A DNA stretch of 64,000 nucleotides, taken from contig JAPQLC010000003.1 of the NCBI GenBank assembly GCA_030826945.1, positions 186,001 to 250,000 of the forward strand, read 5' to 3'. The notes beneath the pieces are model-generated. The model saw nothing but the letters and a program-made list of their open reading frames with translations. It was not told where the DNA came from and made no database searches. How positions within the stretch are numbered: position 1 is the stretch's first letter; each line of letters opens with the position of its first letter. This document shows positions 1 to 64,000 of the stretch, one piece after another. Both the position numbers and the translations under genes were made by a program. The stretch is from Candidatus Thiobius zoothamnicola (GTDB lineage: Bacteria > Pseudomonadota > Gammaproteobacteria > Chromatiales > Chromatiaceae).

Positions 1-1268
1 CCCGGTGGCGTAGTGGCTGTAATTTGTGTAGGTGAAACCCATGTCACATTAGAAGCGAAATTATCCTCTGCGACGACAGAAGCAAGATTGCCGCCCACCA
101 ATACGCCAAGTGAATCACCCGCTACAAAGTTGGCACCACTGATCGTCAATTGGGTGCCTCCTGCTTCGGGGCCTGCGGGAGGATTCACACCAACAACTGT
201 TACAACTGAATCTAACGCGACATAAGTGAATGCGCCTGCTGCTGTTATAACCTGACCATCCCCATTAGTGACTACCACATCCACAGCTGCTCCCGCAGTA
301 CCCGATGGCGTAGTCGCAGTAATTTGCGTAGGCGAATCTACAGTCACGCCAGTAGCGGCTTGTCCGTCCACTGTAACGTTGAGTGAATCACCCGCCACAA
401 AATTGGCACCAATGATTATTACTTCAGTACTGCCAGTTTCAGGCCCCACTGACGGAACAATAGACCGAATCTCCAAAACAGGCGAAGTGATTGGTAGTCC
501 AGGACTGCCATCCGGGTTACTTCCAAGACCATCCTGAACCGCGTCAGTAACACCAGAATTCTCATTACCGTTAACATTCGCATTATCGCCAAGATCATCC
601 AATGCTTCGGTAAACCCCCCTGAACTCAGATCAGGAGAATCCTCCAGAATATCAACAACGCCACTAATATCCTCATCAGTATTGGTCATATCAAGTTGTG
701 AAATACCCGCCAGCACGGTGCCGTACCAACCTTCAGGATTATTCTGTGCTGGCGTCGTAGACAAATCAGTAGGCTGCACTGAGGTGATATCCAAAGCGCT
801 GAGGCCAAAATTATCTGCGACCGAATTGTTAAAATTCTCCGCATTCGCTTCTATACCCCCTGAAGCCGCCGCCGCTTTTCGCACCGCTATCTCAGTCACT
901 GGAGTGACGATGAATGTCGTTCCGCCAGCAAAACGCTTTGCGGAACGCAAAATCAACCCGGTTGCATCCACAGTCCCGGCTGTCGCCTCATCTTTATAGC
1001 TACCGCCCGTACATTCGACATAGCCGACGCCGGAAAAAGCCACATTACCGAAATCAACGAAGCCTTCCACCGTTTCACCTGCGGCGGCCAACTGGGTATT
1101 GTTGTCTGCGCGGAACAATCGGCATTCAGAACCAGTGATTGGGCCTTTAGCGACATAGGCGTTAACCGGGCCAGTGATATCATCAGCGCATGCGTTTAGT
1201 AATAAGGGCAAGGCAGCAATTAATGATGCTTTACGCATAGTCCCCACAATTGACGTAACCTTCAACAC
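1..1268 (-). CDS. Lipoprotein with IPT/TIG repeats (3' end beyond window)
   Basis: The reading frame stays open from a GTG at 1268 to the window edge. AGGAG at 1276-1280 lies 7 nt upstream of the GTG; an in-frame ATG at 1238 is the alternative start. The N-terminus is a lipoprotein signal with lipobox LLNAC, so the mature protein should be an exported lipid-anchored protein. A domain of roughly 235 residues follows. Then come tandem IPT/TIG immunoglobulin-like repeats of about 85 residues, marked by the recurring pattern GPE.G.T..I.GANFVAGDSL and the phrase TQITATTP; at least two are present and more probably lie outside. Such repeats occur in surface and adhesion proteins. The exact role is unknown. 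Confidence 0.8.
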   Translation of the reverse strand, partial: MLKVTSIVGTMRKASLIAALPLLLNACADDITGPVNAYVAKGPITGSECRLFRADNNTQLAAAGETVEGFVDFGNVAFSGVGYVECTGGSYKDEATAGTVDATGLILRSAKRFAGGTTFIVTPVTEIAVRKAAAASGGIEANAENFNNSVADNFGLSALDITSVQPTDLSTTPAQNNPEGWYGTVLAGISQLDMTNTDEDISGVVDILEDSPDLSSGGFTEALDDLGDNANVNGNENSGVTDAVQDGLGSNPDGSPGLPITSPVLEIRSIVPSVGPETGSTEVIIIGANFVAGDSLNVTVDGQAATGVTVDSPTQITATTPSGTAGAAVDVVVTNGDGQVITAAGAFTYVALDSVVTVVGVNPPAGPEAGGTQLTISGANFVAGDSLGVLVGGNLASVVAEDNFASNVTWVSPTQITATTPP

Positions 1269-1317
1269 GAAAGTTCTCCTGTTAAGCTTTGATTTTCAAG
1301 GTTGCTAGTGCCCTGCG

Positions 1318-1355
1318 CCACATAACTCTATCAGTTAGCTAAAGTTATTATGTGG
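1318..1355. repeat. Imperfect inverted repeat in the 1269-1754 gap
   Basis: CCACATAA at 1318-1325 is mirrored by TTATGTGG at 1348-1355, with further partial pairing inside. It lies 50 bp upstream of the IPT/TIG lipoprotein start, so it could be an operator or leader hairpin of that gene. It is not followed by a T tract. Nothing else recognisable was found in the 486-bp gap, which is AT-rich. Confidence 0.45.
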
Positions 1356-1754
1356 GGCTCACATCGTGACCTTATAGGCGGAAAAGCGGCGATTTTACTC
1401 AGATTGTATAGAGCTAAAAATAAAACCGCAACTCAAATTAATGAGATGTTATTCGTATAACAAAAGGGATTCGCAGTTATCATTTTATCATGATTAATAT
1501 AGTCAGAGGCCTGATCGTGACATAGGTCATGGTTTGTGCAATTTACCAGGCCAACCTGAGAAACTATAATTTGCCTCCTGCTCTCATTAAAAAGGTGAAT
1601 CAACACACAGAATAATCATGAGCTGGAATAATATTATGCACCATATAGTATTACAAAAATGAGATTCCTAAATCAGCAGAATCTATCAATCTCTCCACAT
1701 TCACAAAGATTAAAGCATTCACCCGATATTGATGGGCTGATATAGAAAGCTGCC

Positions 1755-2261
1755 TCATTGTCTCCGTTTCTTTTTATACCGCTGCACCACATACCAACGC
1801 CAATAAGCTCTCATGCTAATATAACCGGCCAAACCAAGCATGACACCCACTAACAAGCTGCCCGTGTATAACGGCAGCCAGATGCTGCTCAATTGATTCA
1901 TAATCCATTCTATGCTCGGTTCAAATTCAGCGATCTCCGGGGATTCCCCTAACAGCCAAATACCAACAATATAGTTGAAGTAAAAAAAGGGCGGTATAGT
2001 CAATGGATTCGTCAGCCAGACTAAGGCGACCGATATTGGCAGGTTCGCCCGCGCCAGTATGGCTGTTATCATCGCAGCGATCATTTGAAACGGCACTGGA
2101 ATCATCGCCCAGAACAACCCTGACGCAACAGCGCCGGAAACGGAGCGCCTGTTCAAATGAAACAAATTGGCATCAAAGAAGCGGGAGAATATCGCCAAAT
2201 ATTTATGCGTTCTTATGGTTTCTGGATCGGGAGCATAACGTTTGATCAGTTTCTTTGGCAT
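1755..2261 (-). CDS. DUF2062 family membrane protein
   Basis: A 168-residue protein with the DUF2062 pattern: a basic N-terminus, then FSRFFDANLFHLNR, SGAVASGLFWAMIPVP and LVWLTNPLTIPPFFYFNY, with two or three hydrophobic helices and a very basic tail (RYKKKRRQ). Family members are small inner-membrane proteins of unknown biochemical role. The gene is divergent from comEC across about 95 bp, as is common around comEC in gammaproteobacteria. Confidence 0.8.
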   Translation of the reverse strand: MPKKLIKRYAPDPETIRTHKYLAIFSRFFDANLFHLNRRSVSGAVASGLFWAMIPVPFQMIAAMITAILARANLPISVALVWLTNPLTIPPFFYFNYIVGIWLLGESPEIAEFEPSIEWIMNQLSSIWLPLYTGSLLVGVMLGLAGYISMRAYWRWYVVQRYKKKRRQ

Positions 2262-2355
2262 AAATGCGTGTTATGAATCTCAGATTCAGGCTCTAAATGA
2301 TGAAGAAATACGCTCAATTAAATCGGCTATGGAGGCAAAAATGCGCACAGGCTAA

Positions 2356-4713
2356 GTGCGCCATCATACGCGAAAAAAACCGTTGAATGCATTTAACCAT
2401 GCCATCCCGCTAAGCGCATTAGCCTTACTCTCTGGCTCCTGGGCTTTCCAGCAATCATCCACCTTACCTGGTTGGTCCGAAATAAGCCTGGGCGCAGGCT
2501 GTTTAGCCGTTAGCATCCTACTCCGCTCACCCTATTGGATCATGGCGGGTATAGTCGGATGGTTATGGGCGGCGAACTACGCCATTTGGCATGCGCCACC
2601 AGCCATTAACCATTTGGACATACGCGAGAATTACCAAGCCATCGGAATCGTCAGCAGTTTGCCGGAAGCACGGAGTAACCATATCCGCTTCCAATTTCGC
2701 GTCAGTCAACTGAACTCCACCCAACAATCACGACATGGCGACTGGCTGCTACAGGTCAAATGGTATCAGCCTCAAATACCCGCAGTAAAAGTTGGCGAGC
2801 AGTGGCGACTCAGCTTACGGATTAAACCCGTACACGGCTACCGGAACCCTGGCGGATGGGATTACGATGCTTGGTTATACCACCAAGGGATTCGTTATAC
2901 CGCTTATGTCAAATCGAGCGAAACCGCGCAGTTGATAGGGGCAAACCAGTGCTGTTGGCTCAACAAGCAACGCGAATACCTGCGCGAAAGGATCAACAAG
3001 CTGAATTTAAGTGAGGCCAGTAAGGGCATCATATTGGCTTTGACGGTGGGTGATAAAAGCGGATTATCGAACGAGATTAAACAACAATTCCGATTAACCG
3101 GGACCAGCCACCTCATGGCGATATCCGGTTTGCATATCGGCCTCGTCGCTGGACTGGTCGCCGGTATAGTGAGTGGATTGTGGCGGCGAACACCCTTTTT
3201 ATGCGCACGTTACCCGGCAATGCTGGCAGGCGCATCAGCCGGGTTGGCGGCGGCTTGCTTATACGCCCTGTTATCCGGGTTGGGATTACCCGCGCAACGC
3301 GCCTTGATCATGTTGACGGTCGCCGCCGTCGCCTTGCTTCAGCGCAAACCATGCCGCCCCTTTGATATCCTTGCGCTAGCCGCAATCGCGGTTTGCCTTT
3401 ATCAACCCAACGCCGTATTGGCAGGCGGCTTTTGGCTATCCTTCACCGCAGTCGCCGCGATTTTAATCCTGTTGGCGCAAACCCAGTCACGCCATTGGAT
3501 GACTCGCGCACTACTCGTGCAACTGGGCATCAGCTTCGCCTTGTATCCCATACTCTTGCTATTTGGCATGAGCAGCCACCTATTAGCGCCACTCGTTAAC
3601 CTAATCCTGGTGCCGATATTCACTGTCCTTATCGTACCCGTCAGCTTATTCAGCATCGCATGGCTTGCTGTTTTCGATTGGCCAGGGGAAATACTGACTC
3701 TGCTAGGCCATGGCCTGGACTGGTTGATCATCCTGCTCAGCTTTTTTGCAAAACTGGATAATTTTCAGATCCATACTTCGGCGAAACCCTGGTGGCTATA
3801 CGCCGCATTACTTTCCGGCATCCTGATATTGCTTGCGCCAGTTAAATGGCGCTGGCGATTGATTGGCGTCTGCCTGTTCGGTTTTGGCCATATGCCAACC
3901 AAGCCATACATCGCACCTGGCGACTACCAAATCACCTTGCTTGACGTGGGCCAGGGCCTCAGCGCGGTCGTTCAAACTCACCGCCATACCCTGGTTTATG
4001 ATACCGGCGCAGCTTATTCCAGCGGCTTTAATTTAGCGGATAGCGTACTAACGCCCTATTTACGTCATCAAAACATCCAACAGATTGATACGATGATTAT
4101 CAGCCATGGCGACAATGATCATGCGGGAGCCGCTGCTTATCTGTTAGACAAAATACCAATGACCCGACTCCTGTCCGGCGAGCCGCATCGCTTGCCGATG
4201 GCCAGCCAACCATGCCAAGCCAATCATACCTGGACTTGGGATGGGGTGACTTTCACACTTTTGCATCCGGGACGACCTGATGGCGGAAAATCAAAACCTA
4301 AAAGCAACAATTTAAGCTGCATTCTTATCGTCAGTAATTCAGTGGGCGACACCTTGTTGCCCGGCGATATTGAAAAACGCATGGAATACCAACTCATGCC
4401 TGCCTTCATGCGACACGCGCCTTACCGCGTTGTCATGGCCCCGCACCATGGCAGCAACAGTTCATCCTCGTCAACTTTCACCAAAATCACCCAAGCCGAA
4501 CATGTTTTACATCCTGTCGGCGCTTATAACCGCTATCGGTTCCCACACAAACAAGTATTAAAACGCTGGGAAACGGAAGGCGCGCAGAATTGGCGAACAG
4601 ACCAATCCGGGGCGATACAATTTCATTTCGCCCGGCAGGAAGGACTACTCGGCCCTTTCCAACATCGAGTTGACCATAAAAGATACTGGCACTTTCCAAT
4701 GTTGAAGCATTAG
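2356..4713 (+). CDS. comEC: DNA internalization-related competence protein ComEC/Rec2
   Basis: At 785 residues this is full length for ComEC, the inner-membrane channel that brings single-stranded DNA into the cytoplasm. N-terminal helices are followed by a DUF4131-type soluble domain and the polytopic Competence domain (LMAISGLHIGLVAGL near residue 255). A C-terminal metallo-beta-lactamase-like domain begins with DVGQGLSAVV and carries ISHGDNDHAG near residue 585 and PHHGSN further on. The start is GTG. Its stop codon overlaps the stop of the convergent fkpB. It implies a capacity for natural transformation, though other competence genes are not in the window. Confidence 0.93.
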   Translation: MRHHTRKKPLNAFNHAIPLSALALLSGSWAFQQSSTLPGWSEISLGAGCLAVSILLRSPYWIMAGIVGWLWAANYAIWHAPPAINHLDIRENYQAIGIVSSLPEARSNHIRFQFRVSQLNSTQQSRHGDWLLQVKWYQPQIPAVKVGEQWRLSLRIKPVHGYRNPGGWDYDAWLYHQGIRYTAYVKSSETAQLIGANQCCWLNKQREYLRERINKLNLSEASKGIILALTVGDKSGLSNEIKQQFRLTGTSHLMAISGLHIGLVAGLVAGIVSGLWRRTPFLCARYPAMLAGASAGLAAACLYALLSGLGLPAQRALIMLTVAAVALLQRKPCRPFDILALAAIAVCLYQPNAVLAGGFWLSFTAVAAILILLAQTQSRHWMTRALLVQLGISFALYPILLLFGMSSHLLAPLVNLILVPIFTVLIVPVSLFSIAWLAVFDWPGEILTLLGHGLDWLIILLSFFAKLDNFQIHTSAKPWWLYAALLSGILILLAPVKWRWRLIGVCLFGFGHMPTKPYIAPGDYQITLLDVGQGLSAVVQTHRHTLVYDTGAAYSSGFNLADSVLTPYLRHQNIQQIDTMIISHGDNDHAGAAAYLLDKIPMTRLLSGEPHRLPMASQPCQANHTWTWDGVTFTLLHPGRPDGGKSKPKSNNLSCILIVSNSVGDTLLPGDIEKRMEYQLMPAFMRHAPYRVVMAPHHGSNSSSSSTFTKITQAEHVLHPVGAYNRYRFPHKQVLKRWETEGAQNWRTDQSGAIQFHFARQEGLLGPFQHRVDHKRYWHFPMLKH

Positions 4714-5150
4714 CTGTTGACATCCAATATCTTCACCTTAAAAACCACTTCCCGCCCAGACATGGGATGATTGAAATCGACAATGACCCGATCAGTGTGT
4801 ACCTCGCGCACAATTCCCATTGTCTGCTCACCTGCTGGCGTGGCGAAGGCGATCACCTGATCAACTTCTGGCCCAATCGCTTTGAAATCGTCAAATCCCA
4901 TCGCTTGAATCAAACCCGGGTCAGAATCACCAAATGCTTGTTCTGGCGTCAACGTCAACACCTGCTCATCACCCACCTGAAGGCCATATAACGCCATTTC
5001 CATGGTGGGCTGAAAGGTTTTATCCCCCATTTGAAAAGTCAGCGGCTGCTCATTGAAAGTCGAAACAGCCTCGGTTCCATCCATTAACGAAAGTGAAAAA
5101 TGGAGCGTAACGGTTGATCCGGGCAGAATTTCAGTTTGAATAGATTTCAT
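4710..5150 (-). CDS. fkpB: FKBP-type peptidyl-prolyl cis-trans isomerase, FkpB/SlpA-like
   Basis: A 146-residue cytoplasmic FKBP of the SlyD/SlpA class. It opens with V.LHFSLSLMDGTEAVSTF, followed by the FQMGD and MEMALYGLQVGDEQ loops and then the inserted chaperone flap containing PEQAFGDSDPG. It ends in VDFNHPMSGREVVFKVKI, the hallmark end of the family. It lacks the His-rich tail of SlyD. The usual neighbours lspA and ispH are absent. It is convergent with comEC, with stops overlapping by a few bases. Confidence 0.9.
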   Translation of the reverse strand: MKSIQTEILPGSTVTLHFSLSLMDGTEAVSTFNEQPLTFQMGDKTFQPTMEMALYGLQVGDEQVLTLTPEQAFGDSDPGLIQAMGFDDFKAIGPEVDQVIAFATPAGEQTMGIVREVHTDRVIVDFNHPMSGREVVFKVKILDVNS

Positions 5151-5369
5151 TGGCGCAACATCTTAACGATACGATTTATCAATGCTCCAGGAGCTGTTCT
5201 CAATTACCTGAACAAGCGAGATTGCGTACTATTTTCGTGCTGACAAGGCGCAATGAGGAAAGAATAGCGGCTCTATTATGACGAATTGTAACGCAGTCAG
5301 CGCGGAAAAGCGCCGCAAGGTCGCTGTGAACGGTGATTGAAAACAGCCCCTGGGATTGGGATAACGACA

Positions 5370-5906
5370 CTATAAATCTTTTCGCCAAGTCACTTCCTCG
5401 CCGCCCTGCTGTCGCGCAAGCGTGCGCCCAATGACAAACAGCAAATCAGAGAGTCGATTAAGATATCCAAGAACCAATGGATTCACTGGTTCATCCAGAG
5501 CGACATAAGTCCGTTCTGCGCGTCGGCAAATGGCGCGCGCATAATGACAGTAAGCCGCCGCCGTATTACCGCCAGGCAGAATAAATTCTTTTAACGAAGG
5601 CAATGCCGCGTTTAATGCATCCAACCATTGCTCCAATTGGTCAATCCAAGCTTGGCGAGCAAATTGATGCCCCGGCATCGACAATTCGCCACCAATATCA
5701 AACAGCCGATGTTGGATGGCGCATAACATGGTTTCAATGGATGGCGGCAACTCCCCTTGCGAACGCAGAATGCCCATCATACTATTGAGTTCGTCAATTT
5801 CCCCCATCGCCTGAATACGCAGGCTATCTTTACGCACTCGCTCGCCATTCGCCAGACCCGTGTCTCCGTCATCCCCCGTTCTGGTGTAAATTTTACTGAG
5901 GCGCAT
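5370..5906 (-). CDS. Cob(I)yrinic acid a,c-diamide adenosyltransferase, PduO type
   Basis: A 178-residue cytoplasmic enzyme that transfers the adenosyl group of ATP to cob(I)alamin, making adenosylcobalamin. The N-terminal ATP-binding signature is complete (KIYTRTGDDGDTGLANGERV.K), followed by GEIDELNS and, near the C-terminus, CRRAER and LNRLSDLLFV. It starts 2 nt after the btuB stop, so the two genes form one transcription unit under the upstream cobalamin riboswitch. The pair imports B12 and converts it to the coenzyme form. Positions 5151-5369 downstream hold nothing recognisable. Confidence 0.93.
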   Translation of the reverse strand: MRLSKIYTRTGDDGDTGLANGERVRKDSLRIQAMGEIDELNSMMGILRSQGELPPSIETMLCAIQHRLFDIGGELSMPGHQFARQAWIDQLEQWLDALNAALPSLKEFILPGGNTAAAYCHYARAICRRAERTYVALDEPVNPLVLGYLNRLSDLLFVIGRTLARQQGGEEVTWRKDL

Positions 5907-5908
5907 CG

Positions 5909-7687
5909 TTAATTCAGCACATATTGTAATTCAAGACCGATAAAGCGCCCCTGAGCCGGATAACCGCTGGCTAACTCGTAACGCTCGTCGAACACATTAT
6001 GCAATTTGGCTTTCAGCTTGGAGGTCTGATTCAACGGATAAACCGCCTGAATATCCCAGGTCGTGTAAGGAGCCAGACTGATGTCAGAGAACCGTGAGTC
6101 CTGCCGTTCACTAGCATAGGTTCCCTGTAGCGCTAACCAGGACTGGTCAACTTGATAACGAAGAGCGGTATTGATTTTATTTTGCGCCCGTCGCGGCAGA
6201 TCAGTTTTTTGATCCAGGTTGATTGCATCCTGATAGACATAGTCAAACGACCAATTCCAACGCCCCAGTTGTTGCTGATAACTCAGCTCCATACCTTGAA
6301 TACGAGCCTTTTCAACTTGTTCAATCGTGTAGGTAACCGGATCACTTTCAATCAAATCATCAATTTCCGTGTAGTAACCCGTCAAACTCGTCTTGGCCTT
6401 TGGGGAGAATTGATAACGCAAACCAATTTCACTATTTATCGCAGATTCCGGTTCAAAGGCTGGATTGCCCCCAAACCCATATAAATCATTCGCTGAGGGC
6501 GTGCGAAACGCCGTGCCCAAATTAGCGTGCAAATGGATGGCCGAATCAAGTTGATAGCCCGCTGCAGCGCTCCAGGTGACATGCTGCCCATAACGTTCAT
6601 GTTCAGTCAATCGCGCGCCGCCCTGCAATCGCATAGCCTGATGACGCCAAGTATCGTGCAGATAAAATTCAACCGTTTGGTCCGTCTCATCATAACGGGT
6701 CCCGAAAGACAGCAACTCAGTACGTTGATTGGATAATGTCACCCCGGTCACCAGATTATGCCGATCCCCTAAACTGATATTGTGCTGCCAATCCAGGCTG
6801 TCACGCACCGTATCCGCATAATCATTGGATTGGTTCTCGGCCATTTTATCCAGCGTGCGGCTGACTAATAAACGGCTATCCCAAGCATCACTGAACACTT
6901 GATCGTACACGAATCGTGACACGCTGTTATGAGCATCATGATCAACCGGGTTCAAGAAAAAATCCAGATATTCAACCACCCCTTGCGTTTGGAAATGCGT
7001 CACTTCCAATGAACTGTTATCAAAATCGATGCCAAATGCACCCTGCAAAGTATGATTCTGGTATCCACGATCCATGGTTGATGCCTGACGAGAGGGATAA
7101 CCATTCGTGCTTCGGCGACTGACGCCAAAAGAGGTGAACACATCGCCTTGCCGTTGACGCAATAGCGTCGAAACATGGGATGTATCATCAGAACCCAACC
7201 CCGCGCTCAGACTGGCCATTGAAGCATTATCCCGGGGCCGGGTGAATATCTGAACCACGCCACCAATCGCAGATGAACCGTATAACGTAGACGCCGCTCC
7301 CCTGGACACCTCAATACGCTGAATGTGTTCGGGCATGAGATGTTGCAAAGCCGTCGCGCCAGTCGTGCCTGACTGTAGCGGCACACCATCCAATATGATT
7401 AAGGTATGATCGCTCGCCGTGCCGCGCATGAATAATGAACTGGCCTGACCCGGCCCACCATTACGCCCAATTTGCAGACCGGGAATGCGTTGCAAAACCT
7501 CGGTCACATCTCCCGCTTGCATGGCTTGAATGTCATCATGTCGTAAGGTCGTCGTGGAATGTAACGCACGCTGACTCGGTTCAGCATAACGACTGGCGGT
7601 AACGACGATGTCGTCCAGTTGCGTCACGTCAGCATAGCTGGACCATGACGCAAAGAAAATGATGGCAGTGATCAGTATTCGGTGCAT
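5909..7687 (-). CDS. btuB: TonB-dependent vitamin B12 receptor BtuB
   Basis: A 592-residue outer-membrane receptor. A signal peptide ends near SSYA and is followed by a TonB box-like segment (DDIVVTASR). The plug domain carries VLQRIPGLQI, RGTASDHTLIILDGVPL and RVEVSRG-type motifs (RIEVSRGAASTLYGSSAIGG). The rest is a beta-barrel ending in an aromatic-rich strand with terminal residues LQYVLN. The assignment to B12 rests on BtuB-like length and sequence, the cobalamin riboswitch upstream and the adenosyltransferase gene 2 nt downstream. No TonB or BtuFCD genes are in view. Confidence 0.92.
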   Translation of the reverse strand: MHRILITAIIFFASWSSYADVTQLDDIVVTASRYAEPSQRALHSTTTLRHDDIQAMQAGDVTEVLQRIPGLQIGRNGGPGQASSLFMRGTASDHTLIILDGVPLQSGTTGATALQHLMPEHIQRIEVSRGAASTLYGSSAIGGVVQIFTRPRDNASMASLSAGLGSDDTSHVSTLLRQRQGDVFTSFGVSRRSTNGYPSRQASTMDRGYQNHTLQGAFGIDFDNSSLEVTHFQTQGVVEYLDFFLNPVDHDAHNSVSRFVYDQVFSDAWDSRLLVSRTLDKMAENQSNDYADTVRDSLDWQHNISLGDRHNLVTGVTLSNQRTELLSFGTRYDETDQTVEFYLHDTWRHQAMRLQGGARLTEHERYGQHVTWSAAAGYQLDSAIHLHANLGTAFRTPSANDLYGFGGNPAFEPESAINSEIGLRYQFSPKAKTSLTGYYTEIDDLIESDPVTYTIEQVEKARIQGMELSYQQQLGRWNWSFDYVYQDAINLDQKTDLPRRAQNKINTALRYQVDQSWLALQGTYASERQDSRFSDISLAPYTTWDIQAVYPLNQTSKLKAKLHNVFDERYELASGYPAQGRFIGLELQYVLN

Positions 7688-7690
7688 GAT

Positions 7691-7800
7691 TAGTTCCGGA
7701 GGCGCCCACCGCCATGATCACCGTTGCGGGGGCAGCGCTGGACTTGTGCTTAATCACGCACCAGCTTCCCATTTAACCTTATTACCTCCAGGCAATAAGC
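7691..7800 (-). promoter_or_regulatory. Cobalamin riboswitch (compact)
   Basis: On the minus strand the btuB leader contains GGTTAAATGGGAAGCTGGTG followed by CCAGC and the B12-box core GCTGCCCCCGCAACGGT at 7736-7720, the near-invariant signature of cobalamin riboswitches. GCTGG/CCAGC can pair as a core stem. Only about 30 nt separate the B12 box from the btuB start, so the 3' part is much shorter than in classical class I elements. It may regulate translation through the region next to the start codon. It should repress btuB and the adenosyltransferase gene when cobalamin is plentiful. Confidence 0.9.
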
Positions 7801-7822
7801 GATCCAATGAGCATGAGCGGCG

Positions 7823-7851
7823 ATACTAACGGGGGGAAATAACAGAGTCAA
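7823..7851 (-). promoter_or_regulatory. Putative sigma-70 promoter of btuB
   Basis: TTGACT (7851-7846) and TAGTAT (7828-7823) are separated by exactly 17 bp on the minus strand. Transcription would begin about 15 nt before the riboswitch, which is where a riboswitch promoter should sit. Confidence 0.55.
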
Positions 7852-8031
7852 ACAAAATAAATGACTTTTAGATGGTTGACGAAAATTTTCACGCCAAATA
7901 AACAAGGATTTTATGCGTCCTGAGAGCACGGCAGCCTACGCAATAGCAGACTCTATAAGGTTCTTCACAAATACCAGAGACGGATAAAAGACCTGTAAGA
8001 GGGCATGAAAATTTTTGCGAATCGCCTTAAT

Positions 8032-8172
8032 CTAACGCAACAACTCTTGGGTGACGAACAAATAACCTAAAGCAGAGGAGAGAACAACAACAAGGATGCC
8101 TTGCAGCACAATACATGCGCCAGGGATGTCACTACATACGCGGCCAAAAGTACAACTTAGAAACGCTTTCAT
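8032..8172 (-). CDS. Possible 46-residue single-pass membrane protein
   Basis: An ATG at 8172 preceded by AGAGAGG (7-8 nt away) opens a 46-codon frame. It has a short Cys-containing N-terminus followed by a strongly hydrophobic helix (IVLQGILVVVLSSALGYLFV). A longer reading from 8259 exists but lacks a good ribosome-binding site. I do not recognise the family. The rest of the gap between the btuB promoter and rimO (7852-8031 and 8173-8692) shows nothing convincing. Confidence 0.4.
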   Translation of the reverse strand: MKAFLSCTFGRVCSDIPGACIVLQGILVVVLSSALGYLFVTQELLR

Positions 8173-8692
8173 TACGATCCTCTCTATTTCCAAGGGAAGA
8201 TTCCAGATCGAATCTTGCAAATCATTAATCCATAAATGATCGGGGGAAGATGCTGTCATATATCCGTCATCAAAACAATAGAGATACGGACGCCAGCCTC
8301 ATTGTTTTTATTGATGTCAGCATATCCCGATATAATCAGGGATTGGCGATGTAATACGCCTGCATCCAATCTGAATTGTCAACATGGCATGGCGCCTGAT
8401 GATCGCTCAACTGGAGTGCTTCGCCTCCTGAGGAACGTCAATGGCTTTGCGCACGCAGCAGGCAACGCGGCATGAAGACTAAACCTTGTTCATCAACCAT
8501 TGGTATAGAAATTCAAGACTCACCAACGGGTTTTTCAACCAATGAGTCCGATCACGCCAATGCCCAAAACGCTATAATCGCGCAGCAAATGCGCAATCGA
8601 CTGAATCCACCTCTTCACCCAAGTTAAATGAAACACAAGTTCTCGAAATCCAGCGTACGGCCAGAGAGTAATCTGGCTGACCCACTAAACTG

Positions 8693-10015
8693 ATGCAATC
8701 CCCAATCTCCCGAAAAATTGGCTTCGTCAGCCTCGGGTGCCCAAAGAATCTGGTCGATTCCGAACGGATTCTGACCCAACTCCGCGCCGAAGGCTACGCC
8801 TTCTCTTCTGATTATGCGCAAGCTGACTTAATCATTATTAACACCTGTGGCTTTATCGAAGACGCCGTCAACGAGTCATTGGACGCCATTGGCGAAGCAC
8901 TCGAAATCAACGGACGCGTCATTGTCACCGGCTGTCTGGGCAAACGGGCGGAAATCATCCGCGACGCTTACCCTGAAGTATTGGCGATCATCGGCCCACA
9001 TGATTACGAAAGCGTGATGGCCGCCGTGCGTCAACATTTGCCAATGCCTCATAACCCATTTATCGATTTGCTACCTTCCCAAGGCATTAAACTGACCCCC
9101 AAGCATTATGCTTATCTGAAAATCGCTGAAGGCTGTAATCACCATTGCAGCTTCTGCATTATTCCAAGCCTGCGCGGTCGTTTGGACAGCCGCCCGCTGG
9201 GCGACATCATGTTCGAAGCAACCCGTCTGGTTGAATCCGGCGTACGCGAACTATTGATCGTCTCGCAAGACACCAGCGCTTATGGCGCTGATCTGAAATA
9301 CCGCACAGACATCGTCAACGGCAAACCCATACAAACGCGGCTGAAAAATCTGGCTCAGGCATTAGGCCAACTGCCTGCCTGGACCCGACTCCACTATGTC
9401 TACCCGTATCCACAGGTGGACGATTTGATCCCACTCATGGCAGAAGGCTTGATACTCCCCTATCTGGACATGCCGCTACAACATGGCAGTCCCGCTATAC
9501 TCAAAGCCATGAAGCGCCCCGCAGCGACGGAAAAAATATTAGACCGCATCAAACACTGGCGTACGGTTTGCCCGGAACTGACCTTGCGTTCAACCTTTAT
9601 CGTCGGCTTTCCCGGCGAAACAGAAGCGGATTTCGACCAATTGTTGGAATTCATCCAGACAGCCCAATTAGACCGCGTCGGCTGTTTCGCCTATTCCCCT
9701 GTTGAAGGCGCAACAGCCAACACCCTGCCTAACCCTGTGCCAGAACCCGTCAAACAGGACCGTTTACAACGTTTTATGGAGATTCAGGCGCAAATCAGCC
9801 GCGACAAACTGGCAGCCCAAGTTGGCCGGGAGATGACTGTGCTGATTGATGCCGTGGAAAAAGAAGCAATTTACGCACGCGGACCAGGTGACGCGCCTGA
9901 AATCGATGGACAAATCGTGATTGAAGGCGAATGGGACGACATTGAAGCTGGCGATTTCATGCAAGTTCAGATAACCAGCTATGACGAACACGATTTATAT
10001 GCAACCCCTATTTAA
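8693..10015 (+). CDS. rimO: Ribosomal protein S12 methylthiotransferase RimO
   Basis: A 440-residue radical-SAM enzyme that methylthiolates the conserved aspartate of ribosomal protein S12. The N-terminal UPF0004 domain starts with [16 protein letters not shown] and supplies its own cluster cysteines (SLGC, NTCGF, TGCLGKR). The radical-SAM motif CNHHCSFC is at residues 148-155, followed by [12 protein letters not shown], which is diagnostic of RimO rather than MiaB. The C-terminal part is a TRAM domain. Length is typical. A YqhA-family gene follows 20 bp downstream on the same strand. Confidence 0.96.
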
Positions 10016-10035
10016 CTCAGATATCGAAAGACACA

Positions 10036-10548
10036 ATGGAAAAATTCGAAGCTTTTTTTGAAAATTTGCTATTCAAAGCACGTTGGCTGCTTGCACCCTT
10101 CTTTTTCGGTTTGATCATCGCCATTGTGGCGCTGTTATTCAAGTTTGGCAAAGAACTGGTCAACCTGATATCCGGCTTACTCTACGGCTCATCCACTGAC
10201 TCCATACTTAGCATACTCACTCTGGTAGACACGGCTTTGCTCGCCAGCCTGCTGCTGATCATCATCTTCAGCGGATACGAAAACTTCGTCTCCAAATTCG
10301 CCCCGGAAGACCACGAAGACCGACCAGCCTGGATGGGTAAAGTTGGCTTTGCAGACCTGAAACTCAAATTGATCGGCGCTATCGTGGCGATCTCCAGCGT
10401 TGAATTACTCAAAGCCTTTCTGAACAGCGCCGCACTCACCAACGAAGAACTGGCCTGGAAAGTCGGCATCCATATTACCTTTGTCACCTCCGCCATCCTC
10501 TTCGCCTTAACCGATTACATATCCAGCAAAAGCAAAGGCGGACATTAA
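10036..10548 (+). CDS. YqhA/UPF0114 family membrane protein
   Basis: A 170-residue inner-membrane protein with three or four hydrophobic helices. Family markers are FENLLFKARWLLAPFFFGLI at the start, then DTALLASLLLIIIFSGYENFVSKF and KLIGAIVAISSVELLKAFLN. UPF0114 members have no established function. It probably shares a transcript with rimO. Confidence 0.88.
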   Translation: MEKFEAFFENLLFKARWLLAPFFFGLIIAIVALLFKFGKELVNLISGLLYGSSTDSILSILTLVDTALLASLLLIIIFSGYENFVSKFAPEDHEDRPAWMGKVGFADLKLKLIGAIVAISSVELLKAFLNSAALTNEELAWKVGIHITFVTSAILFALTDYISSKSKGGH

Positions 10549-10602
10549 ACGCCGAAAGACCAACCAGCTAAAAGCGGCCAGATAACGCCATTAAGCATGC
10601 GC

Positions 10603-12468
10603 TCAGGCGATAAGCCGCTCCTCACCCCGCTGACAGGCGATATTCACCGCAAACGCCACTTCAGTTTGCTCAGGGAATTGTTGGGCCACAATCCATACCT
10701 GGCTAACCTCTTCACCCAAATTGGCCAAGGCGACTAATGCCTTGCGAGTGCGCTCTTCATCAAAAAACGCAAAAGGTTCGTCCAAAAAGGTGAATTGGCG
10801 GCCTTTTATGGTGCGACCCAAAAGTTTTTGCGACAACGCCAGACGCAGAGCCAACATGATTTGCCGTTGGGTGCCGCTGGACACCTCCTCCAAATCCATA
10901 AAGTCCCGTTTATCGCTGGAGAAGACGCGTACGCTTAAATCATGGTCAATTTGCAAATGTTCATAACGCCCATCAGTAAAGAGTGGCAAAGTACGTGCAA
11001 CCAGATTTTTAATATCGCGGTTGAATGCATTGGATAAATGCTGGATAGCACCATGCAATAATGCCAACGAAGTATCCAGTAATGCGATTTTCGCTTGTAA
11101 CGCGTCAAATTCAGTCTGATGTTGGTCCAGCACAGACTGGAATTCCGCCTGCTGATCCAATAAGCAACGCTCGTCGTCCAAATCCTGTTGCAGATATTCA
11201 GCTTCAGCCTTCAGTAAGGCCAAAATATAGCTTAGCCAAACAACCTCCGGCTCTGTATAAGCCATCACCTGCTGCTCAGTCGCTTCACCGATGGCGACTG
11301 GATGTTTCAGAGCATGGAAATCTTGCTCATCCGGGCGCGGTGGCGTCTCATTCCGCATCGAATCCTCTGATGAGGCGACGCTATCATGCTTGTCCCCGGC
11401 ATCATATTCCGCAATCTCAACATCCATATGACGCGCATTCACCAAATGATCCATCAAATTCGCGGATTCCTGGTTGAGATGACGGATGCGATGACTGGCC
11501 CAGCGGATCCGCCAGAAAAACAACATCAATAAAACCAGACCAGCCCCGGCAGCATAAAAGAAGGCATCGTCCGGCACCTCACGCCATATTGGGATTTGCC
11601 CGTTCAAATAAGCTTCAAGTGATTCAGTGAAGGGAAACTGTTTTCCCTGAGTCAGCAATAACCCAAACGCGCCTGAAACCAGCGCAATCAGCGCCGACAT
11701 AAAACCCATAAAACGAGCGATTAACCGGCTGGTGCGTAATTTACCAATCTGGCGTTTGTTCTGGGCATAGGTATAAGCGCCTTTTTGTATCTGCCCAATC
11801 AGATCCGTTAATTGTTGTTGCTGATGATGATTCTCCGATTGCTCCTGCTCAAGCAAGGCGAAATGACCCGGCCTGACGCCAAGATCTTCAATATCCTTTT
11901 GTACGGCAGCCAATTCGCCTTGGCACTGCGCCAGTTGCGCTTGATGCCCGGCTTGCGCTTGATGGACATCATCCACCACCTGTTCCAACGGCTCAATACC
12001 GGCCATGATTTTGACGGCTTGGCTGTGCGGATGTGGCGTGGTGATTTCACGTTGCGCCAAATAAAAAGACTCAGCGAACTGCTCATAATCGTAACCCAGA
12101 ATCTTGATCAGCATGGCGTTGACATCCACCAAGCCGCGGACTATCGGCTCCTCGTCATCTGCTTTGATCAATTTGGCGCTTTGATTACCCTCCCGATCCA
12201 AAAAACGAGAGACTTGATAAGTGACCTCTTCAAGCTTAAATGTCAACTCCACCTCACAATGATTCTCTCCCCAATGTAAAACTTTTTGAATGTTTTGCGT
12301 GGTGATGGAAAAAGTGCGGCCAAACAAAGCAAAACAAATGGCTTCACCAATACTGCTTTTACCGGACTCATTTTGCCCGCTGATCGCAATCAAGCCAGTT
12401 TCCGGGACCGTGAGATCCAAGTATGAATATTTCAATAAGTTATAAGCTTTAATGCGGGTGATGATCAT
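10603..12468 (-). CDS. Rad50/SbcC-like ATPase with two internal transmembrane helices
   Basis: A 621-residue AAA/ABC-type ATPase. Walker A is GQNESGKSS at residues 31-39 after an SMC-like start (ITRIKAYNLLKYSYLDL). The ABC signature SSGTQRQIMLALRLALSQ and Walker B FTFLDEPFAFFDEER are near the C-terminus. Gln-rich coiled coil occupies about 165-245 and resumes after 320. Between them lie two clear hydrophobic helices, about 253-272 and 302-319, so the arms would be tethered to the membrane. There is no zinc hook. The layout resembles YhaN-type proteins, but no partner metallophosphoesterase (YhaO/SbcD) gene is adjacent. A role in DNA-end or membrane processes is only inference. Confidence 0.75.
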   Translation of the reverse strand: MIITRIKAYNLLKYSYLDLTVPETGLIAISGQNESGKSSIGEAICFALFGRTFSITTQNIQKVLHWGENHCEVELTFKLEEVTYQVSRFLDREGNQSAKLIKADDEEPIVRGLVDVNAMLIKILGYDYEQFAESFYLAQREITTPHPHSQAVKIMAGIEPLEQVVDDVHQAQAGHQAQLAQCQGELAAVQKDIEDLGVRPGHFALLEQEQSENHHQQQQLTDLIGQIQKGAYTYAQNKRQIGKLRTSRLIARFMGFMSALIALVSGAFGLLLTQGKQFPFTESLEAYLNGQIPIWREVPDDAFFYAAGAGLVLLMLFFWRIRWASHRIRHLNQESANLMDHLVNARHMDVEIAEYDAGDKHDSVASSEDSMRNETPPRPDEQDFHALKHPVAIGEATEQQVMAYTEPEVVWLSYILALLKAEAEYLQQDLDDERCLLDQQAEFQSVLDQHQTEFDALQAKIALLDTSLALLHGAIQHLSNAFNRDIKNLVARTLPLFTDGRYEHLQIDHDLSVRVFSSDKRDFMDLEEVSSGTQRQIMLALRLALSQKLLGRTIKGRQFTFLDEPFAFFDEERTRKALVALANLGEEVSQVWIVAQQFPEQTEVAFAVNIACQRGEERLIA

Positions 12469-12565
12469 CGGACAATCTTTAGCTGGATTGGGAAAGAACT
12501 TTCGATTCGCGCCATCGGTGAAGGTCCAGACTTTCCATGTTACAGCGCGAGGGTTTGATAAGAGA

Positions 12566-12754
12566 TCAAGGATCCTGGTGAGGCGGCAATTGCTTCAACT
12601 TATCAACCACCCACTGCATGGCCGCCTGATAATGCGGCTGATCAAAATGTTTATCGCTATTCCGACGACGTTCAAACTCAGCTTCACAGTAAGCGGTAAA
12701 TTCGTTTAAATAGCTCTTATCACCTTCAGATACCGTATGCTTTTGCATAGACAT
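12566..12754 (-). CDS. Small conserved-looking protein, unknown function
   Basis: A 62-residue acidic, soluble protein (YLNEFTAYCEAEFERRRNSDKHFDQPHYQAAMQW in two halves) with no signal or membrane segment. It lies just upstream of the membrane-anchored ATPase on the same strand, separated by 97 bp, so the two may be co-transcribed. I do not recognise the family. Its even amino-acid composition favours a real gene. Confidence 0.55.
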   Translation of the reverse strand: MSMQKHTVSEGDKSYLNEFTAYCEAEFERRRNSDKHFDQPHYQAAMQWVVDKLKQLPPHQDP

Positions 12755-12826
12755 GCTTTACCCCACGATGCTGGAACCAACCCAAGTATAAGGTATAAAT
12801 GATTCATGCTATATGGAAAACGCGCG

Positions 12827-13195
12827 ATGCTATTGAACCGATGCCAATACACATGGCATTTCACTGCGATGTTACTAGCAGTCTTATCCTATGGTTGCGC
12901 CACACAAGAGAATTATGTAATCGGAGAAAGTAGCCAGAAACTACCAGTCGGCTTCGCCTATGCCTATACGCCACCACGTTTAGTCCCAGAAAATGTACGT
13001 TGGAGCGGAGGCCAATCGACCCAACATGTCGCATGGGACAGCACCAAAAATTTTGGCCCAGTACCCAATTACTTACAACAAAGAGGCGATCAGATTTGTC
13101 AATCAGTCGGTGCCAGCAAAGCGATCGGCTACCACCCACTCGCAGAGGACTTACAAGGTAAGCCAATCAAAGGCGGTGGTTTCTATTGTGGATAA
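12827..13195 (+). CDS. Small hypothetical lipoprotein
   Basis: The chosen ATG at 12827 has GGAA 8 nt upstream; an ATG at 12806 would add 7 residues. The signal sequence ends in lipobox LSYGC. The mature part is about 98 residues, with an aromatic segment (GFAYAYTPPRLVPENVRW) and a C-terminal segment ending GKPIKGGGFYCG, a Cys pair that could form a disulfide. No known family was recognised. Confidence 0.6.
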   Translation: MLLNRCQYTWHFTAMLLAVLSYGCATQENYVIGESSQKLPVGFAYAYTPPRLVPENVRWSGGQSTQHVAWDSTKNFGPVPNYLQQRGDQICQSVGASKAIGYHPLAEDLQGKPIKGGGFYCG

Positions 13196-13368
13196 AATAG
13201 ATCGGCTGCACCAAACATAACCCAATGCATTGAATGATGATGCAAATACCGCCGAACCGATGGCAAATCAAACCAATCCGGCGGAAACTCATTACGGAGA
13301 CGACTTGCCGCCTCAGAATCCAGCGCAACGATACAACCGGCCTTTTCGTTAAATATACGACTACAAGG
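13183..13368 (-). other. Open reading frame without a start codon, downstream of the cytochrome gene
   Basis: On the minus strand a frame runs 58 codons from CGT (13359) to a TAG at 13183-13185, with protein-like composition: RIFNEKAGCIVALDSEAA, then FPPDWFDLPSVRRYLHHH and MHWVMFGAADLFYPQ. The frame opens just after a TAA and has no ATG or GTG until late. It overlaps the cytochrome gene's end in a different frame and the last codons of the opposing lipoprotein. It may be a gene remnant or chance. Confidence 0.3.
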
Positions 13369-14548
13369 TTATCGCAGCAGCGCCAATAAGTTTGGGCTGT
13401 TTCGCATACTCAGGCAACTGAGTATTAAAGCTTCTGATATTCCCAGGCAACAAGAGACTATAATAAGCTTTCGCCTCAATACGCGATATACCCTCTTTAG
13501 GCAATAAATATTCGATATCTCTCACCTCATGTGGCTTCAGACGAGAATCACCCAACACCTTGGTTGCCTTTGGAGGCGGCGCATTTTTGTTTTGATCGTC
13601 GCCTAACCTATACCAAAGTACAGATTGCTTATCCTCCTTGAGAGGATGGCCTTTAGCATTCCGCCAAACAACCTCCCCGGCATCATTGAATGCCATCACT
13701 TTAATGTAGATGTTTCTAAAAGGTGCGCCAGTCGGCAAATTGTGCGGTAATTTATTTCGCAGAGTCAGGGTTAGCCTGTTCGCGGTTTTTACCTCTTCAT
13801 TCTTCATCGTCATCAACAGCCCTCTACTGACCATTTTCGCGGTGTGGCCGCCCATGAAGCTATGATCAACCACGCCATTGGTCACGGGCATATGACATAA
13901 CTGACAATCCGTACTGCCGGGAGCGGAAGCTATTTCATCCCCCGTTTGACAAAGTGGCACTTTGTTCAAATTATTCCGCCGCTCATGGCATCCCATACAA
14001 ACCGCATTAGTTTTTAGAACCGTGGAATTTCCAACCATTTTAAACAGTACCTTCTGGCCAGCACTCTCAATCTCGGGATGAAAATTGCTATCAGAAGACG
14101 CCTGTATCACATTGTCAGAAAACGCGTAAGCGTCAACCCCAAGTCTCAAACCACCTTTTTCATTCTTTACCCCTTTAAAGGCAGTCATACTGTGACAAGT
14201 GGTGCAACCAACGCCATCCTGGTAAGCAGGCAATGCATCCATTTTCGTTTTGCCATCTCTCGCCGCAGCAGGCACATGACACTTAAGGCAAACCGGATAT
14301 TTACCCTGCTTCCTCAGACCTTCTTTAAGTGGATCACCCATAACCTTCTGATAAAAAGCGCCATGAATCGGGTCACTCAATGCCGTGCTATTAGCATGCA
14401 TGGAATGTTTCCATTGATCATAGATTTGTTGATGGCATCCTGAACAATCTTTTGCCGCCACATGCCTCAGCTTTTTTTCCTCAGCCTGAACAGGTGAAGC
14501 CAGTAGGAACATCATTGCCCATACCACAAAATGCGTTAACACGCTCAT
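13361..14548 (-). CDS. Pentaheme c-type cytochrome (cytochrome c554-like)
   Basis: The start is taken at ATG 14548, with GAGGAG 8 nt upstream, giving a Sec signal (MSVLTHFVVWAMMFLLASPVQA) and 395 residues. A frame open to 14686 would add a non-signal extension. Five haem sites are present: CSGCH, CLKCH, CTTCH, CMGCH and CQLCH. The spacing around the first four (DCSGCHQQIYDQWKHSMHA and so on) matches the cytochrome c554 / multihaem domain. The C-terminal 150 residues are haem-free and beta-rich. It is probably a periplasmic electron carrier or oxidoreductase subunit; the partner is unknown. Confidence 0.82.
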   Translation of the reverse strand: MSVLTHFVVWAMMFLLASPVQAEEKKLRHVAAKDCSGCHQQIYDQWKHSMHANSTALSDPIHGAFYQKVMGDPLKEGLRKQGKYPVCLKCHVPAAARDGKTKMDALPAYQDGVGCTTCHSMTAFKGVKNEKGGLRLGVDAYAFSDNVIQASSDSNFHPEIESAGQKVLFKMVGNSTVLKTNAVCMGCHERRNNLNKVPLCQTGDEIASAPGSTDCQLCHMPVTNGVVDHSFMGGHTAKMVSRGLLMTMKNEEVKTANRLTLTLRNKLPHNLPTGAPFRNIYIKVMAFNDAGEVVWRNAKGHPLKEDKQSVLWYRLGDDQNKNAPPPKATKVLGDSRLKPHEVRDIEYLLPKEGISRIEAKAYYSLLLPGNIRSFNTQLPEYAKQPKLIGAAAITL

Positions 14549-14689
14549 CTCAACTCTCCTCAAGAGACAGCCTTTCAAGCTGTTTATCATTCTCTCATCC
14601 AACCGTGCAATGAAAGGGCAATTCCTGAGCCACCCCTTTGACTTAGACAGATAGATATTTTTACACAACGTTAATTTTAACGGCATTCC

Positions 14690-16501
14690 CTAACCACTCA
14701 TAAAGTAAGCGGACTGGCTACTGAGATCCACCGAATCCAGTTTGAGGGATATTGCTGCATCCAACGCCATACCGCTGCGCAAGCGGATTTTGGTTTCCAA
14801 CGCCAGTTCAGGAATGATCACGGCGGCCTTACGTTCTTCCAGTGCAACAATAATGGCTTCGCCGCGCCAGCGAGGATTCTGTTGCAGATAAACCAGCTTC
14901 CAGTGCATGTTGGATTGGCGTTCAGCCCGACGGATACGGCCAGTCTGCATATCCAGTGAAGCGATCCGTTCAGCCATGGCGTCCTGTAGCAATGGCGTTT
15001 CGCCAGTTAAGTGCACGCGCAGTTGCTGATGCACCAGCAAATCCGCATAACGCCTTAATGGGCTGGTGGCACGCGCATAGCAAGGCAGGCCCAGGCCGAA
15101 ATGTGGTGCCGCGAGCAATCCGGTGTTGCTTGGCTTGAACAGGCGACGGTAAGCATACATGCCCGATAAGGTCTGAGGGTGTTGGATCTGTTCAGGCTCC
15201 GGCTGAGTGGCATGAGGAATCGCCAACTCATGTTCCGCTGCATACAAGGCCACCGCCTCGCCAGCCATTAACATGGCGTTAGTGACCATATCCCGACTCA
15301 GATTTTTCGGTAACGGGCGTATTTTGACTCGCTGTTCATATACCTTGACCGAGACTTCCGGCAAATCAATCTGCGCCGCATTGCGCGCCAGACGCCGCGC
15401 GCGATAACTGTCGGTGATGCGGGCGATGGCGGCGAAGTGCGGCTCCTCCATACTGTCGTTGACTTTTTTGTAAGTAGTGCGCTGCACTTGCACTGTGGTG
15501 AGCGCAATCTGAATATCTTTGACTTGCTCACCATCAAAACGGCAGCCAATGGATAAAGCAGGCGATTGTTTGACCAAACCCATACCCAGTTGACGGGTCA
15601 CTGAGTCCGGCAGCATCGGATAGACCCGCTCAGGCAAATAAAGATTACTGCCACGCGCGCGCGCCGCACCATCAAGCGCCGAGTCTGGCGTAATGAGCGC
15701 CGACACATCCGCGATATGCACCCAGAGATAATCGCCATCCAGACTGATGGCGTCATCCGGATCCTGATTGCCTTCATCATCAATTGCCCAGGCTGGCAGA
15801 TGCGTCAGGTCAAGTCGCTCATCAACTGGCATGGGCGGCGTCGGTAGCTCAACCGGCTGCATATCGACCCCGGCGCGGCGCGGCCATGGATTGTCAAAGA
15901 CTGTCCAGTAACCACACCGGAGTAAGAACTGATGCGCGGCTTCCGGCGTCGCATCCACATTGAATGCGTTCAGAATGCGGCTATGTGCCGCGGTATCCAG
16001 CGCGACCCGCTCGACTTCCGCCAACCGTTTGCGATCATCTTTATCCAACGAACCATCGCGCACATGTTGCAGAAATATCTCCCAGGCCTCGGCTTCACGC
16101 ACTTTGCGCGCCCGTTCCTCGCGTTCTGCGGCGACTTGCTCGGGTGAATTGACTTGAATCTGCTCTATCCCGCCCGTGAAATAAAGGCCGTCATGCAACA
16201 CACACCAGGCCATCCAGGCCGTTTCCGGCGAATAGTCGCCATAAGCAATTTCCGCCAGTTCAGCCAGATACGTTTGTTCGCCCTGAAGCAATTCCCAGGC
16301 TTCCTGCGGATCATCCGGTGTTTCACTGAGTTGATCCAGGGATTGCAGTGGGCCGACATGGAGCAGCAGCACATCTTTGTCGCGCACCTTTTTTTCTTTC
16401 CCGTTCGGTAATTGAATGGTGATTTTTTCACCAGTCTGAGTAACTAAGGCAGGATGATTTTTGTACAACACCAGACTGGCGGTGCGGATAGCAGATGACA
16501 C
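14690..16501 (-). CDS. RNB-domain (RNase II/R family) exoribonuclease
   Basis: A processive 3'-5' exoribonuclease-like protein of about 603 residues. The RNB catalytic motif is intact: DDEGNQDPDDAISLDGDYLWVHIADVS in adjoining segments, with the metal-binding aspartates of the DPDDA run. RGSNLYLPERVYPMLP and the later ATSPLRRYADLL motif follow. The N-terminus (SLVLYKNHPALVTQTGEKI) resembles a small beta-barrel. GTG at 16501 has GAGG 8 nt upstream and fits the family start better than ATG at 16525. It is smaller than RNase R and lacks its long basic tail. Confidence 0.88.
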   Translation of the reverse strand: MSSAIRTASLVLYKNHPALVTQTGEKITIQLPNGKEKKVRDKDVLLLHVGPLQSLDQLSETPDDPQEAWELLQGEQTYLAELAEIAYGDYSPETAWMAWCVLHDGLYFTGGIEQIQVNSPEQVAAEREERARKVREAEAWEIFLQHVRDGSLDKDDRKRLAEVERVALDTAAHSRILNAFNVDATPEAAHQFLLRCGYWTVFDNPWPRRAGVDMQPVELPTPPMPVDERLDLTHLPAWAIDDEGNQDPDDAISLDGDYLWVHIADVSALITPDSALDGAARARGSNLYLPERVYPMLPDSVTRQLGMGLVKQSPALSIGCRFDGEQVKDIQIALTTVQVQRTTYKKVNDSMEEPHFAAIARITDSYRARRLARNAAQIDLPEVSVKVYEQRVKIRPLPKNLSRDMVTNAMLMAGEAVALYAAEHELAIPHATQPEPEQIQHPQTLSGMYAYRRLFKPSNTGLLAAPHFGLGLPCYARATSPLRRYADLLVHQQLRVHLTGETPLLQDAMAERIASLDMQTGRIRRAERQSNMHWKLVYLQQNPRWRGEAIIVALEERKAAVIIPELALETKIRLRSGMALDAAISLKLDSVDLSSQSAYFMSG

Positions 16502-16681
16502 GCAAGATACCTCAATAATCAGCACAGACGAAAAACATGAATTTTATCAATCTGTTCAGTAATAACCCGACTTCGTTATGATAAACATAACGTTCTGACA
16601 GGTGATCATCCGCATTGAACAATCACCCCATCAGACTCATTCCAATTGTTTGTTAGCTCGTATCTTACAGGAATAACCCAC

Positions 16682-17662
16682 ATGCAAAGTTGGCAGGATT
16701 TTCTCGCGACCCAAACCTTAAACCCGGTGCTGGATACGGATTGCGCTTTGTGCGACTTGTCACATCTTGGCCTGATCCACGTCACTGGCGAAGATAAGTC
16801 CGATTTCATACAAGGGCAATTGACCAATGACATCACCCAAGTGAACGATGACATCAGCCAACTGAGCAGCTACTGTGATCCGAAAGGCCGCATGCTGGCC
16901 AGTTTCCGCATTTTTCAGCATCAAGAGGCGCTTTTTATGCTGATGCCACGCGAACAGGTTGAACCCATCTTACGACGTTTGAAAATGTTCGTATTACGCG
17001 CCAAAGTCACGCTGGAAGATGTCACCGAGCAACTTGCGATAATTGAACTGGCTGGCGACTGCGCAGCATCCTGCGTTTCTCATCCGCCTGATGCCGTCAA
17101 TGCCGTCACCCATCAGGCAGCATTGACGGTCATACGCGCGCCGGGCGACCGGTCACGTTTGCAAATTCTGGGGGATGTTGAATCGGTTCAAGCCATCTGG
17201 CGGCAAGCGGCACAACAAGGGGCCGTTCCGATCAGTTCGCAAGGCTGGCGTTTGCTGGATATCCGGGCCGGCCTGCCCCAGATTTATTCAGCCACCACAG
17301 GTGCTTTCGTGCCGCAAATGGCGAATATGCAATTGGTTGACGGAATCAACTTCAAGAAAGGCTGCTACACCGGCCAGGAAGTGGTGGCGCGTATGCAGTA
17401 TCTGGGCAAACTCAAGCGGCGTATGTATCGGTTGCATATCAACGCTGACCCAATGCCTAAAATCGGCGAGGATCTTTACCCTAAAACGGCTGAATCCACC
17501 CAAAGCACGGGGAAAATCGTGGATATTGCGCCAACCGCCAAGGGCGGCTACGAAGCATTGGCAATTGGCAGAATTGATGATATGGAGGCGGACAACATCA
17601 GGCTGGGCACGGCTGAACAAGCCACAATCCAGCGCTTATCCTTGCCTTATGTTTATGCATAA
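16682..17662 (+). CDS. ygfZ: tRNA-modifying folate-binding protein YgfZ
   Basis: The start is set at ATG 16682, preceded by AGGA at 8 nt; an upstream in-frame ATG at 16646 adds 12 unlikely residues. The protein has 326 residues with the GcvT-like fold: LIHVTGEDKSDFIQGQLTNDI near the N-terminus and the YgfZ signature KGCYTGQEVVARMQY near residue 235. The family supports Fe-S enzyme function, such as MiaB, in a folate-dependent way. It is convergent with guaA. Confidence 0.93.
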   Translation: MQSWQDFLATQTLNPVLDTDCALCDLSHLGLIHVTGEDKSDFIQGQLTNDITQVNDDISQLSSYCDPKGRMLASFRIFQHQEALFMLMPREQVEPILRRLKMFVLRAKVTLEDVTEQLAIIELAGDCAASCVSHPPDAVNAVTHQAALTVIRAPGDRSRLQILGDVESVQAIWRQAAQQGAVPISSQGWRLLDIRAGLPQIYSATTGAFVPQMANMQLVDGINFKKGCYTGQEVVARMQYLGKLKRRMYRLHINADPMPKIGEDLYPKTAESTQSTGKIVDIAPTAKGGYEALAIGRIDDMEADNIRLGTAEQATIQRLSLPYVYA

Positions 17663-17688
17663 AATGACGCTTACGGAAAAGCGCCATT
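17663..17688. terminator. Putative bidirectional terminator between ygfZ and guaA
   Basis: AATGACGCTT and AAGCGCCATT form a 10-bp stem with one mismatch around a 6-nt loop, lying exactly between two converging stop codons. On the minus strand it is followed by TTTT. Confidence 0.4.
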
Positions 17689-17694
17689 CATCCA

Positions 17695-19269
17695 TCATTC
17701 CCACTCAATTGTGGCTGGTGGTTTACTGGATATATCATAGGCGACGCGCGATACACCGCTGACTTCATTAATGATGCGGCGCGAAACTTTTTCTAAAAAC
17801 TCAAAGGGCAGATGCGCAAAGCTGGCGGTCATAAAGTCAATCGTCTTCACCGCGCGCAAATTGATGACATAATCATATCGGCGCGCATCGCCCACCACAC
17901 CAACCGATTTCACTGGTAAAAATACCGCGAATGCCTGGCTGACTTGGTCGTATAAATCCGCTTGGCGCAGTTCTTCCAGATAGATGTCGTCAGCTTGACG
18001 CAATATATCGGCATATTCTGCTTTCACTTCCCCGAGAATACGCACACCAAAACCAGGCCCCGGAAATGGATGACGGTAAATCATGGTACTGGGCAATCCC
18101 AATTCCACACCAATTTTACGCACTTCGTCTTTAAATAATTCCCGCAATGGCTCCACGAGCTTAAGTTGCATATGATCCGGCAAACCACCCACATTATGAT
18201 GGGATTTAATCACCTGCGCTTTGCCGGATGCAGCACCAGCGGATTCGATCACATCAGGATAAATCGTGCCTTGCGCCAGAAAGTCCACACCGGTCAGTTG
18301 TTGCGCTTGCTCCTCAAAGATCTCAATAAAAAGATTGCCAATGATTTTACGTTTGCGTTCAGGATCCGTTTCGCCAGTCAAAGCGGCATAGAAGCGATCA
18401 GCGGCATCCACCCTGATCACCTTCACCCCCATATGTTGGGCGAAGGTTGACATGACTTGATCACCTTCATGCAGGCGCAACAGGCCATTATCCACGAAAA
18501 TACAGGTCAGACGATCACCAATCGCACGATGCAACAAAGCCGCCACCACGGATGAGTCCACCCCGCCGGACAAGCCAAGCACGACTTTGCCGTCCCCGAC
18601 CTGGCTTTGCATGCTGGTAATACTATCGGCAATGATATTACTGGGATTCCAAGTCGCTTCACAACCACACAGGTCCATCGCAAAACGGCGCAGAATGCGC
18701 TCGCCTTGAGTGGTATGGGTGACTTCAGGATGGAACTGGATGCCGTAAAAACGCCTTTCTTCATCCGCCATGCCAGCCAATGGCGCATTGTCCGTGCTGC
18801 AAATCGCTTTGAATCCAGGCGGCAATTTCTCCACCCGGTCGCCATGGCTCATCCACACATCCAGCAAACCCCAACCTTGTTCATTGGTGGCGTCTTCAAT
18901 ATCACACAGCAATGCAGAGTGACCACGAACGCGCACTTGAGCGTAACCATACTCATGTCGGTCCGAAGTCGCCACTTCGCCGCCCAGTTGCGCCGCCATG
19001 GTCTGCATACCGTAGCAAATCCCCAGTACCGGCACGCCCAGGCGAAAGATTTGTTGCGGCGCACGCGGGGTGGAATCCGTGGTCACCGTTTCCGGACTGC
19101 CTGACAAAATAACGCCATGAGGTTTGGCGCGTTCCAGTTGAGCAAGACAATTGTCATAAGGCCATATTTCACAATAGACCCCAATCTCACGTATGCGACG
19201 CGCGATCAATTGAGTGTATTGCGAACCGAAATCAATAATCAGGATACGTTGGGCATGAATATCGGACAT
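17695..19269 (-). CDS. guaA: GMP synthase (glutamine-hydrolyzing)
   Basis: A 524-residue enzyme converting XMP to GMP with ATP and glutamine. The N-terminal class I amidotransferase domain has GICYGMQ with the catalytic Cys and the partner pair HPEV. The ATP-pyrophosphatase domain has the P-loop [12 protein letters not shown], and the C-terminal dimerization domain ends PPATIEWE. Full length. It is transcribed after guaB with a 48-bp gap, as in the classical guaBA operon. Confidence 0.98.
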
Positions 19270-19317
19270 GAATTTTGTTTCTTAAATCAAATTTAGATCG
19301 TCAGCAGGGAGCGAAAA

Positions 19318-20802
<1,485 letters not shown>

Positions 20803-20825
20803 TCAACGATTAAAAATAGCGCCTC

Positions 20826-20854
20826 ATTATAGGTTTGATCCTGTCAAGGGTAAA
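20826..20854 (-). promoter_or_regulatory. Putative guaBA promoter
   Basis: TTTACC (20854-20849), a 17-bp spacer and a perfect TATAAT (20831-20826) lie 35 nt upstream of the guaB ATG on the minus strand. The discriminator directly after the -10 is GC-rich (GAGGCGC), which fits stringent control known for guaB in enterobacteria. The rest of the gap to 21387 shows no gene that I can support. Confidence 0.6.
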
Positions 20855-21387
20855 CAAGCTTGCTGATTAATCAGGCTGTAATCGCGCAAAACACCATCAC
20901 CTGGATCAAGTCATTTAGTTTTGGTCAATGAAGTAATGATTCGCTCAGTAGCCTGAAACCAATCAAGAAACGTTTAGGATAAGGATAAATACACAGAAAT
21001 AGGCCTCGTATGAGTCAGATTCATCGAAAACCACAAAATGCATGACGATTCTCATTACGCCAGATATGAATAGGGATGTTACTGAGGAGGGATTATGGTC
21101 GTATGTATAGCCACCAACTGAAAAAGAAATTGCACCGGATTGTATTTAGCGGCAAAAAGAACCGATGTCATTGACTATTTGCAGAATCCCGACCATCTGT
21201 TTACAGAATAATAACCAATACCGATGGATTCTTTAAAATGGCCTGCTCAACCGGAAGTGCAAAGACTACAAAAATCACACTAACATGACCTAACCGAAAT
21301 TCCGAAATTGCAACATTGCGGAAAATGTAATATATTTCGCGCAGTCTTGAAGTCACATTAATGTAATGGATAAAAGGTTAGTAAATT

Positions 21388-21819
21388 ATGACAAAGCCAA
21401 TTGAAACCATGTCATCTGAAGAATTGTTCGAACTGGCGGAATTCCGTCGGATTGAAGAAGAGAAAGATGCTCGACAAACGTTAAAGTCGGAACTGGAGGA
21501 GCTACGCAAAGAGCGCCGCGAACTCATTAATCAGCATAAAAAAACGCTGTCTCAGGTTGAAGACAGAATAGAGAAAATACGTGCCAGCCTTTCTTCAACA
21601 CCAGGCGCCTCAAATCGGCTGTCCCGAAGCTCCGGCACCAATATCAGCGCTGTGGTACTGAGCACCCTGGAGACCCATAAAAAAATGAGCACGAAAGAGC
21701 TGCAGGCGGAACTCAATAGCAATGGCGTCGTCGCGGCTAATTTAAGCCAGACTTTGGCCTATCTGAAGCGCCAGGGCAAAATCATCTCTCCTGAGAGAGC
21801 TGTGTATGCGATTGTCTAA
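21388..21819 (+). CDS. Coiled-coil plus winged-helix-like protein, unknown
   Basis: A 143-residue soluble protein. Residues about 10-72 form a highly charged coiled coil (EFRRIEEEKDARQTLKSELE and following). A Ser-rich linker leads to a C-terminal domain of about 60 residues (VVLSTLETHKKMSTKELQAE, then LSQTLAYLKRQGKIISPERA) that reads as a winged helix. The design, an oligomerising coil plus a DNA-binding head, recalls nucleoid-associated or silencing proteins, but there is no H-NS motif. It stands alone between guaB and topA with about 600 bp of leader. Confidence 0.6.
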   Translation: MTKPIETMSSEELFELAEFRRIEEEKDARQTLKSELEELRKERRELINQHKKTLSQVEDRIEKIRASLSSTPGASNRLSRSSGTNISAVVLSTLETHKKMSTKELQAELNSNGVVAANLSQTLAYLKRQGKIISPERAVYAIV

Positions 21820-21847
21820 AGGCAACCTATAGTTTAGAAAACGGATT

Positions 21848-21981
21848 GGCGGCGGAGTCTACAAAATCTGGGAGTATCAAGTAGCGCACAAGGGACATCT
21901 TGGAAATCCAACCATTATCTCAAACGCTATGAAGATATAAGGAAATGTGGCTTCAAACTGTGCTCGGAAGACTCCTCCGCC
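21848..21981. repeat. Inverted repeat around a 108-bp spacer
   Basis: GGCGGCGGAGTCT at 21848-21860 faces AGACTCCTCCGCC at 21969-21981 (one mismatch in 13). No open frame fills the spacer. It could be a decayed small mobile element or a long-range RNA stem after the upstream gene. The remainder of the 21820-22115 gap is featureless. Confidence 0.4.
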
Positions 21982-22115
21982 GATTCAATGCACCCTCCAA
22001 ACACCTGCCTAAATAAAATATACGCTTATTTAGTAGCTATTCTCAATCGCATTTGAAACAGCATTTCAGCACATCAGAAAAGAATCATCGCTCTACCCAT
22101 CCGATACAACCCACT

Positions 22116-22598
22116 TTACCGATGGGTGCTGAAAGAGTAATTCAGATGATAAATATTCCCACCACCCTTCAACACGACCTGAGCCTGCCACTGCATTTGT
22201 CTTTGGGTGCAAAGAGGCAAAATCGTTTCGCCCCGCCATGTCAGCGGTCTTTCTTGCTGAAGAAGAACCCGATTCAAGCCCATCGCCATGTTAATCCCAG
22301 TAATGTCCAAATGAGAGGGTTGCAGAACTGAGTCATCCACCGCAAGATGGATGTTGATTGGCTGCATCAGTGGAATAGGCCTCGGCGTCATGCTCATACG
22401 CAGCTTTCCACCATCAGGCAGAAGTGTTATACAGCTTTGCCGGGAAAGATCGCAGGATGTTTCAATGATCTGATGTTCTGGAAATAATCGTCGCCATTCA
22501 CGGGCGGCAAAGAAAGCCAGGACGGATAGGCATAAAAGCCCTCCGATAATGACATATCTTCCCACCGCCTGATTCAGGTTCCATTGAAAAAATCTCAC
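22116..22598 (-). CDS. Membrane-anchored protein resembling FixH/YtkA-like domains
   Basis: About 160 residues from a GTG start. One N-terminal helix (VIIGGLLCLSVLAFFAA) anchors a periplasmic domain with CDLSRQSC, PIPLMQPINIHLAVDD, ITGINMAMGLNRVLL and a final beta-rich part. The arrangement with MGLNR after a membrane anchor resembles FixH/YtkA-like periplasmic domains, which often relate to copper or cytochrome oxidase assembly. The match is by pattern only. It begins 16 bp after topA ends, so it may be co-transcribed. Confidence 0.5.
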   Translation of the reverse strand: MRFFQWNLNQAVGRYVIIGGLLCLSVLAFFAAREWRRLFPEHQIIETSCDLSRQSCITLLPDGGKLRMSMTPRPIPLMQPINIHLAVDDSVLQPSHLDITGINMAMGLNRVLLQQERPLTWRGETILPLCTQRQMQWQAQVVLKGGGNIYHLNYSFSTHR

Positions 22599-22614
22599 CG
22601 TGACAAGCGCAAAA

Positions 22615-24915
22615 TCATTTTGCGTTCTCTAACAACGCTTCTGGTGCTGAATAAGGTTCGGAAAATGAACAATCCTTTTGCGGACACACTTTCTCACTGC
22701 CACGTTTTTTCGTGGTCTTAATCGTTAATATTGGCCAACCACAACGATGACAAGGTTCAGCAATTGGCTCATCCCAGATGGCATAATCACATTTCGGGTA
22801 CGTTGAGCAGGAGTAAAACACTTTGCCGCGACGGGATTTCCGTTGCATCAAAGTGCCTTTATGACATGCCGGGCATTTGACGCCAGTATCTTTCGGTTTC
22901 TCCAATGGTTCAATATAACGACATTTGGGGTAACCGGAACAACCAATGAATTTACCGTAACGACCTTGTTTGAAAATCAGTTCAGAACCACACTGAGGAC
23001 AATCCCGACCGACTTTCTCCGGTTCAGCGCTTTCACCACCATCCTCATGTAAATTGCGCGTGTAATCACATTCCGGGTAATTCGTGCAACCGATAAATCG
23101 CCCGTTACGCCCTAAACGGATGGAAAGTTGGTTGCCGCATTTCGGACATTTCTCATCGATCTTTTCTTGCGTGACATCTGAGCGCCGAACATTCTTTTCC
23201 GTATCATCAACACGACTTTTAAAAGGTTGCCAGAATTTCTCCAATAAGGGCACCCACTCTTGTTCCCCTCGTGACACAGCATCCAATTCATCTTCCAATT
23301 TAGCCGTGAAATCATAATCAACATACTGAGTGAAATAGTTGATCAGGAATTTATTCACAATGCGGCCCACATCCGTCGGATGAAAACGCTTTTTCGCTAA
23401 TTCAACATACTCACGATCCTGCAAGGTGGAAATAATAGAAGCGTAAGTCGATGGACGACCAATACCATATTCCTCCAGCGCTTTAACCAAAGTCGCTTCT
23501 GAGTAACGCGGCGGCGGCTCAGTAAAATGTTGCTCGGGGCGGATCGCGAGCAGCGGAACCTGTTCCCCCTTGCGCAAAGGTGGCAGCATTTTTTCGTCAT
23601 TATCACCTGGTTTGGCATCATCAACGCCTTCCTGATAAACCTGGATAAAACCCGGATTCGTGATGACTGAGCCATTAGCGCGAAAGATATGGCCTTCTCC
23701 CGCCGCCAGATCGACAGCAACCGTATCAATCGTGGCATGGATCATCTGGCAAGCCAAAGTGCGCTTCCAGATCAGACGATACAGCTTAAGCTGATCCGCG
23801 TTCAGATAAGATTGTAATGCTTCCGGCATCTGTAAAATGGAAGTGGGCCGGATCGCCTCATGCGCTTCCTGAGCGTTTTTCGCTTTGGTGCGATAATGGC
23901 GAGGCTTGTCCGGGCAATTTTCCTTGCCGTACTTCTTTTCAATATAGCCACGCAATTCCTCAACCGCTTCATTGGCCAGATGAACGGAATCGGTGCGCAT
24001 ATAAGTAATCAACCCCACTGCACCCGAACCGATATCAACCCCTTCGTACAATTGCTGGGCGATTCGCATGGTGCGTTGCGCGGTGAAACCCAGTTTGCGC
24101 GATGCTTCCTGTTGCAGGGTTGAGGTGGTGAATGGCGCGGCAGGATGACGTTTACGTTGCTTTTTTTCAACCTTGATCACATCCATCTTGCCTTGCGCGG
24201 CTTGCTGGATGTCGGATTCGATTTTCGCGGCGCGCTCTGCGTTCTCAATGGAGAATTGACTGAGTTTATCGCCAGCAAAATGCGTCAATCGAGCGCTGAA
24301 TTTTTGCTCGCCTTTCTCCGAGTCCGCTTCAACCGTCCAATATTCACGCGTTTTAAACGCTTCAATCTCCGCTTCGCGTTCGACAATCAAACGTAACGCA
24401 GGGCTTTGCACCCGACCTGCGGAAAGTCCCCGACGCACTTTTTTCCATAATAAGGGGGACAAATTGAACCCAACCAGATAATCCAATGCACGTCGCGCTT
24501 GCTGGGCATTGACCAAATCCATGGATAGTTCGCGTGGATGGGCGACGGCATCCTGCACAGCTCTTTTGGTGATTTCGTTGAAGACGACCCGGTGTACGAC
24601 CTTATCTTTCAGTCTTTTACGATTTCGGAGTAACTCATATAAATGCCACGAGATCGCCTCGCCTTCACGATCCGGGTCAGTCGCCAGATAAAGGGCATCT
24701 GCCTTTTTTAGCTTTTCTGTGATGGCCTTGACGTGTTTGTCGTTACGTTCAATGGCCTGATATTTCATGGCGAAATCATGCTCTGGATCAACCGCACCTT
24801 CTTTAGGCACCAGATCACGCACATGCCCATAGGAAGCCAGCACATCAAACTCTTTGCCAAGATATTTCTTAATCGTTTTCGCTTTGGCGGGCGACTCAAC
24901 AATGATCAAGTTCAT
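22615..24915 (-). CDS. topA: DNA topoisomerase I
   Basis: A 766-residue type IA topoisomerase that relaxes negative supercoils. The Toprim domain starts with LIIVESPAKAKTIKKYLG and contains DPDREGEAI. The active-site segment is GLITYMRTDS with the catalytic Tyr. The C-terminal tail has four Cys4 zinc-ribbon-like modules beginning CPKCG, CPQCG, CPACH and CHRCG. Shorter than the E. coli enzyme but typical for many gammaproteobacteria. smg lies just upstream on the same strand. Confidence 0.97.
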   Translation of the reverse strand: MNLIIVESPAKAKTIKKYLGKEFDVLASYGHVRDLVPKEGAVDPEHDFAMKYQAIERNDKHVKAITEKLKKADALYLATDPDREGEAISWHLYELLRNRKRLKDKVVHRVVFNEITKRAVQDAVAHPRELSMDLVNAQQARRALDYLVGFNLSPLLWKKVRRGLSAGRVQSPALRLIVEREAEIEAFKTREYWTVEADSEKGEQKFSARLTHFAGDKLSQFSIENAERAAKIESDIQQAAQGKMDVIKVEKKQRKRHPAAPFTTSTLQQEASRKLGFTAQRTMRIAQQLYEGVDIGSGAVGLITYMRTDSVHLANEAVEELRGYIEKKYGKENCPDKPRHYRTKAKNAQEAHEAIRPTSILQMPEALQSYLNADQLKLYRLIWKRTLACQMIHATIDTVAVDLAAGEGHIFRANGSVITNPGFIQVYQEGVDDAKPGDNDEKMLPPLRKGEQVPLLAIRPEQHFTEPPPRYSEATLVKALEEYGIGRPSTYASIISTLQDREYVELAKKRFHPTDVGRIVNKFLINYFTQYVDYDFTAKLEDELDAVSRGEQEWVPLLEKFWQPFKSRVDDTEKNVRRSDVTQEKIDEKCPKCGNQLSIRLGRNGRFIGCTNYPECDYTRNLHEDGGESAEPEKVGRDCPQCGSELIFKQGRYGKFIGCSGYPKCRYIEPLEKPKDTGVKCPACHKGTLMQRKSRRGKVFYSCSTYPKCDYAIWDEPIAEPCHRCGWPILTIKTTKKRGSEKVCPQKDCSFSEPYSAPEALLENAK

Positions 24916-24936
24916 CCGTACAAATAATTCCGCGCG

Positions 24937-25422
24937 TTAATGAATGTAAGTAGGTTCACCATAATAGACAAGATCTTCCATCAATGAAAAAGCCAACTCC
25001 TGGCCAGGTTGATTCAACAAGACCAGTAATACCACCCATTGCACATCATCGACGTTTAACTCGGGTGTTTCAATTGCCATGCAGCGCTCAATCACCAACT
25101 CCCGACTAAGCGGAGCCAAAATACCGGCTTGCTCCAATTTCAACAATAAACTTTGTATCGATAAATCAATTTTGCGCTGTTCTTGCTCGCTATAAAAACG
25201 GATTGAATGCTCACTCGGCGCCATATATTCATATTCCGCCAGATTTTTCTGTTGCCAAGCCAATTCGTCCAACCAATCGAAAGCCTTATGCACTTCGCTC
25301 TGGGCAAACCCGGCTTCAAGCAGTTCTTCTTCAAGGATAACCTGATCTGCGGGCACAGACTCTTCTCTATCCATGTAGTTTTCATAGATATAAATCAAAA
25401 CATCAATCAGGTTCTCGGTCAT
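24937..25422 (-). CDS. smg: DUF494 family protein Smg
   Basis: The start is taken at ATG 25422 (AGGAAA upstream), giving 161 residues (MTENLIDVLIYIYENYMD...). The frame is open to 25509 but the extra residues are not family-like. Conserved parts are RFYSEQEQRKID, ELVIERCMAIE and VVLLVLLNQPGQE. The function is unknown. Linkage to topA matches the gammaproteobacterial smg-topA neighbourhood; the usual dprA is missing here. Confidence 0.88.
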   Translation of the reverse strand: MTENLIDVLIYIYENYMDREESVPADQVILEEELLEAGFAQSEVHKAFDWLDELAWQQKNLAEYEYMAPSEHSIRFYSEQEQRKIDLSIQSLLLKLEQAGILAPLSRELVIERCMAIETPELNVDDVQWVVLLVLLNQPGQELAFSLMEDLVYYGEPTYIH

Positions 25423-25966
25423 GACAATGAATTTCCTATTAGCGCACGGATGAAACACCCACTCAGGGCGGATGATACATGACCTTGCCATCCCAACAAC
25501 AGCAATCACCGTATTCTGAAACCCGCTCAGGCTTTAAATAGCGCGGGACATAACTGCGCCTCAAACATTGATCAAACCTGCAAATTGATTGAGCGCAAGC
25601 CTGAACGCACTCGTTCACCCATGCGTCATCATTTAATCCATTAATGCTAACTTGATGGTATATTTCAATCTTAAATCACCATAAAAATACGTAACTTGGT
25701 CGAAAACCCATATTTTGGCGGCCCGCTATCACAACAACCGCCTGACGGATGGCAATCAAAACAGAATTTACGCGTTTAATTTGTGCGTAAAGTCATCGTT
25801 ATGCCGCAATCCCCCGAAATGACGAAGATTTGATTTAGACTGCCGAACCACCAATTCCTCAAAAAAACTGTTGGGACAGTGGCGAAGAAACACTGCCTTT
25901 ATGCATGATGCATCCCGTAGTTAAGTGGCACATCAATTGCTTTAAAACTGTTTTGTTTGATCACAT

Positions 25967-26064
25967 CATGCCCGCGCAGGCGGAAATCCATCACATTGAC
26001 GCCAAAGAGGTTGATTTTGATGGAACCCGCCCGCCACCCTCGCGTAAGCGTGGAACGGGAATGA
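25967..26064. repeat. Degenerate inverted-repeat element in the smg/aapQ gap
   Basis: CATGCCCGCGCAGGCGGAAA followed by TCCATCA near 25967-25993 is mirrored loosely by TGATGGA...CCCGCCCGCC...GGAACGGGAATGAC to 26064. This is the familiar form of a dispersed non-coding element in proteobacteria (CCCGCGCAGGCGGGAATCC / GGGAATGAC) in a decayed state. The remaining bases from 25423 to 26113 show nothing else. Confidence 0.5.
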
Positions 26065-26113
26065 CAACAAAACTCAACCTCTTGAAGACACTGACTCTAA
26101 AGCAACATTAACC

Positions 26114-27295
26114 ATGAATCCCGCCCGAACCACCCTTCAAAAACACGCCTTCTTCAATAATCCACATTATCGCGCCATCATTTATCAATTGCTGTTGTTG
26201 CTCGGACTCGGCGTGTTCTTTTACAACATCATCACCAATACGCTGGCCAATATGGAGGCCAGAGGCATCAAAAGCGGTTTTGATTTTCTGTTCAGCACGG
26301 CAGGGTTCGATATCTTGATGTCTTTGATCCCTTATGACGCCACCCACACTTATGGAAAAACCTTTTTTGTTGGCTTGCTAAACACGATTTTGGTGGGCGT
26401 CATTGGTATTGCCCTTTCAACTCTGGTTGGCTTTTTGATGGGCGTCGCCCACTTTTCGCAAAACTGGTTAGTCCGCAAGCTGGCCGTCGTTTATGTTGAG
26501 ACTTTTCGCAATATCCCATTGCTCTTGCAGATTTTTTTCTGGTATTTCGCTGTTTTATCGGCCTTGCCGAGCGCCCGGCAAAGTTTATCGCTTGGCGAAT
26601 CTATTTTCCTCAATGTACGCGGCTTATATCTGCCCAAGCTGATCAATGAACCAGGTTCCCTTTGGGTCTATGCCGCATTGGGTTTGGCGATTATCGCCAT
26701 TTTCATCTTGCGCCGTTGGGCCACGAGTCGACAGCAGAAAACGGGCGAACAATGGCCCGTTTTTCGTATCAGCTTATTCATTTTATTTGGCTTGCCACTA
26801 CTCGCCTCATTACTCGCTGGCATCCCCTTTTCCTGGGAATCTCCGGTATTGAAAGGCTTTAACTTTCGCGGCGGTATCACAGTAATACCTGAATTAATCG
26901 CGCTTGCGCTGGCATTGACGGTTTACACGGGCGCATTCATTGCGGAGGCGGTTCGAGCGGGCATCCAATCCGTATCACATGGGCAAACTGAAGCGGCACG
27001 CAGTTTAGGCATGCCAGAAAACCGGATTATGTCCCTGATCGTTGTCCCACAAGCGATGCGCGTTATCGTGCCTTTATTGAATAGCGAGTATCAAAGCCTG
27101 GTGAAAAATTCCACTTTGGCGACTGCAATAGGCTACCCGGACTTGTTCACCGTTTTTGTTGGCACATCACTTAACCAAACCGGTCAGGCCATTGAAATCA
27201 TCTTCATGACGATGGCCGTTTACTTCACTTTCAATATGTTCATTTCATTCTGTATGAACCTATTGAACCGGAAAGTCGCCATCGTCACCCGATAA
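26114..27295 (+). CDS. aapQ: Polar amino-acid ABC transporter permease, AapQ-like
   Basis: A 393-residue inner-membrane permease. The N-terminal helix region is followed by the HAAA-type permease domain: LLNTILVGVIGIALSTLVGF, VYVETFRNIPLLLQIFFWYF and the EAA-loop EAVRAGIQSVSHGQTEAARSLGM. The very long periplasmic/loop insert between the halves is typical of AapQ/GltJ-type proteins. It is first of a tight three-gene operon (19- and 5-bp gaps). Confidence 0.9.
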   Translation: MNPARTTLQKHAFFNNPHYRAIIYQLLLLLGLGVFFYNIITNTLANMEARGIKSGFDFLFSTAGFDILMSLIPYDATHTYGKTFFVGLLNTILVGVIGIALSTLVGFLMGVAHFSQNWLVRKLAVVYVETFRNIPLLLQIFFWYFAVLSALPSARQSLSLGESIFLNVRGLYLPKLINEPGSLWVYAALGLAIIAIFILRRWATSRQQKTGEQWPVFRISLFILFGLPLLASLLAGIPFSWESPVLKGFNFRGGITVIPELIALALALTVYTGAFIAEAVRAGIQSVSHGQTEAARSLGMPENRIMSLIVVPQAMRVIVPLLNSEYQSLVKNSTLATAIGYPDLFTVFVGTSLNQTGQAIEIIFMTMAVYFTFNMFISFCMNLLNRKVAIVTR

Positions 27296-27314
27296 CCGAC
27301 ATCAAAGATTAAAC

Positions 27315-28412
27315 ATGCAGACATTCACCCCATCACCTCACCAGCCCGCTCCAATAAAAACCACAGGCATTGCGGCATGGATCAAAAGCAATCTGTTTTC
27401 TTCCATACCGAGTACGCTACTCACTTTCATGATTATTTATGTTCTGGCAAATATTCTGCCGGGTTTGATCGACTGGCTGTTTATCTCCGCAAACTGGATT
27501 GGCGAAACACAGGATGATTGCACGAAAGAAGGTGCCTGTTGGGTGTTTGTCAACGCCTGGTCACAACAGTCCATTTATGGCAGCTACCCAACGGATGAGC
27601 TTTGGCGCGTCAACTTATGCCTGGCATTGCTCACAGCGATCATCGTATCCTCCTATCTGCTGGACAAAAGTCTGCGCGCTAAAATCAGCGTGCCTTTATT
27701 TTTGCTCTTTCCTTTCATTTGCATCCTGTTACTGGATGGCTCCTACATCGGCCTGGAAAAAATCAGCACGGATTTCTGGGGCGGCTTCTCGCTGAATGTA
27801 TTACTGGCCGCCGCCAGTATTATTATTGCCTTTCCACTGGGGTTTATTTGGGCGTTAGGTCGGCAATCCCATATGCCGTTCGCACGCAGCGTCAGTATCG
27901 TATTGATTGAATTTTTTCGTGGCGTCCCCGTCCTCGCCTTGTTTTTTATGGGATCCGTGATGCTTCCGTTATTCTTTCCCGAAGGCACGAACGTGGACAA
28001 GTTATTGCGGGTATGGATTGTGTTGATCCTGTTCATGTCCGGCTATATGGCGGAAGTGTATCGCGGTGGTCTACAAGCGATACCACATGGACAATATGAA
28101 GCAGCAGATTCATTGGGCCTTGGCTATTGGCAGAAAACCTTGCTGATCATTTTCCCCCAAGTGGTCAAAATATCCATGCCGAATATTCTGGCAACTTTTG
28201 TCATGCTGTTTAAAAACACCACATTTCTGCTCATCATCGGTATTTTTGAAATGCTGAGCACCACCCAGACCGCGTTGAGCAACTCATATTGGCTGGGAGG
28301 ATATGCGGCGGAAGGTTACATTTTTGTCGCTATCGTCTTCTGGACTTGTTGTTTTGGCATGTCAATGCTGGCCGCATCCATTGAACGTCAATTAGATACG
28401 GTAAAGAGATAA
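27315..28412 (+). CDS. aapM: Polar amino-acid ABC transporter permease, AapM-like
   Basis: A 365-residue permease, partner of the preceding gene. It has [40 protein letters not shown] and the EAA loop [23 protein letters not shown], then the ATPase-facing [15 protein letters not shown] periplasmic Cys-rich loop ([12 protein letters not shown]) near residue 70 is also seen in AapM relatives. Co-transcribed. Confidence 0.9.
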
Positions 28413-28417
28413 AACCT

Positions 28418-29188
28418 ATGCATCATTCAGCTTCAAACCCGATGGACAAAAACCAAGAAATCATCACGATTTGTGATTTAAATAAATGGTATGGCGACTT
28501 CCATGTACTCAAGAATATCAATTTAACCGTACGCAAAGGCGAACGCATCGTTATCTGCGGGCCATCCGGTTCAGGTAAATCGACCTTGATTCGCTGCATC
28601 AATCGCCTGGAGGAATTTCAAAAAGGCTCTCTCGTGGTTGATGGCGTGGAAATGATTGAAGATGTCAAAAACATTGAAACCATCCGACGTGAAGTAGGCA
28701 TGGTCTTCCAGCATTTCAACCTGTTCCCCCACCTCACCATCTTGGAGAACTTATGTTTAGGGCCGATCTGGGTACATAAAAAACCCAAAGCCGAAGCTGA
28801 AGCGACCGCCATGCAATACCTGGAACGGGTTCAAATTCCGGATCAAGCCAACAAATACCCGGGACAGCTTTCCGGCGGCCAACAGCAACGCGTGGCGATC
28901 GCGCGATCCTTATGCATGCACCCTAAAATCATGCTGTTTGATGAACCCACCTCAGCGCTTGACCCGGAAATGATCAAGGAAGTGCTGGATGTCATGATCG
29001 AACTGGCTGAAGAAGGCATGACCATGTTATGCGTCACTCATGAGATGGGCTTCGCCAAAAAAGTGGCTGACCGGGTGATTTTCATGGATGTCGGCGAAAT
29101 TGTCGAACAAAATGCGCCGAATCAGTTTTTCACCAACCCGCAAGTTGACCGGACGCAGAAATTTCTTCAACAAATTCTGAATCATTAG
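28418..29188 (+). CDS. aapP: Polar amino-acid ABC transporter ATP-binding protein, AapP-like
   Basis: A 256-residue ATPase. Walker A is GPSGSGKST, the Q-loop is [11 protein letters not shown], the signature is [15 protein letters not shown] and Walker B is [15 protein letters not shown], followed by the H-loop VTHEMGFA. All catalytic elements are intact. The first Met may be the internal one (MDKNQE at 28442). Nothing encoding a periplasmic binding protein (AapJ) is found before or after this three-gene unit. Confidence 0.94.
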
Positions 29189-29271
29189 CCCAAACTCAAC
29201 ATCACCCAAACCACCAGCTCCAAATAACTTGCTGACCCAATACCTCGCATGCGCGAGCACCGGAACCTAAT

Positions 29272-30153
29272 ATGGAGATCCCCTGGCGAACCATCATCAA
29301 GCAGATCCCATCGCAAAATCACGCCGACTTTACTTCAATGTCGCCTGAATCAATCAGCGGCGGATGCATCAATCAGGCTTTTAAACTTACCGGCGGCCAA
29401 CAAACCTGGTTTGTCAAAATCAATACCGCAGCTTCACTGGACATGTTTGAAAGCGAAGCCGCCGGGCTGAAAATGCTGGCAGGAACCCAAACCTTACGCA
29501 CCCCGCAAATCCTTGGCACAGGTATCGCGGATACCTGCAGCTACATTGCAATGGAATATATCCAACCCGGAAAACGGACACCACATAGCCAAATATTGGC
29601 GGGTAAACAACTGGCCGCCATGCATCAGTGCCAACAAAAGCCATTTGGCTGGCCCCGAAATAACAATATTGGCTCCACGCGACAACCTAATACGTGGCGT
29701 AGCGACTGGGTTGAATTCTGGCGTAAAGAACGTCTTGGCTTCCAATTGCAACTCGCTGCACGAAAAGGCTATGGGGGACGCTTGCAAAAAACGGGGGAAC
29801 AACTGCTCAGCCGGTTCGCCGCGTTAATTGATCACGCGCCTTGCGCCTCCTTACTGCACGGCGATTTATGGGGAGGCAACATTTTATTTGACCGACAAGG
29901 CGATCCGGTGATTTTCGATCCGGCGACGTATTATGGTGATCGCGAAGCCGATATCGCCATGACCGAATTATTCGGTGGATTTAACGCCGACTTTTATGCA
30001 GCTTATCAAAATGTCTGGCCTCTAGATTCAGGCTACGCCATCCGCAAAACCTTATACAATCTGTACCACATCTTGAATCATATGAACCTGTTTGGCGGCA
30101 GCTATTATACGCAAGCCCAGAACATGCTTGACCGTCTATTGGCGGAGTGCTGA
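29272..30153 (+). CDS. Fructosamine kinase family protein
   Basis: A 293-residue kinase-like protein of the fructosamine-3-kinase family (YniA type), which phosphorylates ketoamines on glycated proteins or small molecules. The ATP-site Lys is in WFVKIN. The catalytic loop is LLHGDLWGGNILF and the metal-binding segment is IFDPATYYGDREADIAMTEL. The Gly-rich start is SISGGCINQAF. The length is usual for the family. It lies 84 bp after the transporter on the same strand, without evidence of a functional tie. Confidence 0.92.
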   Translation: MEIPWRTIIKQIPSQNHADFTSMSPESISGGCINQAFKLTGGQQTWFVKINTAASLDMFESEAAGLKMLAGTQTLRTPQILGTGIADTCSYIAMEYIQPGKRTPHSQILAGKQLAAMHQCQQKPFGWPRNNNIGSTRQPNTWRSDWVEFWRKERLGFQLQLAARKGYGGRLQKTGEQLLSRFAALIDHAPCASLLHGDLWGGNILFDRQGDPVIFDPATYYGDREADIAMTELFGGFNADFYAAYQNVWPLDSGYAIRKTLYNLYHILNHMNLFGGSYYTQAQNMLDRLLAEC

Positions 30154-30185
30154 AATAAGCCAGCATCATTATTACTGATTCGAAG

Positions 30186-30743
30186 ATGAACAAGCTTTCT
30201 CAACAAGAAGACGTTTACGATGCCTTGGTTGAAAATTCTGACGAAGACTGGCTGCTTGGATTAATTGCATTTGCAGTAATTGAAGAGCAAAAGATTGAAT
30301 GGATCAAACACCAATTTGAAAATACCGGAGCCAAGCCAACTGATGAAGAAATTACAAAATGGTATGAACAGCAAACGAAAGGTACGCTGATACGCGCAAA
30401 AGATATTGCTGAGAATCAGTTGGAAGATCATCTCAATGAAGTAATGTACGCAGTTTTAGAAGATTATAAGCAGGAAGTCGCCGAAGGTGCCATTATCAAT
30501 GAAATACAAAATCTGAAAGAATTCCAAGAGGCGACAAAAAATATAGTCATCAAGGAAATGAAGAACTCAAAAGCATTCTGGCCCCAATTTGGTATAAATG
30601 TGGTCGGAGGTGTTGTAAGCGCACTTCTTTTCGCCGCTTTATTGGCGGTAATAGCATTCTTTGTCATTACGGATAGCTCGCCTGCGCAAATTGGCACCGA
30701 ATTGCGCAAACAAATGGAACCCAATCAACATGTTGAAGAATAA
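30186..30743 (+). CDS. Hypothetical C-tail-anchored protein
   Basis: A 185-residue acidic protein. About 135 residues of mainly helical soluble domain (EDWLLGLIAFAVIEEQKIEWI, KWYEQQTKGTLIRAKDIAE) are followed by one membrane helix (VVSALLFAALLAVIAFFVI) and a short tail, so it is probably anchored with the N-domain in the cytoplasm. Base composition is more AT-rich than its neighbours. It looks like a family I have seen in accessory loci, with no known function. Confidence 0.6.
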   Translation: MNKLSQQEDVYDALVENSDEDWLLGLIAFAVIEEQKIEWIKHQFENTGAKPTDEEITKWYEQQTKGTLIRAKDIAENQLEDHLNEVMYAVLEDYKQEVAEGAIINEIQNLKEFQEATKNIVIKEMKNSKAFWPQFGINVVGGVVSALLFAALLAVIAFFVITDSSPAQIGTELRKQMEPNQHVEE

Positions 30744-30747
30744 AATC

Positions 30748-30996
30748 ATGCCCTATAGAAGAGCCGCCTTAGCCGCATCCGAGATTCTTAGAAATAACCC
30801 CAACAACAGCAAAGCGGCAAGAACCGCAAATGGCTCAGCTTTATCGCGTCGGCAAATCAGCACGAAAAAAGTAAAAACGAGCAATGCAGTTGCCAAAGCA
30901 TTAAGCAATATCCGTTTCAACAAAGCCGCACAAATTTCTGCCGAATCTACACTAATACGGAAATCCCGGCTGAAAAAAACAAACCATAATCATTAA
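30748..30996 (+). CDS. Possible small very basic protein
   Basis: An ATG at 30748, 4 bp after the preceding stop and with GAAGAA upstream, opens 82 codons. The product is strongly basic and Ser/Asn-rich (MPYRRAALAASEILRNNP... to the tail LIRKSRLKKTNHNH) without a hydrophobic segment. An in-frame ATG at 30730 would overlap the previous gene. It is either a nucleic-acid-binding companion of the tail-anchored protein or a chance frame. Confidence 0.4.
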   Translation: MPYRRAALAASEILRNNPNNSKAARTANGSALSRRQISTKKVKTSNAVAKALSNIRFNKAAQISAESTLIRKSRLKKTNHNH

Positions 30997-31009
30997 ACTA
31001 AGGCAACCA

Positions 31010-32479
31010 TCACAGAAATTTCAAAATTTCCTGTTCAATATCCCGTTTATCAATCACCGCCGTATGCGCTAATGGCTTATCAAACAAGGCGGTGATCACG
31101 GGCGGAACATCAATATTCGCCTTCTCTGCAACCAGCGGCAACGCCTTCTCATCCGGCAAATCAGCCACATCATCCAAAGCATTCGCAATGGTTGGTGAAA
31201 ACTTGGTCCATTCTGCGGTGGAATAAATAATGCTCGGCAAAGCCTTATCACGACAGTTCGCATGCGCTTTGAAACAAGTGGCGGTATGCGGATCCAACAA
31301 ATAACCGCCAGCGAAATTTTGTCGAATATATTGGTTGACTTCAACATCATCGGCATAATCGGCTGAAAAAATCATTTGCAACTGAGCGAGCTCTGCTTGC
31401 GTCAATTGATAATGGCGTTCAACCTCCAAAGCCTCCATCAATTGTCGGGTTCGGCTGGCACCATACAAATCAAACAAAATACGCTCAATGTTAGATGATT
31501 TAAGAATATCCATGGCCGGCGAACTGGTGCCAACCACCCGGCGCTCGCGTAAATCATAATGACCCGTGCGAATAAAGTCTGTCAGCACATGGTTCTGGTT
31601 GGATGAAATCAGAATTTTCTCCACCGGCAGGCCCTGCTTCATCGCATAGTAGCCGCCCAATGCATTACCGAAATTACCGCTCGGCACATTCAAATAAACT
31701 TTATCCCCAAGCGCGATGCGGTTACGCCGCACCAATATCAGATAGCTATAAATATGGTAGATCTGCTGAAAAATGATGCGGCCAAAATTAACCGAGTTGG
31801 CGGCTGATAAATGGGTGTTTTTCTGTGCCAAAGCCGCCTGAAAACTGTCCGATGAAAGCAACGTTTTCAGAGCTGTTTGAGCATCATCAAAATCACCATG
31901 AATACCAATCACTTTCAAATTCGACGCCTGCTCAGTCACCATTTGCAAACGTTGCACATCCGATGTGCCACCGTCTGGATATAAACAAACCACTTTGATA
32001 TTCGGCTGATTTTTAAACGTTTCCAAAGTCGCAGGGCCGGTATCACCACTGGTCGCCGCCAGAATCAAATAATGCTCGCCCTGTTGTTGCGCCAGATGCG
32101 ACAACACCACGCCAAACGGCTGTAATGCCATGTCTTTAAAGGCGCGGGTCGGACCATGATAAAGCTCGCTGACAAACAAATCCTCACTAACCTCAGCGAG
32201 CGGGGCTGGTTCTTGTGCATCATCAAAATGATCATAACGTTGCAACGCCGTGGCAATAACGTCCGCATCAATATCAACTTCCCAACAAGCCAGCACAGCC
32301 TGCGCCAAAACTTGATAACTGCTATTGACATGCCGCGCGAAAAACTTATCACTCAAGACAGGGAACTGCGCTGGCGCATACAGCCCGCCAAACGAAGACA
32401 TTGGTCGCAAAATCGCCTGAGAGAATGTGACGTGAGGCTCGCGCTGATGATCATTACCACGGGTTTCAATAAATTGCAT
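31010..32479 (-). CDS. thrC: Threonine synthase
   Basis: A PLP enzyme making threonine from O-phosphohomoserine. The start MQFIETRGN at 32479 is the family start; the frame is open to 32512 but the extra 11 residues are unlikely. The N-terminal segment SFGGLYAPAQFP, the PLP-lysine region GPTRAFKDMALQ, the phosphate-binding AATSGDTGPATLE and the later FGNALGGYYA are intact. At 489 residues it belongs to the long (fungal/gammaproteobacterial) class. It is not next to hom or thrB. Confidence 0.95.
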   Translation of the reverse strand: MQFIETRGNDHQREPHVTFSQAILRPMSSFGGLYAPAQFPVLSDKFFARHVNSSYQVLAQAVLACWEVDIDADVIATALQRYDHFDDAQEPAPLAEVSEDLFVSELYHGPTRAFKDMALQPFGVVLSHLAQQQGEHYLILAATSGDTGPATLETFKNQPNIKVVCLYPDGGTSDVQRLQMVTEQASNLKVIGIHGDFDDAQTALKTLLSSDSFQAALAQKNTHLSAANSVNFGRIIFQQIYHIYSYLILVRRNRIALGDKVYLNVPSGNFGNALGGYYAMKQGLPVEKILISSNQNHVLTDFIRTGHYDLRERRVVGTSSPAMDILKSSNIERILFDLYGASRTRQLMEALEVERHYQLTQAELAQLQMIFSADYADDVEVNQYIRQNFAGGYLLDPHTATCFKAHANCRDKALPSIIYSTAEWTKFSPTIANALDDVADLPDEKALPLVAEKANIDVPPVITALFDKPLAHTAVIDKRDIEQEILKFL

Positions 32480-32589
32480 GCTGGAAACGGGGTTAGTGCA
32501 AAAACGCCACATTATAAGCTTTTCGTTTGCGCCACTGGCAAACTATCCCGCACAATGGCCTGCTCTCATTTCAGCTACAGGTGCATAGC

Positions 32590-33573
32590 ATGTTATTAGC
32601 CATGGGCGCGGTCATCGCAGGATTTCTCATACTGATCTGGGGCGCGGATCGTTTTGTGATGGGAGCCGCCGCATTAGCCCGTAATTCAGGCGTATCGCCT
32701 TTGCTGATTGGCCTGACGATCGTGGGCTTCGGCACTTCCGCACCGGAAATCATGGTGTCAGGCATGGCCGCATTTCAGGGTAACCCAAGCCTCGCCGTCG
32801 GCAATGCAGTAGGATCCAACATCGCCAATATTGGTTTGATTCTGGGATTCACCGCCCTACTCTCGCCGCTACTGGTCAGATCCAGTATTCTACGACGTGA
32901 ATACCCCTTACTGTTGGGCATCAGCACCGTGGTGTATTTTCTGTTGCTGGACGGCGAACTGTCATTAACAGACAGCGTCTTCATGTTGCTCGGATTGCTC
33001 GGCAGCCTGATCTGGTTAGTGCGTATCGGTATCCGGCGCGCGAGTGACCAAGATCCGCTTGCAGCGGAAAGCGATGCCGAAATCCCAACAGATATGAGCA
33101 CACTATCAGCTCTCTTATGGTTTATCATCGGCTTGGCGCTATTGCTGCTCAGTTCGCGTTTATTAGTCTGGGGTGCCGTGCAAATCGCCACCACATTGGG
33201 CGTCAGCGATCTGGTCATCGGCCTGACCATCGTGGCAATCGGCACCAGCCTGCCTGAGCTGGCGGCAAGCGTGATGAGCGCATTAAAGAACGAACATGAT
33301 CTGGCCGTCGGTAATATTATCGGCTCCAACATCTACAACCTGCTTGCCGTGTTGCCCATGCCCGGCCTGATCGCATCCACCGCCATCGGCGATGACGTGT
33401 TAACACGTGATTTTCCCCTCCTGCTTATCCTGACCATCGCTCTGCTGATCCTGGGATTCGGGCGTCAACGCGATGGCCGGATAAGCCGATTATCCGGCAG
33501 TCTGTTATTAATCAGTTTCGTCTTTTACCAAGGATGGTTGGTGTTTCAAGCCCAACCCACCCTCAATGGGTGA
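32590..33573 (+). CDS. yrbG: Calcium/sodium antiporter, YrbG family
   Basis: A membrane exchanger of 327 residues from ATG 32590 (AGG 8 nt upstream; ORF open to 32527). Two inverted alpha repeats carry the signature: LTIVGFGTSAPEIMVS with VGNAVGSNIANIGLILG in the first half, and LTIVAIGTSLPELAAS with VGNIIGSNIYNLLAVLP in the second. The ion-binding glutamates of both repeats are present. It overlaps or abuts kdsD, the same order as yrbG-kdsD in enterobacteria. Confidence 0.93.
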   Translation: MLLAMGAVIAGFLILIWGADRFVMGAAALARNSGVSPLLIGLTIVGFGTSAPEIMVSGMAAFQGNPSLAVGNAVGSNIANIGLILGFTALLSPLLVRSSILRREYPLLLGISTVVYFLLLDGELSLTDSVFMLLGLLGSLIWLVRIGIRRASDQDPLAAESDAEIPTDMSTLSALLWFIIGLALLLLSSRLLVWGAVQIATTLGVSDLVIGLTIVAIGTSLPELAASVMSALKNEHDLAVGNIIGSNIYNLLAVLPMPGLIASTAIGDDVLTRDFPLLLILTIALLILGFGRQRDGRISRLSGSLLLISFVFYQGWLVFQAQPTLNG

Positions 33574-33577
33574 AACC

Positions 33578-34555
33578 ATGCCAATTGAATCCTCTCAGAT
33601 CCATGCCTGGGCGCATCAGGTCATTGATATCGAACAAGCCGCCATCCATGCGTTACATGACCGGATCAATGCCGATTTCACAGAAGCCTGCCACAAGATT
33701 CTGGATTGCCAGGGACGCGTGATTGTCACTGGCATGGGCAAGTCCGGCCATATCGGCGGCAAAATCGCCGCCACGCTGGCCAGTACTGGCACGCCAGCTT
33801 TTTTTGTCCATCCAGGCGAAGCCAGCCACGGCGACTTGGGCATGATCACCTCAGGCGATCTGGTGATCGCCCTATCCAATTCCGGCGAAACCCACGAAAT
33901 ACTGACAATCCTGCCACTGATCAAACGCATAGGCGCATCCCTGATCAGCATGACAGGTCAACCCACCTCAACACTGGCCAAGACCTCCGATGTGCATCTA
34001 CATGTCGGCGTCGAACAGGAAGCCTGTCCACTTGACTTAGCACCTACCGCCAGCACGACCGCCGCATTGGTCATGGGAGATGCTCTGGCCATCACCCTGT
34101 TGCAGGCGCGGGGATTCACCCCTGAAGACTTCGCCCTGTCCCATCCTGGCGGTAATCTTGGGCGACGCCTGCTATTGCGCGTCAGCGACTTGATGCACGC
34201 CAACGAGCGTTTGCCCATCGTTTATGAACACAACAAGGTGCGCGACGCATTGATTGAAATCACCGCAAAAGGGCTGGGCATGACGGCAGTGCTGAATCGG
34301 CAGAACCAATTAACCGGCATCTTCACCGATGGCGACCTGCGCCGTTGCCTGGATGACCAGCAAGACTTACATCAAGCTTTAGTCGCCGATGTCATGACTC
34401 AAGGTGGTGTCTGCATCCAAGCAAATCAACTGGCAGCAGAAGCCTTAAAACTCATGCAGGATAAAAAAATCAACGCCTTATTAGTGCTTAACCCGCAAGA
34501 TGAATTGGCCGGAGCACTGAATATGCATGATTTACTGCAAGCAGGCGTTGTTTGA
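33578..34555 (+). CDS. kdsD: D-arabinose 5-phosphate isomerase
   Basis: Converts ribulose 5-phosphate to arabinose 5-phosphate for Kdo synthesis in lipopolysaccharide. The SIS domain has VIVTGMGKSGHIGGKIAATLASTGTPAFFVHPGEASHGDLGM in sections, followed by LSNSGET and DLAPTASTTAAL. Two CBS domains fill the C-terminal third. ATG 33578 has GGTGA upstream; ATG 33566 overlaps yrbG by 8 bp. The downstream kdsC-lptCAB genes normally found here are absent, so the block has been broken. Confidence 0.95.
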   Translation: MPIESSQIHAWAHQVIDIEQAAIHALHDRINADFTEACHKILDCQGRVIVTGMGKSGHIGGKIAATLASTGTPAFFVHPGEASHGDLGMITSGDLVIALSNSGETHEILTILPLIKRIGASLISMTGQPTSTLAKTSDVHLHVGVEQEACPLDLAPTASTTAALVMGDALAITLLQARGFTPEDFALSHPGGNLGRRLLLRVSDLMHANERLPIVYEHNKVRDALIEITAKGLGMTAVLNRQNQLTGIFTDGDLRRCLDDQQDLHQALVADVMTQGGVCIQANQLAAEALKLMQDKKINALLVLNPQDELAGALNMHDLLQAGVV

Positions 34556-34600
34556 TGACATCTATTCTCAAACTGAATTCTGAAAAAAACCTGAGCCAAC

Positions 34601-35269
34601 ATGGATAAAACACAAGCCCCAACAACTCCAGCCCATAAGGGTGACACCGTGCGTAACCCTTTCCCAACGGAACGGACATGCAAACCGCTTGCGACTTTCC
34701 GAGAAGCCAAACCCCATAGCTTTATTTTTCAACGGCCTGACACTATCCCGGCAGATTGGTGCGAAACAATCATCCAACGGTTTGAAGCCAACCCTCAACA
34801 GCAAAACAAAGGGCGTATTGGCCAAACTCAGGGGCTGGACGCTGAAATCAAACGCAGTATGGATTTAGTCATCAGCCATCAGGAAAACTGGCAAGATGTT
34901 GATCAGGTTTTCTTCCGTTGCATGGGAGCTGCATTGCATGAAATGCGCCAAAGTTATCCCTTCTTCAACGGTCCGTTTAAAGATATGGGGTACCAGATCC
35001 AACGTTATCAACCCGGCGAGTTCTACCATTGGCATATTGACGGCGGCAGCCATGATTTCGCCAACCGGCAGCTTGTCGCCATCTGGTATCTGAATGACGT
35101 GCCGCCGGAAGCTGGCGGTGAAACGCAATTTTTATATCAGGACGTGAGTATCCAACCTGAACAGGGAAAAATGATTCTGTTTCCGCCATTCTGGACGCAC
35201 GAACATCGATCAGCTGAACTTCATCAGGGCGTTAAATATATTGCGACGACCTGGGTTGTCTTTCAGTGA
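34601..35269 (+). CDS. 2-oxoglutarate/Fe(II)-dependent oxygenase (prolyl 4-hydroxylase type)
   Basis: A 222-residue cytoplasmic oxygenase. The double-stranded beta-helix core has the iron triad: H and D in YHWHIDGG and H in PFWTHEHRS. GGETQFLYQD lies between and Lys in HQGVKYIATTWVVF should bind 2-oxoglutarate. The N-terminal 60 residues are variable. The substrate is unknown. It follows kdsD by 45 bp on the same strand. Confidence 0.85.
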   Translation: MDKTQAPTTPAHKGDTVRNPFPTERTCKPLATFREAKPHSFIFQRPDTIPADWCETIIQRFEANPQQQNKGRIGQTQGLDAEIKRSMDLVISHQENWQDVDQVFFRCMGAALHEMRQSYPFFNGPFKDMGYQIQRYQPGEFYHWHIDGGSHDFANRQLVAIWYLNDVPPEAGGETQFLYQDVSIQPEQGKMILFPPFWTHEHRSAELHQGVKYIATTWVVFQ

Positions 35270-35341
35270 GAAAGACTTTCTCATAGTTTAGTAACCAAGG
35301 TGCCAAACTGCTCATTGGTGAAAAAGCACCAATCCATCTAT

Positions 35342-36079
35342 CTACAAAATCGTCTGCAACAGACCCGCGAAAGAGACCACGAACAATCCGCCACCGAGAA
35401 TACGTTTGGTCGCCACGCTGTCCTGATGAACCATCCGGTCATGCAGGCGCAAACCGATAAAATGCCCAATCATCGCGGGCAACAAAAGCACCAACGCCCA
35501 CCCCAATTGCAAGTCAACATCAGCCACCACAAAAGCCGACATTTTGATGCTGACCAGAATGAACCATAAGGCGAATAAGGTGTCACGATAACGATTAAGC
35601 GGAACTTCCTTGATGGCGACCGCCGCAATCAATGGCGCGCCAACCAGTGAAGCACCACTGACATAGCCGCCGATAATCAACAGAACGCGATCGACCCAAG
35701 GAGAATTGTATTTTATCTCGCGCTGAATCAGCCAACTCATTCCGTACAATGCGCTGATCGTAAAGACGAAAACAACCATCCAGGTATTGGGCAAGCTTAA
35801 CAAGCCAATAACGCCAGCCAACTTGGGAATGAGCATCCAGCTCATTGAGTTTTTGACGAAACGCCAGTCAATATTCCGTAAACGCCCACCTGAGGTGATG
35901 GCGGTGAAGAACAACAAATGGCAGGCGATAACAGGGAGAAAAAGCAATGGTTGGTCTTCAACCAGAAGCAGAAGCGGCAAGCCTAATGCGGCACCGCCAA
36001 AACCAATACCGCTGCGCACGAAACCAGACCATACGAAGATCAGGAAAACAGCGATCCATTGCGCTGTGGAAAAATCCAC
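35342..36079 (-). CDS. TauE/SafE (TSUP) family transporter
   Basis: A 245-residue protein with seven or eight hydrophobic helices. TSUP motifs are present: GFVRSGIGFGGAALGLPLLLL early and ISGASLVGAPLIAAVAIKE-like sequence (GYVSGASLVGAPLIAAVAI) in the second half. Family members export sulfite, sulfoacetate or other organic anions. The substrate here is not determined. Confidence 0.82.
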   Translation of the reverse strand: MDFSTAQWIAVFLIFVWSGFVRSGIGFGGAALGLPLLLLVEDQPLLFLPVIACHLLFFTAITSGGRLRNIDWRFVKNSMSWMLIPKLAGVIGLLSLPNTWMVVFVFTISALYGMSWLIQREIKYNSPWVDRVLLIIGGYVSGASLVGAPLIAAVAIKEVPLNRYRDTLFALWFILVSIKMSAFVVADVDLQLGWALVLLLPAMIGHFIGLRLHDRMVHQDSVATKRILGGGLFVVSFAGLLQTIL

Positions 36080-36102
36080 CCAATTGAAACCGTGAGCCGG
36101 GC

Positions 36103-36543
36103 CTAGCCGAGACGTTGCTTTACGATGGCACTGACCGCAGCCATATCAGCACGGCCTTGCAATTGAGGCTTGATTTTGCCCATTACTTTGCCCATATCCT
36201 GCATTGAGGTTGCCCCGACATCCGCTATCGCCTGGACGACGATCTGGCTGATCTGCTCCTCGCTGAGCGCTGCCGGCAGATACCCCTGAATGACATCAAT
36301 TTCAGCTTGCTCAGCTGAAGCAAGATCATCCCGCCCAGCATCTGCATATTGTTTGATGGAATCGCGGCGCTGTTTGACCATTTTACCCAACACCAACAGG
36401 ATCTGGCTGTCATCCAACTCAATACGCTCATCCACTTCGCGTTGCTTGATCGCCGCCATGATCAGGCGAATCACCGCCAAACGGGGTTTATCGCCACCCT
36501 TCATCGCGGTTTTCATATCTTCTTTAAGACGGGTTTTCAGCAC
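36103..36543 (-). CDS. yqeY: GatB/YqeY domain-containing protein
   Basis: A 146-residue protein matching YqeY: LKTRLKEDMKTAMKGGDKPRLAVIRLIMAAIKQREVD in sections, EIDVIQGYLPAALSEEQI and the C-terminal MGKVMGKIKPQLQGRADMA. YqeY resembles the tail domain of the GatB amidotransferase subunit; its exact role is unclear. It follows rpsU by 27 bp in the common rpsU-yqeY order. Confidence 0.94.
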   Translation of the reverse strand: MLKTRLKEDMKTAMKGGDKPRLAVIRLIMAAIKQREVDERIELDDSQILLVLGKMVKQRRDSIKQYADAGRDDLASAEQAEIDVIQGYLPAALSEEQISQIVVQAIADVGATSMQDMGKVMGKIKPQLQGRADMAAVSAIVKQRLG

Positions 36544-36570
36544 AATGGCGATCTCTCAGAATACGGCGGG

Positions 36571-36786
36571 TCAATATGGACGTTCAAAACGGCGGGATTC
36601 GCGCATGACCTTTTTTTGCCAACGTTTTACGGCGGCGGCAGCTTTACGTTTGCGCTCCCAAGTGGGCTTCTCAAAAAATTCGCGGCGGCGCACTTCGGCA
36701 AGTATACTCGCCTTCTCGCAAGAGCGCTTAAAACGCCGCAGCGCGACTTCAAAGGGTTCATTTTCCTTTACACGGACATTAGGCAT
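36571..36786 (-). CDS. rpsU: 30S ribosomal protein S21
   Basis: A 71-residue basic protein of the small subunit, full length ([20 protein letters not shown] to RRFERPY). In many gammaproteobacteria the operon continues with dnaG and rpoD; here it continues with yqeY and then a transporter. It is divergent from tsaD. Confidence 0.98.
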
Positions 36787-36893
36787 GTAAAATCTCTAGG
36801 CGTAATAAAAATTATGAGTCTGAATAAACCGACCTCATCATAAGGGAGGCGAAATTCTACTCCTAACTGAACTTTTTGCAAAGGAATTAACCA

Positions 36894-37901
36894 TTGCGCG
36901 TACTTGGTGTTGAAACTTCCTGTGATGAAACCGGCATCGCAATTTATGACGACCAGGGCTTGCTGGCGCATGAAGTCTACAGTCAGACAAAAATACACGC
37001 CGACTATGGCGGCGTCGTGCCGGAACTGGCATCGCGTGATCACGTTCGCAAACTGGCTCCAATGGCGCGCCAATTGCTCCAGCAACACCACATCAGCCAA
37101 TCAGACATTGACGGCCTGGCTTATACAGCGGGGCCAGGGTTGGCAGGTGCCTTACTGGTTGGTGCCGCTTTCACCCGATCACTCGCCTGGGCCTGGCGCA
37201 AGCCAGCGATCGGCATCCATCATATGGAGGGTCACTTACTGGCCCCCATGCTGGAGGCTGAATCACCGGATTTTCCCTTTATCGCACTTCTGGTATCCGG
37301 CGGCCACACCCAACTGATCCAAGTCAAAGCCATTGGACAGTATGAATTGCTGGGTGAATCGGTTGATGATGCCGCAGGCGAGGCATTTGATAAAACCGCA
37401 AAGTTACTCGGCCTTGGCTACCCGGGCGGCCCTGAACTGGCTCGCCTGGCACAATCAGGCGACCCAAATCGCTTCCAGTTTCCCCGCCCAATGACTGATC
37501 GCCCCGGATTGGATTTCAGCTTCTCGGGCCTGAAAACATTCGCCTTAACAACTTGGCGCACCGAACAATCCCCTACCGCAAACCTGCAACAACTCAAGGC
37601 AGACATCGCCCGCGCCTTCGAAGATGCCGTGATTGACACCCTGTTGATTAAATGCCGCCGCGCTTTGCAACAAACACATTGTCAACGTCTCGTGATGGCG
37701 GGCGGGGTCAGCGCCAACCAACGATTGCGCGTCTCCATCACCGATATGCTGGATAGCATGCAGGGCCAGGCTTATTATCCGAGAACCGATTTATGCACCG
37801 ATAATGGTGCCATGATCGCTTACGCTGGCTGGCATCACCTGAAAACAGGAAAACAAGAAAGCCTAGCTTTTAATATCCAACCAAGATGGCCGCTCGCCTA
37901 G
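36894..37901 (+). CDS. tsaD: tRNA N6-adenosine threonylcarbamoyltransferase TsaD
   Basis: A 335-residue enzyme that puts the threonylcarbamoyl group on A37 of ANN-decoding tRNAs, with TsaB and TsaE. It begins at TTG 36894 (AAGGA 7 nt before): [19 protein letters not shown]. The metal-binding HHMEGH, the ATP-site [28 protein letters not shown] and [12 protein letters not shown] are all intact. Divergent from rpsU, the standard gammaproteobacterial arrangement. Confidence 0.97.
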
Positions 37902-37974
37902 CAACCCAACCTTCCCTCTCATCGGTACAGGTCAGTCACGTTGATGAACGGCGGCCCCAACCGTTAGCAAAGTA

Positions 37975-38622
37975 CTAAACTTTAACGCCTCGGTAACACA
38001 AATACCGCCACAAACCGCCATAGGCTTTATGCGTCTGACATTCGACGGGTTCCGTCAAATCTTGCAATAACGGCAGCAGATGGCCCTCCATACGCACATG
38101 GTTCACTCCCATCCATTTGGCAAAAAAACTCTGATTCGTGTCATGAAAATCCACGACGACCAAACTACCGCCTGGGCGGAGTTGGCTGATTGCCGTTTTC
38201 ATCGCTGCTTCATAGCCTGGGTTAAACATGCTCAGCGCATAGGAAAACAACACGACATCCATCTCAGTCTGCATGTCAGCGACTTGGGTTTCGTCATAAC
38301 ACCCCTGAATCAACTGCATATTGGTTTGCTGACCCAACTTTTTGTTCGCCCGGTCAATCATGTCAACAGATGAGTCAATGCCCCAAAAACAGGTTGTCGG
38401 CAGAAGCTTTTGCAGGGCCTGCAAATTACGCCCTGTACCGCACCCGGCTTCCAGAACGTGCGCTGGCCGCAATGCCGCAATGGTTTTCACTGACCACTCA
38501 CGGCCAAACAAAAAGCTCCAGCGAGTGGCATCATAGACTTTGGCATGCAAACGATAATAAGCGTCAGTCGGCGACGCACCAGAGGGGGAATCAGGCAATG
38601 ACGGCATAGTGGGTTGATCCAT
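37975..38622 (-). CDS. btaB: SAM-dependent methyltransferase, probable BtaB
   Basis: About 215 residues from ATG 38622, overlapping btaA by 32 bp (ATG 38607 is an alternative). Motif I is VLEAGCGTGRNLQALQ, followed by FWGIDSSVDMID and SYALSMFNPGYEAA. The N-terminal YYRLHAKVYDATRWSFLFGR is the pattern of BtaB, which adds three methyl groups to diacylglyceryl homoserine to give the betaine lipid DGTS. The overlap with a BtaA-like gene supports that role. Confidence 0.75.
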   Translation of the reverse strand: MDQPTMPSLPDSPSGASPTDAYYRLHAKVYDATRWSFLFGREWSVKTIAALRPAHVLEAGCGTGRNLQALQKLLPTTCFWGIDSSVDMIDRANKKLGQQTNMQLIQGCYDETQVADMQTEMDVVLFSYALSMFNPGYEAAMKTAISQLRPGGSLVVVDFHDTNQSFFAKWMGVNHVRMEGHLLPLLQDLTEPVECQTHKAYGGLWRYLCYRGVKV

Positions 38623-39748
38623 AGGTGCCAATACGACAACGTTGATGAGCGGCTGCGGACAATTCCGGCCTCCATTGCAGCCGACCTTCCGTCCAGGGTT
38701 TACAGAAATCCACATTCAATGCAGCGCTGCGCATCAGCACCTGAGCATTGGGGCTGGCCTGCTTGAAAACCCATTCCCATTCCTCGCCCAATAAGTCAGG
38801 ATGACGCCAGGCAAGCCAGTCCTGATGGTCTAACAAGTTGTAGTGGGTGTAATGTTGTTCCGGGTATTTGCTTAAAAAGCCTGAAATGGTGTCGGTATGA
38901 CTCTGGATGCGCCCGACCCGATCGCGCAACACATCAAAATTCTCCGGCTTAAGATAAGACGGACAACAATCCGGCGTGTAATGGCCAGTGAAATAAACGC
39001 GCCAGAAATAATTATCGTGAATCGGGATTTCCGTGAAAACCCGACGTAAGGCAGCGCGGATAAAACCAGACAGACCTCCCTGAAAATCCCGGCGAATCAA
39101 GCTGACTTGCGGCGTGGGAACCCCCAGCATCGCCATGATGACCGGTGTACGCACCAGCAAACGGGCGATAGACGACCACATATCCTTTTCGACCGCATCA
39201 AAAATCTCCCGCTGCTGCTCAATGGTCTCAGCGTCAAAAATCGTTAATGCTTTCGCCTTGGCCTTGGGTTTGAAAGTGAACATTGAGTTCTTCAACGCCC
39301 ACGCGGCAATACCAGCCGAACCATGATAGTAAAAGGTCTTCGCCCCCTTGCCCGGATCGAAGAAGCGGATATGCTTATCCCAATAATTCTGCGACCATTC
39401 ACACAGTTCGTCGCGCACCTTGGCATAGATTTCCCGGTAGTGGGGAGAAGCTCCCTGGCCAAACAAGGCCCACAGATCTTCGTATGTCCCTTTTTTGAAT
39501 ATCGATTTTTTCAACTCCAGCAGCGCATTCTGACGTGGGTTGACATCCACTGAATAAATAGCCGCAGGATCATCCAACAGGTAGTCCAAGACATTACAGC
39601 CTGCGGAAGTGATGCACACGATATGGCTTGTTCCGTTATAGCCCATCAACTCACGATCTAGCCTGGGATCCTCCCAGCAGGCGTTGTACACCAGATTACC
39701 GCCGTGGATTGAAGAAAAAAAACGTTGCTTTAAGATCTCCAACTTCAA
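38591..39748 (-). CDS. btaA: DUF3419 protein, probable BtaA (homoserine transfer to diacylglycerol)
   Basis: A 385-residue protein from a TTG start with AGG 4 nt upstream. DUF3419 signatures include NLVYNACWEDPRLDRELMGY, CITSAGCNVLDYLLDDPAAI, YSVDVNPRQNALLELK and the C-terminal NFDVLRDRVGRIQSHT. BtaA uses SAM to transfer a 3-amino-3-carboxypropyl group to diacylglycerol. The downstream overlapping methyltransferase gives the complete two-gene pathway to a phosphorus-free membrane lipid. Confidence 0.8.
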   Translation of the reverse strand: MKLEILKQRFFSSIHGGNLVYNACWEDPRLDRELMGYNGTSHIVCITSAGCNVLDYLLDDPAAIYSVDVNPRQNALLELKKSIFKKGTYEDLWALFGQGASPHYREIYAKVRDELCEWSQNYWDKHIRFFDPGKGAKTFYYHGSAGIAAWALKNSMFTFKPKAKAKALTIFDAETIEQQREIFDAVEKDMWSSIARLLVRTPVIMAMLGVPTPQVSLIRRDFQGGLSGFIRAALRRVFTEIPIHDNYFWRVYFTGHYTPDCCPSYLKPENFDVLRDRVGRIQSHTDTISGFLSKYPEQHYTHYNLLDHQDWLAWRHPDLLGEEWEWVFKQASPNAQVLMRSAALNVDFCKPWTEGRLQWRPELSAAAHQRCRIGTYGSTHYAVIA

Positions 39749-39757
39749 ATAACCTAT

Positions 39758-39781
39758 AAAAAAAATAACCGGCTTATTTTA
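39758..39781 (-). terminator. Putative terminator downstream of radA
   Basis: Reading leftward, AAATAA-GCCGG-TTATTT is followed by a run of T, 60 bp after the radA stop and just before the btaA start. The stem is short and AT-only, so the call is tentative. Confidence 0.35.
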
Positions 39782-39841
39782 TGTCATTTCGCCGTCTTTA
39801 GGGGTGGCGTTTATGCGATTCACCCGAAGACTAACCACAGC

Positions 39842-41203
39842 TCAAACCGCCGCTTCAATCGCCTCACTGATGGTGGCCGCCGCAACAACCTGCAAGCCGT
39901 CAACCGGTGTCTTAGGCGCATTGGCATGTGGAATAATCGCCCGTTTGAAACCATGTTTGGCCGCTTCACGCAAACGCTCCTGACCATTGGGTACCGGTCG
40001 AAGCTCACCCGCCAAACCCACCTCGCCAAAAATCGCCAACTCTCCTTGCGGTGCGCGATCCCGATAACTGGATAACACCGCTAATAACACGGCCAGATCA
40101 GCCGCCGGTTCAGTGATACGCACGCCACCCACCACATTCAAAAAAACATCCTGGTCAAACATGGCAATACCGCCATGTCGATGCAACACTGCCAACAGCA
40201 TGGACAGACGATTCTGCTCCAAACCCAATGCAACACGTCTTGGATTACCCAAGGAGCTTTGGTCCACCAACGCCTGCACTTCGACCAATAATGGCCGGGT
40301 GCCCTCACGGGTCACCAACACGGCGCTGCCCGGTGCTTGATGCTGATGCCAGGATAAAAACAAGGCCGACGGATTGCTCACTTCGCGCAAGCCCTTATCC
40401 GTCATGGCGAACACGCCTAATTCATTCACCGCACCGAAACGGTTTTTGATCGCCCGAATCAAACGCAGTTGACTGCCGCTGTCACCCTCGAAATACAAAA
40501 CCGTATCCACCATATGCTCAAGCACACGCGGCCCGGCCAAAGCACCCTCTTTGGTGACATGTCCCACCAGGAAAACGCTAGTGCCTGTCTGTTTGGCGAA
40601 CCGCACCAAACGGGCGGCAGATTCACGGACCTGCGCCACCGAACCGGGCGCGGATTGCAACATCTCCGTATAAAAAGTCTGAATGGAATCCAATACCAAC
40701 ATCTTAGGTTGATGCTGCTGAGCCAGTTCGATGATGCGTTCGACACAAGTCTCAGTCAGAAGATGCAATTTTTCACGCGGCAGATTCAGACGTTGCGCCC
40801 GCAAACTGATTTGTTCAGCCGATTCTTCACCACTGACGTATAACGCCGACATCCGTTCAGACAACGACGCCAGAGCCTGAGTCAATAAAGTGGATTTGCC
40901 AATGCCAGGGTCGCCGCCCAACAACACCACGGAACCCGGTGCCAAACCGCCACCCAATACCCGATCCAGTTCCGCCATGCCGCTGGATGTGCGCTGGGTG
41001 ACTTCCGTCGCCACCTGATCCAAAGTGCGAATCCCAGCGGATTGAACACTTCCAGCATAACCTTTAAACGATGCAGCTTGATGCTTCGTTGGCTCTACCG
41101 CTTCCACCAGCGCATTCCAGGCACCACAATCATGGCATTGACCCGCCCATTTGGGGAAACGTGCGCCGCACTCACGACATTGATAGAAGGATTTTCTAGC
41201 CAT
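39842..41203 (-). CDS. radA: DNA repair protein RadA
   Basis: A 453-residue protein from ATG 41203 (MARKSFYQC); a TTG 15 nt upstream is unlikely. The order is a Cys4 zinc finger (CRECGARFPKWAGQCHDC in the first 35 residues), Walker A GGDPGIGKST, the KNRFG motif unique to RadA, and a C-terminal Lon-protease-like domain. RadA promotes branch migration in recombination, including during transformation. Its first 8 bp overlap the end of alr, so the two are translationally coupled. Confidence 0.96.
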   Translation of the reverse strand: MARKSFYQCRECGARFPKWAGQCHDCGAWNALVEAVEPTKHQAASFKGYAGSVQSAGIRTLDQVATEVTQRTSSGMAELDRVLGGGLAPGSVVLLGGDPGIGKSTLLTQALASLSERMSALYVSGEESAEQISLRAQRLNLPREKLHLLTETCVERIIELAQQHQPKMLVLDSIQTFYTEMLQSAPGSVAQVRESAARLVRFAKQTGTSVFLVGHVTKEGALAGPRVLEHMVDTVLYFEGDSGSQLRLIRAIKNRFGAVNELGVFAMTDKGLREVSNPSALFLSWHQHQAPGSAVLVTREGTRPLLVEVQALVDQSSLGNPRRVALGLEQNRLSMLLAVLHRHGGIAMFDQDVFLNVVGGVRITEPAADLAVLLAVLSSYRDRAPQGELAIFGEVGLAGELRPVPNGQERLREAAKHGFKRAIIPHANAPKTPVDGLQVVAAATISEAIEAAV

Positions 41204-42272
41204 GGTAATGCCGTTCAACCCGCGCCGTCACTTGGCACATCAAGGTATAAGGAATCGTGTTCGCCCAAACCGCCACCTCACCAATCGGCAAACCTTCGCC
41301 CCACAAAGTCACTGTATCGCCAACTTCGGCGGGCACATCGCTCAAATCAATCGTCAACATATCCATGGAAACACGCCCGACAATTGGCGCACGCCGTCCC
41401 TTCAGTAACACTTGCGCACCAAACTGGATATGACGCGGATAACCATCCCCATAACCAATCCCCACAACCCCTAATACACCATCCTTCGGCGCTCGCCAGA
41501 CGCCACCATAACCCACCGGATCACCCCGCCGAACCGGCCTTACCACAATCAATCTCGCCTGCAAAGTCATCACCGGCTGCAAATCATAATCCGCCGCGCA
41601 ATGGCCCAACATCGGCGACGCTCCATACAACATCAAGCCAGGCCGGATCCAATCCACATGACTCTGAGACCAAGCCAGCACGCCCGCTGAGTTAGCAATC
41701 GAACGCTCAAAGGCGTAGTGATCACAAATCTCTTGCATTTGATACAATTGACGATCCGTAGCGGGATCATCCACATCATCCGCATTCGCCAGATGCGTGA
41801 TTAATCGAATCTCATCAACCCAGGCACAAGATGCCAATTGAGTAATGCAAGCATGGCTTTGCGCGGCAGGAATCCCTAAACGATGCATCCCGGTATCCAA
41901 TTTCAACCAGCAACTCAAGGGAACTGGCGATTCATTTTCCAACAGCAAGGCTAATTGGCGCGCTTGATGCACGACGATCTGCAAATGCGCTTGCGCGGCA
42001 CACCTCAACTCATTACGATCATTCACGCCTTCCAACAACAAAACCGGGATCGTTACACCGGCCTTCCGCAGCTGCACGCCCTCACTCAATCGGGCCACCG
42101 CAAATGCATCGGCATCAGCCTGCAGGGCTTTGGCAACCTCTAATAGACCGTGTCCGTAAGCCTGGGACTTGATCACCGCTATGCACTTGGCACTAGGCGC
42201 ATAGCGGCGCGCCACCCCAAAATTATGCCGCAAAGCGACCAGATTAACCTTGGCGACAGGATTCCAATGCAT
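41196..42272 (-). CDS. alr: Alanine racemase
   Basis: A 358-residue PLP enzyme supplying D-alanine for peptidoglycan. ATG 42272 has GGAGG 6 nt upstream; the frame is open to 42305. The PLP-lysine motif reads AVIKSQAYGHGL, with Ser-Gln where Ala-Asn/Asp is usual, but the Lys and the YGHG core remain. The catalytic Tyr region GYGDGYPR and VGRVSMDM are intact. Confidence 0.95.
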   Translation of the reverse strand: MHWNPVAKVNLVALRHNFGVARRYAPSAKCIAVIKSQAYGHGLLEVAKALQADADAFAVARLSEGVQLRKAGVTIPVLLLEGVNDRNELRCAAQAHLQIVVHQARQLALLLENESPVPLSCWLKLDTGMHRLGIPAAQSHACITQLASCAWVDEIRLITHLANADDVDDPATDRQLYQMQEICDHYAFERSIANSAGVLAWSQSHVDWIRPGLMLYGASPMLGHCAADYDLQPVMTLQARLIVVRPVRRGDPVGYGGVWRAPKDGVLGVVGIGYGDGYPRHIQFGAQVLLKGRRAPIVGRVSMDMLTIDLSDVPAEVGDTVTLWGEGLPIGEVAVWANTIPYTLMCQVTARVERHYHG

Positions 42273-42361
42273 CAATCTCCTCCCAATGATTAAGCTCACC
42301 GGCAAAATAAAGCATAGTGAGGAACGAACGCAGCTTTATTTTATCCGACTGCAGTGCCTCG

Positions 42362-43912
42362 TTAACTGCTGAGCGCTGTATCGTAATTGGATCTTTGTTC
42401 AGCAATACCAAGTTCCAATTGACCAGTATGAGAAGCCTGTTGGTCTTCTACCCACCGTTGATATTGTTCTATTTCACCAAGCTCTCTTGCTATTTCCTTT
42501 ATTGATAGCCTTCTCAACAGCCGAGTAGTAATCGGTCGTTTCTCATCCCAAAAAACCATTGACTCAAGAAATTCAAGTGCAGGAGTCGAGGTAACTAAAT
42601 GATAAACGAATTCTGCTTCTTCTTTTGTGTCGAATGATAAAAAATTTACAGTATCATCGAATAAAACCGTCTTTCCATCTAATGGACCTACAATGTTAAA
42701 CTTCAATTTTTTATATAGTCCTGATATTGCAATCTTCCAATCCTTGAATGAATAATTACCCACACCGAAAATAGAAAAATCAGGCTTGTTCCTGTATATA
42801 GAACTTCTCCTCTTATCTAAATGTTCTCTGTTATTTACTAAATATTCCCATGTTTTCGGAGCGAAATCCTTAATTCTGCAGGTTTCTTCACCAACAGATT
42901 TCTGGGTTGTCAAGGCAACTCTCCTATATGTTTTTACTCTCCCATTTCCCACATCAGAACCTTTTAATAGGGGGTAAATATATTTATCTTCACATTCCAC
43001 TATTTCTCCAAAGCCATTTTTATAGCCATCGTCTAATGGCTCTAGCTCCATAACTCTAGAACAATCATGCTTTATACCAGAACGCCAGATATATCGGAGG
43101 TCTTGCCCTCTTAATTTCCTCCATTTCTCGTAGTTATTAACATCACTGACAATATACCCGTCCCTCTCACCAATGACATATGAAGGTGCGACTGAGTCTA
43201 ATGATTCATAAACTTCGCAATCAGTATTCCCAGTATCCGCAGTTAATACAAACAGGCACGCCTCCACAGCAGCATCAAAATATAGCTTCGCATCGATTGA
43301 ATAGACATGTCCGAAGAAACGATGCTTTGTGCTCTGCCTAACTTGCCTCATGACCTTACGTGCAACAGAATACTTACATAGAAATGCTATCGTTCCTGCA
43401 CGATTTGATAGCCATTCAACATGCTTTAGCAGCATCCACTCAGAAATATCGAAATTGCCTGATCCTGTAATAGCTTCTATACCTTTCCGTTTTTGAAAGT
43501 TGGATTTTTCGGGAAGATTTTTGCTATTGATAAGCCCCAACTCGCTACTTGTAACCCAAGGAGGATTTCCAATGATAAGGATGTTTCCTTGCAGTCCAGA
43601 GAGAGTTTTATTCCAGTCGGTATTGAAAAAATCGGCTTCGTTTACCGTTACATGATTTCCCGTAGAAACATCCTTTAGGGCTAAATTAGCCTCCTTAACA
43701 TATTCAGGATTAATCTCGAAGCCCAAAACAATTGCGTTCTCAAAGCCCTCACATGATGCGCGAACAAAAGTTCCCCTCCCACAAGTTGGCTCAATAATAA
43801 CATCGGGGTTGATTCCATGATCCCGTTTCAGAACTTCAACAATTTTTCTGGCAAGATCAATTGGCGTCTGAAAATCACCAAACTGCCATTTATCAATAGA
43901 TTTTCTTACCAC
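42362..43912 (-). CDS. N6-adenine DNA methyltransferase (type II R-M)
   Basis: A 516-residue methyltransferase starting at GTG 43912. A FGDFQTP start box is followed by motif I EPTCGRGTF, acidic FEINPEY, DFF and catalytic motif IV IGNPPWVT, the layout of TaqI-like gamma-class adenine methyltransferases. The C-terminal 250 residues are a target-recognition region. The gene abuts the nuclease gene with no spacer. Its base composition is clearly lower in G+C than its flanks. The recognition sequence is unknown. Confidence 0.85.
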   Translation of the reverse strand: MVRKSIDKWQFGDFQTPIDLARKIVEVLKRDHGINPDVIIEPTCGRGTFVRASCEGFENAIVLGFEINPEYVKEANLALKDVSTGNHVTVNEADFFNTDWNKTLSGLQGNILIIGNPPWVTSSELGLINSKNLPEKSNFQKRKGIEAITGSGNFDISEWMLLKHVEWLSNRAGTIAFLCKYSVARKVMRQVRQSTKHRFFGHVYSIDAKLYFDAAVEACLFVLTADTGNTDCEVYESLDSVAPSYVIGERDGYIVSDVNNYEKWRKLRGQDLRYIWRSGIKHDCSRVMELEPLDDGYKNGFGEIVECEDKYIYPLLKGSDVGNGRVKTYRRVALTTQKSVGEETCRIKDFAPKTWEYLVNNREHLDKRRSSIYRNKPDFSIFGVGNYSFKDWKIAISGLYKKLKFNIVGPLDGKTVLFDDTVNFLSFDTKEEAEFVYHLVTSTPALEFLESMVFWDEKRPITTRLLRRLSIKEIARELGEIEQYQRWVEDQQASHTGQLELGIAEQRSNYDTALSS

Positions 43913-44566
43913 TTAACGAACCCTTGAAATTCCTGGAACCTCACCAGCTTTCTGTATAACCCTGCCATACTGAAGTCTCCACTGAAGAGCGTTCGATATA
44001 GTCAAATATCCTTGATTAGGTGGTGTTTCTATAATTCTATCGGCGAGTTGTTCTGCGCCAATTTCATCTACTGGCAAATTCCTTTCGTTGATAAAGGCGA
44101 TAACATCATCCTTATTTCCCTCTCGTTCCAGAATATCCAGCAGCCCCTTTGTGGTTTGAAAATCAGCCGTACGTTCTTTTTCAACAAAGATAGTGTGCTG
44201 CATATTTAGCTGACCAGTTTTGTTTTTCTCATCATCTATCTTCTCATAAACAAAAACCAGCAAATGATAACCAAACCCAAATATTTTCTGGGAGGCTGAG
44301 TTAAAAGGGCAGGAAGATTGCGGTTGCTTAAAGCTGGTTACTTTTATATCAACTCCGAGACCAGGAAAATCTATACCAGATGCGGAATTACCTTGTTCAT
44401 ACTCATATATGCCTGCAAGGTATGCGGTAAATTTGTGCTCAAGATATGTTCCAACAGCTTTTCCGTCAGTTACACCATAAAGAGATGGCTCGCCGTAAGA
44501 GGTCTCCATCTCCGCAAATTTGGATGCCTCTCCTTGCAAAGTTTCAATTGTCAATGTTGGTTTCAT
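43913..44566 (-). CDS. Type II restriction endonuclease (PD-(D/E)xK-like)
   Basis: A 217-residue protein directly before, and ending at, the methyltransferase start. It has YLEHKFTAYL and the nuclease core segment GIDFPGLGVDIKVTSFKQPQ, where an acidic residue and D-I-K fit a PD-(D/E)xK active site. CPFNSASQKIFGFGYHLLVFVY follows. The assignment as the nuclease rests on this motif plus its partner gene. Low G+C like its partner. Confidence 0.72.
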   Translation of the reverse strand: MKPTLTIETLQGEASKFAEMETSYGEPSLYGVTDGKAVGTYLEHKFTAYLAGIYEYEQGNSASGIDFPGLGVDIKVTSFKQPQSSCPFNSASQKIFGFGYHLLVFVYEKIDDEKNKTGQLNMQHTIFVEKERTADFQTTKGLLDILEREGNKDDVIAFINERNLPVDEIGAEQLADRIIETPPNQGYLTISNALQWRLQYGRVIQKAGEVPGISRVR

Positions 44567-44717
44567 ATGTCTTTCTATGTTGTTTTTTTGCAGCTAACGA
44601 GGCTGTAGAACAACCATCGTACTAGGGAACATTCTCAATTAGATGAGCAGTGGTGCGCAGCCTGGGAAATATTCGGATTTATTTTGGACATCGGCGTGAT
44701 ATCGCACGATTTTACGG

Positions 44718-44792
44718 GATGATCAATGGGAACGCATCAAAGATTTACCCTCAGGGAAAGCCACGGACTGTGGTGTTACGGCGGCTGGATTC
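44718..44792 (+). pseudogene. Remnant of an IS5-family transposase N-terminus
   Basis: In one frame of the plus strand the bases read DDQWERIKDLPSGKATDCGV then TAAGF, a close match to the start of IS5-type transposases (DEQWERIKDLLPGKATDCGVTA). Only about 25 codons survive, with no start and no downstream part. Confidence 0.65.
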
Positions 44793-44794
44793 TT

Positions 44795-44918
44795 CATGCA
44801 CTGGTGTTTTTGTAGACAATGCCTACATTGGAGCAGCCAGCCTTCAAACCCCATTATTTTACTGAAGGGAACTTGACCTGAAAAAGCCATTTTTACGATT
44901 GATACCCTGATGTCGGTG
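44795..44918 (-). pseudogene. Remnant of an IS1182-like transposase C-terminal part
   Basis: Read leftward, VPFSKIMGFEGWLLQCRHC, LQKHQCMKNP matches the Cys-rich segment near the end of IS1182-type transposases. It directly abuts the IS5 scar, in the opposite orientation. Both ends are missing. Confidence 0.45.
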
Positions 44919-44974
44919 TATGTGCAACCAAACCGCCTTGTGCTGACCCACGAGACACAGCGAAAAAACCCAAA

Positions 44975-45002
44975 GCCCCAGCAGTTGACTGGGGCGTTTT
45001 TT
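44975..45002 (+). terminator. Orphan rho-independent terminator
   Basis: GCCCCAG (44975-44981), a 7-nt loop and CTGGGGC (44989-44995) are followed by GTTTTTT, a textbook plus-strand terminator. A-runs on its left would also serve the minus strand. No intact gene ends here, so it probably belonged to a gene lost in the IS-scarred patch. Confidence 0.75.
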
Positions 45003-45093
45003 ATCGAAAAAAAATCACTATACGCCAATAGCCGCTTGTGCTATATCCTTCAATATCCCTTTCACCGCACTCCAAATACCTGCCGAATCAGCC

Positions 45094-45753
45094 GTGTACG
45101 CCGCTTTTGCACAATATCACTCAGACGCGCCGGTTGATGCTGAACCAACCAAACCCAATCAGCATGTCGCCGCTGAAAACCGACGCGCAAAAACACCGGC
45201 ATACCATGCTCCGGAATCTGTCGAACATTTCCTTGCGCAGGTTGAACAGCCACTATACCGGTATGCTTACCGCTTTCTGAAATGCGAGCAGGATGCCTTG
45301 GAAGCTGTGCAAGAGACGCTGCTTAAATGGGTTGAGAAAAAATATTCACATAAACCGGTCGATGCATGGCGACCTCTGGTTTACCGCATTCTGCAAAACC
45401 ATCTGTATGATATAAAACGCCGTCAACGTATTACTGGCGGCATCATCCATATTTTCAATAAAATCACCTTTACGGAAAACACACGGGATCTTGTTGAATC
45501 CGCGCCAGCCAGTCCACATCAGGAACCAGAGCGGCAAAAAGACCAGGACGCATTCATCACCGCATTAATGAACGCGCTTGAAACCTTACCCAAACGCCAA
45601 CGTCAGGCTTTTGAATACCGGGTCGGCGAAGGCCTGAGCACGCGGGAAACCGCCATCGCCATGGGGTGTGGGGAAGGATCCGTGATGACTCATCTCTCAC
45701 GGGCCAATCAGGCGCTGCGCAAAGCGTTACGGACCTTTCATGACATCCATTGA
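45094..45753 (+). CDS. RNA polymerase sigma factor, sigma-70 (ECF-like)
   Basis: About 219 residues from a GTG; the first 45 residues are low-complexity and the true start may be later. Region 2 reads YRYAYRFLKCEQDALEAVQETLLK with DAWRPLVYRILQNHLYD. Region 4 reads LPKRQRQAFEYRVGEGLSTRETAIAMGCGEGSVMTHLSRANQALR in sections, a clear helix-turn-helix. No anti-sigma gene follows: the next gene is a membrane protein 137 bp away with unrelated sequence. The target promoters are unknown. Confidence 0.85.
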   Translation: MYAAFAQYHSDAPVDAEPTKPNQHVAAENRRAKTPAYHAPESVEHFLAQVEQPLYRYAYRFLKCEQDALEAVQETLLKWVEKKYSHKPVDAWRPLVYRILQNHLYDIKRRQRITGGIIHIFNKITFTENTRDLVESAPASPHQEPERQKDQDAFITALMNALETLPKRQRQAFEYRVGEGLSTRETAIAMGCGEGSVMTHLSRANQALRKALRTFHDIH

Positions 45754-45890
45754 TCGAACCACGCTTTAAGTACTGACGAACAGACCTGATATATCCGCCA
45801 GGATTTTGCAAAGATCCACCCTTCATCAAAGTCATCAACACCCTCAGCACAGAATGACTTTGGCGCTCAATTTGAAACAGGTGACTCGCG

Positions 45891-46349
45891 ATGAAAATTC
45901 TCTTACTGATTTTACGCAGACTCTGGGCTTTACCCAATACGCTGATTGGCTTGATCTACGGCATCCTGGGGCTAGTTCTGGGTGCCAAAGTGCATTGGGC
46001 AGGGGATGTCGGCATATTGCGCTTCACCGACGTGCCCAAAAGTATTTTAGGAACGGCCATGTCATTAGGGCATGTACAGCTTTTCAGCGCAGGCTACTTC
46101 AAAACCTTTGGCGGCGACTACACGCCGAACCGGTTTGGCGTGTCTGTGGTTGCTGAAGAGACTTTACATACGCAACAAGCTGAAGTGCTCGGACCATTTT
46201 ATTTGCTGTTCTACGGCTTGGGACTGATCATTTCACTCATCACCACACGCACCACACACCACAACAATTTCATGGAGAAAGCACCGGAACGTGGAGCCGG
46301 GCTATGGCCATGGGAAGCAAAAGATTCTCAAAAAACGGCAAACTCTTAA
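45891..46349 (+). CDS. Hypothetical membrane protein
   Basis: A 152-residue protein with an N-terminal hydrophobic stretch (PNTLIGLIYGILGLVLG), a soluble middle and a second hydrophobic helix near 120-138 (FYLLFYGLGLIISLIT). The middle contains LGHVQLF and EETLHTQQAEVLGPFYLL, a pattern that recalls proteins with HE..H metal sites, though here only one His of such a motif is present. dnaB starts 9 bp downstream, so they may share a transcript. Confidence 0.55.
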   Translation: MKILLLILRRLWALPNTLIGLIYGILGLVLGAKVHWAGDVGILRFTDVPKSILGTAMSLGHVQLFSAGYFKTFGGDYTPNRFGVSVVAEETLHTQQAEVLGPFYLLFYGLGLIISLITTRTTHHNNFMEKAPERGAGLWPWEAKDSQKTANS

Positions 46350-46358
46350 ATTCACCTT

Positions 46359-49274
46359 ATGTCAACTGAACCCGATTACGAAGACTTACCGCCTCTGGAA
46401 GACCTGGCTGGCTTCGCCGAATCCGCTGTCGATGGGCTGCCTGTCCCGCCCCACTCCATCCAGGCAGAACAAGCGGTGCTCGGCGGCTTGATGCTCAATA
46501 ATGAAGCCTGGGATCAAATCGCCGATATGATCTCTGTTGAAGACTTCTATCGACGCGAGCATAAATCCATCTTTGAAGGCATTCACGCGCTGGCTGATCA
46601 GAATCGCCCTTGCGATCTGGTCACACTGGCCGAAGAATTGGAGCAGCGTGGACAACTCGCGGATATCGGCGGCATCGCTTATCTGGGGGCACTGGTTGAC
46701 GACACACCGGTCGCCTCGAATGTACCGGCTTATGTCACGATCGTGCGCGAAAGGTCGGTGATACGCCAACTGATCCAGATTGGCAACCGGATTGCGGAAA
46801 GCGGCTATCGGCCCGCTGGTCGCAAAGTGCATGAATTACTGGACGAAGCCGAAGTACAGGTTTTCCGTATCGCTGAACAACTGACCAAGGGACGGGCCGA
46901 ATTCCATCCGGTCACCAAGTTGCTCACAAAAGCGGTTGACCGTATCGAAGAACTGTTCAGCAGTGACAAGGATCTAACCGGCGTGGCGACAGGTTTCCAT
47001 GACTTCGACCAAAAAACGTCTGGCTTGCAAAATGCCGACCTCATCATCGTTGCAGGACGCCCATCCATGGGGAAATGCATCATGGCAGGCAGTCGGGTGC
47101 TAGATCCCGCAACCGGGCGGCTGGAAATAATCGATGATCTGGTTGTCCGGCGACATGGAAACATCGCCACATTGACCACAGATTACCGCTTCCAATCCGC
47201 TCACCCCACGCAGTTTGTTGACGATGGCGTCAAACCGGTATTTCGCGTTCGCACAACTTCGGGACGTGAAATCAATGCCACGCTGACACACCCTTTCCTG
47301 ACCATCCACGGCTGGAAACCGTTAGCAGAATTGCAGGTTGGCGACCGAATTGGTGCGCCACGCAAACTGCCTTTTTTCGGCACTGGCGACCTGTCTGAAC
47401 AAAAAACCAAACTGGCGGCTTATTTTCTGACCGATGGTTGCTTAACCCACGCCTGTCCTCAGTTCACCAATATCAATCCACGCATCCGACAAGACTTTAT
47501 TGCGGCGTTAGACGATTTTCCCGGCGTTCAAGCCTGTCTGCAAAACAGCCGGGGCACACGTACACCCAGCTTACATGTCGCTATGAACCGGAGTTTTTTG
47601 CGTCAGGCAAGACAGACATTCTCCAACCGTTTACGTCAACGCCTGAATGAACTCTCTTTAAGCTTACCGACATTAGCCGCCCATCTGGGCGTAGCAGTCG
47701 CCACTGTGCATTACTGGACTATCGGCAAAGCGGCACCAGCGGGCAATACTCTGGGTTTGCTGTGTCGTGAATTACACATGGAACCCACTGCTTTAATGCC
47801 GTATGGCGTCGCCGCCACCCAACGCTCAACACCCAACCCGGTTACTGAGTGGCTGAATGAAATCGGTCTGATGGGCAAAACCGCACATGAAAAGCGCGTC
47901 CCGGCCTGTATTTTTGAATTACCCGCAGAACGCATGGCCATATTCATCAATCGCGCCTTCGCCTGTGACGGCAGCGTGTATGTGCAAAACGGTGATCAGG
48001 TGGGCATTTCGTACAGCACAGTTAATTATGGTCTGGCGAAAGACATGCGCCATTTGTTGCTGCGTTTCGGCATTCTGGCCAAACTGCGTCACCGGCGAAT
48101 CAAATACCAGAATACATACCGGCCGGCCTATGAATTACGCATCACCCACCAGCAACATGTGCGTGACTTTTTGCAACGGATAGGTATTTACGGCAAAGAA
48201 GAAGCGGTGATGGAAGCGCTATCAGTGAATCGGACAAAAACGGCCAAGATCGTTTTGGATACCTTGCCCAAAGAAATCTGGGCACTCATCGCCGAACGTA
48301 AAGGAGACTTGACCTGGGCGGAACTGGCGCGCCGTATGGGCCGAAAGCCGGGTCACAACTTTCACGTCGGCAAACGTGGCGTCGGGCGTGCTTTGCTGAC
48401 GGAAATTGCGCATGCCTTGGGGGATGCGGAACTCGCCAATTTAGCCACCAGTGATCTGTATTGGGACCCAATCGAATCGATACATTATTTAGGCGAAAAA
48501 CAGGTCTATGACTTGAGCGTGCCGGATACCCATAATTTCGTCGCGGAAGACGTGTTGGTGCATAACACCAGCTTCGCCATGAACATCGCCGAGAATGTGG
48601 CGATTGGCGAGAAGCTCCCAGTCGCCATTTTCTCCATGGAAATGCCCGGCGAACAATTGACCTTGCGCATGATCTCATCGCTGGGGCGCATCAACCAGCA
48701 GTCTGTGCGCTCAGGTAAATTACAGGATGACGACTGGCCCCGCATCACATCGGCGGTCAATCTGCTCAGCCAAACCAAAATTTTTATTGATGACACGCCC
48801 GCCTTAAACCCAACCGAGTTACGCGCCCGTTGCCGTCGTTTAATGCGAGAACAAGGACAATTGGGGCTGGTCGTGATCGACTATCTGCAATTAATGCAAA
48901 TGCAGGATTCCAACGAAAACCGCGCCACGGAAATATCCGCGATCTCACGCTCGCTGAAGGCGCTGGCCAAAGAACTCAATGTACCGGTCATCGCGTTATC
49001 GCAGCTCAACCGCTCGTTAGAGCAAAGACCCAATAAACGCCCGGTCATGTCAGATTTGCGCGAATCCGGCGCAATTGAACAAGATGCCGATCTGATTGTC
49101 TTTATCTATCGTGATGAGGTTTACCATGAAGACACCATTGACAAAGGCAAAGCGGAAATCGTCATCGGCAAACAACGTAACGGTCCGATCGGCACCGTCC
49201 ACTTATCCTTCCAGGGGCAATATGTCCGATTTGACAATTTAGCTCAGGAAGCCTACGAAGCGTATATAACCTGA
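46359..49274 (+). CDS. dnaB: Replicative DNA helicase DnaB, interrupted by an intein
   Basis: A 971-residue precursor. After removing residues 240-736 the exteins join to 474 residues, the normal DnaB length. The N-terminal domain begins PPHSIQAEQAVLGGLML. The RecA-like domain has GRPSMGK before the intein and TSFAMNIAENVA after it, so the insertion splits Walker A between Lys and Thr. Later motifs are intact: LVVIDYLQLM, SQLNRSLEQRPNKRPVMSDLRESGAIEQDAD and KQRNGPIG. The helicase is inactive until the intein splices. Confidence 0.96.
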   Translation: MSTEPDYEDLPPLEDLAGFAESAVDGLPVPPHSIQAEQAVLGGLMLNNEAWDQIADMISVEDFYRREHKSIFEGIHALADQNRPCDLVTLAEELEQRGQLADIGGIAYLGALVDDTPVASNVPAYVTIVRERSVIRQLIQIGNRIAESGYRPAGRKVHELLDEAEVQVFRIAEQLTKGRAEFHPVTKLLTKAVDRIEELFSSDKDLTGVATGFHDFDQKTSGLQNADLIIVAGRPSMGKCIMAGSRVLDPATGRLEIIDDLVVRRHGNIATLTTDYRFQSAHPTQFVDDGVKPVFRVRTTSGREINATLTHPFLTIHGWKPLAELQVGDRIGAPRKLPFFGTGDLSEQKTKLAAYFLTDGCLTHACPQFTNINPRIRQDFIAALDDFPGVQACLQNSRGTRTPSLHVAMNRSFLRQARQTFSNRLRQRLNELSLSLPTLAAHLGVAVATVHYWTIGKAAPAGNTLGLLCRELHMEPTALMPYGVAATQRSTPNPVTEWLNEIGLMGKTAHEKRVPACIFELPAERMAIFINRAFACDGSVYVQNGDQVGISYSTVNYGLAKDMRHLLLRFGILAKLRHRRIKYQNTYRPAYELRITHQQHVRDFLQRIGIYGKEEAVMEALSVNRTKTAKIVLDTLPKEIWALIAERKGDLTWAELARRMGRKPGHNFHVGKRGVGRALLTEIAHALGDAELANLATSDLYWDPIESIHYLGEKQVYDLSVPDTHNFVAEDVLVHNTSFAMNIAENVAIGEKLPVAIFSMEMPGEQLTLRMISSLGRINQQSVRSGKLQDDDWPRITSAVNLLSQTKIFIDDTPALNPTELRARCRRLMREQGQLGLVVIDYLQLMQMQDSNENRATEISAISRSLKALAKELNVPVIALSQLNRSLEQRPNKRPVMSDLRESGAIEQDADLIVFIYRDEVYHEDTIDKGKAEIVIGKQRNGPIGTVHLSFQGQYVRFDNLAQEAYEAYIT
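47076..48566 (+). other. DnaB intein with LAGLIDADG endonuclease and HTH segment
   Basis: A 497-residue intein (DnaB residues 240-736). It starts with Cys (CIMAGSRVLDPATG), has block B ATLTHPFLTIHGWKPLAELQ-like sequence with the conserved T..H, block F KQVYDLSVPDTHNFVAEDVL and ends VHN before Thr+1. All residues needed for splicing are present. Homing endonuclease motifs are LAAYFLTDGCL (about residues 350-360) and INRAFACDGSVY (about 527-538), both with the catalytic Asp. Between them, near 425-460, lies a Cro-like helix-turn-helix (LSLPTLAAHLGVAVATVHYW). Confidence 0.95.
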
Positions 49275-49329
49275 CCATAAAAAAACCGGTTGACGACCAG
49301 TAACCCACACCCACGAACCCAACACTCTC

Positions 49330-50082
49330 ATGCACGACCTGATCAGCGGTTTTCTCCTCCCCTTCCGAGGCATCAAATTACTCAACCAACCTGGCGTCAG
49401 GCGTTATGTGGCGCTGCCCTTGACGCTGAACATCCTCATATTAAGTCTCATCTTGTGGATTTCGGCACGGTATTTTGGAACGTTCATCGACGCATTCCTG
49501 CCGGAAAATAGCTGGTGGGATTTCGCCCGTCCCGTTTTATGGGCTGTATTCTCGCTGGCTTATCTGCTGACGCTGTTTTATGGGTTCACCCTATGCGCCA
49601 ATCTGGCCGCCGCTCCATTCAACGCCATGCTGTCAGCAAAAATCGAAGAACACCTGACAGGCCAACCTTCTCCAATCAGCCACACACCACTGCTGATGCT
49701 CATCCGCGACACCCTATCCAGCGAACTGAATAAACTGGGCTATTTCATCTCGCGTTCAATCCCATTATGGCTGTTATTGATCGTTGCCATTTTCATCCCA
49801 GGCCTCAACTTGCTGGTGAGTTTGTTATGGATAACCTTTGGGTTTTGGTTTCTGGCGCTGGAATATACCGACTATCCGATGGGCAACCATGAAATCAAAC
49901 CGAAAACACAACGTCAAATCAACGCCCAACGCCGGGCGAAAAGCCTGGCTTTCGGCGCTGGCGTCAGCCTGCTGTTATTCATCCCTTTTATCGGCTTTAT
50001 CGCCATGCCAGCCGCCGTGGCGGGAGCGACACGCTACTGGGTCGATGATCTGAAAAATAACCGCACTCATTCAATCCAATAG
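49330..50082 (+). CDS. cysZ: Sulfate transporter CysZ family (EI24 domain)
   Basis: A 250-residue inner-membrane protein with four long hydrophobic segments. Family markers are SGFLLPFRGIKLLNQPGVRRYVALPL at the start (in sections), ANLAAAPFNAMLSAKIE in the middle, and the C-terminal ALEYTDYPMGNH with FIPFIGFIAMPAAVAGATR. CysZ supplies sulfate for cysteine synthesis. No other cys genes are adjacent. Confidence 0.93.
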   Translation: MHDLISGFLLPFRGIKLLNQPGVRRYVALPLTLNILILSLILWISARYFGTFIDAFLPENSWWDFARPVLWAVFSLAYLLTLFYGFTLCANLAAAPFNAMLSAKIEEHLTGQPSPISHTPLLMLIRDTLSSELNKLGYFISRSIPLWLLLIVAIFIPGLNLLVSLLWITFGFWFLALEYTDYPMGNHEIKPKTQRQINAQRRAKSLAFGAGVSLLLFIPFIGFIAMPAAVAGATRYWVDDLKNNRTHSIQ

Positions 50083-50086
50083 GACT

Positions 50087-50830
50087 TCACAAGGTGCTAA
50101 GCCAAGCCAGATCAACACCATGCAATGGGGCATCGCCTTTTTGCAGACTCGGTTGCTGATTGGCGTCGCCTAAACCATCCATCACAATATTCGCCGCCCT
50201 GAAATCCTGCTGCGCCGTATACGCATTCGTCGTCACGATAATCTGTGTAACACCAGCCTCAGCCGCTGATTTCACGCCATTCTCCGAATCTTCAAAAGCA
50301 ATTGCCTCTTGTCCGGTCAGCTCCATTTTATCCAGCACCCATTGATAAATATCCGGTGCCGGTTTTTTACGTTCAACCACATCACCCGCCCCAATCACTT
50401 CAAACCAATCAATAGCGCTTTCGCCTAAAGTGCTGCCAATCAAGGTGGTAACGTTAATTAAGGTCGTGGTTGTCGCGATGGCCAATCGCACATGATCGGC
50501 ATGGGCTGCGCGTAACAAACTCTCAACACCAGGACGCAAAGCAATACCGCCTTTGGAAACCAGCGCTTTGTAATGCCTGGTTTTGGCTTGATGTAAATTT
50601 GCGATGAACTCATCAACCGGCGTCGATAGTTCAAAAACTGGATCATACTGATCCATATAGTGTTGAATCCTTTCCTTGCCGCCGGTAATAGCTAACAAAT
50701 CACCATATAAATCAACGCTCCACGCCCAATCCAGCCCGGCTTCGGCGAACGCCCGGTTAAAGGCGACTCTATGGCCATCTTTCTCGGTGTCAGCTAAAGT
50801 GCCATCAACATCAAAAATCAGTGCTTTCAT
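50087..50830 (-). CDS. cbbY: HAD phosphatase, CbbY-like
   Basis: A 247-residue HAD-superfamily hydrolase. Motif I is FDVDGTLADTE with nucleophile and acid Asp; the cap domain carries ITGGKERIQHYM; then ATTTT, KKPAPDIY and FEDSENGVKSA. This pattern is that of CbbY/CbbZ-type proteins. CbbY removes misfire products of Rubisco such as xylulose 1,5-bisphosphate, which would suggest a Calvin cycle in this organism, but no Rubisco genes are in the window. It converges with cysZ, with stops 4 bp apart. 50831-51115 shows no gene. Confidence 0.82.
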   Translation of the reverse strand: MKALIFDVDGTLADTEKDGHRVAFNRAFAEAGLDWAWSVDLYGDLLAITGGKERIQHYMDQYDPVFELSTPVDEFIANLHQAKTRHYKALVSKGGIALRPGVESLLRAAHADHVRLAIATTTTLINVTTLIGSTLGESAIDWFEVIGAGDVVERKKPAPDIYQWVLDKMELTGQEAIAFEDSENGVKSAAEAGVTQIIVTTNAYTAQQDFRAANIVMDGLGDANQQPSLQKGDAPLHGVDLAWLSTL

Positions 50831-51115
50831 GCTCTTTCCCTGGATGATCCTTTTATAAGGATGAGGTAAATAACTGGAAACCCAATTGAGTCAAATTTAG
50901 GTCATCGATGGGTTATGCCAACCACCGATGACTGAAGGGGAGAATTTCATCTCTTCCCTTTGGCAATCCCATCAATTCTGCACCCGCCGCAAAGGGGTAA
51001 ATTCAGCCCACCATGATAGAGCCACAACATATTCTCTGAAACCCCAAATACAAATTCATTCGGACGTGAAACAACACTGCCCCTCACCGCTTGGTGCAAA
51101 AATAAAAATTGTGTT

Positions 51116-52363
51116 TCATTTTTCACGCATAACAGCGCGAAAATCATTCACATTCGTTCGAGTTGGCCCGGAAACCACCAAATCATTCAGATATCTAAAG
51201 TAAACGGCGGCATTATGCGTATTCAGATAGTCATCCGCCTGCAAGCCCAGTTGGCGCGCACGGCTCAGCGTAGTGGGATCAATATAAGCTCCGGCATTAT
51301 CTGCCGACCCATCAATGCCATCCGTATCACATGCAATCGCATGGATACCCTCCCGTCCATCAAGATACTTCACCAAGGCCAACGCATATTCAGTATTAGG
51401 CCCACCTTGACCCTTACTTGGATGAGTAACCGTCAATTCGCCACCAGATAACAGTATGACGCCCGGCTCGGTTTTCATAGCAAGTTCAGCATGTCGGCGC
51501 GCCACTTCGCGCGCCTCTCCTTCCAGATCATCGCCCAGAATCTCGACGCGATAACCCGCGTTTCTTGCAACCTCGGCGGCTTGCTCCAACATCATGCCGG
51601 GTGAGGCGATGATCCGGGTAGCACAGCGGGCGAATAATACATGATCCGGCTTGGGAGATTCCGCAGCAGATGAAGTCAAATACTGGACAACCGAATTGGG
51701 TACCGGCATCCGATACTGTCGAATAATCGCCAACGCTTGCTGTCGCGTGGTCGAATCAGGCGTCGTCGGCCCCGACGCGATGGTCGCCGGATCATCGCCC
51801 GGCACATCGGAGATCAATAATGTGACGACCTGAGCTGGAGCGGCAGCCAAAGCAAGCCGCCCGCCTTTCACCAAAGATAAATGCTTACGCACGCAATTCA
51901 TCGCATGGATTGGCGCACCCGAGTCCAATAAAGCTTGGTTAACCGCAATCTTATCCGCCAAACTGAGCGGTTCCGGCGGACAGGTCAATAGTGCAGATCC
52001 CCCCCCGGAAATCAAGGCAACCACCAAGTCATCCTCAGTCAAACCGGATACGGCTTGCAGAATCCGGCGCGTGGCAAGCACGCCAGACTCATCCGGCGTC
52101 GGATGGGCCGCTTCCAGTACTTCAATTCGCTCACAATCCGTCGCATACCCATAACGAGTCACCACGACGCCCGACAAAGGACCTGGCCAGGCGGCTTCAA
52201 AAGCACGCGCCATTGCGGCGCTGGCCTTGCCAGCCCCCACCACCACAGTTCGGCCTTTCGGTGGTTCAGGCAAATGCTGCGGCAGACAAACGGCTGATTG
52301 AGCAGAAGCGACGGCGGCATCAAACAGTTGGCGCAGTAAAATTTTTGGTGTTTTCAAACACAT
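51116..52363 (-). CDS. Glycerate kinase, type 2 (DUF4147/MOFRL)
   Basis: A 415-residue enzyme phosphorylating glycerate. The N-terminal domain has VVGAGKASAAMARAFEAAW, LEAAHPTPDESGV and the phosphate loop LISGGGSALLTCP. The C-terminal MOFRL domain has ILLSGGELTV, GPNTEYALAL and ACDTDGIDGSADNAGA. With the nearby CbbY-like phosphatase it fits recycling of glycolate or glyoxylate carbon. The 413-bp gap 52364-52776 upstream shows no gene I can support. Confidence 0.93.
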   Translation of the reverse strand: MCLKTPKILLRQLFDAAVASAQSAVCLPQHLPEPPKGRTVVVGAGKASAAMARAFEAAWPGPLSGVVVTRYGYATDCERIEVLEAAHPTPDESGVLATRRILQAVSGLTEDDLVVALISGGGSALLTCPPEPLSLADKIAVNQALLDSGAPIHAMNCVRKHLSLVKGGRLALAAAPAQVVTLLISDVPGDDPATIASGPTTPDSTTRQQALAIIRQYRMPVPNSVVQYLTSSAAESPKPDHVLFARCATRIIASPGMMLEQAAEVARNAGYRVEILGDDLEGEAREVARRHAELAMKTEPGVILLSGGELTVTHPSKGQGGPNTEYALALVKYLDGREGIHAIACDTDGIDGSADNAGAYIDPTTLSRARQLGLQADDYLNTHNAAVYFRYLNDLVVSGPTRTNVNDFRAVMREK

Positions 52364-52776
52364 CCGTCAATCCCCCTTTATGCAAATCAAAACAGCAGAG
52401 TCTTCGCACCAACAAATGTGGCCGAAGGGCGGCTGCGAAAAATAAACATCGCAATTAAAACATCGCTTCAAACACCGAAATAAGAGCAATTTATAGCTAA
52501 CATAAGCAAATCTGTTTGGCATACACCCATGGCAACATTATGTTGAGCACTCAATCATCTGGCTAGGCGGCTATCGCTTGACAAAGTACCAGGCAAGGAA
52601 CAAGAAAACCAAGCATTGCAAAATATCCGGTTTTTCCTTGTGAAACCTGCTGATCTACCATCCCTGCTCCATCAAGATGACCAATCTGATTCATAAATTC
52701 TGAAATCAGATACCCTCTGGCCGACATAAACCCTTCACCCTAAATCTGTGTATATCCACTTCTATAAAAGGAAAAT

Positions 52777-53367
52777 ATGATGCGACGATCCATCATCCAT
52801 TTCAGCTTACTATCCCTACTGCTTGTGCTCACCAGCGCCTGTGAAAAAACCCCTGTTCCAAGCGAGGATCCGGATCAAACCGTGCTGATGCCTTACCGCG
52901 AGGCCGTTCAATCATTGGGCGCTGGACTCAAAGGTGAACTGCAAAAAGCAATGAAAGCCGGTGGCCCATTGGCGGCGATAGAAGTCTGTCAACAAAAAGC
53001 GCTGCCAATCACCCAGGATGTATCCAATGCGCAAGCAGACGGTTGGATTGTGCGCCGCACCAGCGCTAAGTTGCGTAACCCAGCCAATACACCACTCACC
53101 GAACAAGAAGCCGCGCACATTAACAGTGCCGACTTCACCGCGGACAGTGAAATTCTTGAAGTCGTGCAAAAAGATGGCAAGCCTCACCACCTGTATATGA
53201 AAGCGATCAATGTCAACAACCCGGTTTGCCTAAATTGCCATGGCGCTGATATCAAACCGGAGCTTGCCGCGAAAATTAATCAGCTTTACCCAATGGATAA
53301 AGCCACAGGCTATCAATTAGGTGATGTACGCGGCGCTTTCGTGGTCTATGCGCCGATTGAAGAATAA
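52777..53367 (+). CDS. Haem-binding DUF3365 lipoprotein
   Basis: A 196-residue protein starting MMRRS with AAAGGA upstream. The signal ends in lipobox LTSAC, so the mature protein is a lipid-anchored periplasmic protein. The DUF3365 (Tll0287-like) domain shows AIEVCQQKA, a single haem site CLNCH near residue 150, and LGDVRGAFVVYAPIE. Such proteins are c-type haem sensors or carriers of uncertain role. Confidence 0.88.
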   Translation: MMRRSIIHFSLLSLLLVLTSACEKTPVPSEDPDQTVLMPYREAVQSLGAGLKGELQKAMKAGGPLAAIEVCQQKALPITQDVSNAQADGWIVRRTSAKLRNPANTPLTEQEAAHINSADFTADSEILEVVQKDGKPHHLYMKAINVNNPVCLNCHGADIKPELAAKINQLYPMDKATGYQLGDVRGAFVVYAPIEE

Positions 53368-53388
53368 GATAAAAACCACTCAGAATCG

Positions 53389-53426
53389 TGTCGTCAGGAA
53401 AGCGGTTGCCACCACCTGACGACACA
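53389..53426. terminator. Strong hairpin after the haem lipoprotein
   Basis: GTGTCGTCAGG and CCTGACGACAC form a perfect 11-bp stem around a 16-nt loop, 22 bp after the stop codon. No T tract follows, so it may protect the transcript 3' end or mark the edge of the accessory island. Confidence 0.5.
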
Positions 53427-53494
53427 GCTGCGAATCCTCATTGAAATGGCGACTCAAATGCTTGTGCCCGACTGGGAAAACGACGTAGTTGGTT

Positions 53495-53710
53495 TTACAA
53501 ATTGAATCCGCCAGACATTTTACCTTCTATGGCACTTGGTGCCAAAATTACCAGGCAACCATTACGAACGATAACGTTCACCTGGGTACCCACTTTAAAC
53601 CCAGCCTCCTCAAGCCACCGCCCCTTGAGTGGTAAGGAAGCTACTGGTTTATTTGAAAAGTGCCGTACAACCTTCAATTCGCGGGACTCTTTGCTCATTA
53701 CCTCAGCCAT
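53495..53710 (-). CDS. symE: SymE-family toxin-like protein
   Basis: A 71-residue protein (or 67 from the internal ATG at 53698) with the SymE core PLKGRWLEEAGFKVGTQVNV and VRNGCLVILAP, an AbrB/SpoVT-type fold. SymE of E. coli is an SOS-linked toxin that condenses the nucleoid or cleaves RNA. The protein is short and lacks the E. coli C-terminal extension, as many SymE homologues do. It is divergent from a small XRE regulator. Confidence 0.75.
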   Translation of the reverse strand: MAEVMSKESRELKVVRHFSNKPVASLPLKGRWLEEAGFKVGTQVNVIVRNGCLVILAPSAIEGKMSGGFNL

Positions 53711-53730
53711 TGCTCTGGATACGGAGCAAT
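53709..53730. promoter_or_regulatory. Palindromic operator candidate between symE and xre
   Basis: ATTGCTC (53709-53715) and GAGCAAT (53724-53730) are perfect inverted arms with an 8-bp spacer. The left arm covers the symE start codon, so a bound repressor would block symE expression. Partial copies (GGAGCAA) recur at 53769-53775 near the xre start. Confidence 0.45.
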
Positions 53731-53738
53731 TTTGGCAT

Positions 53739-53768
53739 TTGACCTTGGGAAAATCAAGCTCCGATAAC
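53739..53768 (+). promoter_or_regulatory. Putative promoter of the small XRE gene
   Basis: TTGACC (53739-53744), an 18-bp spacer and GATAAC (53763-53768) lie just before the xre start. The start of transcription would leave a short leader with GGAG 8 nt before the ATG. Confidence 0.4.
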
Positions 53769-53780
53769 GGAGCAAAAGTG

Positions 53781-53990
53781 ATGAACCTGATTGGCCCAAG
53801 AGTACGACAACTAAGAGAAAAGCAACAGCTTACTCAAGAAGAACTTGCGACGAAGTGCAACTTGTTTGAGTGGGATATTAGCCGGGGAACTTTGGTAAAA
53901 ATTGAGTCTCAAGTACGGAGGGTGACAGATGAAGAAACCGCTTTACTTGCTAAAGCCCTCAAGGTTGAAATTAATGCGCTTTACAAATAG
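53781..53990 (+). CDS. Small XRE-type HTH regulator
   Basis: The start is ATG 53781 with GGAG 8 nt upstream, giving 69 residues (MNLIGPRVRQLREKQQLTQE). A complete Cro/C1 helix-turn-helix follows (LTQEELATKCNLFEWDISRGTL then IESQVRRVTDEETALLAKAL). The frame is open far upstream, antisense to symE, but that extension is not credible. It probably controls itself and symE from the shared spacer. Confidence 0.75.
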   Translation: MNLIGPRVRQLREKQQLTQEELATKCNLFEWDISRGTLVKIESQVRRVTDEETALLAKALKVEINALYK

Positions 53991-53998
53991 CTAAAAAC

Positions 53999-54066
53999 AC
54001 CTAACGCTTGGCTCACCGGGAAAATGGGAGCGCAGCGAGTATTTTTTCCGGTGGAGCCACTTGTTA
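53999..54066 (-). other. attC-like integron recombination site A (minus orientation)
   Basis: Read on the minus strand: TAACAAGTGGCTCCACCGG at the 5' end, a central GC-rich dyad (CGCTGCGCTCCC) and GGTGAGCCAAGCGTTAGGT at the 3' end. The 3' end fits GTTRRRY and the arms pair imperfectly, as attC sites do. It begins 9 bp after the xre stop. It is about 90% identical to site B at 55995-56062 in reverse orientation. Confidence 0.75.
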
Positions 54067-54120
54067 GTTTTTGTATTCGGATGTATTCTACATGCTAAAT
54101 AGTAAAACAGGATGCTAGCC

Positions 54121-54369
54121 ATGTCAAAGACCGTAACATTAAGACTGGATGATGATACCTATTCAAAGTTCAGGGCTTTTGCAGCAAGTGATAATCGCAG
54201 CCTTTCAAATTTTATTGAAACATCCGCTTTACGGTATATTTCAGAAAGTGAATATGTTGATGAGTTTGAAATGGCAGAAATTGAAAGCAACAAAGAATTA
54301 CAAGCTAGCCTCAAACGTGCTTTTAAAGATGCTAAAAATAAAAAAGGGACATTACTGAGTAATGTATAA
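54121..54369 (+). CDS. Ribbon-helix-helix antitoxin of a RelE-type pair
   Basis: From ATG 54121 (AGGA 9 nt upstream) 82 residues: MSKTVTLRLDDDTYSKFRAF is the ribbon and first helix of an RHH DNA-binding domain, SLSNFIETSAL the second helix, and the charged tail (EMAEIESNKELQASLKRAFK) should bind the toxin. Its end overlaps the toxin start by 8 bp. A candidate in-frame ATG 9 bp upstream is less likely. Confidence 0.82.
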   Translation: MSKTVTLRLDDDTYSKFRAFAASDNRSLSNFIETSALRYISESEYVDEFEMAEIESNKELQASLKRAFKDAKNKKGTLLSNV

Positions 54370-54640
54370 ATTATTTGAGACCGATGAGTTTTTAAAGAGC
54401 ATAGAAAAACTACAAAAACGCGATAAAGCTTTAGTCCAAACTAAATTGAGGGAATACGTGTACCCCCAAATAAAATCTGAACCTCATTTTGGGATTAATA
54501 TTAAAAAATTAAGAGGGTGCTCCCCAAGCACATGGCGATATCGGATAGGTAGCTATAGGATATTTTATACCATTGACGAAAATGACCAGTTAATACTTTT
54601 GCTGGTAGTTGAAAGCAGAGACAAGGCCTACAAAAACTAA
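54362..54640 (+). CDS. RelE/ParE family toxin
   Basis: A 92-residue protein with the RelE fold pattern: YKLFETDEFLKSIEKLQKRD, KKLRGCSPSTWRYRIGSYRI with the conserved G..R..IG.YRI.Y, and LLLVVESRDKAY. Family members cleave mRNA on the ribosome or poison gyrase. It is translationally coupled to the RHH antitoxin. Confidence 0.85.
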   Translation: MYKLFETDEFLKSIEKLQKRDKALVQTKLREYVYPQIKSEPHFGINIKKLRGCSPSTWRYRIGSYRIFYTIDENDQLILLLVVESRDKAYKN

Positions 54641-54645
54641 CAGCC

Positions 54646-54674
54646 TGTTTTGAGGGACTTCATCCCGCAAAACA
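54646..54674. terminator. Hairpin after the RelE-type toxin
   Basis: TGTTTTG.GGGA (54646-54657), a 5-nt loop and TCCC.CAAAACA (54663-54674) pair over 11 bp with one bulged pair, right after the toxin stop. It may act as a terminator. CTAACA next to it recalls an attC 5' end but no matching 3' end was found. Confidence 0.5.
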
Positions 54675-54799
54675 AGATTACAAGGTTTCCTGCTAATTCT
54701 GCGGGATTTTTTTCAAATTTTTCATTTAACTATTTGTTTTTCATAAAAAATCTCTCTTTTTCTGCAAGTTGATGCCCAATTAACCATGCGCGAGTCCTT

Positions 54800-55226
54800 T
54801 CTAACTGTTCTCTTTTTGTTCCACATTAGTCTCTTCTTAATAGGCAATACCACGTCATCTAGTGCCCAATCCGATACCGGACAACCCGTTCCCTTGGGGA
54901 AGTAACACCGCAATAAGCTATTGATCTGTTCATTCGTGCCACGTTGCCAAGATGAATAAGGGTCAACAGTCGGTTCTTACGACCCGTATGCGTCGCCAAA
55001 CTCTCGCGCCCAGGCAAAGGCGAAACGTAGATGACGATGACGCCGGTGTGGATGGCGTGTGTGGCGTCTACGCCAAAGGTGTTTAGCCAAGTACCATCGT
55101 CTTTGGCGTTGTTGTAAATCCATTGATAAAGCGCTTCAGGACGCAGGTGCATGCGCGGGTCATCAGGGCAATGCTCAAGCAGCTTGGCGCTGATAATACC
55201 GGATGACCAATTCTGCTTGAGCCAAA
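54800..55226 (-). pseudogene. IS30-family transposase remnant, frameshifted
   Basis: Minus strand. LKQNWSSGIISAKLLEHCPDD and LRPEALYQWIYN match the middle of IS30 transposases. After a scrambled or deleted catalytic part, a second frame gives SSWQRGTNEQINSLLRCYFP KGTG and DWALDDVVLPIKKRL, the C-terminal end. Start, most of the DDE core and both inverted repeats are missing. It is joined directly to a dead relE at about 55227. Confidence 0.75.
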
Positions 55227-55440
55227 GCGCAATGACATAAATGATGATTTCATCATCGTTTACCTCATAAACCAAACGCTATCCAGCAGAACACAATTTG
55301 ATTTTGTAGACATTTTTGAAACCTTTTAGCTGGTTGGCTGGCTGGATTATGCGGCGTTGCCGCTTTTTCTTTTAGTTTTCGCTTAAATTGTTGCTGGATC
55401 GGCGGCGCTATCTTTTTCCATTCCTGCAAGGCGTGAGATA
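55227..55440 (-). pseudogene. Degenerate relE toxin gene
   Basis: Minus strand. HALQEWKKIAPPIQQQFKRK, then after a frameshift FKNVYKIKLCSAG, an in-frame TAG, and RLVYEVNDDEIIIYVIA. Together these span nearly a whole RelE toxin, ending where the usual VGKR would be and where the IS30 scar begins. The matching antitoxin is not visible. At least one frameshift and one stop make it non-functional. Confidence 0.75.
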
Positions 55441-55459
55441 CAAGTGCCTAAAAGTCCAG

Positions 55460-55488
55460 ATATGGCGAAATGACCATATTTTTACTAT
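55460..55488 (+). promoter_or_regulatory. Operator/promoter candidate of brnTA
   Basis: ATATGG (55460-55465) and CCATAT (55474-55479) form a dyad with an 8-bp spacer, just before a -10-like TACTAT ending 10 bp upstream of brnT. BrnA-type antitoxins repress their own promoter through such dyads. Confidence 0.45.
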
Positions 55489-55497
55489 CCTTAGCCC

Positions 55498-55791
55498 ATG
55501 AGTGAATCGAATTTTGAATGGGATAAAGGCAAAAACCTCGAAAACCAGAGGAAACACGGTGTCTCTTTCTATGAGGCTCAGCATGCGTTTCTTGATCCAA
55601 GCCGCCTCATAGCTGAGGATGTCATCCATAGCCAGAAAGAAAAAAGGTTTTTCTGCATTGGCCGAGATGAGACTGGTGAGGGAATACTCACTGTCCGGTT
55701 CACCTACCGAGAAAATCGAATCCGCATTATTGGTGCGGGCTACTGGCGAAAGGGTAAAAAGGTCTATGAGCAAGCAAATTCACTACACTGA
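55498..55791 (+). CDS. brnT: BrnT family toxin
   Basis: A 97-residue protein. NFEWDKGKNLENQRKHGVSF is the BrnT opening, then HSQKEKRFFCIGRDETGEGI and the highly conserved end TVRFTYRENRIRIIGAGYWR. BrnT is a RelE-fold ribonuclease neutralised by BrnA. The brnA start lies 26 bp inside its 3' end. Confidence 0.9.
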   Translation: MSESNFEWDKGKNLENQRKHGVSFYEAQHAFLDPSRLIAEDVIHSQKEKRFFCIGRDETGEGILTVRFTYRENRIRIIGAGYWRKGKKVYEQANSLH

Positions 55792-56005
55792 TGAATCACT
55801 AGAAATGCGACTGGTGTCGGATTTTCTTCCATCGCCGAAAGAATTGGCACTGAAAAACCAGCAAACAAAGGTTACTATTTCTTTAAGTTCGGAAAGTATT
55901 GCATACTTCAAACAAACGGCGAAAAAGCATCATATGCAATACCAGAAAATGATCCGCCAGTTGCTAGATGAATATGTTGCCCAACAAAAAAGCGCTAACA
56001 AATAG
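55766..56005 (+). CDS. brnA: BrnA-type ribbon-helix-helix antitoxin
   Basis: A 79-residue protein from ATG 55766, overlapping brnT. The N-terminal part binds the toxin. KVTISLSSESIAYFKQTAKK and MQYQKMIRQLLDEYVAQQ form a CopG/RHH-like DNA-binding end. Its stop codon lies inside attC site B, as is usual for integron cassettes. Confidence 0.85.
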   Translation: MSKQIHYTDESLEMRLVSDFLPSPKELALKNQQTKVTISLSSESIAYFKQTAKKHHMQYQKMIRQLLDEYVAQQKSANK

Positions 56006-56062
56006 CTCACCGGAAAAAATACTCGCTGCGCTCGCATTTTCCCAGTGGGCCAGGCGTTAGAT
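55995..56062 (+). other. attC-like integron recombination site B (plus orientation)
   Basis: Starts TAACAAATAGCTCACCGG, central dyad CGCTGCGCTCGC, ends GTGGGCCAGGCGTTAGAT with a perfect GTTRRRY. The order TAACAA...GCGTTAG is the standard attC orientation, closing a cassette that carries brnTA. It is nearly identical to site A, but inverted. Confidence 0.78.
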
Positions 56063-56091
56063 ACAAGGCAGGAATTGAACTCTATACCCCC

Positions 56092-56346
56092 TCAAGGCTC
56101 GCCTGGTATAGCCTCTTCTTTTTCAGCCATTCGTTCTTTTACTATCCGGGCCAACTCAATATCTTCAAGCTGGCCCATTAACCATTCATAGGTCTCTGCC
56201 AGAACCAGATAAGCTGCTGGAACATTGTGATTCAGAATAGCAATGGGAGCGCCTTCCGCTTCATTCAGCCTGGCCGTCGGGTTTTTCTTTAATTCCGAGA
56301 GACTCGCGGAACACATGGATAACACTTTTTGCCTGTAAAACGCCAA
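56092..56346 (-). CDS. Orphan Phd/YefM (StbD-like) antitoxin
   Basis: Up to 84 residues; the ATG at 56316 or GTG at 56325 are alternative starts. SASLSELKKNPTARLNEAEG, APIAILNHNVPAAYLVLAET and YEWLMGQLEDIELARIV match StbD/YefM-type antitoxins. A RelE-like toxin gene would be expected just downstream, where only attC site B and brnA (opposite strand) are found. It is probably a cassette leftover. Confidence 0.7.
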   Translation of the reverse strand: MAFYRQKVLSMCSASLSELKKNPTARLNEAEGAPIAILNHNVPAAYLVLAETYEWLMGQLEDIELARIVKERMAEKEEAIPGEP

Positions 56347-56412
56347 TTCGACTTTATTTAGGTCGCGGGTCTTTTTTAGTGCCTATTTCCGATCCTATCA
56401 ATTGGTTTTCGT

Positions 56413-56550
56413 TTATCCCACCCATTGCCGCGCATTGCGAAACAAGCGCATCCAGGAGCCGTCTTCGTTCCATGCATCGGGATGCCAGGAAATTTTAGCC
56501 TTATTTTTAAGGCGGAGCCTAAGATTTATACAAACAACAAGTTTGAGTCA
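56413..56550 (-). pseudogene. C-terminal fragment of an unrecognised gene
   Basis: Minus strand, read to the TAA at 56413-56415: [20 protein letters not shown] then FRNARQWVG. The composition is very protein-like but the frame is stopped upstream by TGA and has no start, directly after cusA. I do not recognise the family. Confidence 0.4.
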
Positions 56551-56561
56551 TTACCACCACG

Positions 56562-59492
56562 TCACCTTGATTTTTTCCAGACCAAATAAACCGCCGGAAT
56601 CACGAACAGCGACAACAAGGGCGCGGTGATCATGCCGCCGACCAGCGCAAACGGCAGGGTCGCCATCACGATGAGGGCCTCGGTCATGTTGCGGAAGGTC
56701 AGGTACAGCAGGATAAAGATGATGCCGAGCGTGAAGGGTATGACCTGCGTCAGGCGTTTTTCCGCACGCAGCATGTATTCGTACTGGCCGGACCAGGTGA
56801 TCGAATAACCGGCGGGCAGTTTGACCTGTTCGCGCACCGCCTGTTGCGCCTGTTGGATGTAAGTGCCCAGATCGACGCCCTTGATATCAACAAACACCCA
56901 GCCGTTCAGCCGCGCATTCTCGCTTTTCAGCATCGGCGCGCCATCAGTGACTTCGATCCTGGCGACCTGCCGCAGCGGAATCTGTGCGCCGGTCGGCGTG
57001 ACCAGCGGCAGGTTTTGCAGGCCTTCGATAGTGTCCCGGAACGCAGATGGAAAGCGCACATTGACCGGATAGCGCTCCAGCCCTTCGACCGTTTCGGTTA
57101 CATTCACCCCGCCCACTGCCGCGCGGATCAGGTCATTGATATCCGCGATGTTCAGTCCATAGCGCGCCGCCGCGACCCGATCCGGCGTGATGTCCAGATA
57201 GCGCCCACCGGCCACGCGTTCGGAGTAGGCTGAACTGGTGCCTTCAACCTGTTGCACCACGCCTTCAATGTCCTTGCCGATCTGCTCAATGGTCGCCAGG
57301 TCACTGCCTGCTATCTTGATGCCGACCGGGGTTTTGATGCCGGTCGCCAGCATGTCGATGCGCGTTTTGATCGGCTGCACCCAGGCGTTGGTCACGCCGG
57401 GGAATTTCACCCTGTTATCCAGTTCTTCGATGATATCGTCCAGCGTCACTCCCGTGCGCCATTCGGCGCGGGGTTTGAGTGTGATCGAGGTCTCGATCAT
57501 GGTCAGCGGCGCGGGATCGGTCGCGGTCTCGGCCCGCCCGATCTTGCCGAAGGTGCGCGCCACCTCGGGCACGCTGGCAATCAGCGCGTCGGTCTGTTGC
57601 AGCAGTTCCTGCGCCTTGCCGATCGACAGCCCCGGCAGTGTGGTCGGCATGTACATCAGATCGCCTTCGTCCAATTGCGGCATGAATTCAAAGCCGATGC
57701 CGCTGGCCAATTGCGCGATGCGTGGGCTATCCCGATGGTCGTGCCGCCATTGCTTGACGAAATCCGCACGCCATTGATCCGCGCCTTCCACCCCCGCCCA
57801 TTGCAGCGGCGCATAGATCACGCCCACGCCGGACAGCGGAATCGCCGCCGACAGCAGGACAAAAAACGCCAGGATCAGCGTGACATGGGGCAGGCGCATC
57901 ACACCATTCAGCAGCGGCCGGTACAGCCAGATCAGCACCCGGCTGAGCGGATTGCTTTGCTCGGAAGGAATACGCCCGCGAATGAAATAGCCCATCATCA
58001 CCGGCACCAGGGTGATCGACAGCGCGGCGGCCGCCGCCATGGCGAAGGTTTTGGTCAGCGCCAAGGGTGAAAACAGCCGTCCCTCCTGCGCCTCCAGGGT
58101 GAATACCGGCAAAAAGCTCAGCGTGATGATCAGCAGCGAGAAAAACAGCGCCGGGCCAACCTCGATGGAGGCGGTGGTGACCAGCCGCCAGCGCTCGGCG
58201 TTATCCGGCGGGCGCTCGTGCTGGTGATTGAATTTTTCCAGATGTTTGTGCGCATTTTCGATCATCACGATCGCTGCATCGACCATGGCGCCAATCGCAA
58301 TCGCAATGCCGCCCAGCGACATAATGTTCGCATTGATGCCCTGCCAGCGCATGATGATGAAGGCGATCAGGATACCGAGCGGCAAGGTGATGACCGCGAC
58401 GAACGACGAGCGCAGATGAAACAGGAACAGCACGCACACCAGCGCGACCACGATCAGTTCTTCGATCAGCTTGTGTTGCAGATTGTCCACCGCACGCAGG
58501 ATCAGACTGGAGCGGTCATAGGTGGTGACGATCTCGACGCCTTCGGGCAGGCCCTGCTTCAGTTCATCAAGCTTGTGCTTGACCCGTTCGATCACCTTGA
58601 GCGCATTTTCGCCCGAACGCATCACGATAATGCCGCCGGTCACCTCGCCCTCGCCATCCAGTTCGGCGATGCCGCGACGCATCTGCGGCCCAAGCTGCAC
58701 CCAGCCCAGATCACGCAGCAGAATCGGCGTGCCGTTCGCGCTGACGCCGACCGGGATGGTCTCGATCTGGCCGGTATTGGACAGATAACCGCGCGTGCGA
58801 ATCATATATTCGGCCTCGGCCATTTCGATCACCGAGCCGCCGACCTCCTGATTGGCGCGGCGAATCGCCTGTACGACCTTATTGAGCGGAATCTGGTAGG
58901 CGCGCAATCGATCCGGGTCCACCACCACCTGATACTGGCGCACCATGCCGCCGACCGTGGCCACCTCGGCGACGCCTTCGACCGTCTGCAATTCAAATTT
59001 CAGAAACCAGTCCTGCAGGCTGCGTAATTGCGCCAGGTCGTGCTGGCCGGTGCTGTCTTTGAGCGCGTATTGAAACACCCAGCCGACGCCGGTCGCATCC
59101 GGGCCGAGGCGTGGTTGCGCCTGATCCGGCAGTTGCGAGGCGGCCTGATTCAGGTATTCGAGCACGCGCGAACGCGCCCAATATAAATCGGTACCGTCGG
59201 CAAAAATCACATACACATACGAATCGCCGAAAAACGAATAACCGCGCACCACCTTGGCGCCCGGCACCGCCAGCATGGTGGTGGTAATCGGGTAGGTTAC
59301 CTGTTCTTCGATCACGCGCGGCGATTGGCCCGGATAGCTGGTTTTGATGATCACCTGTACATCAGACAGGTCAGGAATGGCGTCGAGCGGGGTTTGCTGC
59401 ACCGATTGCCAGCCCCAGACGAACAGCATCAGACTGGCGAGCAGGATCAGAAAGCGGTTCTTGATTGAACCTTCAATGATGGCTGTGAGCAT
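56562..59492 (-). CDS. cusA: CusA/CzcA heavy-metal RND efflux pump with internal deletion
   Basis: A 976-residue inner-membrane RND pump subunit for monovalent metals (Cu+/Ag+) or divalent ones. Recognisable parts are the start SIKNRFLILLASLMLFVWGW, the porter domain SYPGQSPRVIEEQVTYPITT, the proton-relay helix GAMVDAAIVMIENAHKHLEK and the end PLLSLFVIPAVYLVW. About 70 residues normally lying between ATLPFALVGG and GGMITAPL are missing. The join is at GGTCGGCGGC (56643-56634), a sequence expected at both ends of the lost segment. Two transmembrane helices are lost, so activity is doubtful. Confidence 0.9.
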   Translation of the reverse strand: MLTAIIEGSIKNRFLILLASLMLFVWGWQSVQQTPLDAIPDLSDVQVIIKTSYPGQSPRVIEEQVTYPITTTMLAVPGAKVVRGYSFFGDSYVYVIFADGTDLYWARSRVLEYLNQAASQLPDQAQPRLGPDATGVGWVFQYALKDSTGQHDLAQLRSLQDWFLKFELQTVEGVAEVATVGGMVRQYQVVVDPDRLRAYQIPLNKVVQAIRRANQEVGGSVIEMAEAEYMIRTRGYLSNTGQIETIPVGVSANGTPILLRDLGWVQLGPQMRRGIAELDGEGEVTGGIIVMRSGENALKVIERVKHKLDELKQGLPEGVEIVTTYDRSSLILRAVDNLQHKLIEELIVVALVCVLFLFHLRSSFVAVITLPLGILIAFIIMRWQGINANIMSLGGIAIAIGAMVDAAIVMIENAHKHLEKFNHQHERPPDNAERWRLVTTASIEVGPALFFSLLIITLSFLPVFTLEAQEGRLFSPLALTKTFAMAAAAALSITLVPVMMGYFIRGRIPSEQSNPLSRVLIWLYRPLLNGVMRLPHVTLILAFFVLLSAAIPLSGVGVIYAPLQWAGVEGADQWRADFVKQWRHDHRDSPRIAQLASGIGFEFMPQLDEGDLMYMPTTLPGLSIGKAQELLQQTDALIASVPEVARTFGKIGRAETATDPAPLTMIETSITLKPRAEWRTGVTLDDIIEELDNRVKFPGVTNAWVQPIKTRIDMLATGIKTPVGIKIAGSDLATIEQIGKDIEGVVQQVEGTSSAYSERVAGGRYLDITPDRVAAARYGLNIADINDLIRAAVGGVNVTETVEGLERYPVNVRFPSAFRDTIEGLQNLPLVTPTGAQIPLRQVARIEVTDGAPMLKSENARLNGWVFVDIKGVDLGTYIQQAQQAVREQVKLPAGYSITWSGQYEYMLRAEKRLTQVIPFTLGIIFILLYLTFRNMTEALIVMATLPFALVGGMITAPLLSLFVIPAVYLVWKKSR

Positions 59493-59514
59493 GAATGGCG
59501 CATCGCATAATGGG

Positions 59515-60552
59515 TTAATTCAGCCAGCCTTTTTGTTCCAACACATCCACCGCCAGGCTGATCTGGCGGGGAGTGAATTGCAGCTTGCGCTTATTCCAGG
59601 CATGGACTTGATGGATAACATCCTCCACTGGGCGGGCCTGTTCATGTTGCATTACCCAGTGGACACTGGCTAACAGTTCCAGTCCGAAGGGTGATTCAAA
59701 CCCATTGATCAGCTGCGCCACTTGCCCGAAGCGCACTTTGGTTTCGGCATGTTCCTGCAGGAAAGCCTCAGCGTCCGCCATGGCTCCCGGCACAAGCTGG
59801 AGTCGCTTATGCGGCACGTCTCCGCCATCCGCGTAACCGGATATCAAATGTCCTTCAATGTCGTTCAGCACATGACGCAGATTTTCGGCATAGGGCCCAT
59901 AGGGCGCCTTTTGATATTTCAGCCGCAGCGGTTCTCCTGCTTCCTGCATGAAATACATCAACTTATGGACTTCCAATAGCGTCACAAACGGATCAAGTAA
60001 TCCGGCAAGGTAGCGGTGTATCAATTCGACCAGAACCGCGCGGCCCGGGGTCATTTTTGGCACTGCCCGGTTGTGCACCATCTTTTCGGCGGCGGGAGCG
60101 CCTTGCGGTTCGAAAACGATAATCCGCACATCATCCATATCGGCAAAAACCTGTTCAACGCGTTGCTTTACCTCCGTCCATGCCAATCCACCCAGCCCGC
60201 TACCCAGTGGAGGTATCGCAATGGAATGAATACCGCGTTTGCGTATCTGTGTAACCAGATCCACAAGCCCCGATTCAATGTCTGTGATGCGACTCTTGCC
60301 ACGCCAATGGCGTTTGGTGGGAAAATTAATGATATACCTGGGATTGGTTAACCCTTCCGTATCGTGGATAAACATGCGTCCCGGCTGTACCTCATCACGC
60401 TTACAGGCAACCGCATAGGCCTTGAAATTTTCCGGGAAGGCCCTCTTGAATTGGAGGGCAATGCCACGCCCCATTACGCCAACGCAATTCACCGTATTGG
60501 TGATGGCTTCGGCATCTTCAGTGAGGATATTACCTGTCTTGTATTCAATCAT
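59515..60552 (-). CDS. darG: DarG antitoxin (macrodomain plus DarT-binding domain)
   Basis: A 345-residue protein. The N-terminal macrodomain has GNILTEDAEAITNTVNCVGV, GRGIALQFKRAFPENF, NFPTKRHWRG with Lys80 (the position of the catalytic lysine in DarG) and PPLGSGLGGLAW. It removes ADP-ribose from thymidine in DNA. The C-terminal 170 residues (LLEVHKLMYFMQEAGEPLRL and on) should neutralise DarT directly. It starts with a 4-bp ATGA overlap with darT and ends 22 bp before cusA. Confidence 0.93.
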   Translation of the reverse strand: MIEYKTGNILTEDAEAITNTVNCVGVMGRGIALQFKRAFPENFKAYAVACKRDEVQPGRMFIHDTEGLTNPRYIINFPTKRHWRGKSRITDIESGLVDLVTQIRKRGIHSIAIPPLGSGLGGLAWTEVKQRVEQVFADMDDVRIIVFEPQGAPAAEKMVHNRAVPKMTPGRAVLVELIHRYLAGLLDPFVTLLEVHKLMYFMQEAGEPLRLKYQKAPYGPYAENLRHVLNDIEGHLISGYADGGDVPHKRLQLVPGAMADAEAFLQEHAETKVRFGQVAQLINGFESPFGLELLASVHWVMQHEQARPVEDVIHQVHAWNKRKLQFTPRQISLAVDVLEQKGWLN

Positions 60553-61208
60553 TGCACTATCTCCTTGCCGTAATACCAGTCGGCCTTTATGGCTAATGGC
60601 GGTTTATGCGCGCTTGCAACCAACGCACGGGCCGCCAATTGGTAGGTTGTATTTGTTGAGACGCCAATACATTCGACCAATGCCCAAGGGAAACGGGTCT
60701 CAACAAGAAATTCAGCCTGTTTGCCGTTTTTGCAGGATGCCCAGTTTTTGGCTTGAACCGCCTCCCAGTCAATTTCACCCAACTGCGATAAATGGCAACG
60801 ATCCTCAAAGAAACGGGAACCTGCATTCGAAAGTGTGAAGGCCCAGCGCCGATGATTCGCCTCCGCCCAGGCTACCGCTGCATGCAGGTCAAATTCCAGA
60901 TGTACGATTGAATCCTGGCCTCCACGATAGGGAAGTTCAGGGTGATTGGCCTGATGAATCATATAAAGCATGATTGAGCGCGGGCAGAAATAAAAAGGCA
61001 CGCATTGACCAACATACAATCCCGGATGGCTGTTCAGTGTGAGTTCGTTGAGCCGTCTTTCCTTGATGGTACTCATCCCGATCGTGGTTCCCGCTCCACG
61101 ATATTTGGCCATTTCGGCATCACACCACAAACCATTGCTCGCAATGATTGAAGGCAGGCGATCCACATGGACAATGTGATAGATCTTTGGCTGGGTGGGA
61201 ACGTTCAT
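60549..61208 (-). CDS. darT: DarT toxin (DNA ADP-ribosyltransferase)
   Basis: A 219-residue DUF4433 protein from ATG 61208 with AGAGAG upstream; the frame is open to 61325 without family sequence. It has IYHIVHVDRLPSIIASNGLW, GMSTIKERRL with Arg51, the PFYFCPRSIMLYMIHQANHP loop, and KQAEFLVE near 163-170 with the likely catalytic Glu166. DarT attaches ADP-ribose from NAD+ to thymidines of single-stranded DNA at a short motif and blocks replication. It precedes darG in the same operon. Confidence 0.93.
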   Translation of the reverse strand: MNVPTQPKIYHIVHVDRLPSIIASNGLWCDAEMAKYRGAGTTIGMSTIKERRLNELTLNSHPGLYVGQCVPFYFCPRSIMLYMIHQANHPELPYRGGQDSIVHLEFDLHAAVAWAEANHRRWAFTLSNAGSRFFEDRCHLSQLGEIDWEAVQAKNWASCKNGKQAEFLVETRFPWALVECIGVSTNTTYQLAARALVASAHKPPLAIKADWYYGKEIVQ

Positions 61209-61227
61209 TGATCTCTCTGTTCCATGC

Positions 61228-61233
61228 AGTATA
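61228..61233 (-). promoter_or_regulatory. -10-like element before darT
   Basis: TATACT lies 20 nt upstream of the darT ATG, in the 61-bp gap after cusB. No clear -35 at 17 bp is seen. It could give darTG its own transcript independent of the metal operon. Confidence 0.3.
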
Positions 61234-61269
61234 AGGTGATTGCCAAAAATACAATAACGACAGGTAGCA

Positions 61270-62505
61270 TCAATCAGCCTCCCCGAAACGCAGGAAGCTG
61301 GCCTGCAGGCTGCTTTCCGAATCAATCAAAAACTGGCCGGAGACCACGATCCGGTCACCCGCTGCCAGGCCGCTGCGGATTTCGATCCGGTCGCCGCTGT
61401 GCAGGCCGACTTTGACCGACACCGGCTGGAATTCGCCATCGCCGAGCGCCTTGATCACCACGCTGCGTTCGCCGGTACGGATTAGGGCCTCGCGCGGGAT
61501 GCTGACCTCAGCATCATGCGGGCCGCCATAAATCACCGCCCTGGCCAGCATGTTCGGCTTGAGCGCGCCGTCCTGATTGGCGAAACGCAGACGCACCTTG
61601 AGCGCACGGGTTTGCGGGTCAAGCTCGGGGTAGATGTAATCGACCCGGCCTTCCCAGACCCGATCCGGGTACGCATCGACCTGGATTTCGGCCGCCTTGC
61701 CGGGTTCGACCCAACTCATCTGGTGCTCGAACACCTCCACGATCACCCACACCGAAGACAGGTCGGCGATGGTGAACTGGCGCAGGTTGGGCGTCACGAA
61801 CATGCCTTCGCGGATATTCAGTCGGGTGACCACACCGCTGATTGGCGTATGCATCGGGATACGCCGCTGCACCTGGCCGGTACTTTGCAGGCGATCAATC
61901 AGGCTGCGCGGGATATCCAGCAGTTGCAGGCGTTTGGTCGCGGCCTGTTTGAGCGATCGCCCGGAGCCGGCGAACAGCTTGGAATCGCCGCGTTTGCGTG
62001 CGACCAGATATTCCTCCTGCGCCGCGACCGCCTCGGGTGAATACAGCGCCAGCAATGGCTGGCCGCGCTCGACCTTGTCGCCTTCGGCGCGCACATGGAG
62101 CTTTTCCACCCAACCTTCCACGCGCGAATGCACATGGTGCATACGGTCTTCGTCATAGCCGATATAGCCGATGGTCCGGATGTATTTCCATAATCGCTTG
62201 GCCTCGGCAATTTGGGTGCGTACGCCCATGCTCTGGCGCGTTTGTGGCGAGATGGTCACAATTGGCGCTGCGCGGTTGGCGTTCGGATCGATTTCCTGCT
62301 CAACCAGGTCCATGCCGCAGATCGGACAGGTGCCCGGCTCATCCCTCACGATTTGTGGGTGCATCGGGCAGACATAAGTCGGGTCCAGGTGTTTTTTGGC
62401 GTGTTGCAGCGCGGTTTCCGGTGCTTGCTCCGGTTCTTGTTCGGGTTCTGGTGACGAGCAGGCCAGCAGCAACAGGCCCAGAACAATCATCATCAAGGCT
62501 TTCAT
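61270..62505 (-). CDS. cusB: Efflux RND periplasmic adaptor, CusB-like
   Basis: A 411-residue lipoprotein (lipobox LLLLAC). A heavy-metal-binding domain [24 protein letters not shown] (in sections) at about residues 45-68 delivers metal. The hairpin and beta-barrel domains follow ([47 protein letters not shown]). It links the pump to the outer-membrane channel. Start overlaps cusC by 4 bp (ATGA). The C-terminal CusF-like extension of some relatives is absent. Confidence 0.92.
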
Positions 62506-63740
62506 TCGACATCTCCCGCGTTCAGGTACAGGAGTTCGATCACCTGACGCGCCAGTTCGGCACGTAAGGAAACCAATTTCTCGCGGCCCTGTATATCGCT
62601 TTCACGTAGTTTGAGCAGACTGTTCAGCGAGGCGTTGCCGGTCTCATACTCGCCGCCAACCACCTGGGTCATCTGGCCGATTTCGGGCAGGATGGCTTCC
62701 TCCCATTGCTGTAAACGAGTCAACAGATTGCGCGCATTACTGAGATAGGTCAGCCGTTGCGCCTGGAGTGCGCGGATGCGCTCATCGCGCGCGCTCAGGC
62801 TGGCCTTGTGCAAATGTTGCTGACGCGCCAGTTCGGCATCCTGCGCTTCGGTGGAAAACAATGGCAGATCAATATTGACGCCGACGCTGAGCACATCACT
62901 GCGTCCGTCGCGCAAACCGTAACGCGCATTCAGATCATATTCCGGTGCATAGGCCTGACGCGCCAAGTTCACCTGGTGGCGCTGGCTGCGGCTTTGCAGA
63001 GTCAGACGCTGGATTTCGGGATGCTGGCGCACATCACCGGACGGAATGCGTTGCAAATGCTCAGGCAATCTTGCTGGCCAGGCACGCGAAGCAGCATCGC
63101 CAATCCATTCGCGCAACCTGTGCCGGTGTTGTTGTAACTTACTGTCCTGTTCCGTGATGCGATCAGTCAGCACCGCCTGTTTCAGACGCAAGGCCAGTAC
63201 ATCTTCCTGGCCGCCTGCGCCGACCTCATACTGTGCGGTAACTATCGGCATTAACTCGGCATACACTTCGTGCAAACCGTGCAATAAAGTGCGGCGTTGT
63301 TGCGCCTCGAACACGTTTACCCATTCACGGCGTACGCTTTTACGTAATTGATCGCGGCGGATTTGAATGTCCAGCAATCTGCTGTCGCCCTGCCTTTCTT
63401 CACGCAAGCGCTGGATATTCAAGGTATCGCCGCGCGGAAAACGTTGCGAGATGCCGATTACGCCCTGGGTTAACGGCTCGGCATCGAAATCGAAAGGCTG
63501 CTCCACGAGCAGGTTCAGCGCGGTCAGACTGATTTTGGGGTTTGGCAACTGCGATACACTGATCGCACGCTGCGCCTGCGCATTGTGCAACAGGTTGCGG
63601 CGCTGGAGTTCAATATCGTCGGCCAAGGCCAGCTTCTCCGCCTCGGCCAGATGCAATACGGACGAATTCGCGGTAGCGGATTGGACAATCAACAAACTGG
63701 CGCAGATGCACCACAGAATGGAAAAAATGAAAGAATGCAT
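62502..63740 (-). CDS. cusC: TolC-family outer-membrane channel, CusC-like
   Basis: A 412-residue outer-membrane efflux protein with a signal peptide ending near SATA. The TolC repeats carry long amphipathic helices: [33 protein letters not shown], then a second repeat with [20 protein letters not shown] and [20 protein letters not shown]. It is the first complete gene of the metal operon. Its base composition, like cusB and cusA, is higher in G+C than darTG. Confidence 0.9.
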
Positions 63741-63768
63741 GAAGAAACCTGCCTGATAGCTTGTCTGG

Positions 63769-63790
63769 TTCCCACGCAGAGCGTGGACGG
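63769..63790. repeat. Short palindrome of the CCCACGC/GCGTGG type
   Basis: CCACGC (63772-63777) and GCGTGG (63781-63786) form a hairpin upstream of cusC inside a GGTTCCCACGCAGAGCGTGG sequence. Such palindromes are dispersed in several gammaproteobacterial genomes; here it may end the upstream transcript. Confidence 0.45.
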
Positions 63791-63821
63791 AGTTATCCTG
63801 ATAAGAATGAAATTGCCGGGA

Positions 63822-64000
63822 TCAGGCAGATCGGGGTGGGCGCAACAGGCCCGAGGGCAGGTCTTTTAAAATACCGGGGCGGTAAAAAATAACGAAACGC
63901 GCCGCTGGCATCGGGCGCAGATCAACAGGGGCATCGTTGAATGCCCACTGATTCAATAGTTGGCAGGTGCCATCGCAATCCTTATCTGTCTCCTGATCCG
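63822..64000 (-). CDS. C-terminal part of a hypothetical protein (5' end beyond window)
   Basis: The last 58 codons of a minus-strand frame enter from the window edge: DQETDKDCDGTCQLLNQWAF, then PVDLRPMPAARFVIFYRPGI and the end LLRPPRSA. It has two Cys residues in a metal-site-like pattern (CDGTC) and lies directly upstream of cusC on the same strand. Small proteins of unknown role commonly head copper-efflux operons, but no family can be assigned from this part. Confidence 0.5.
   Translation of the reverse strand, partial: DQETDKDCDGTCQLLNQWAFNDAPVDLRPMPAARFVIFYRPGILKDLPSGLLRPPRSA

Follow-up and report, generated by a model that had tools for sequence, protein, structure and literature searches.

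The window analysed here, a 64,000-nucleotide stretch of the genome of Candidatus Thiobius zoothamnicola, carries a gene for a Rad50-family ATPase whose coiled-coil arms contain a transmembrane hairpin and, upstream of it on the same strand, a gene for a protein of 62 residues. Our preferred reading, to which we assign a probability of roughly 0.6, is that the two proteins are subunits of one inner-membrane complex, a membrane-tethered, Rad50-like, ATP-gated clamp that works without a nuclease. The core idea of an earlier sequence-only reading of this DNA, that of a conserved nuclease-free unit in which a Rad50-like ATPase anchored in the membrane is joined by a small protein, is supported. 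The ATPase gene and the motifs of its head are as follows:

10603..12468, reverse strand: Rad50-family ATPase, 621 residues, with a transmembrane hairpin in the arms (domain, PDB and fold matches)
12352..12378, reverse strand: Walker A, residues 31-39 (K37 in 68/68 aligned members)
10861..10887, reverse strand: ABC signature region, residues 528-536 (S530 in 67/68, G532 in 66/68)
10744..10794, reverse strand: Walker B and D-loop, residues 559-575 (D563 and E564 in 68/68)
10681..10683, reverse strand: H-loop position, residue 596, glutamine and not the histidine of Rad50 (Gln in 62/68, Pro in 4, Glu in 2, His in none)

Judged by its sequence, the ATPase is a member of the Rad50 branch of the ABC ATPases, and Walker A, Walker B and the signature of a Rad50-type bipartite ABC head are all present. 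It matches the domains AAA_23 (1.6e-14), SMC_N (8e-13) and, weakly, AAA_27 (7.4e-7), the last of which scores less well than AAA_23 in the window protein and is matched by 6 of 39 ATPase members. Rad50 models match it with up to 90.8 bits, which does not reach the SbcC/Rad50 equivalog cut-off of 847; solved Rad50 heads are its best PDB relatives by sequence (family profile, E down to 3.7e-44), and the best Foldseek match to its fold, 5dny_D (E 2.4e-13), is again a Rad50 head. The H-loop glutamine stands where the Rad50 alignment has histidine. The gene is present as a single copy in its own genome (2.38 Mb in 46 contigs). The same genome also encodes an 889-residue TrlF-family ATPase (L104:2853-5522, contig G000:C21; 564.7 bits), a relative of Ppl, which is an anti-phage protein. 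In the window, a gene for a UPF0114 membrane protein (10036-10548, forward strand) lies immediately downstream of the ATPase gene and convergent with it; it is absent from the recurring neighbours in relatives.

The feature that sets this ATPase apart lies in its arms:

11653..11709, reverse strand: transmembrane helix 1, residues 254-272 (hydropathy peak 2.09; within model helix 202-274)
11563..11652, reverse strand: predicted periplasmic loop, residues 273-302 (charge pattern over 69 proteins)
11506..11562, reverse strand: transmembrane helix 2, residues 303-321 (hydropathy peak 1.84; within model helix 301-347)

The earlier description of two strongly hydrophobic helices in place of a zinc hook is borne out by a topology analysis of the kind that had been suggested: both hydrophobic peaks are found in 66 of 69 ATPases at KD >= 1.3 (54 of 69 at KD 1.6), separated by a loop with a median length of 28 residues. 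Net charge averages +3.4 ahead of the hairpin, -1.0 within the loop and +2.8 behind the hairpin over the 69 proteins, and the loop is more negative than both of its flanks in 60 of them; a negative loop between positive flanks is what the positive-inside rule predicts when the heads lie in the cytoplasm and the loop in the periplasm. In the AlphaFold2 model of the ATPase (nine sequences; mean pLDDT 80, pTM 0.49, loop pLDDT ~66), the coiled coil runs as one continuous helix through the first transmembrane segment (residues 202-274) and the second segment leads back out (residues 301-347). By reading, the window ATPase contains no CxxC zinc hook, and where CxxC does occur, in 6 of 34 relatives with a complete ATPase, it is never at the hairpin that forms the apex. 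The topology counts and the tree described below leave out one ATPase that is split over contigs (G300), and set A3 leaves out locus L079, which is near-identical to L078. We regard insertion of the hairpin into the membrane as well supported. The likening of this arrangement to YhaN-type proteins, by contrast, is unsupported here: the transmembrane pair is missing from the four YhaN-type ATPases that were sampled in these genomes (G350, G330, G240 and G247; 877-1168 residues).

The partner gene and the sequence that separates it from the ATPase gene are these:

12566..12754, reverse strand: small partner gene, 62 residues, with two helices predicted to form a hairpin (13-31 and 39-55; open reading frame, conserved family, AlphaFold2)
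12469..12565, reverse strand: spacer of 97 bp separating the two genes, where most relatives overlap (single copy in the genome)

AlphaFold2 predicts the two helices of the small protein with a core pLDDT of ~91. The protein had been described as an acidic one lying upstream, and its reading frame, position and length all stand, but the acidity is mild (pI 6.0, net charge -2) and is not conserved, the pI being above 7 in 8 of 35 small proteins, some of them with doubtful N-terminal starts. In Pfam, no family is matched by more than one of the 35 (best E 0.0028) and no kleisin match was found; NCBIfam, PADLOC and PHROGs gave nothing significant. A profile search against the PDB found nothing, Foldseek found no PDB match to the predicted fold at E <= 0.001, and there is no detectable homology to the YhaO nuclease profile. 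Some of the small proteins from six other loci (L083, L085-L087, L090 and L091) are basic, with a conserved start resembling ILSWL..RF.RR, which is possibly a membrane-binding amphipathic helix.

What ties this protein to the ATPase is the constancy with which the two genes are found together, as emerged when the pair was sought in other genomes in the manner that had been suggested. The ATPase occurs in 36 of 369 gammaproteobacterial genomes, and in 33 of the 36 the small gene lies directly upstream. Of the remaining three, G305 gives no profile match and has a divergent upstream ORF, recognised by eye, that overlaps the ATPase start, and G104 and G221 show no recognisable small gene near the ATPase. 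Matches to the small protein were found in 37 of the 369 genomes, the four outside the 33 pairs being weak (E 0.0037 to 0.0084). In a second, phylum-wide sample of 324 genomes, the small protein gave 27 matches, 26 of which adjoin the ATPase and one of which is weak and unlinked (G387, E 0.002). Eight ATPase relatives from genome contigs, at 36-51% identity, all have a small ORF upstream (seven located by tblastn, the eighth, L013, by reading), and in all eight the TGA of the small gene overlaps the ATG of the ATPase by 4 bases; three of these loci come from genomes already in the gammaproteobacterial set. When the ATPase start is set at a conserved MI motif, the same 4-base stop/start overlap is seen at 27 of the 32 loci from Gammaproteobacteria that have a small gene. 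Chance pairing is ruled out by adjacency on this scale in both samples, and the partnership of the ATPase with the small protein is well supported. Covariation between the two proteins gave a signal dominated by sequence relatedness.

The surroundings of the pair are far less constant. Apart from reading frames inside the pair, mostly antisense, no neighbour is common to more than 8 of the 36 gammaproteobacterial loci. The 97-bp spacer, being present once in the genome, is ruled out as a repeat or mobile element, and a scan of positions 10400-13000 returned 0 promoter-like sites. Some 50 bp from the small gene, and divergent from it, is an ORF for a lipoprotein-like product of 129 residues (12806-13195, forward strand) with no Pfam or NCBIfam match. 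A multihaem cytochrome-like ORF (13361-14686, reverse strand), with several CxxCH motifs by reading, lies between the pair and a gene for an RNB-domain ribonuclease (14690-16525) upstream. An RNB gene is also found upstream in the closest relatives (loci L007-L012), directly so in L009-L012. As a general partner it was rejected, since it accompanies the pair in L007-L012 (and in L060 and L061, where the genomes of L007 and L008 appear a second time) but is missing from every other relative locus compared.

Beyond the Gammaproteobacteria, the ATPase recurs in a second class of bacteria, presumably the Magnetococcia. ATPase matches were obtained in 38 of 398 phylum-wide genomes, 33 of them outside the Gammaproteobacteria; four of the matches inside that group are large SbcC-like ORFs. 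We examined 29 of the 33 loci, leaving out those of four fragmentary genomes (G394, G451, G497 and G505). The small protein is encoded upstream of the ATPase in 25 of the 29 by profile and in three more by eye, where its ORF overlaps the ATPase start; in the remaining locus, L109, the contig ends. In 27 of the 29 loci, L109 and L117 being the two in which it was not found, the ATPase gene is followed on the same strand by a gene for a PstS-family binding protein that matches PBP_like_2 (2.2e-23 to 2e-39) and whose N terminus, by reading, is hydrophobic and resembles a signal sequence. On this protein the PstS family model scores 169-201 bits, just under its cut-off of 206.6. Most of 13 junctions checked between the two genes are compatible with overlapping reading frames or with a spacing of <=4 bases, though several have alternative starts. 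Genes for ATP-grasp-like and MFS_1-like proteins often lie further upstream of the trio (L142-L152; for example L142:6955-8076 and 5723-6898), and their recurrence suggests a longer conserved cluster in this class; no phosphate-transporter permease was seen among the recurring neighbours. The proposal that the ATPase and the small protein might form a two-component unit understates what is encoded here, since a periplasmic binding protein is added to the pair. Neither the binding-protein gene nor the ATP-grasp-like and MFS-type genes have a relative (E 1e-3) in the window or in 46 gammaproteobacterial loci, a set that includes stretches of the window's own genome, so the binding protein cannot belong to the core there.

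In the mechanism that we propose, Rad50/SMC-type heads would reside in the cytoplasm and the apex of the coiled coil would end in the transmembrane hairpin with its short periplasmic loop, the hairpin taking the place of the hook and holding the tips of the arms together in the membrane. Mre11 has a Rad50-binding domain, a helix-loop-helix, with which it touches Rad50 where the coiled coil begins at its base, as described in passages of two papers (PMC7260605, PMC11661359). A separate two-helix protein that is translationally coupled to the ATPase could provide such an element and leave the nuclease out. By analogy, the small helix-loop-helix subunit probably binds the coiled coil of the ATPase at its base and couples ATP-driven engagement of the heads to movement of the arms; as the small protein has neither detectable homology to the YhaO profile nor a fold match in the PDB, this analogy is architectural only. 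ATP binding would then close the heads, most likely on DNA, or perhaps on another cytoplasmic partner, and the periplasmic loop, or a PstS-like protein in contact with it, could be the point of entry for a signal. Physical binding of the two proteins, the docking site, DNA as the target and signalling from the periplasm are the elements of this scheme that we infer. Carried one step further, a periplasmic ligand, sensed in one class by the PstS-type protein, would act through the hairpin and the coiled coils on the heads and the small subunit, and the whole would be a DNA-clamp ATPase controlled from outside the cytoplasm; we offer this extension tentatively and think it rather doubtful.

The binding protein also invites a different view of the system, in which the pair serves in oxyanion signalling, for example of phosphate, with the binding protein touching the loop and the heads relaying the signal to a cytoplasmic target that is not DNA. 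The position of the PstS-family gene, directly downstream in nearly all second-class loci and with start and stop overlapping in several, speaks for such a role, as does a short, conserved, predicted periplasmic loop, but no such gene is found near any gammaproteobacterial member examined, and the PstS model falls just short of its cut-off, so that we consider this unlikely.

A second question is whether the ATPase has a nuclease after all. The observation that the expected metallophosphoesterase gene is missing is confirmed: none adjoins the pair in the window, and SbcD (TIGR00619) has 0 matches in the window's own genome, where the five PF00149 matches are ApaH, a CpdA-like protein, LpxH, SoxB and a small YfcE-type ORF, the last assigned by reading. 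As a candidate, a nuclease encoded beside the pair was likewise rejected, with none in the window or as a recurring neighbour of the 36 gammaproteobacterial loci. The sequence-only reading would have yielded to a cognate nuclease elsewhere combined with a lack of co-occurrence of the small protein, neither of which was found in that form: no nuclease is linked, the pair co-occurs, and SbcD is present, unlinked, in 11 of the 36 relatives. Alternatively, the ATPase could be a diverged subunit of the SbcC/YhaN type that relies on a borrowed nuclease, an SbcD or YhaO encoded elsewhere, with the small protein as an accessory adaptor. SbcD exceeds its cut-off in those 11 of 36 ATPase genomes and in 32 of the 333 genomes without the ATPase (Fisher p 0.001), a mild enrichment that is evidence against a clean separation of the two, and the closest solved relatives of the ATPase are Mre11-Rad50 heads. 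Yet the SbcD gene is always on another contig, the window's own genome lacks it, and, while six more ATPase genomes have weaker YhaO-type matches (E below 1e-9), all of the matches are unlinked and 19 of the 36 have neither a full SbcD nor a YhaO-type match below 1e-9. Where the neighbourhood of a nuclease gene is readable (G254, G350, G330 and G240), the nuclease sits beside a large ATPase of its own, and two of these nucleases were confirmed as SbcD/Mre11-like. With glutamine in place of the H-loop histidine as well, a borrowed nuclease seems to us improbable.

The history of the pair bears on a third possibility. In a FastTree phylogeny of 68 ATPase sequences, 12 of the 14 multi-member families are monophyletic, the exceptions being f215, which is paraphyletic to f211, and f1, which includes unlabelled relatives and f99. 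Six plasmid records matched, all remotely and in part, with none covering 80%, and among viral contigs there was a single match, weak and partial; carriage by plasmid or phage was ruled out on these grounds. A mostly vertical tree and such remote matches are not what a mobile cassette for defence or a toxin would be expected to show. That it is nonetheless a toxin-antitoxin or anti-phage module, with the small gene as antitoxin or sensor and the ATPase as effector, would fit a gene order and overlap similar to those of toxin-antitoxin operons and generic PADLOC matches (mad3, 1.9e-18; LmuB, 8.7e-16), but is quite unlikely given this vertical descent, the absence of any PADLOC match below 0.01 for the small protein, and the fact that the closest relatives keep the pair near the RNB ribonuclease gene.

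As to the hosts, a weak clue comes from SoxB, a marker of sulfur oxidation: 12 of 14 genomes with the ATPase have a SoxB match over the cut-off, as against 54 of 144 others, counted with one genome per family and with kinship ignored (Fisher p 9e-4); G240 and G247, both of which have SoxB, were left out of this count. The named relatives that carry the ATPase include Sedimenticola and Chromatiaceae, which are sulfur oxidisers, and the association may be explained by shared ancestry or habitat.

The usual picture of Rad50 and SMC proteins is one of soluble rings, with a hook or a hinge for closure and a nuclease or a kleisin as partner. That distant bacteria encode a Rad50-like ATPase with a membrane hairpin beside a very small protein of two helices, and without a nuclease, suggests a kind of membrane-tethered machine not described so far, and our search of the open-access literature found no published description of such a protein. 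If the membrane-tethered clamp is indeed what the pair forms, then the ATPase cycle of Rad50 has been put to a new use, one linked to the membrane, and the pair, which in one class is a trio, suggests one route by which an ATPase could couple the bacterial membrane and the chromosome, a question that is usually left open.

The clamp proposed here can be set against several known systems. With PstS-family proteins it shares, in the second class, a downstream gene that matches PBP_like_2 and nearly satisfies the PstS model, but that gene is encoded together with a Rad50-like ATPase, and no phosphate permease recurs beside it. Like YhaN/YhaO, it features a Rad50-like ATPase in a two-gene operon, with a weak AAA_27 match, but here AAA_27 is not the best domain, the partner is not a phosphoesterase and no YhaO-type gene is adjacent. 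ABC-type heads on coiled coils, and Foldseek matches, connect it to the SMC proteins Smc, MukB and JetC and to LmuB of Lamassu; in contrast to the SMC proteins, it has a hairpin at the hinge position and no kleisin or kite-type partner was found, and it differs from Lamassu and the other defence ATPases in PADLOC in its vertical signal and in having neither a linked effector nuclease of the LmuA type nor a conserved third gene in the gammaproteobacterial loci. To Mre11-Rad50/SbcCD it corresponds in its Rad50-family heads (AAA_23), its coiled-coil arms and, if the Rad50-binding domain of Mre11 is taken as the analogue, a helix-loop-helix partner element. The window ATPase nevertheless departs from Mre11-Rad50/SbcCD in dispensing with a linked nuclease, in its short arms, in a transmembrane hairpin for the zinc hook and a glutamine for the H-loop histidine, and in the separate subunit of 62 residues that accompanies it.
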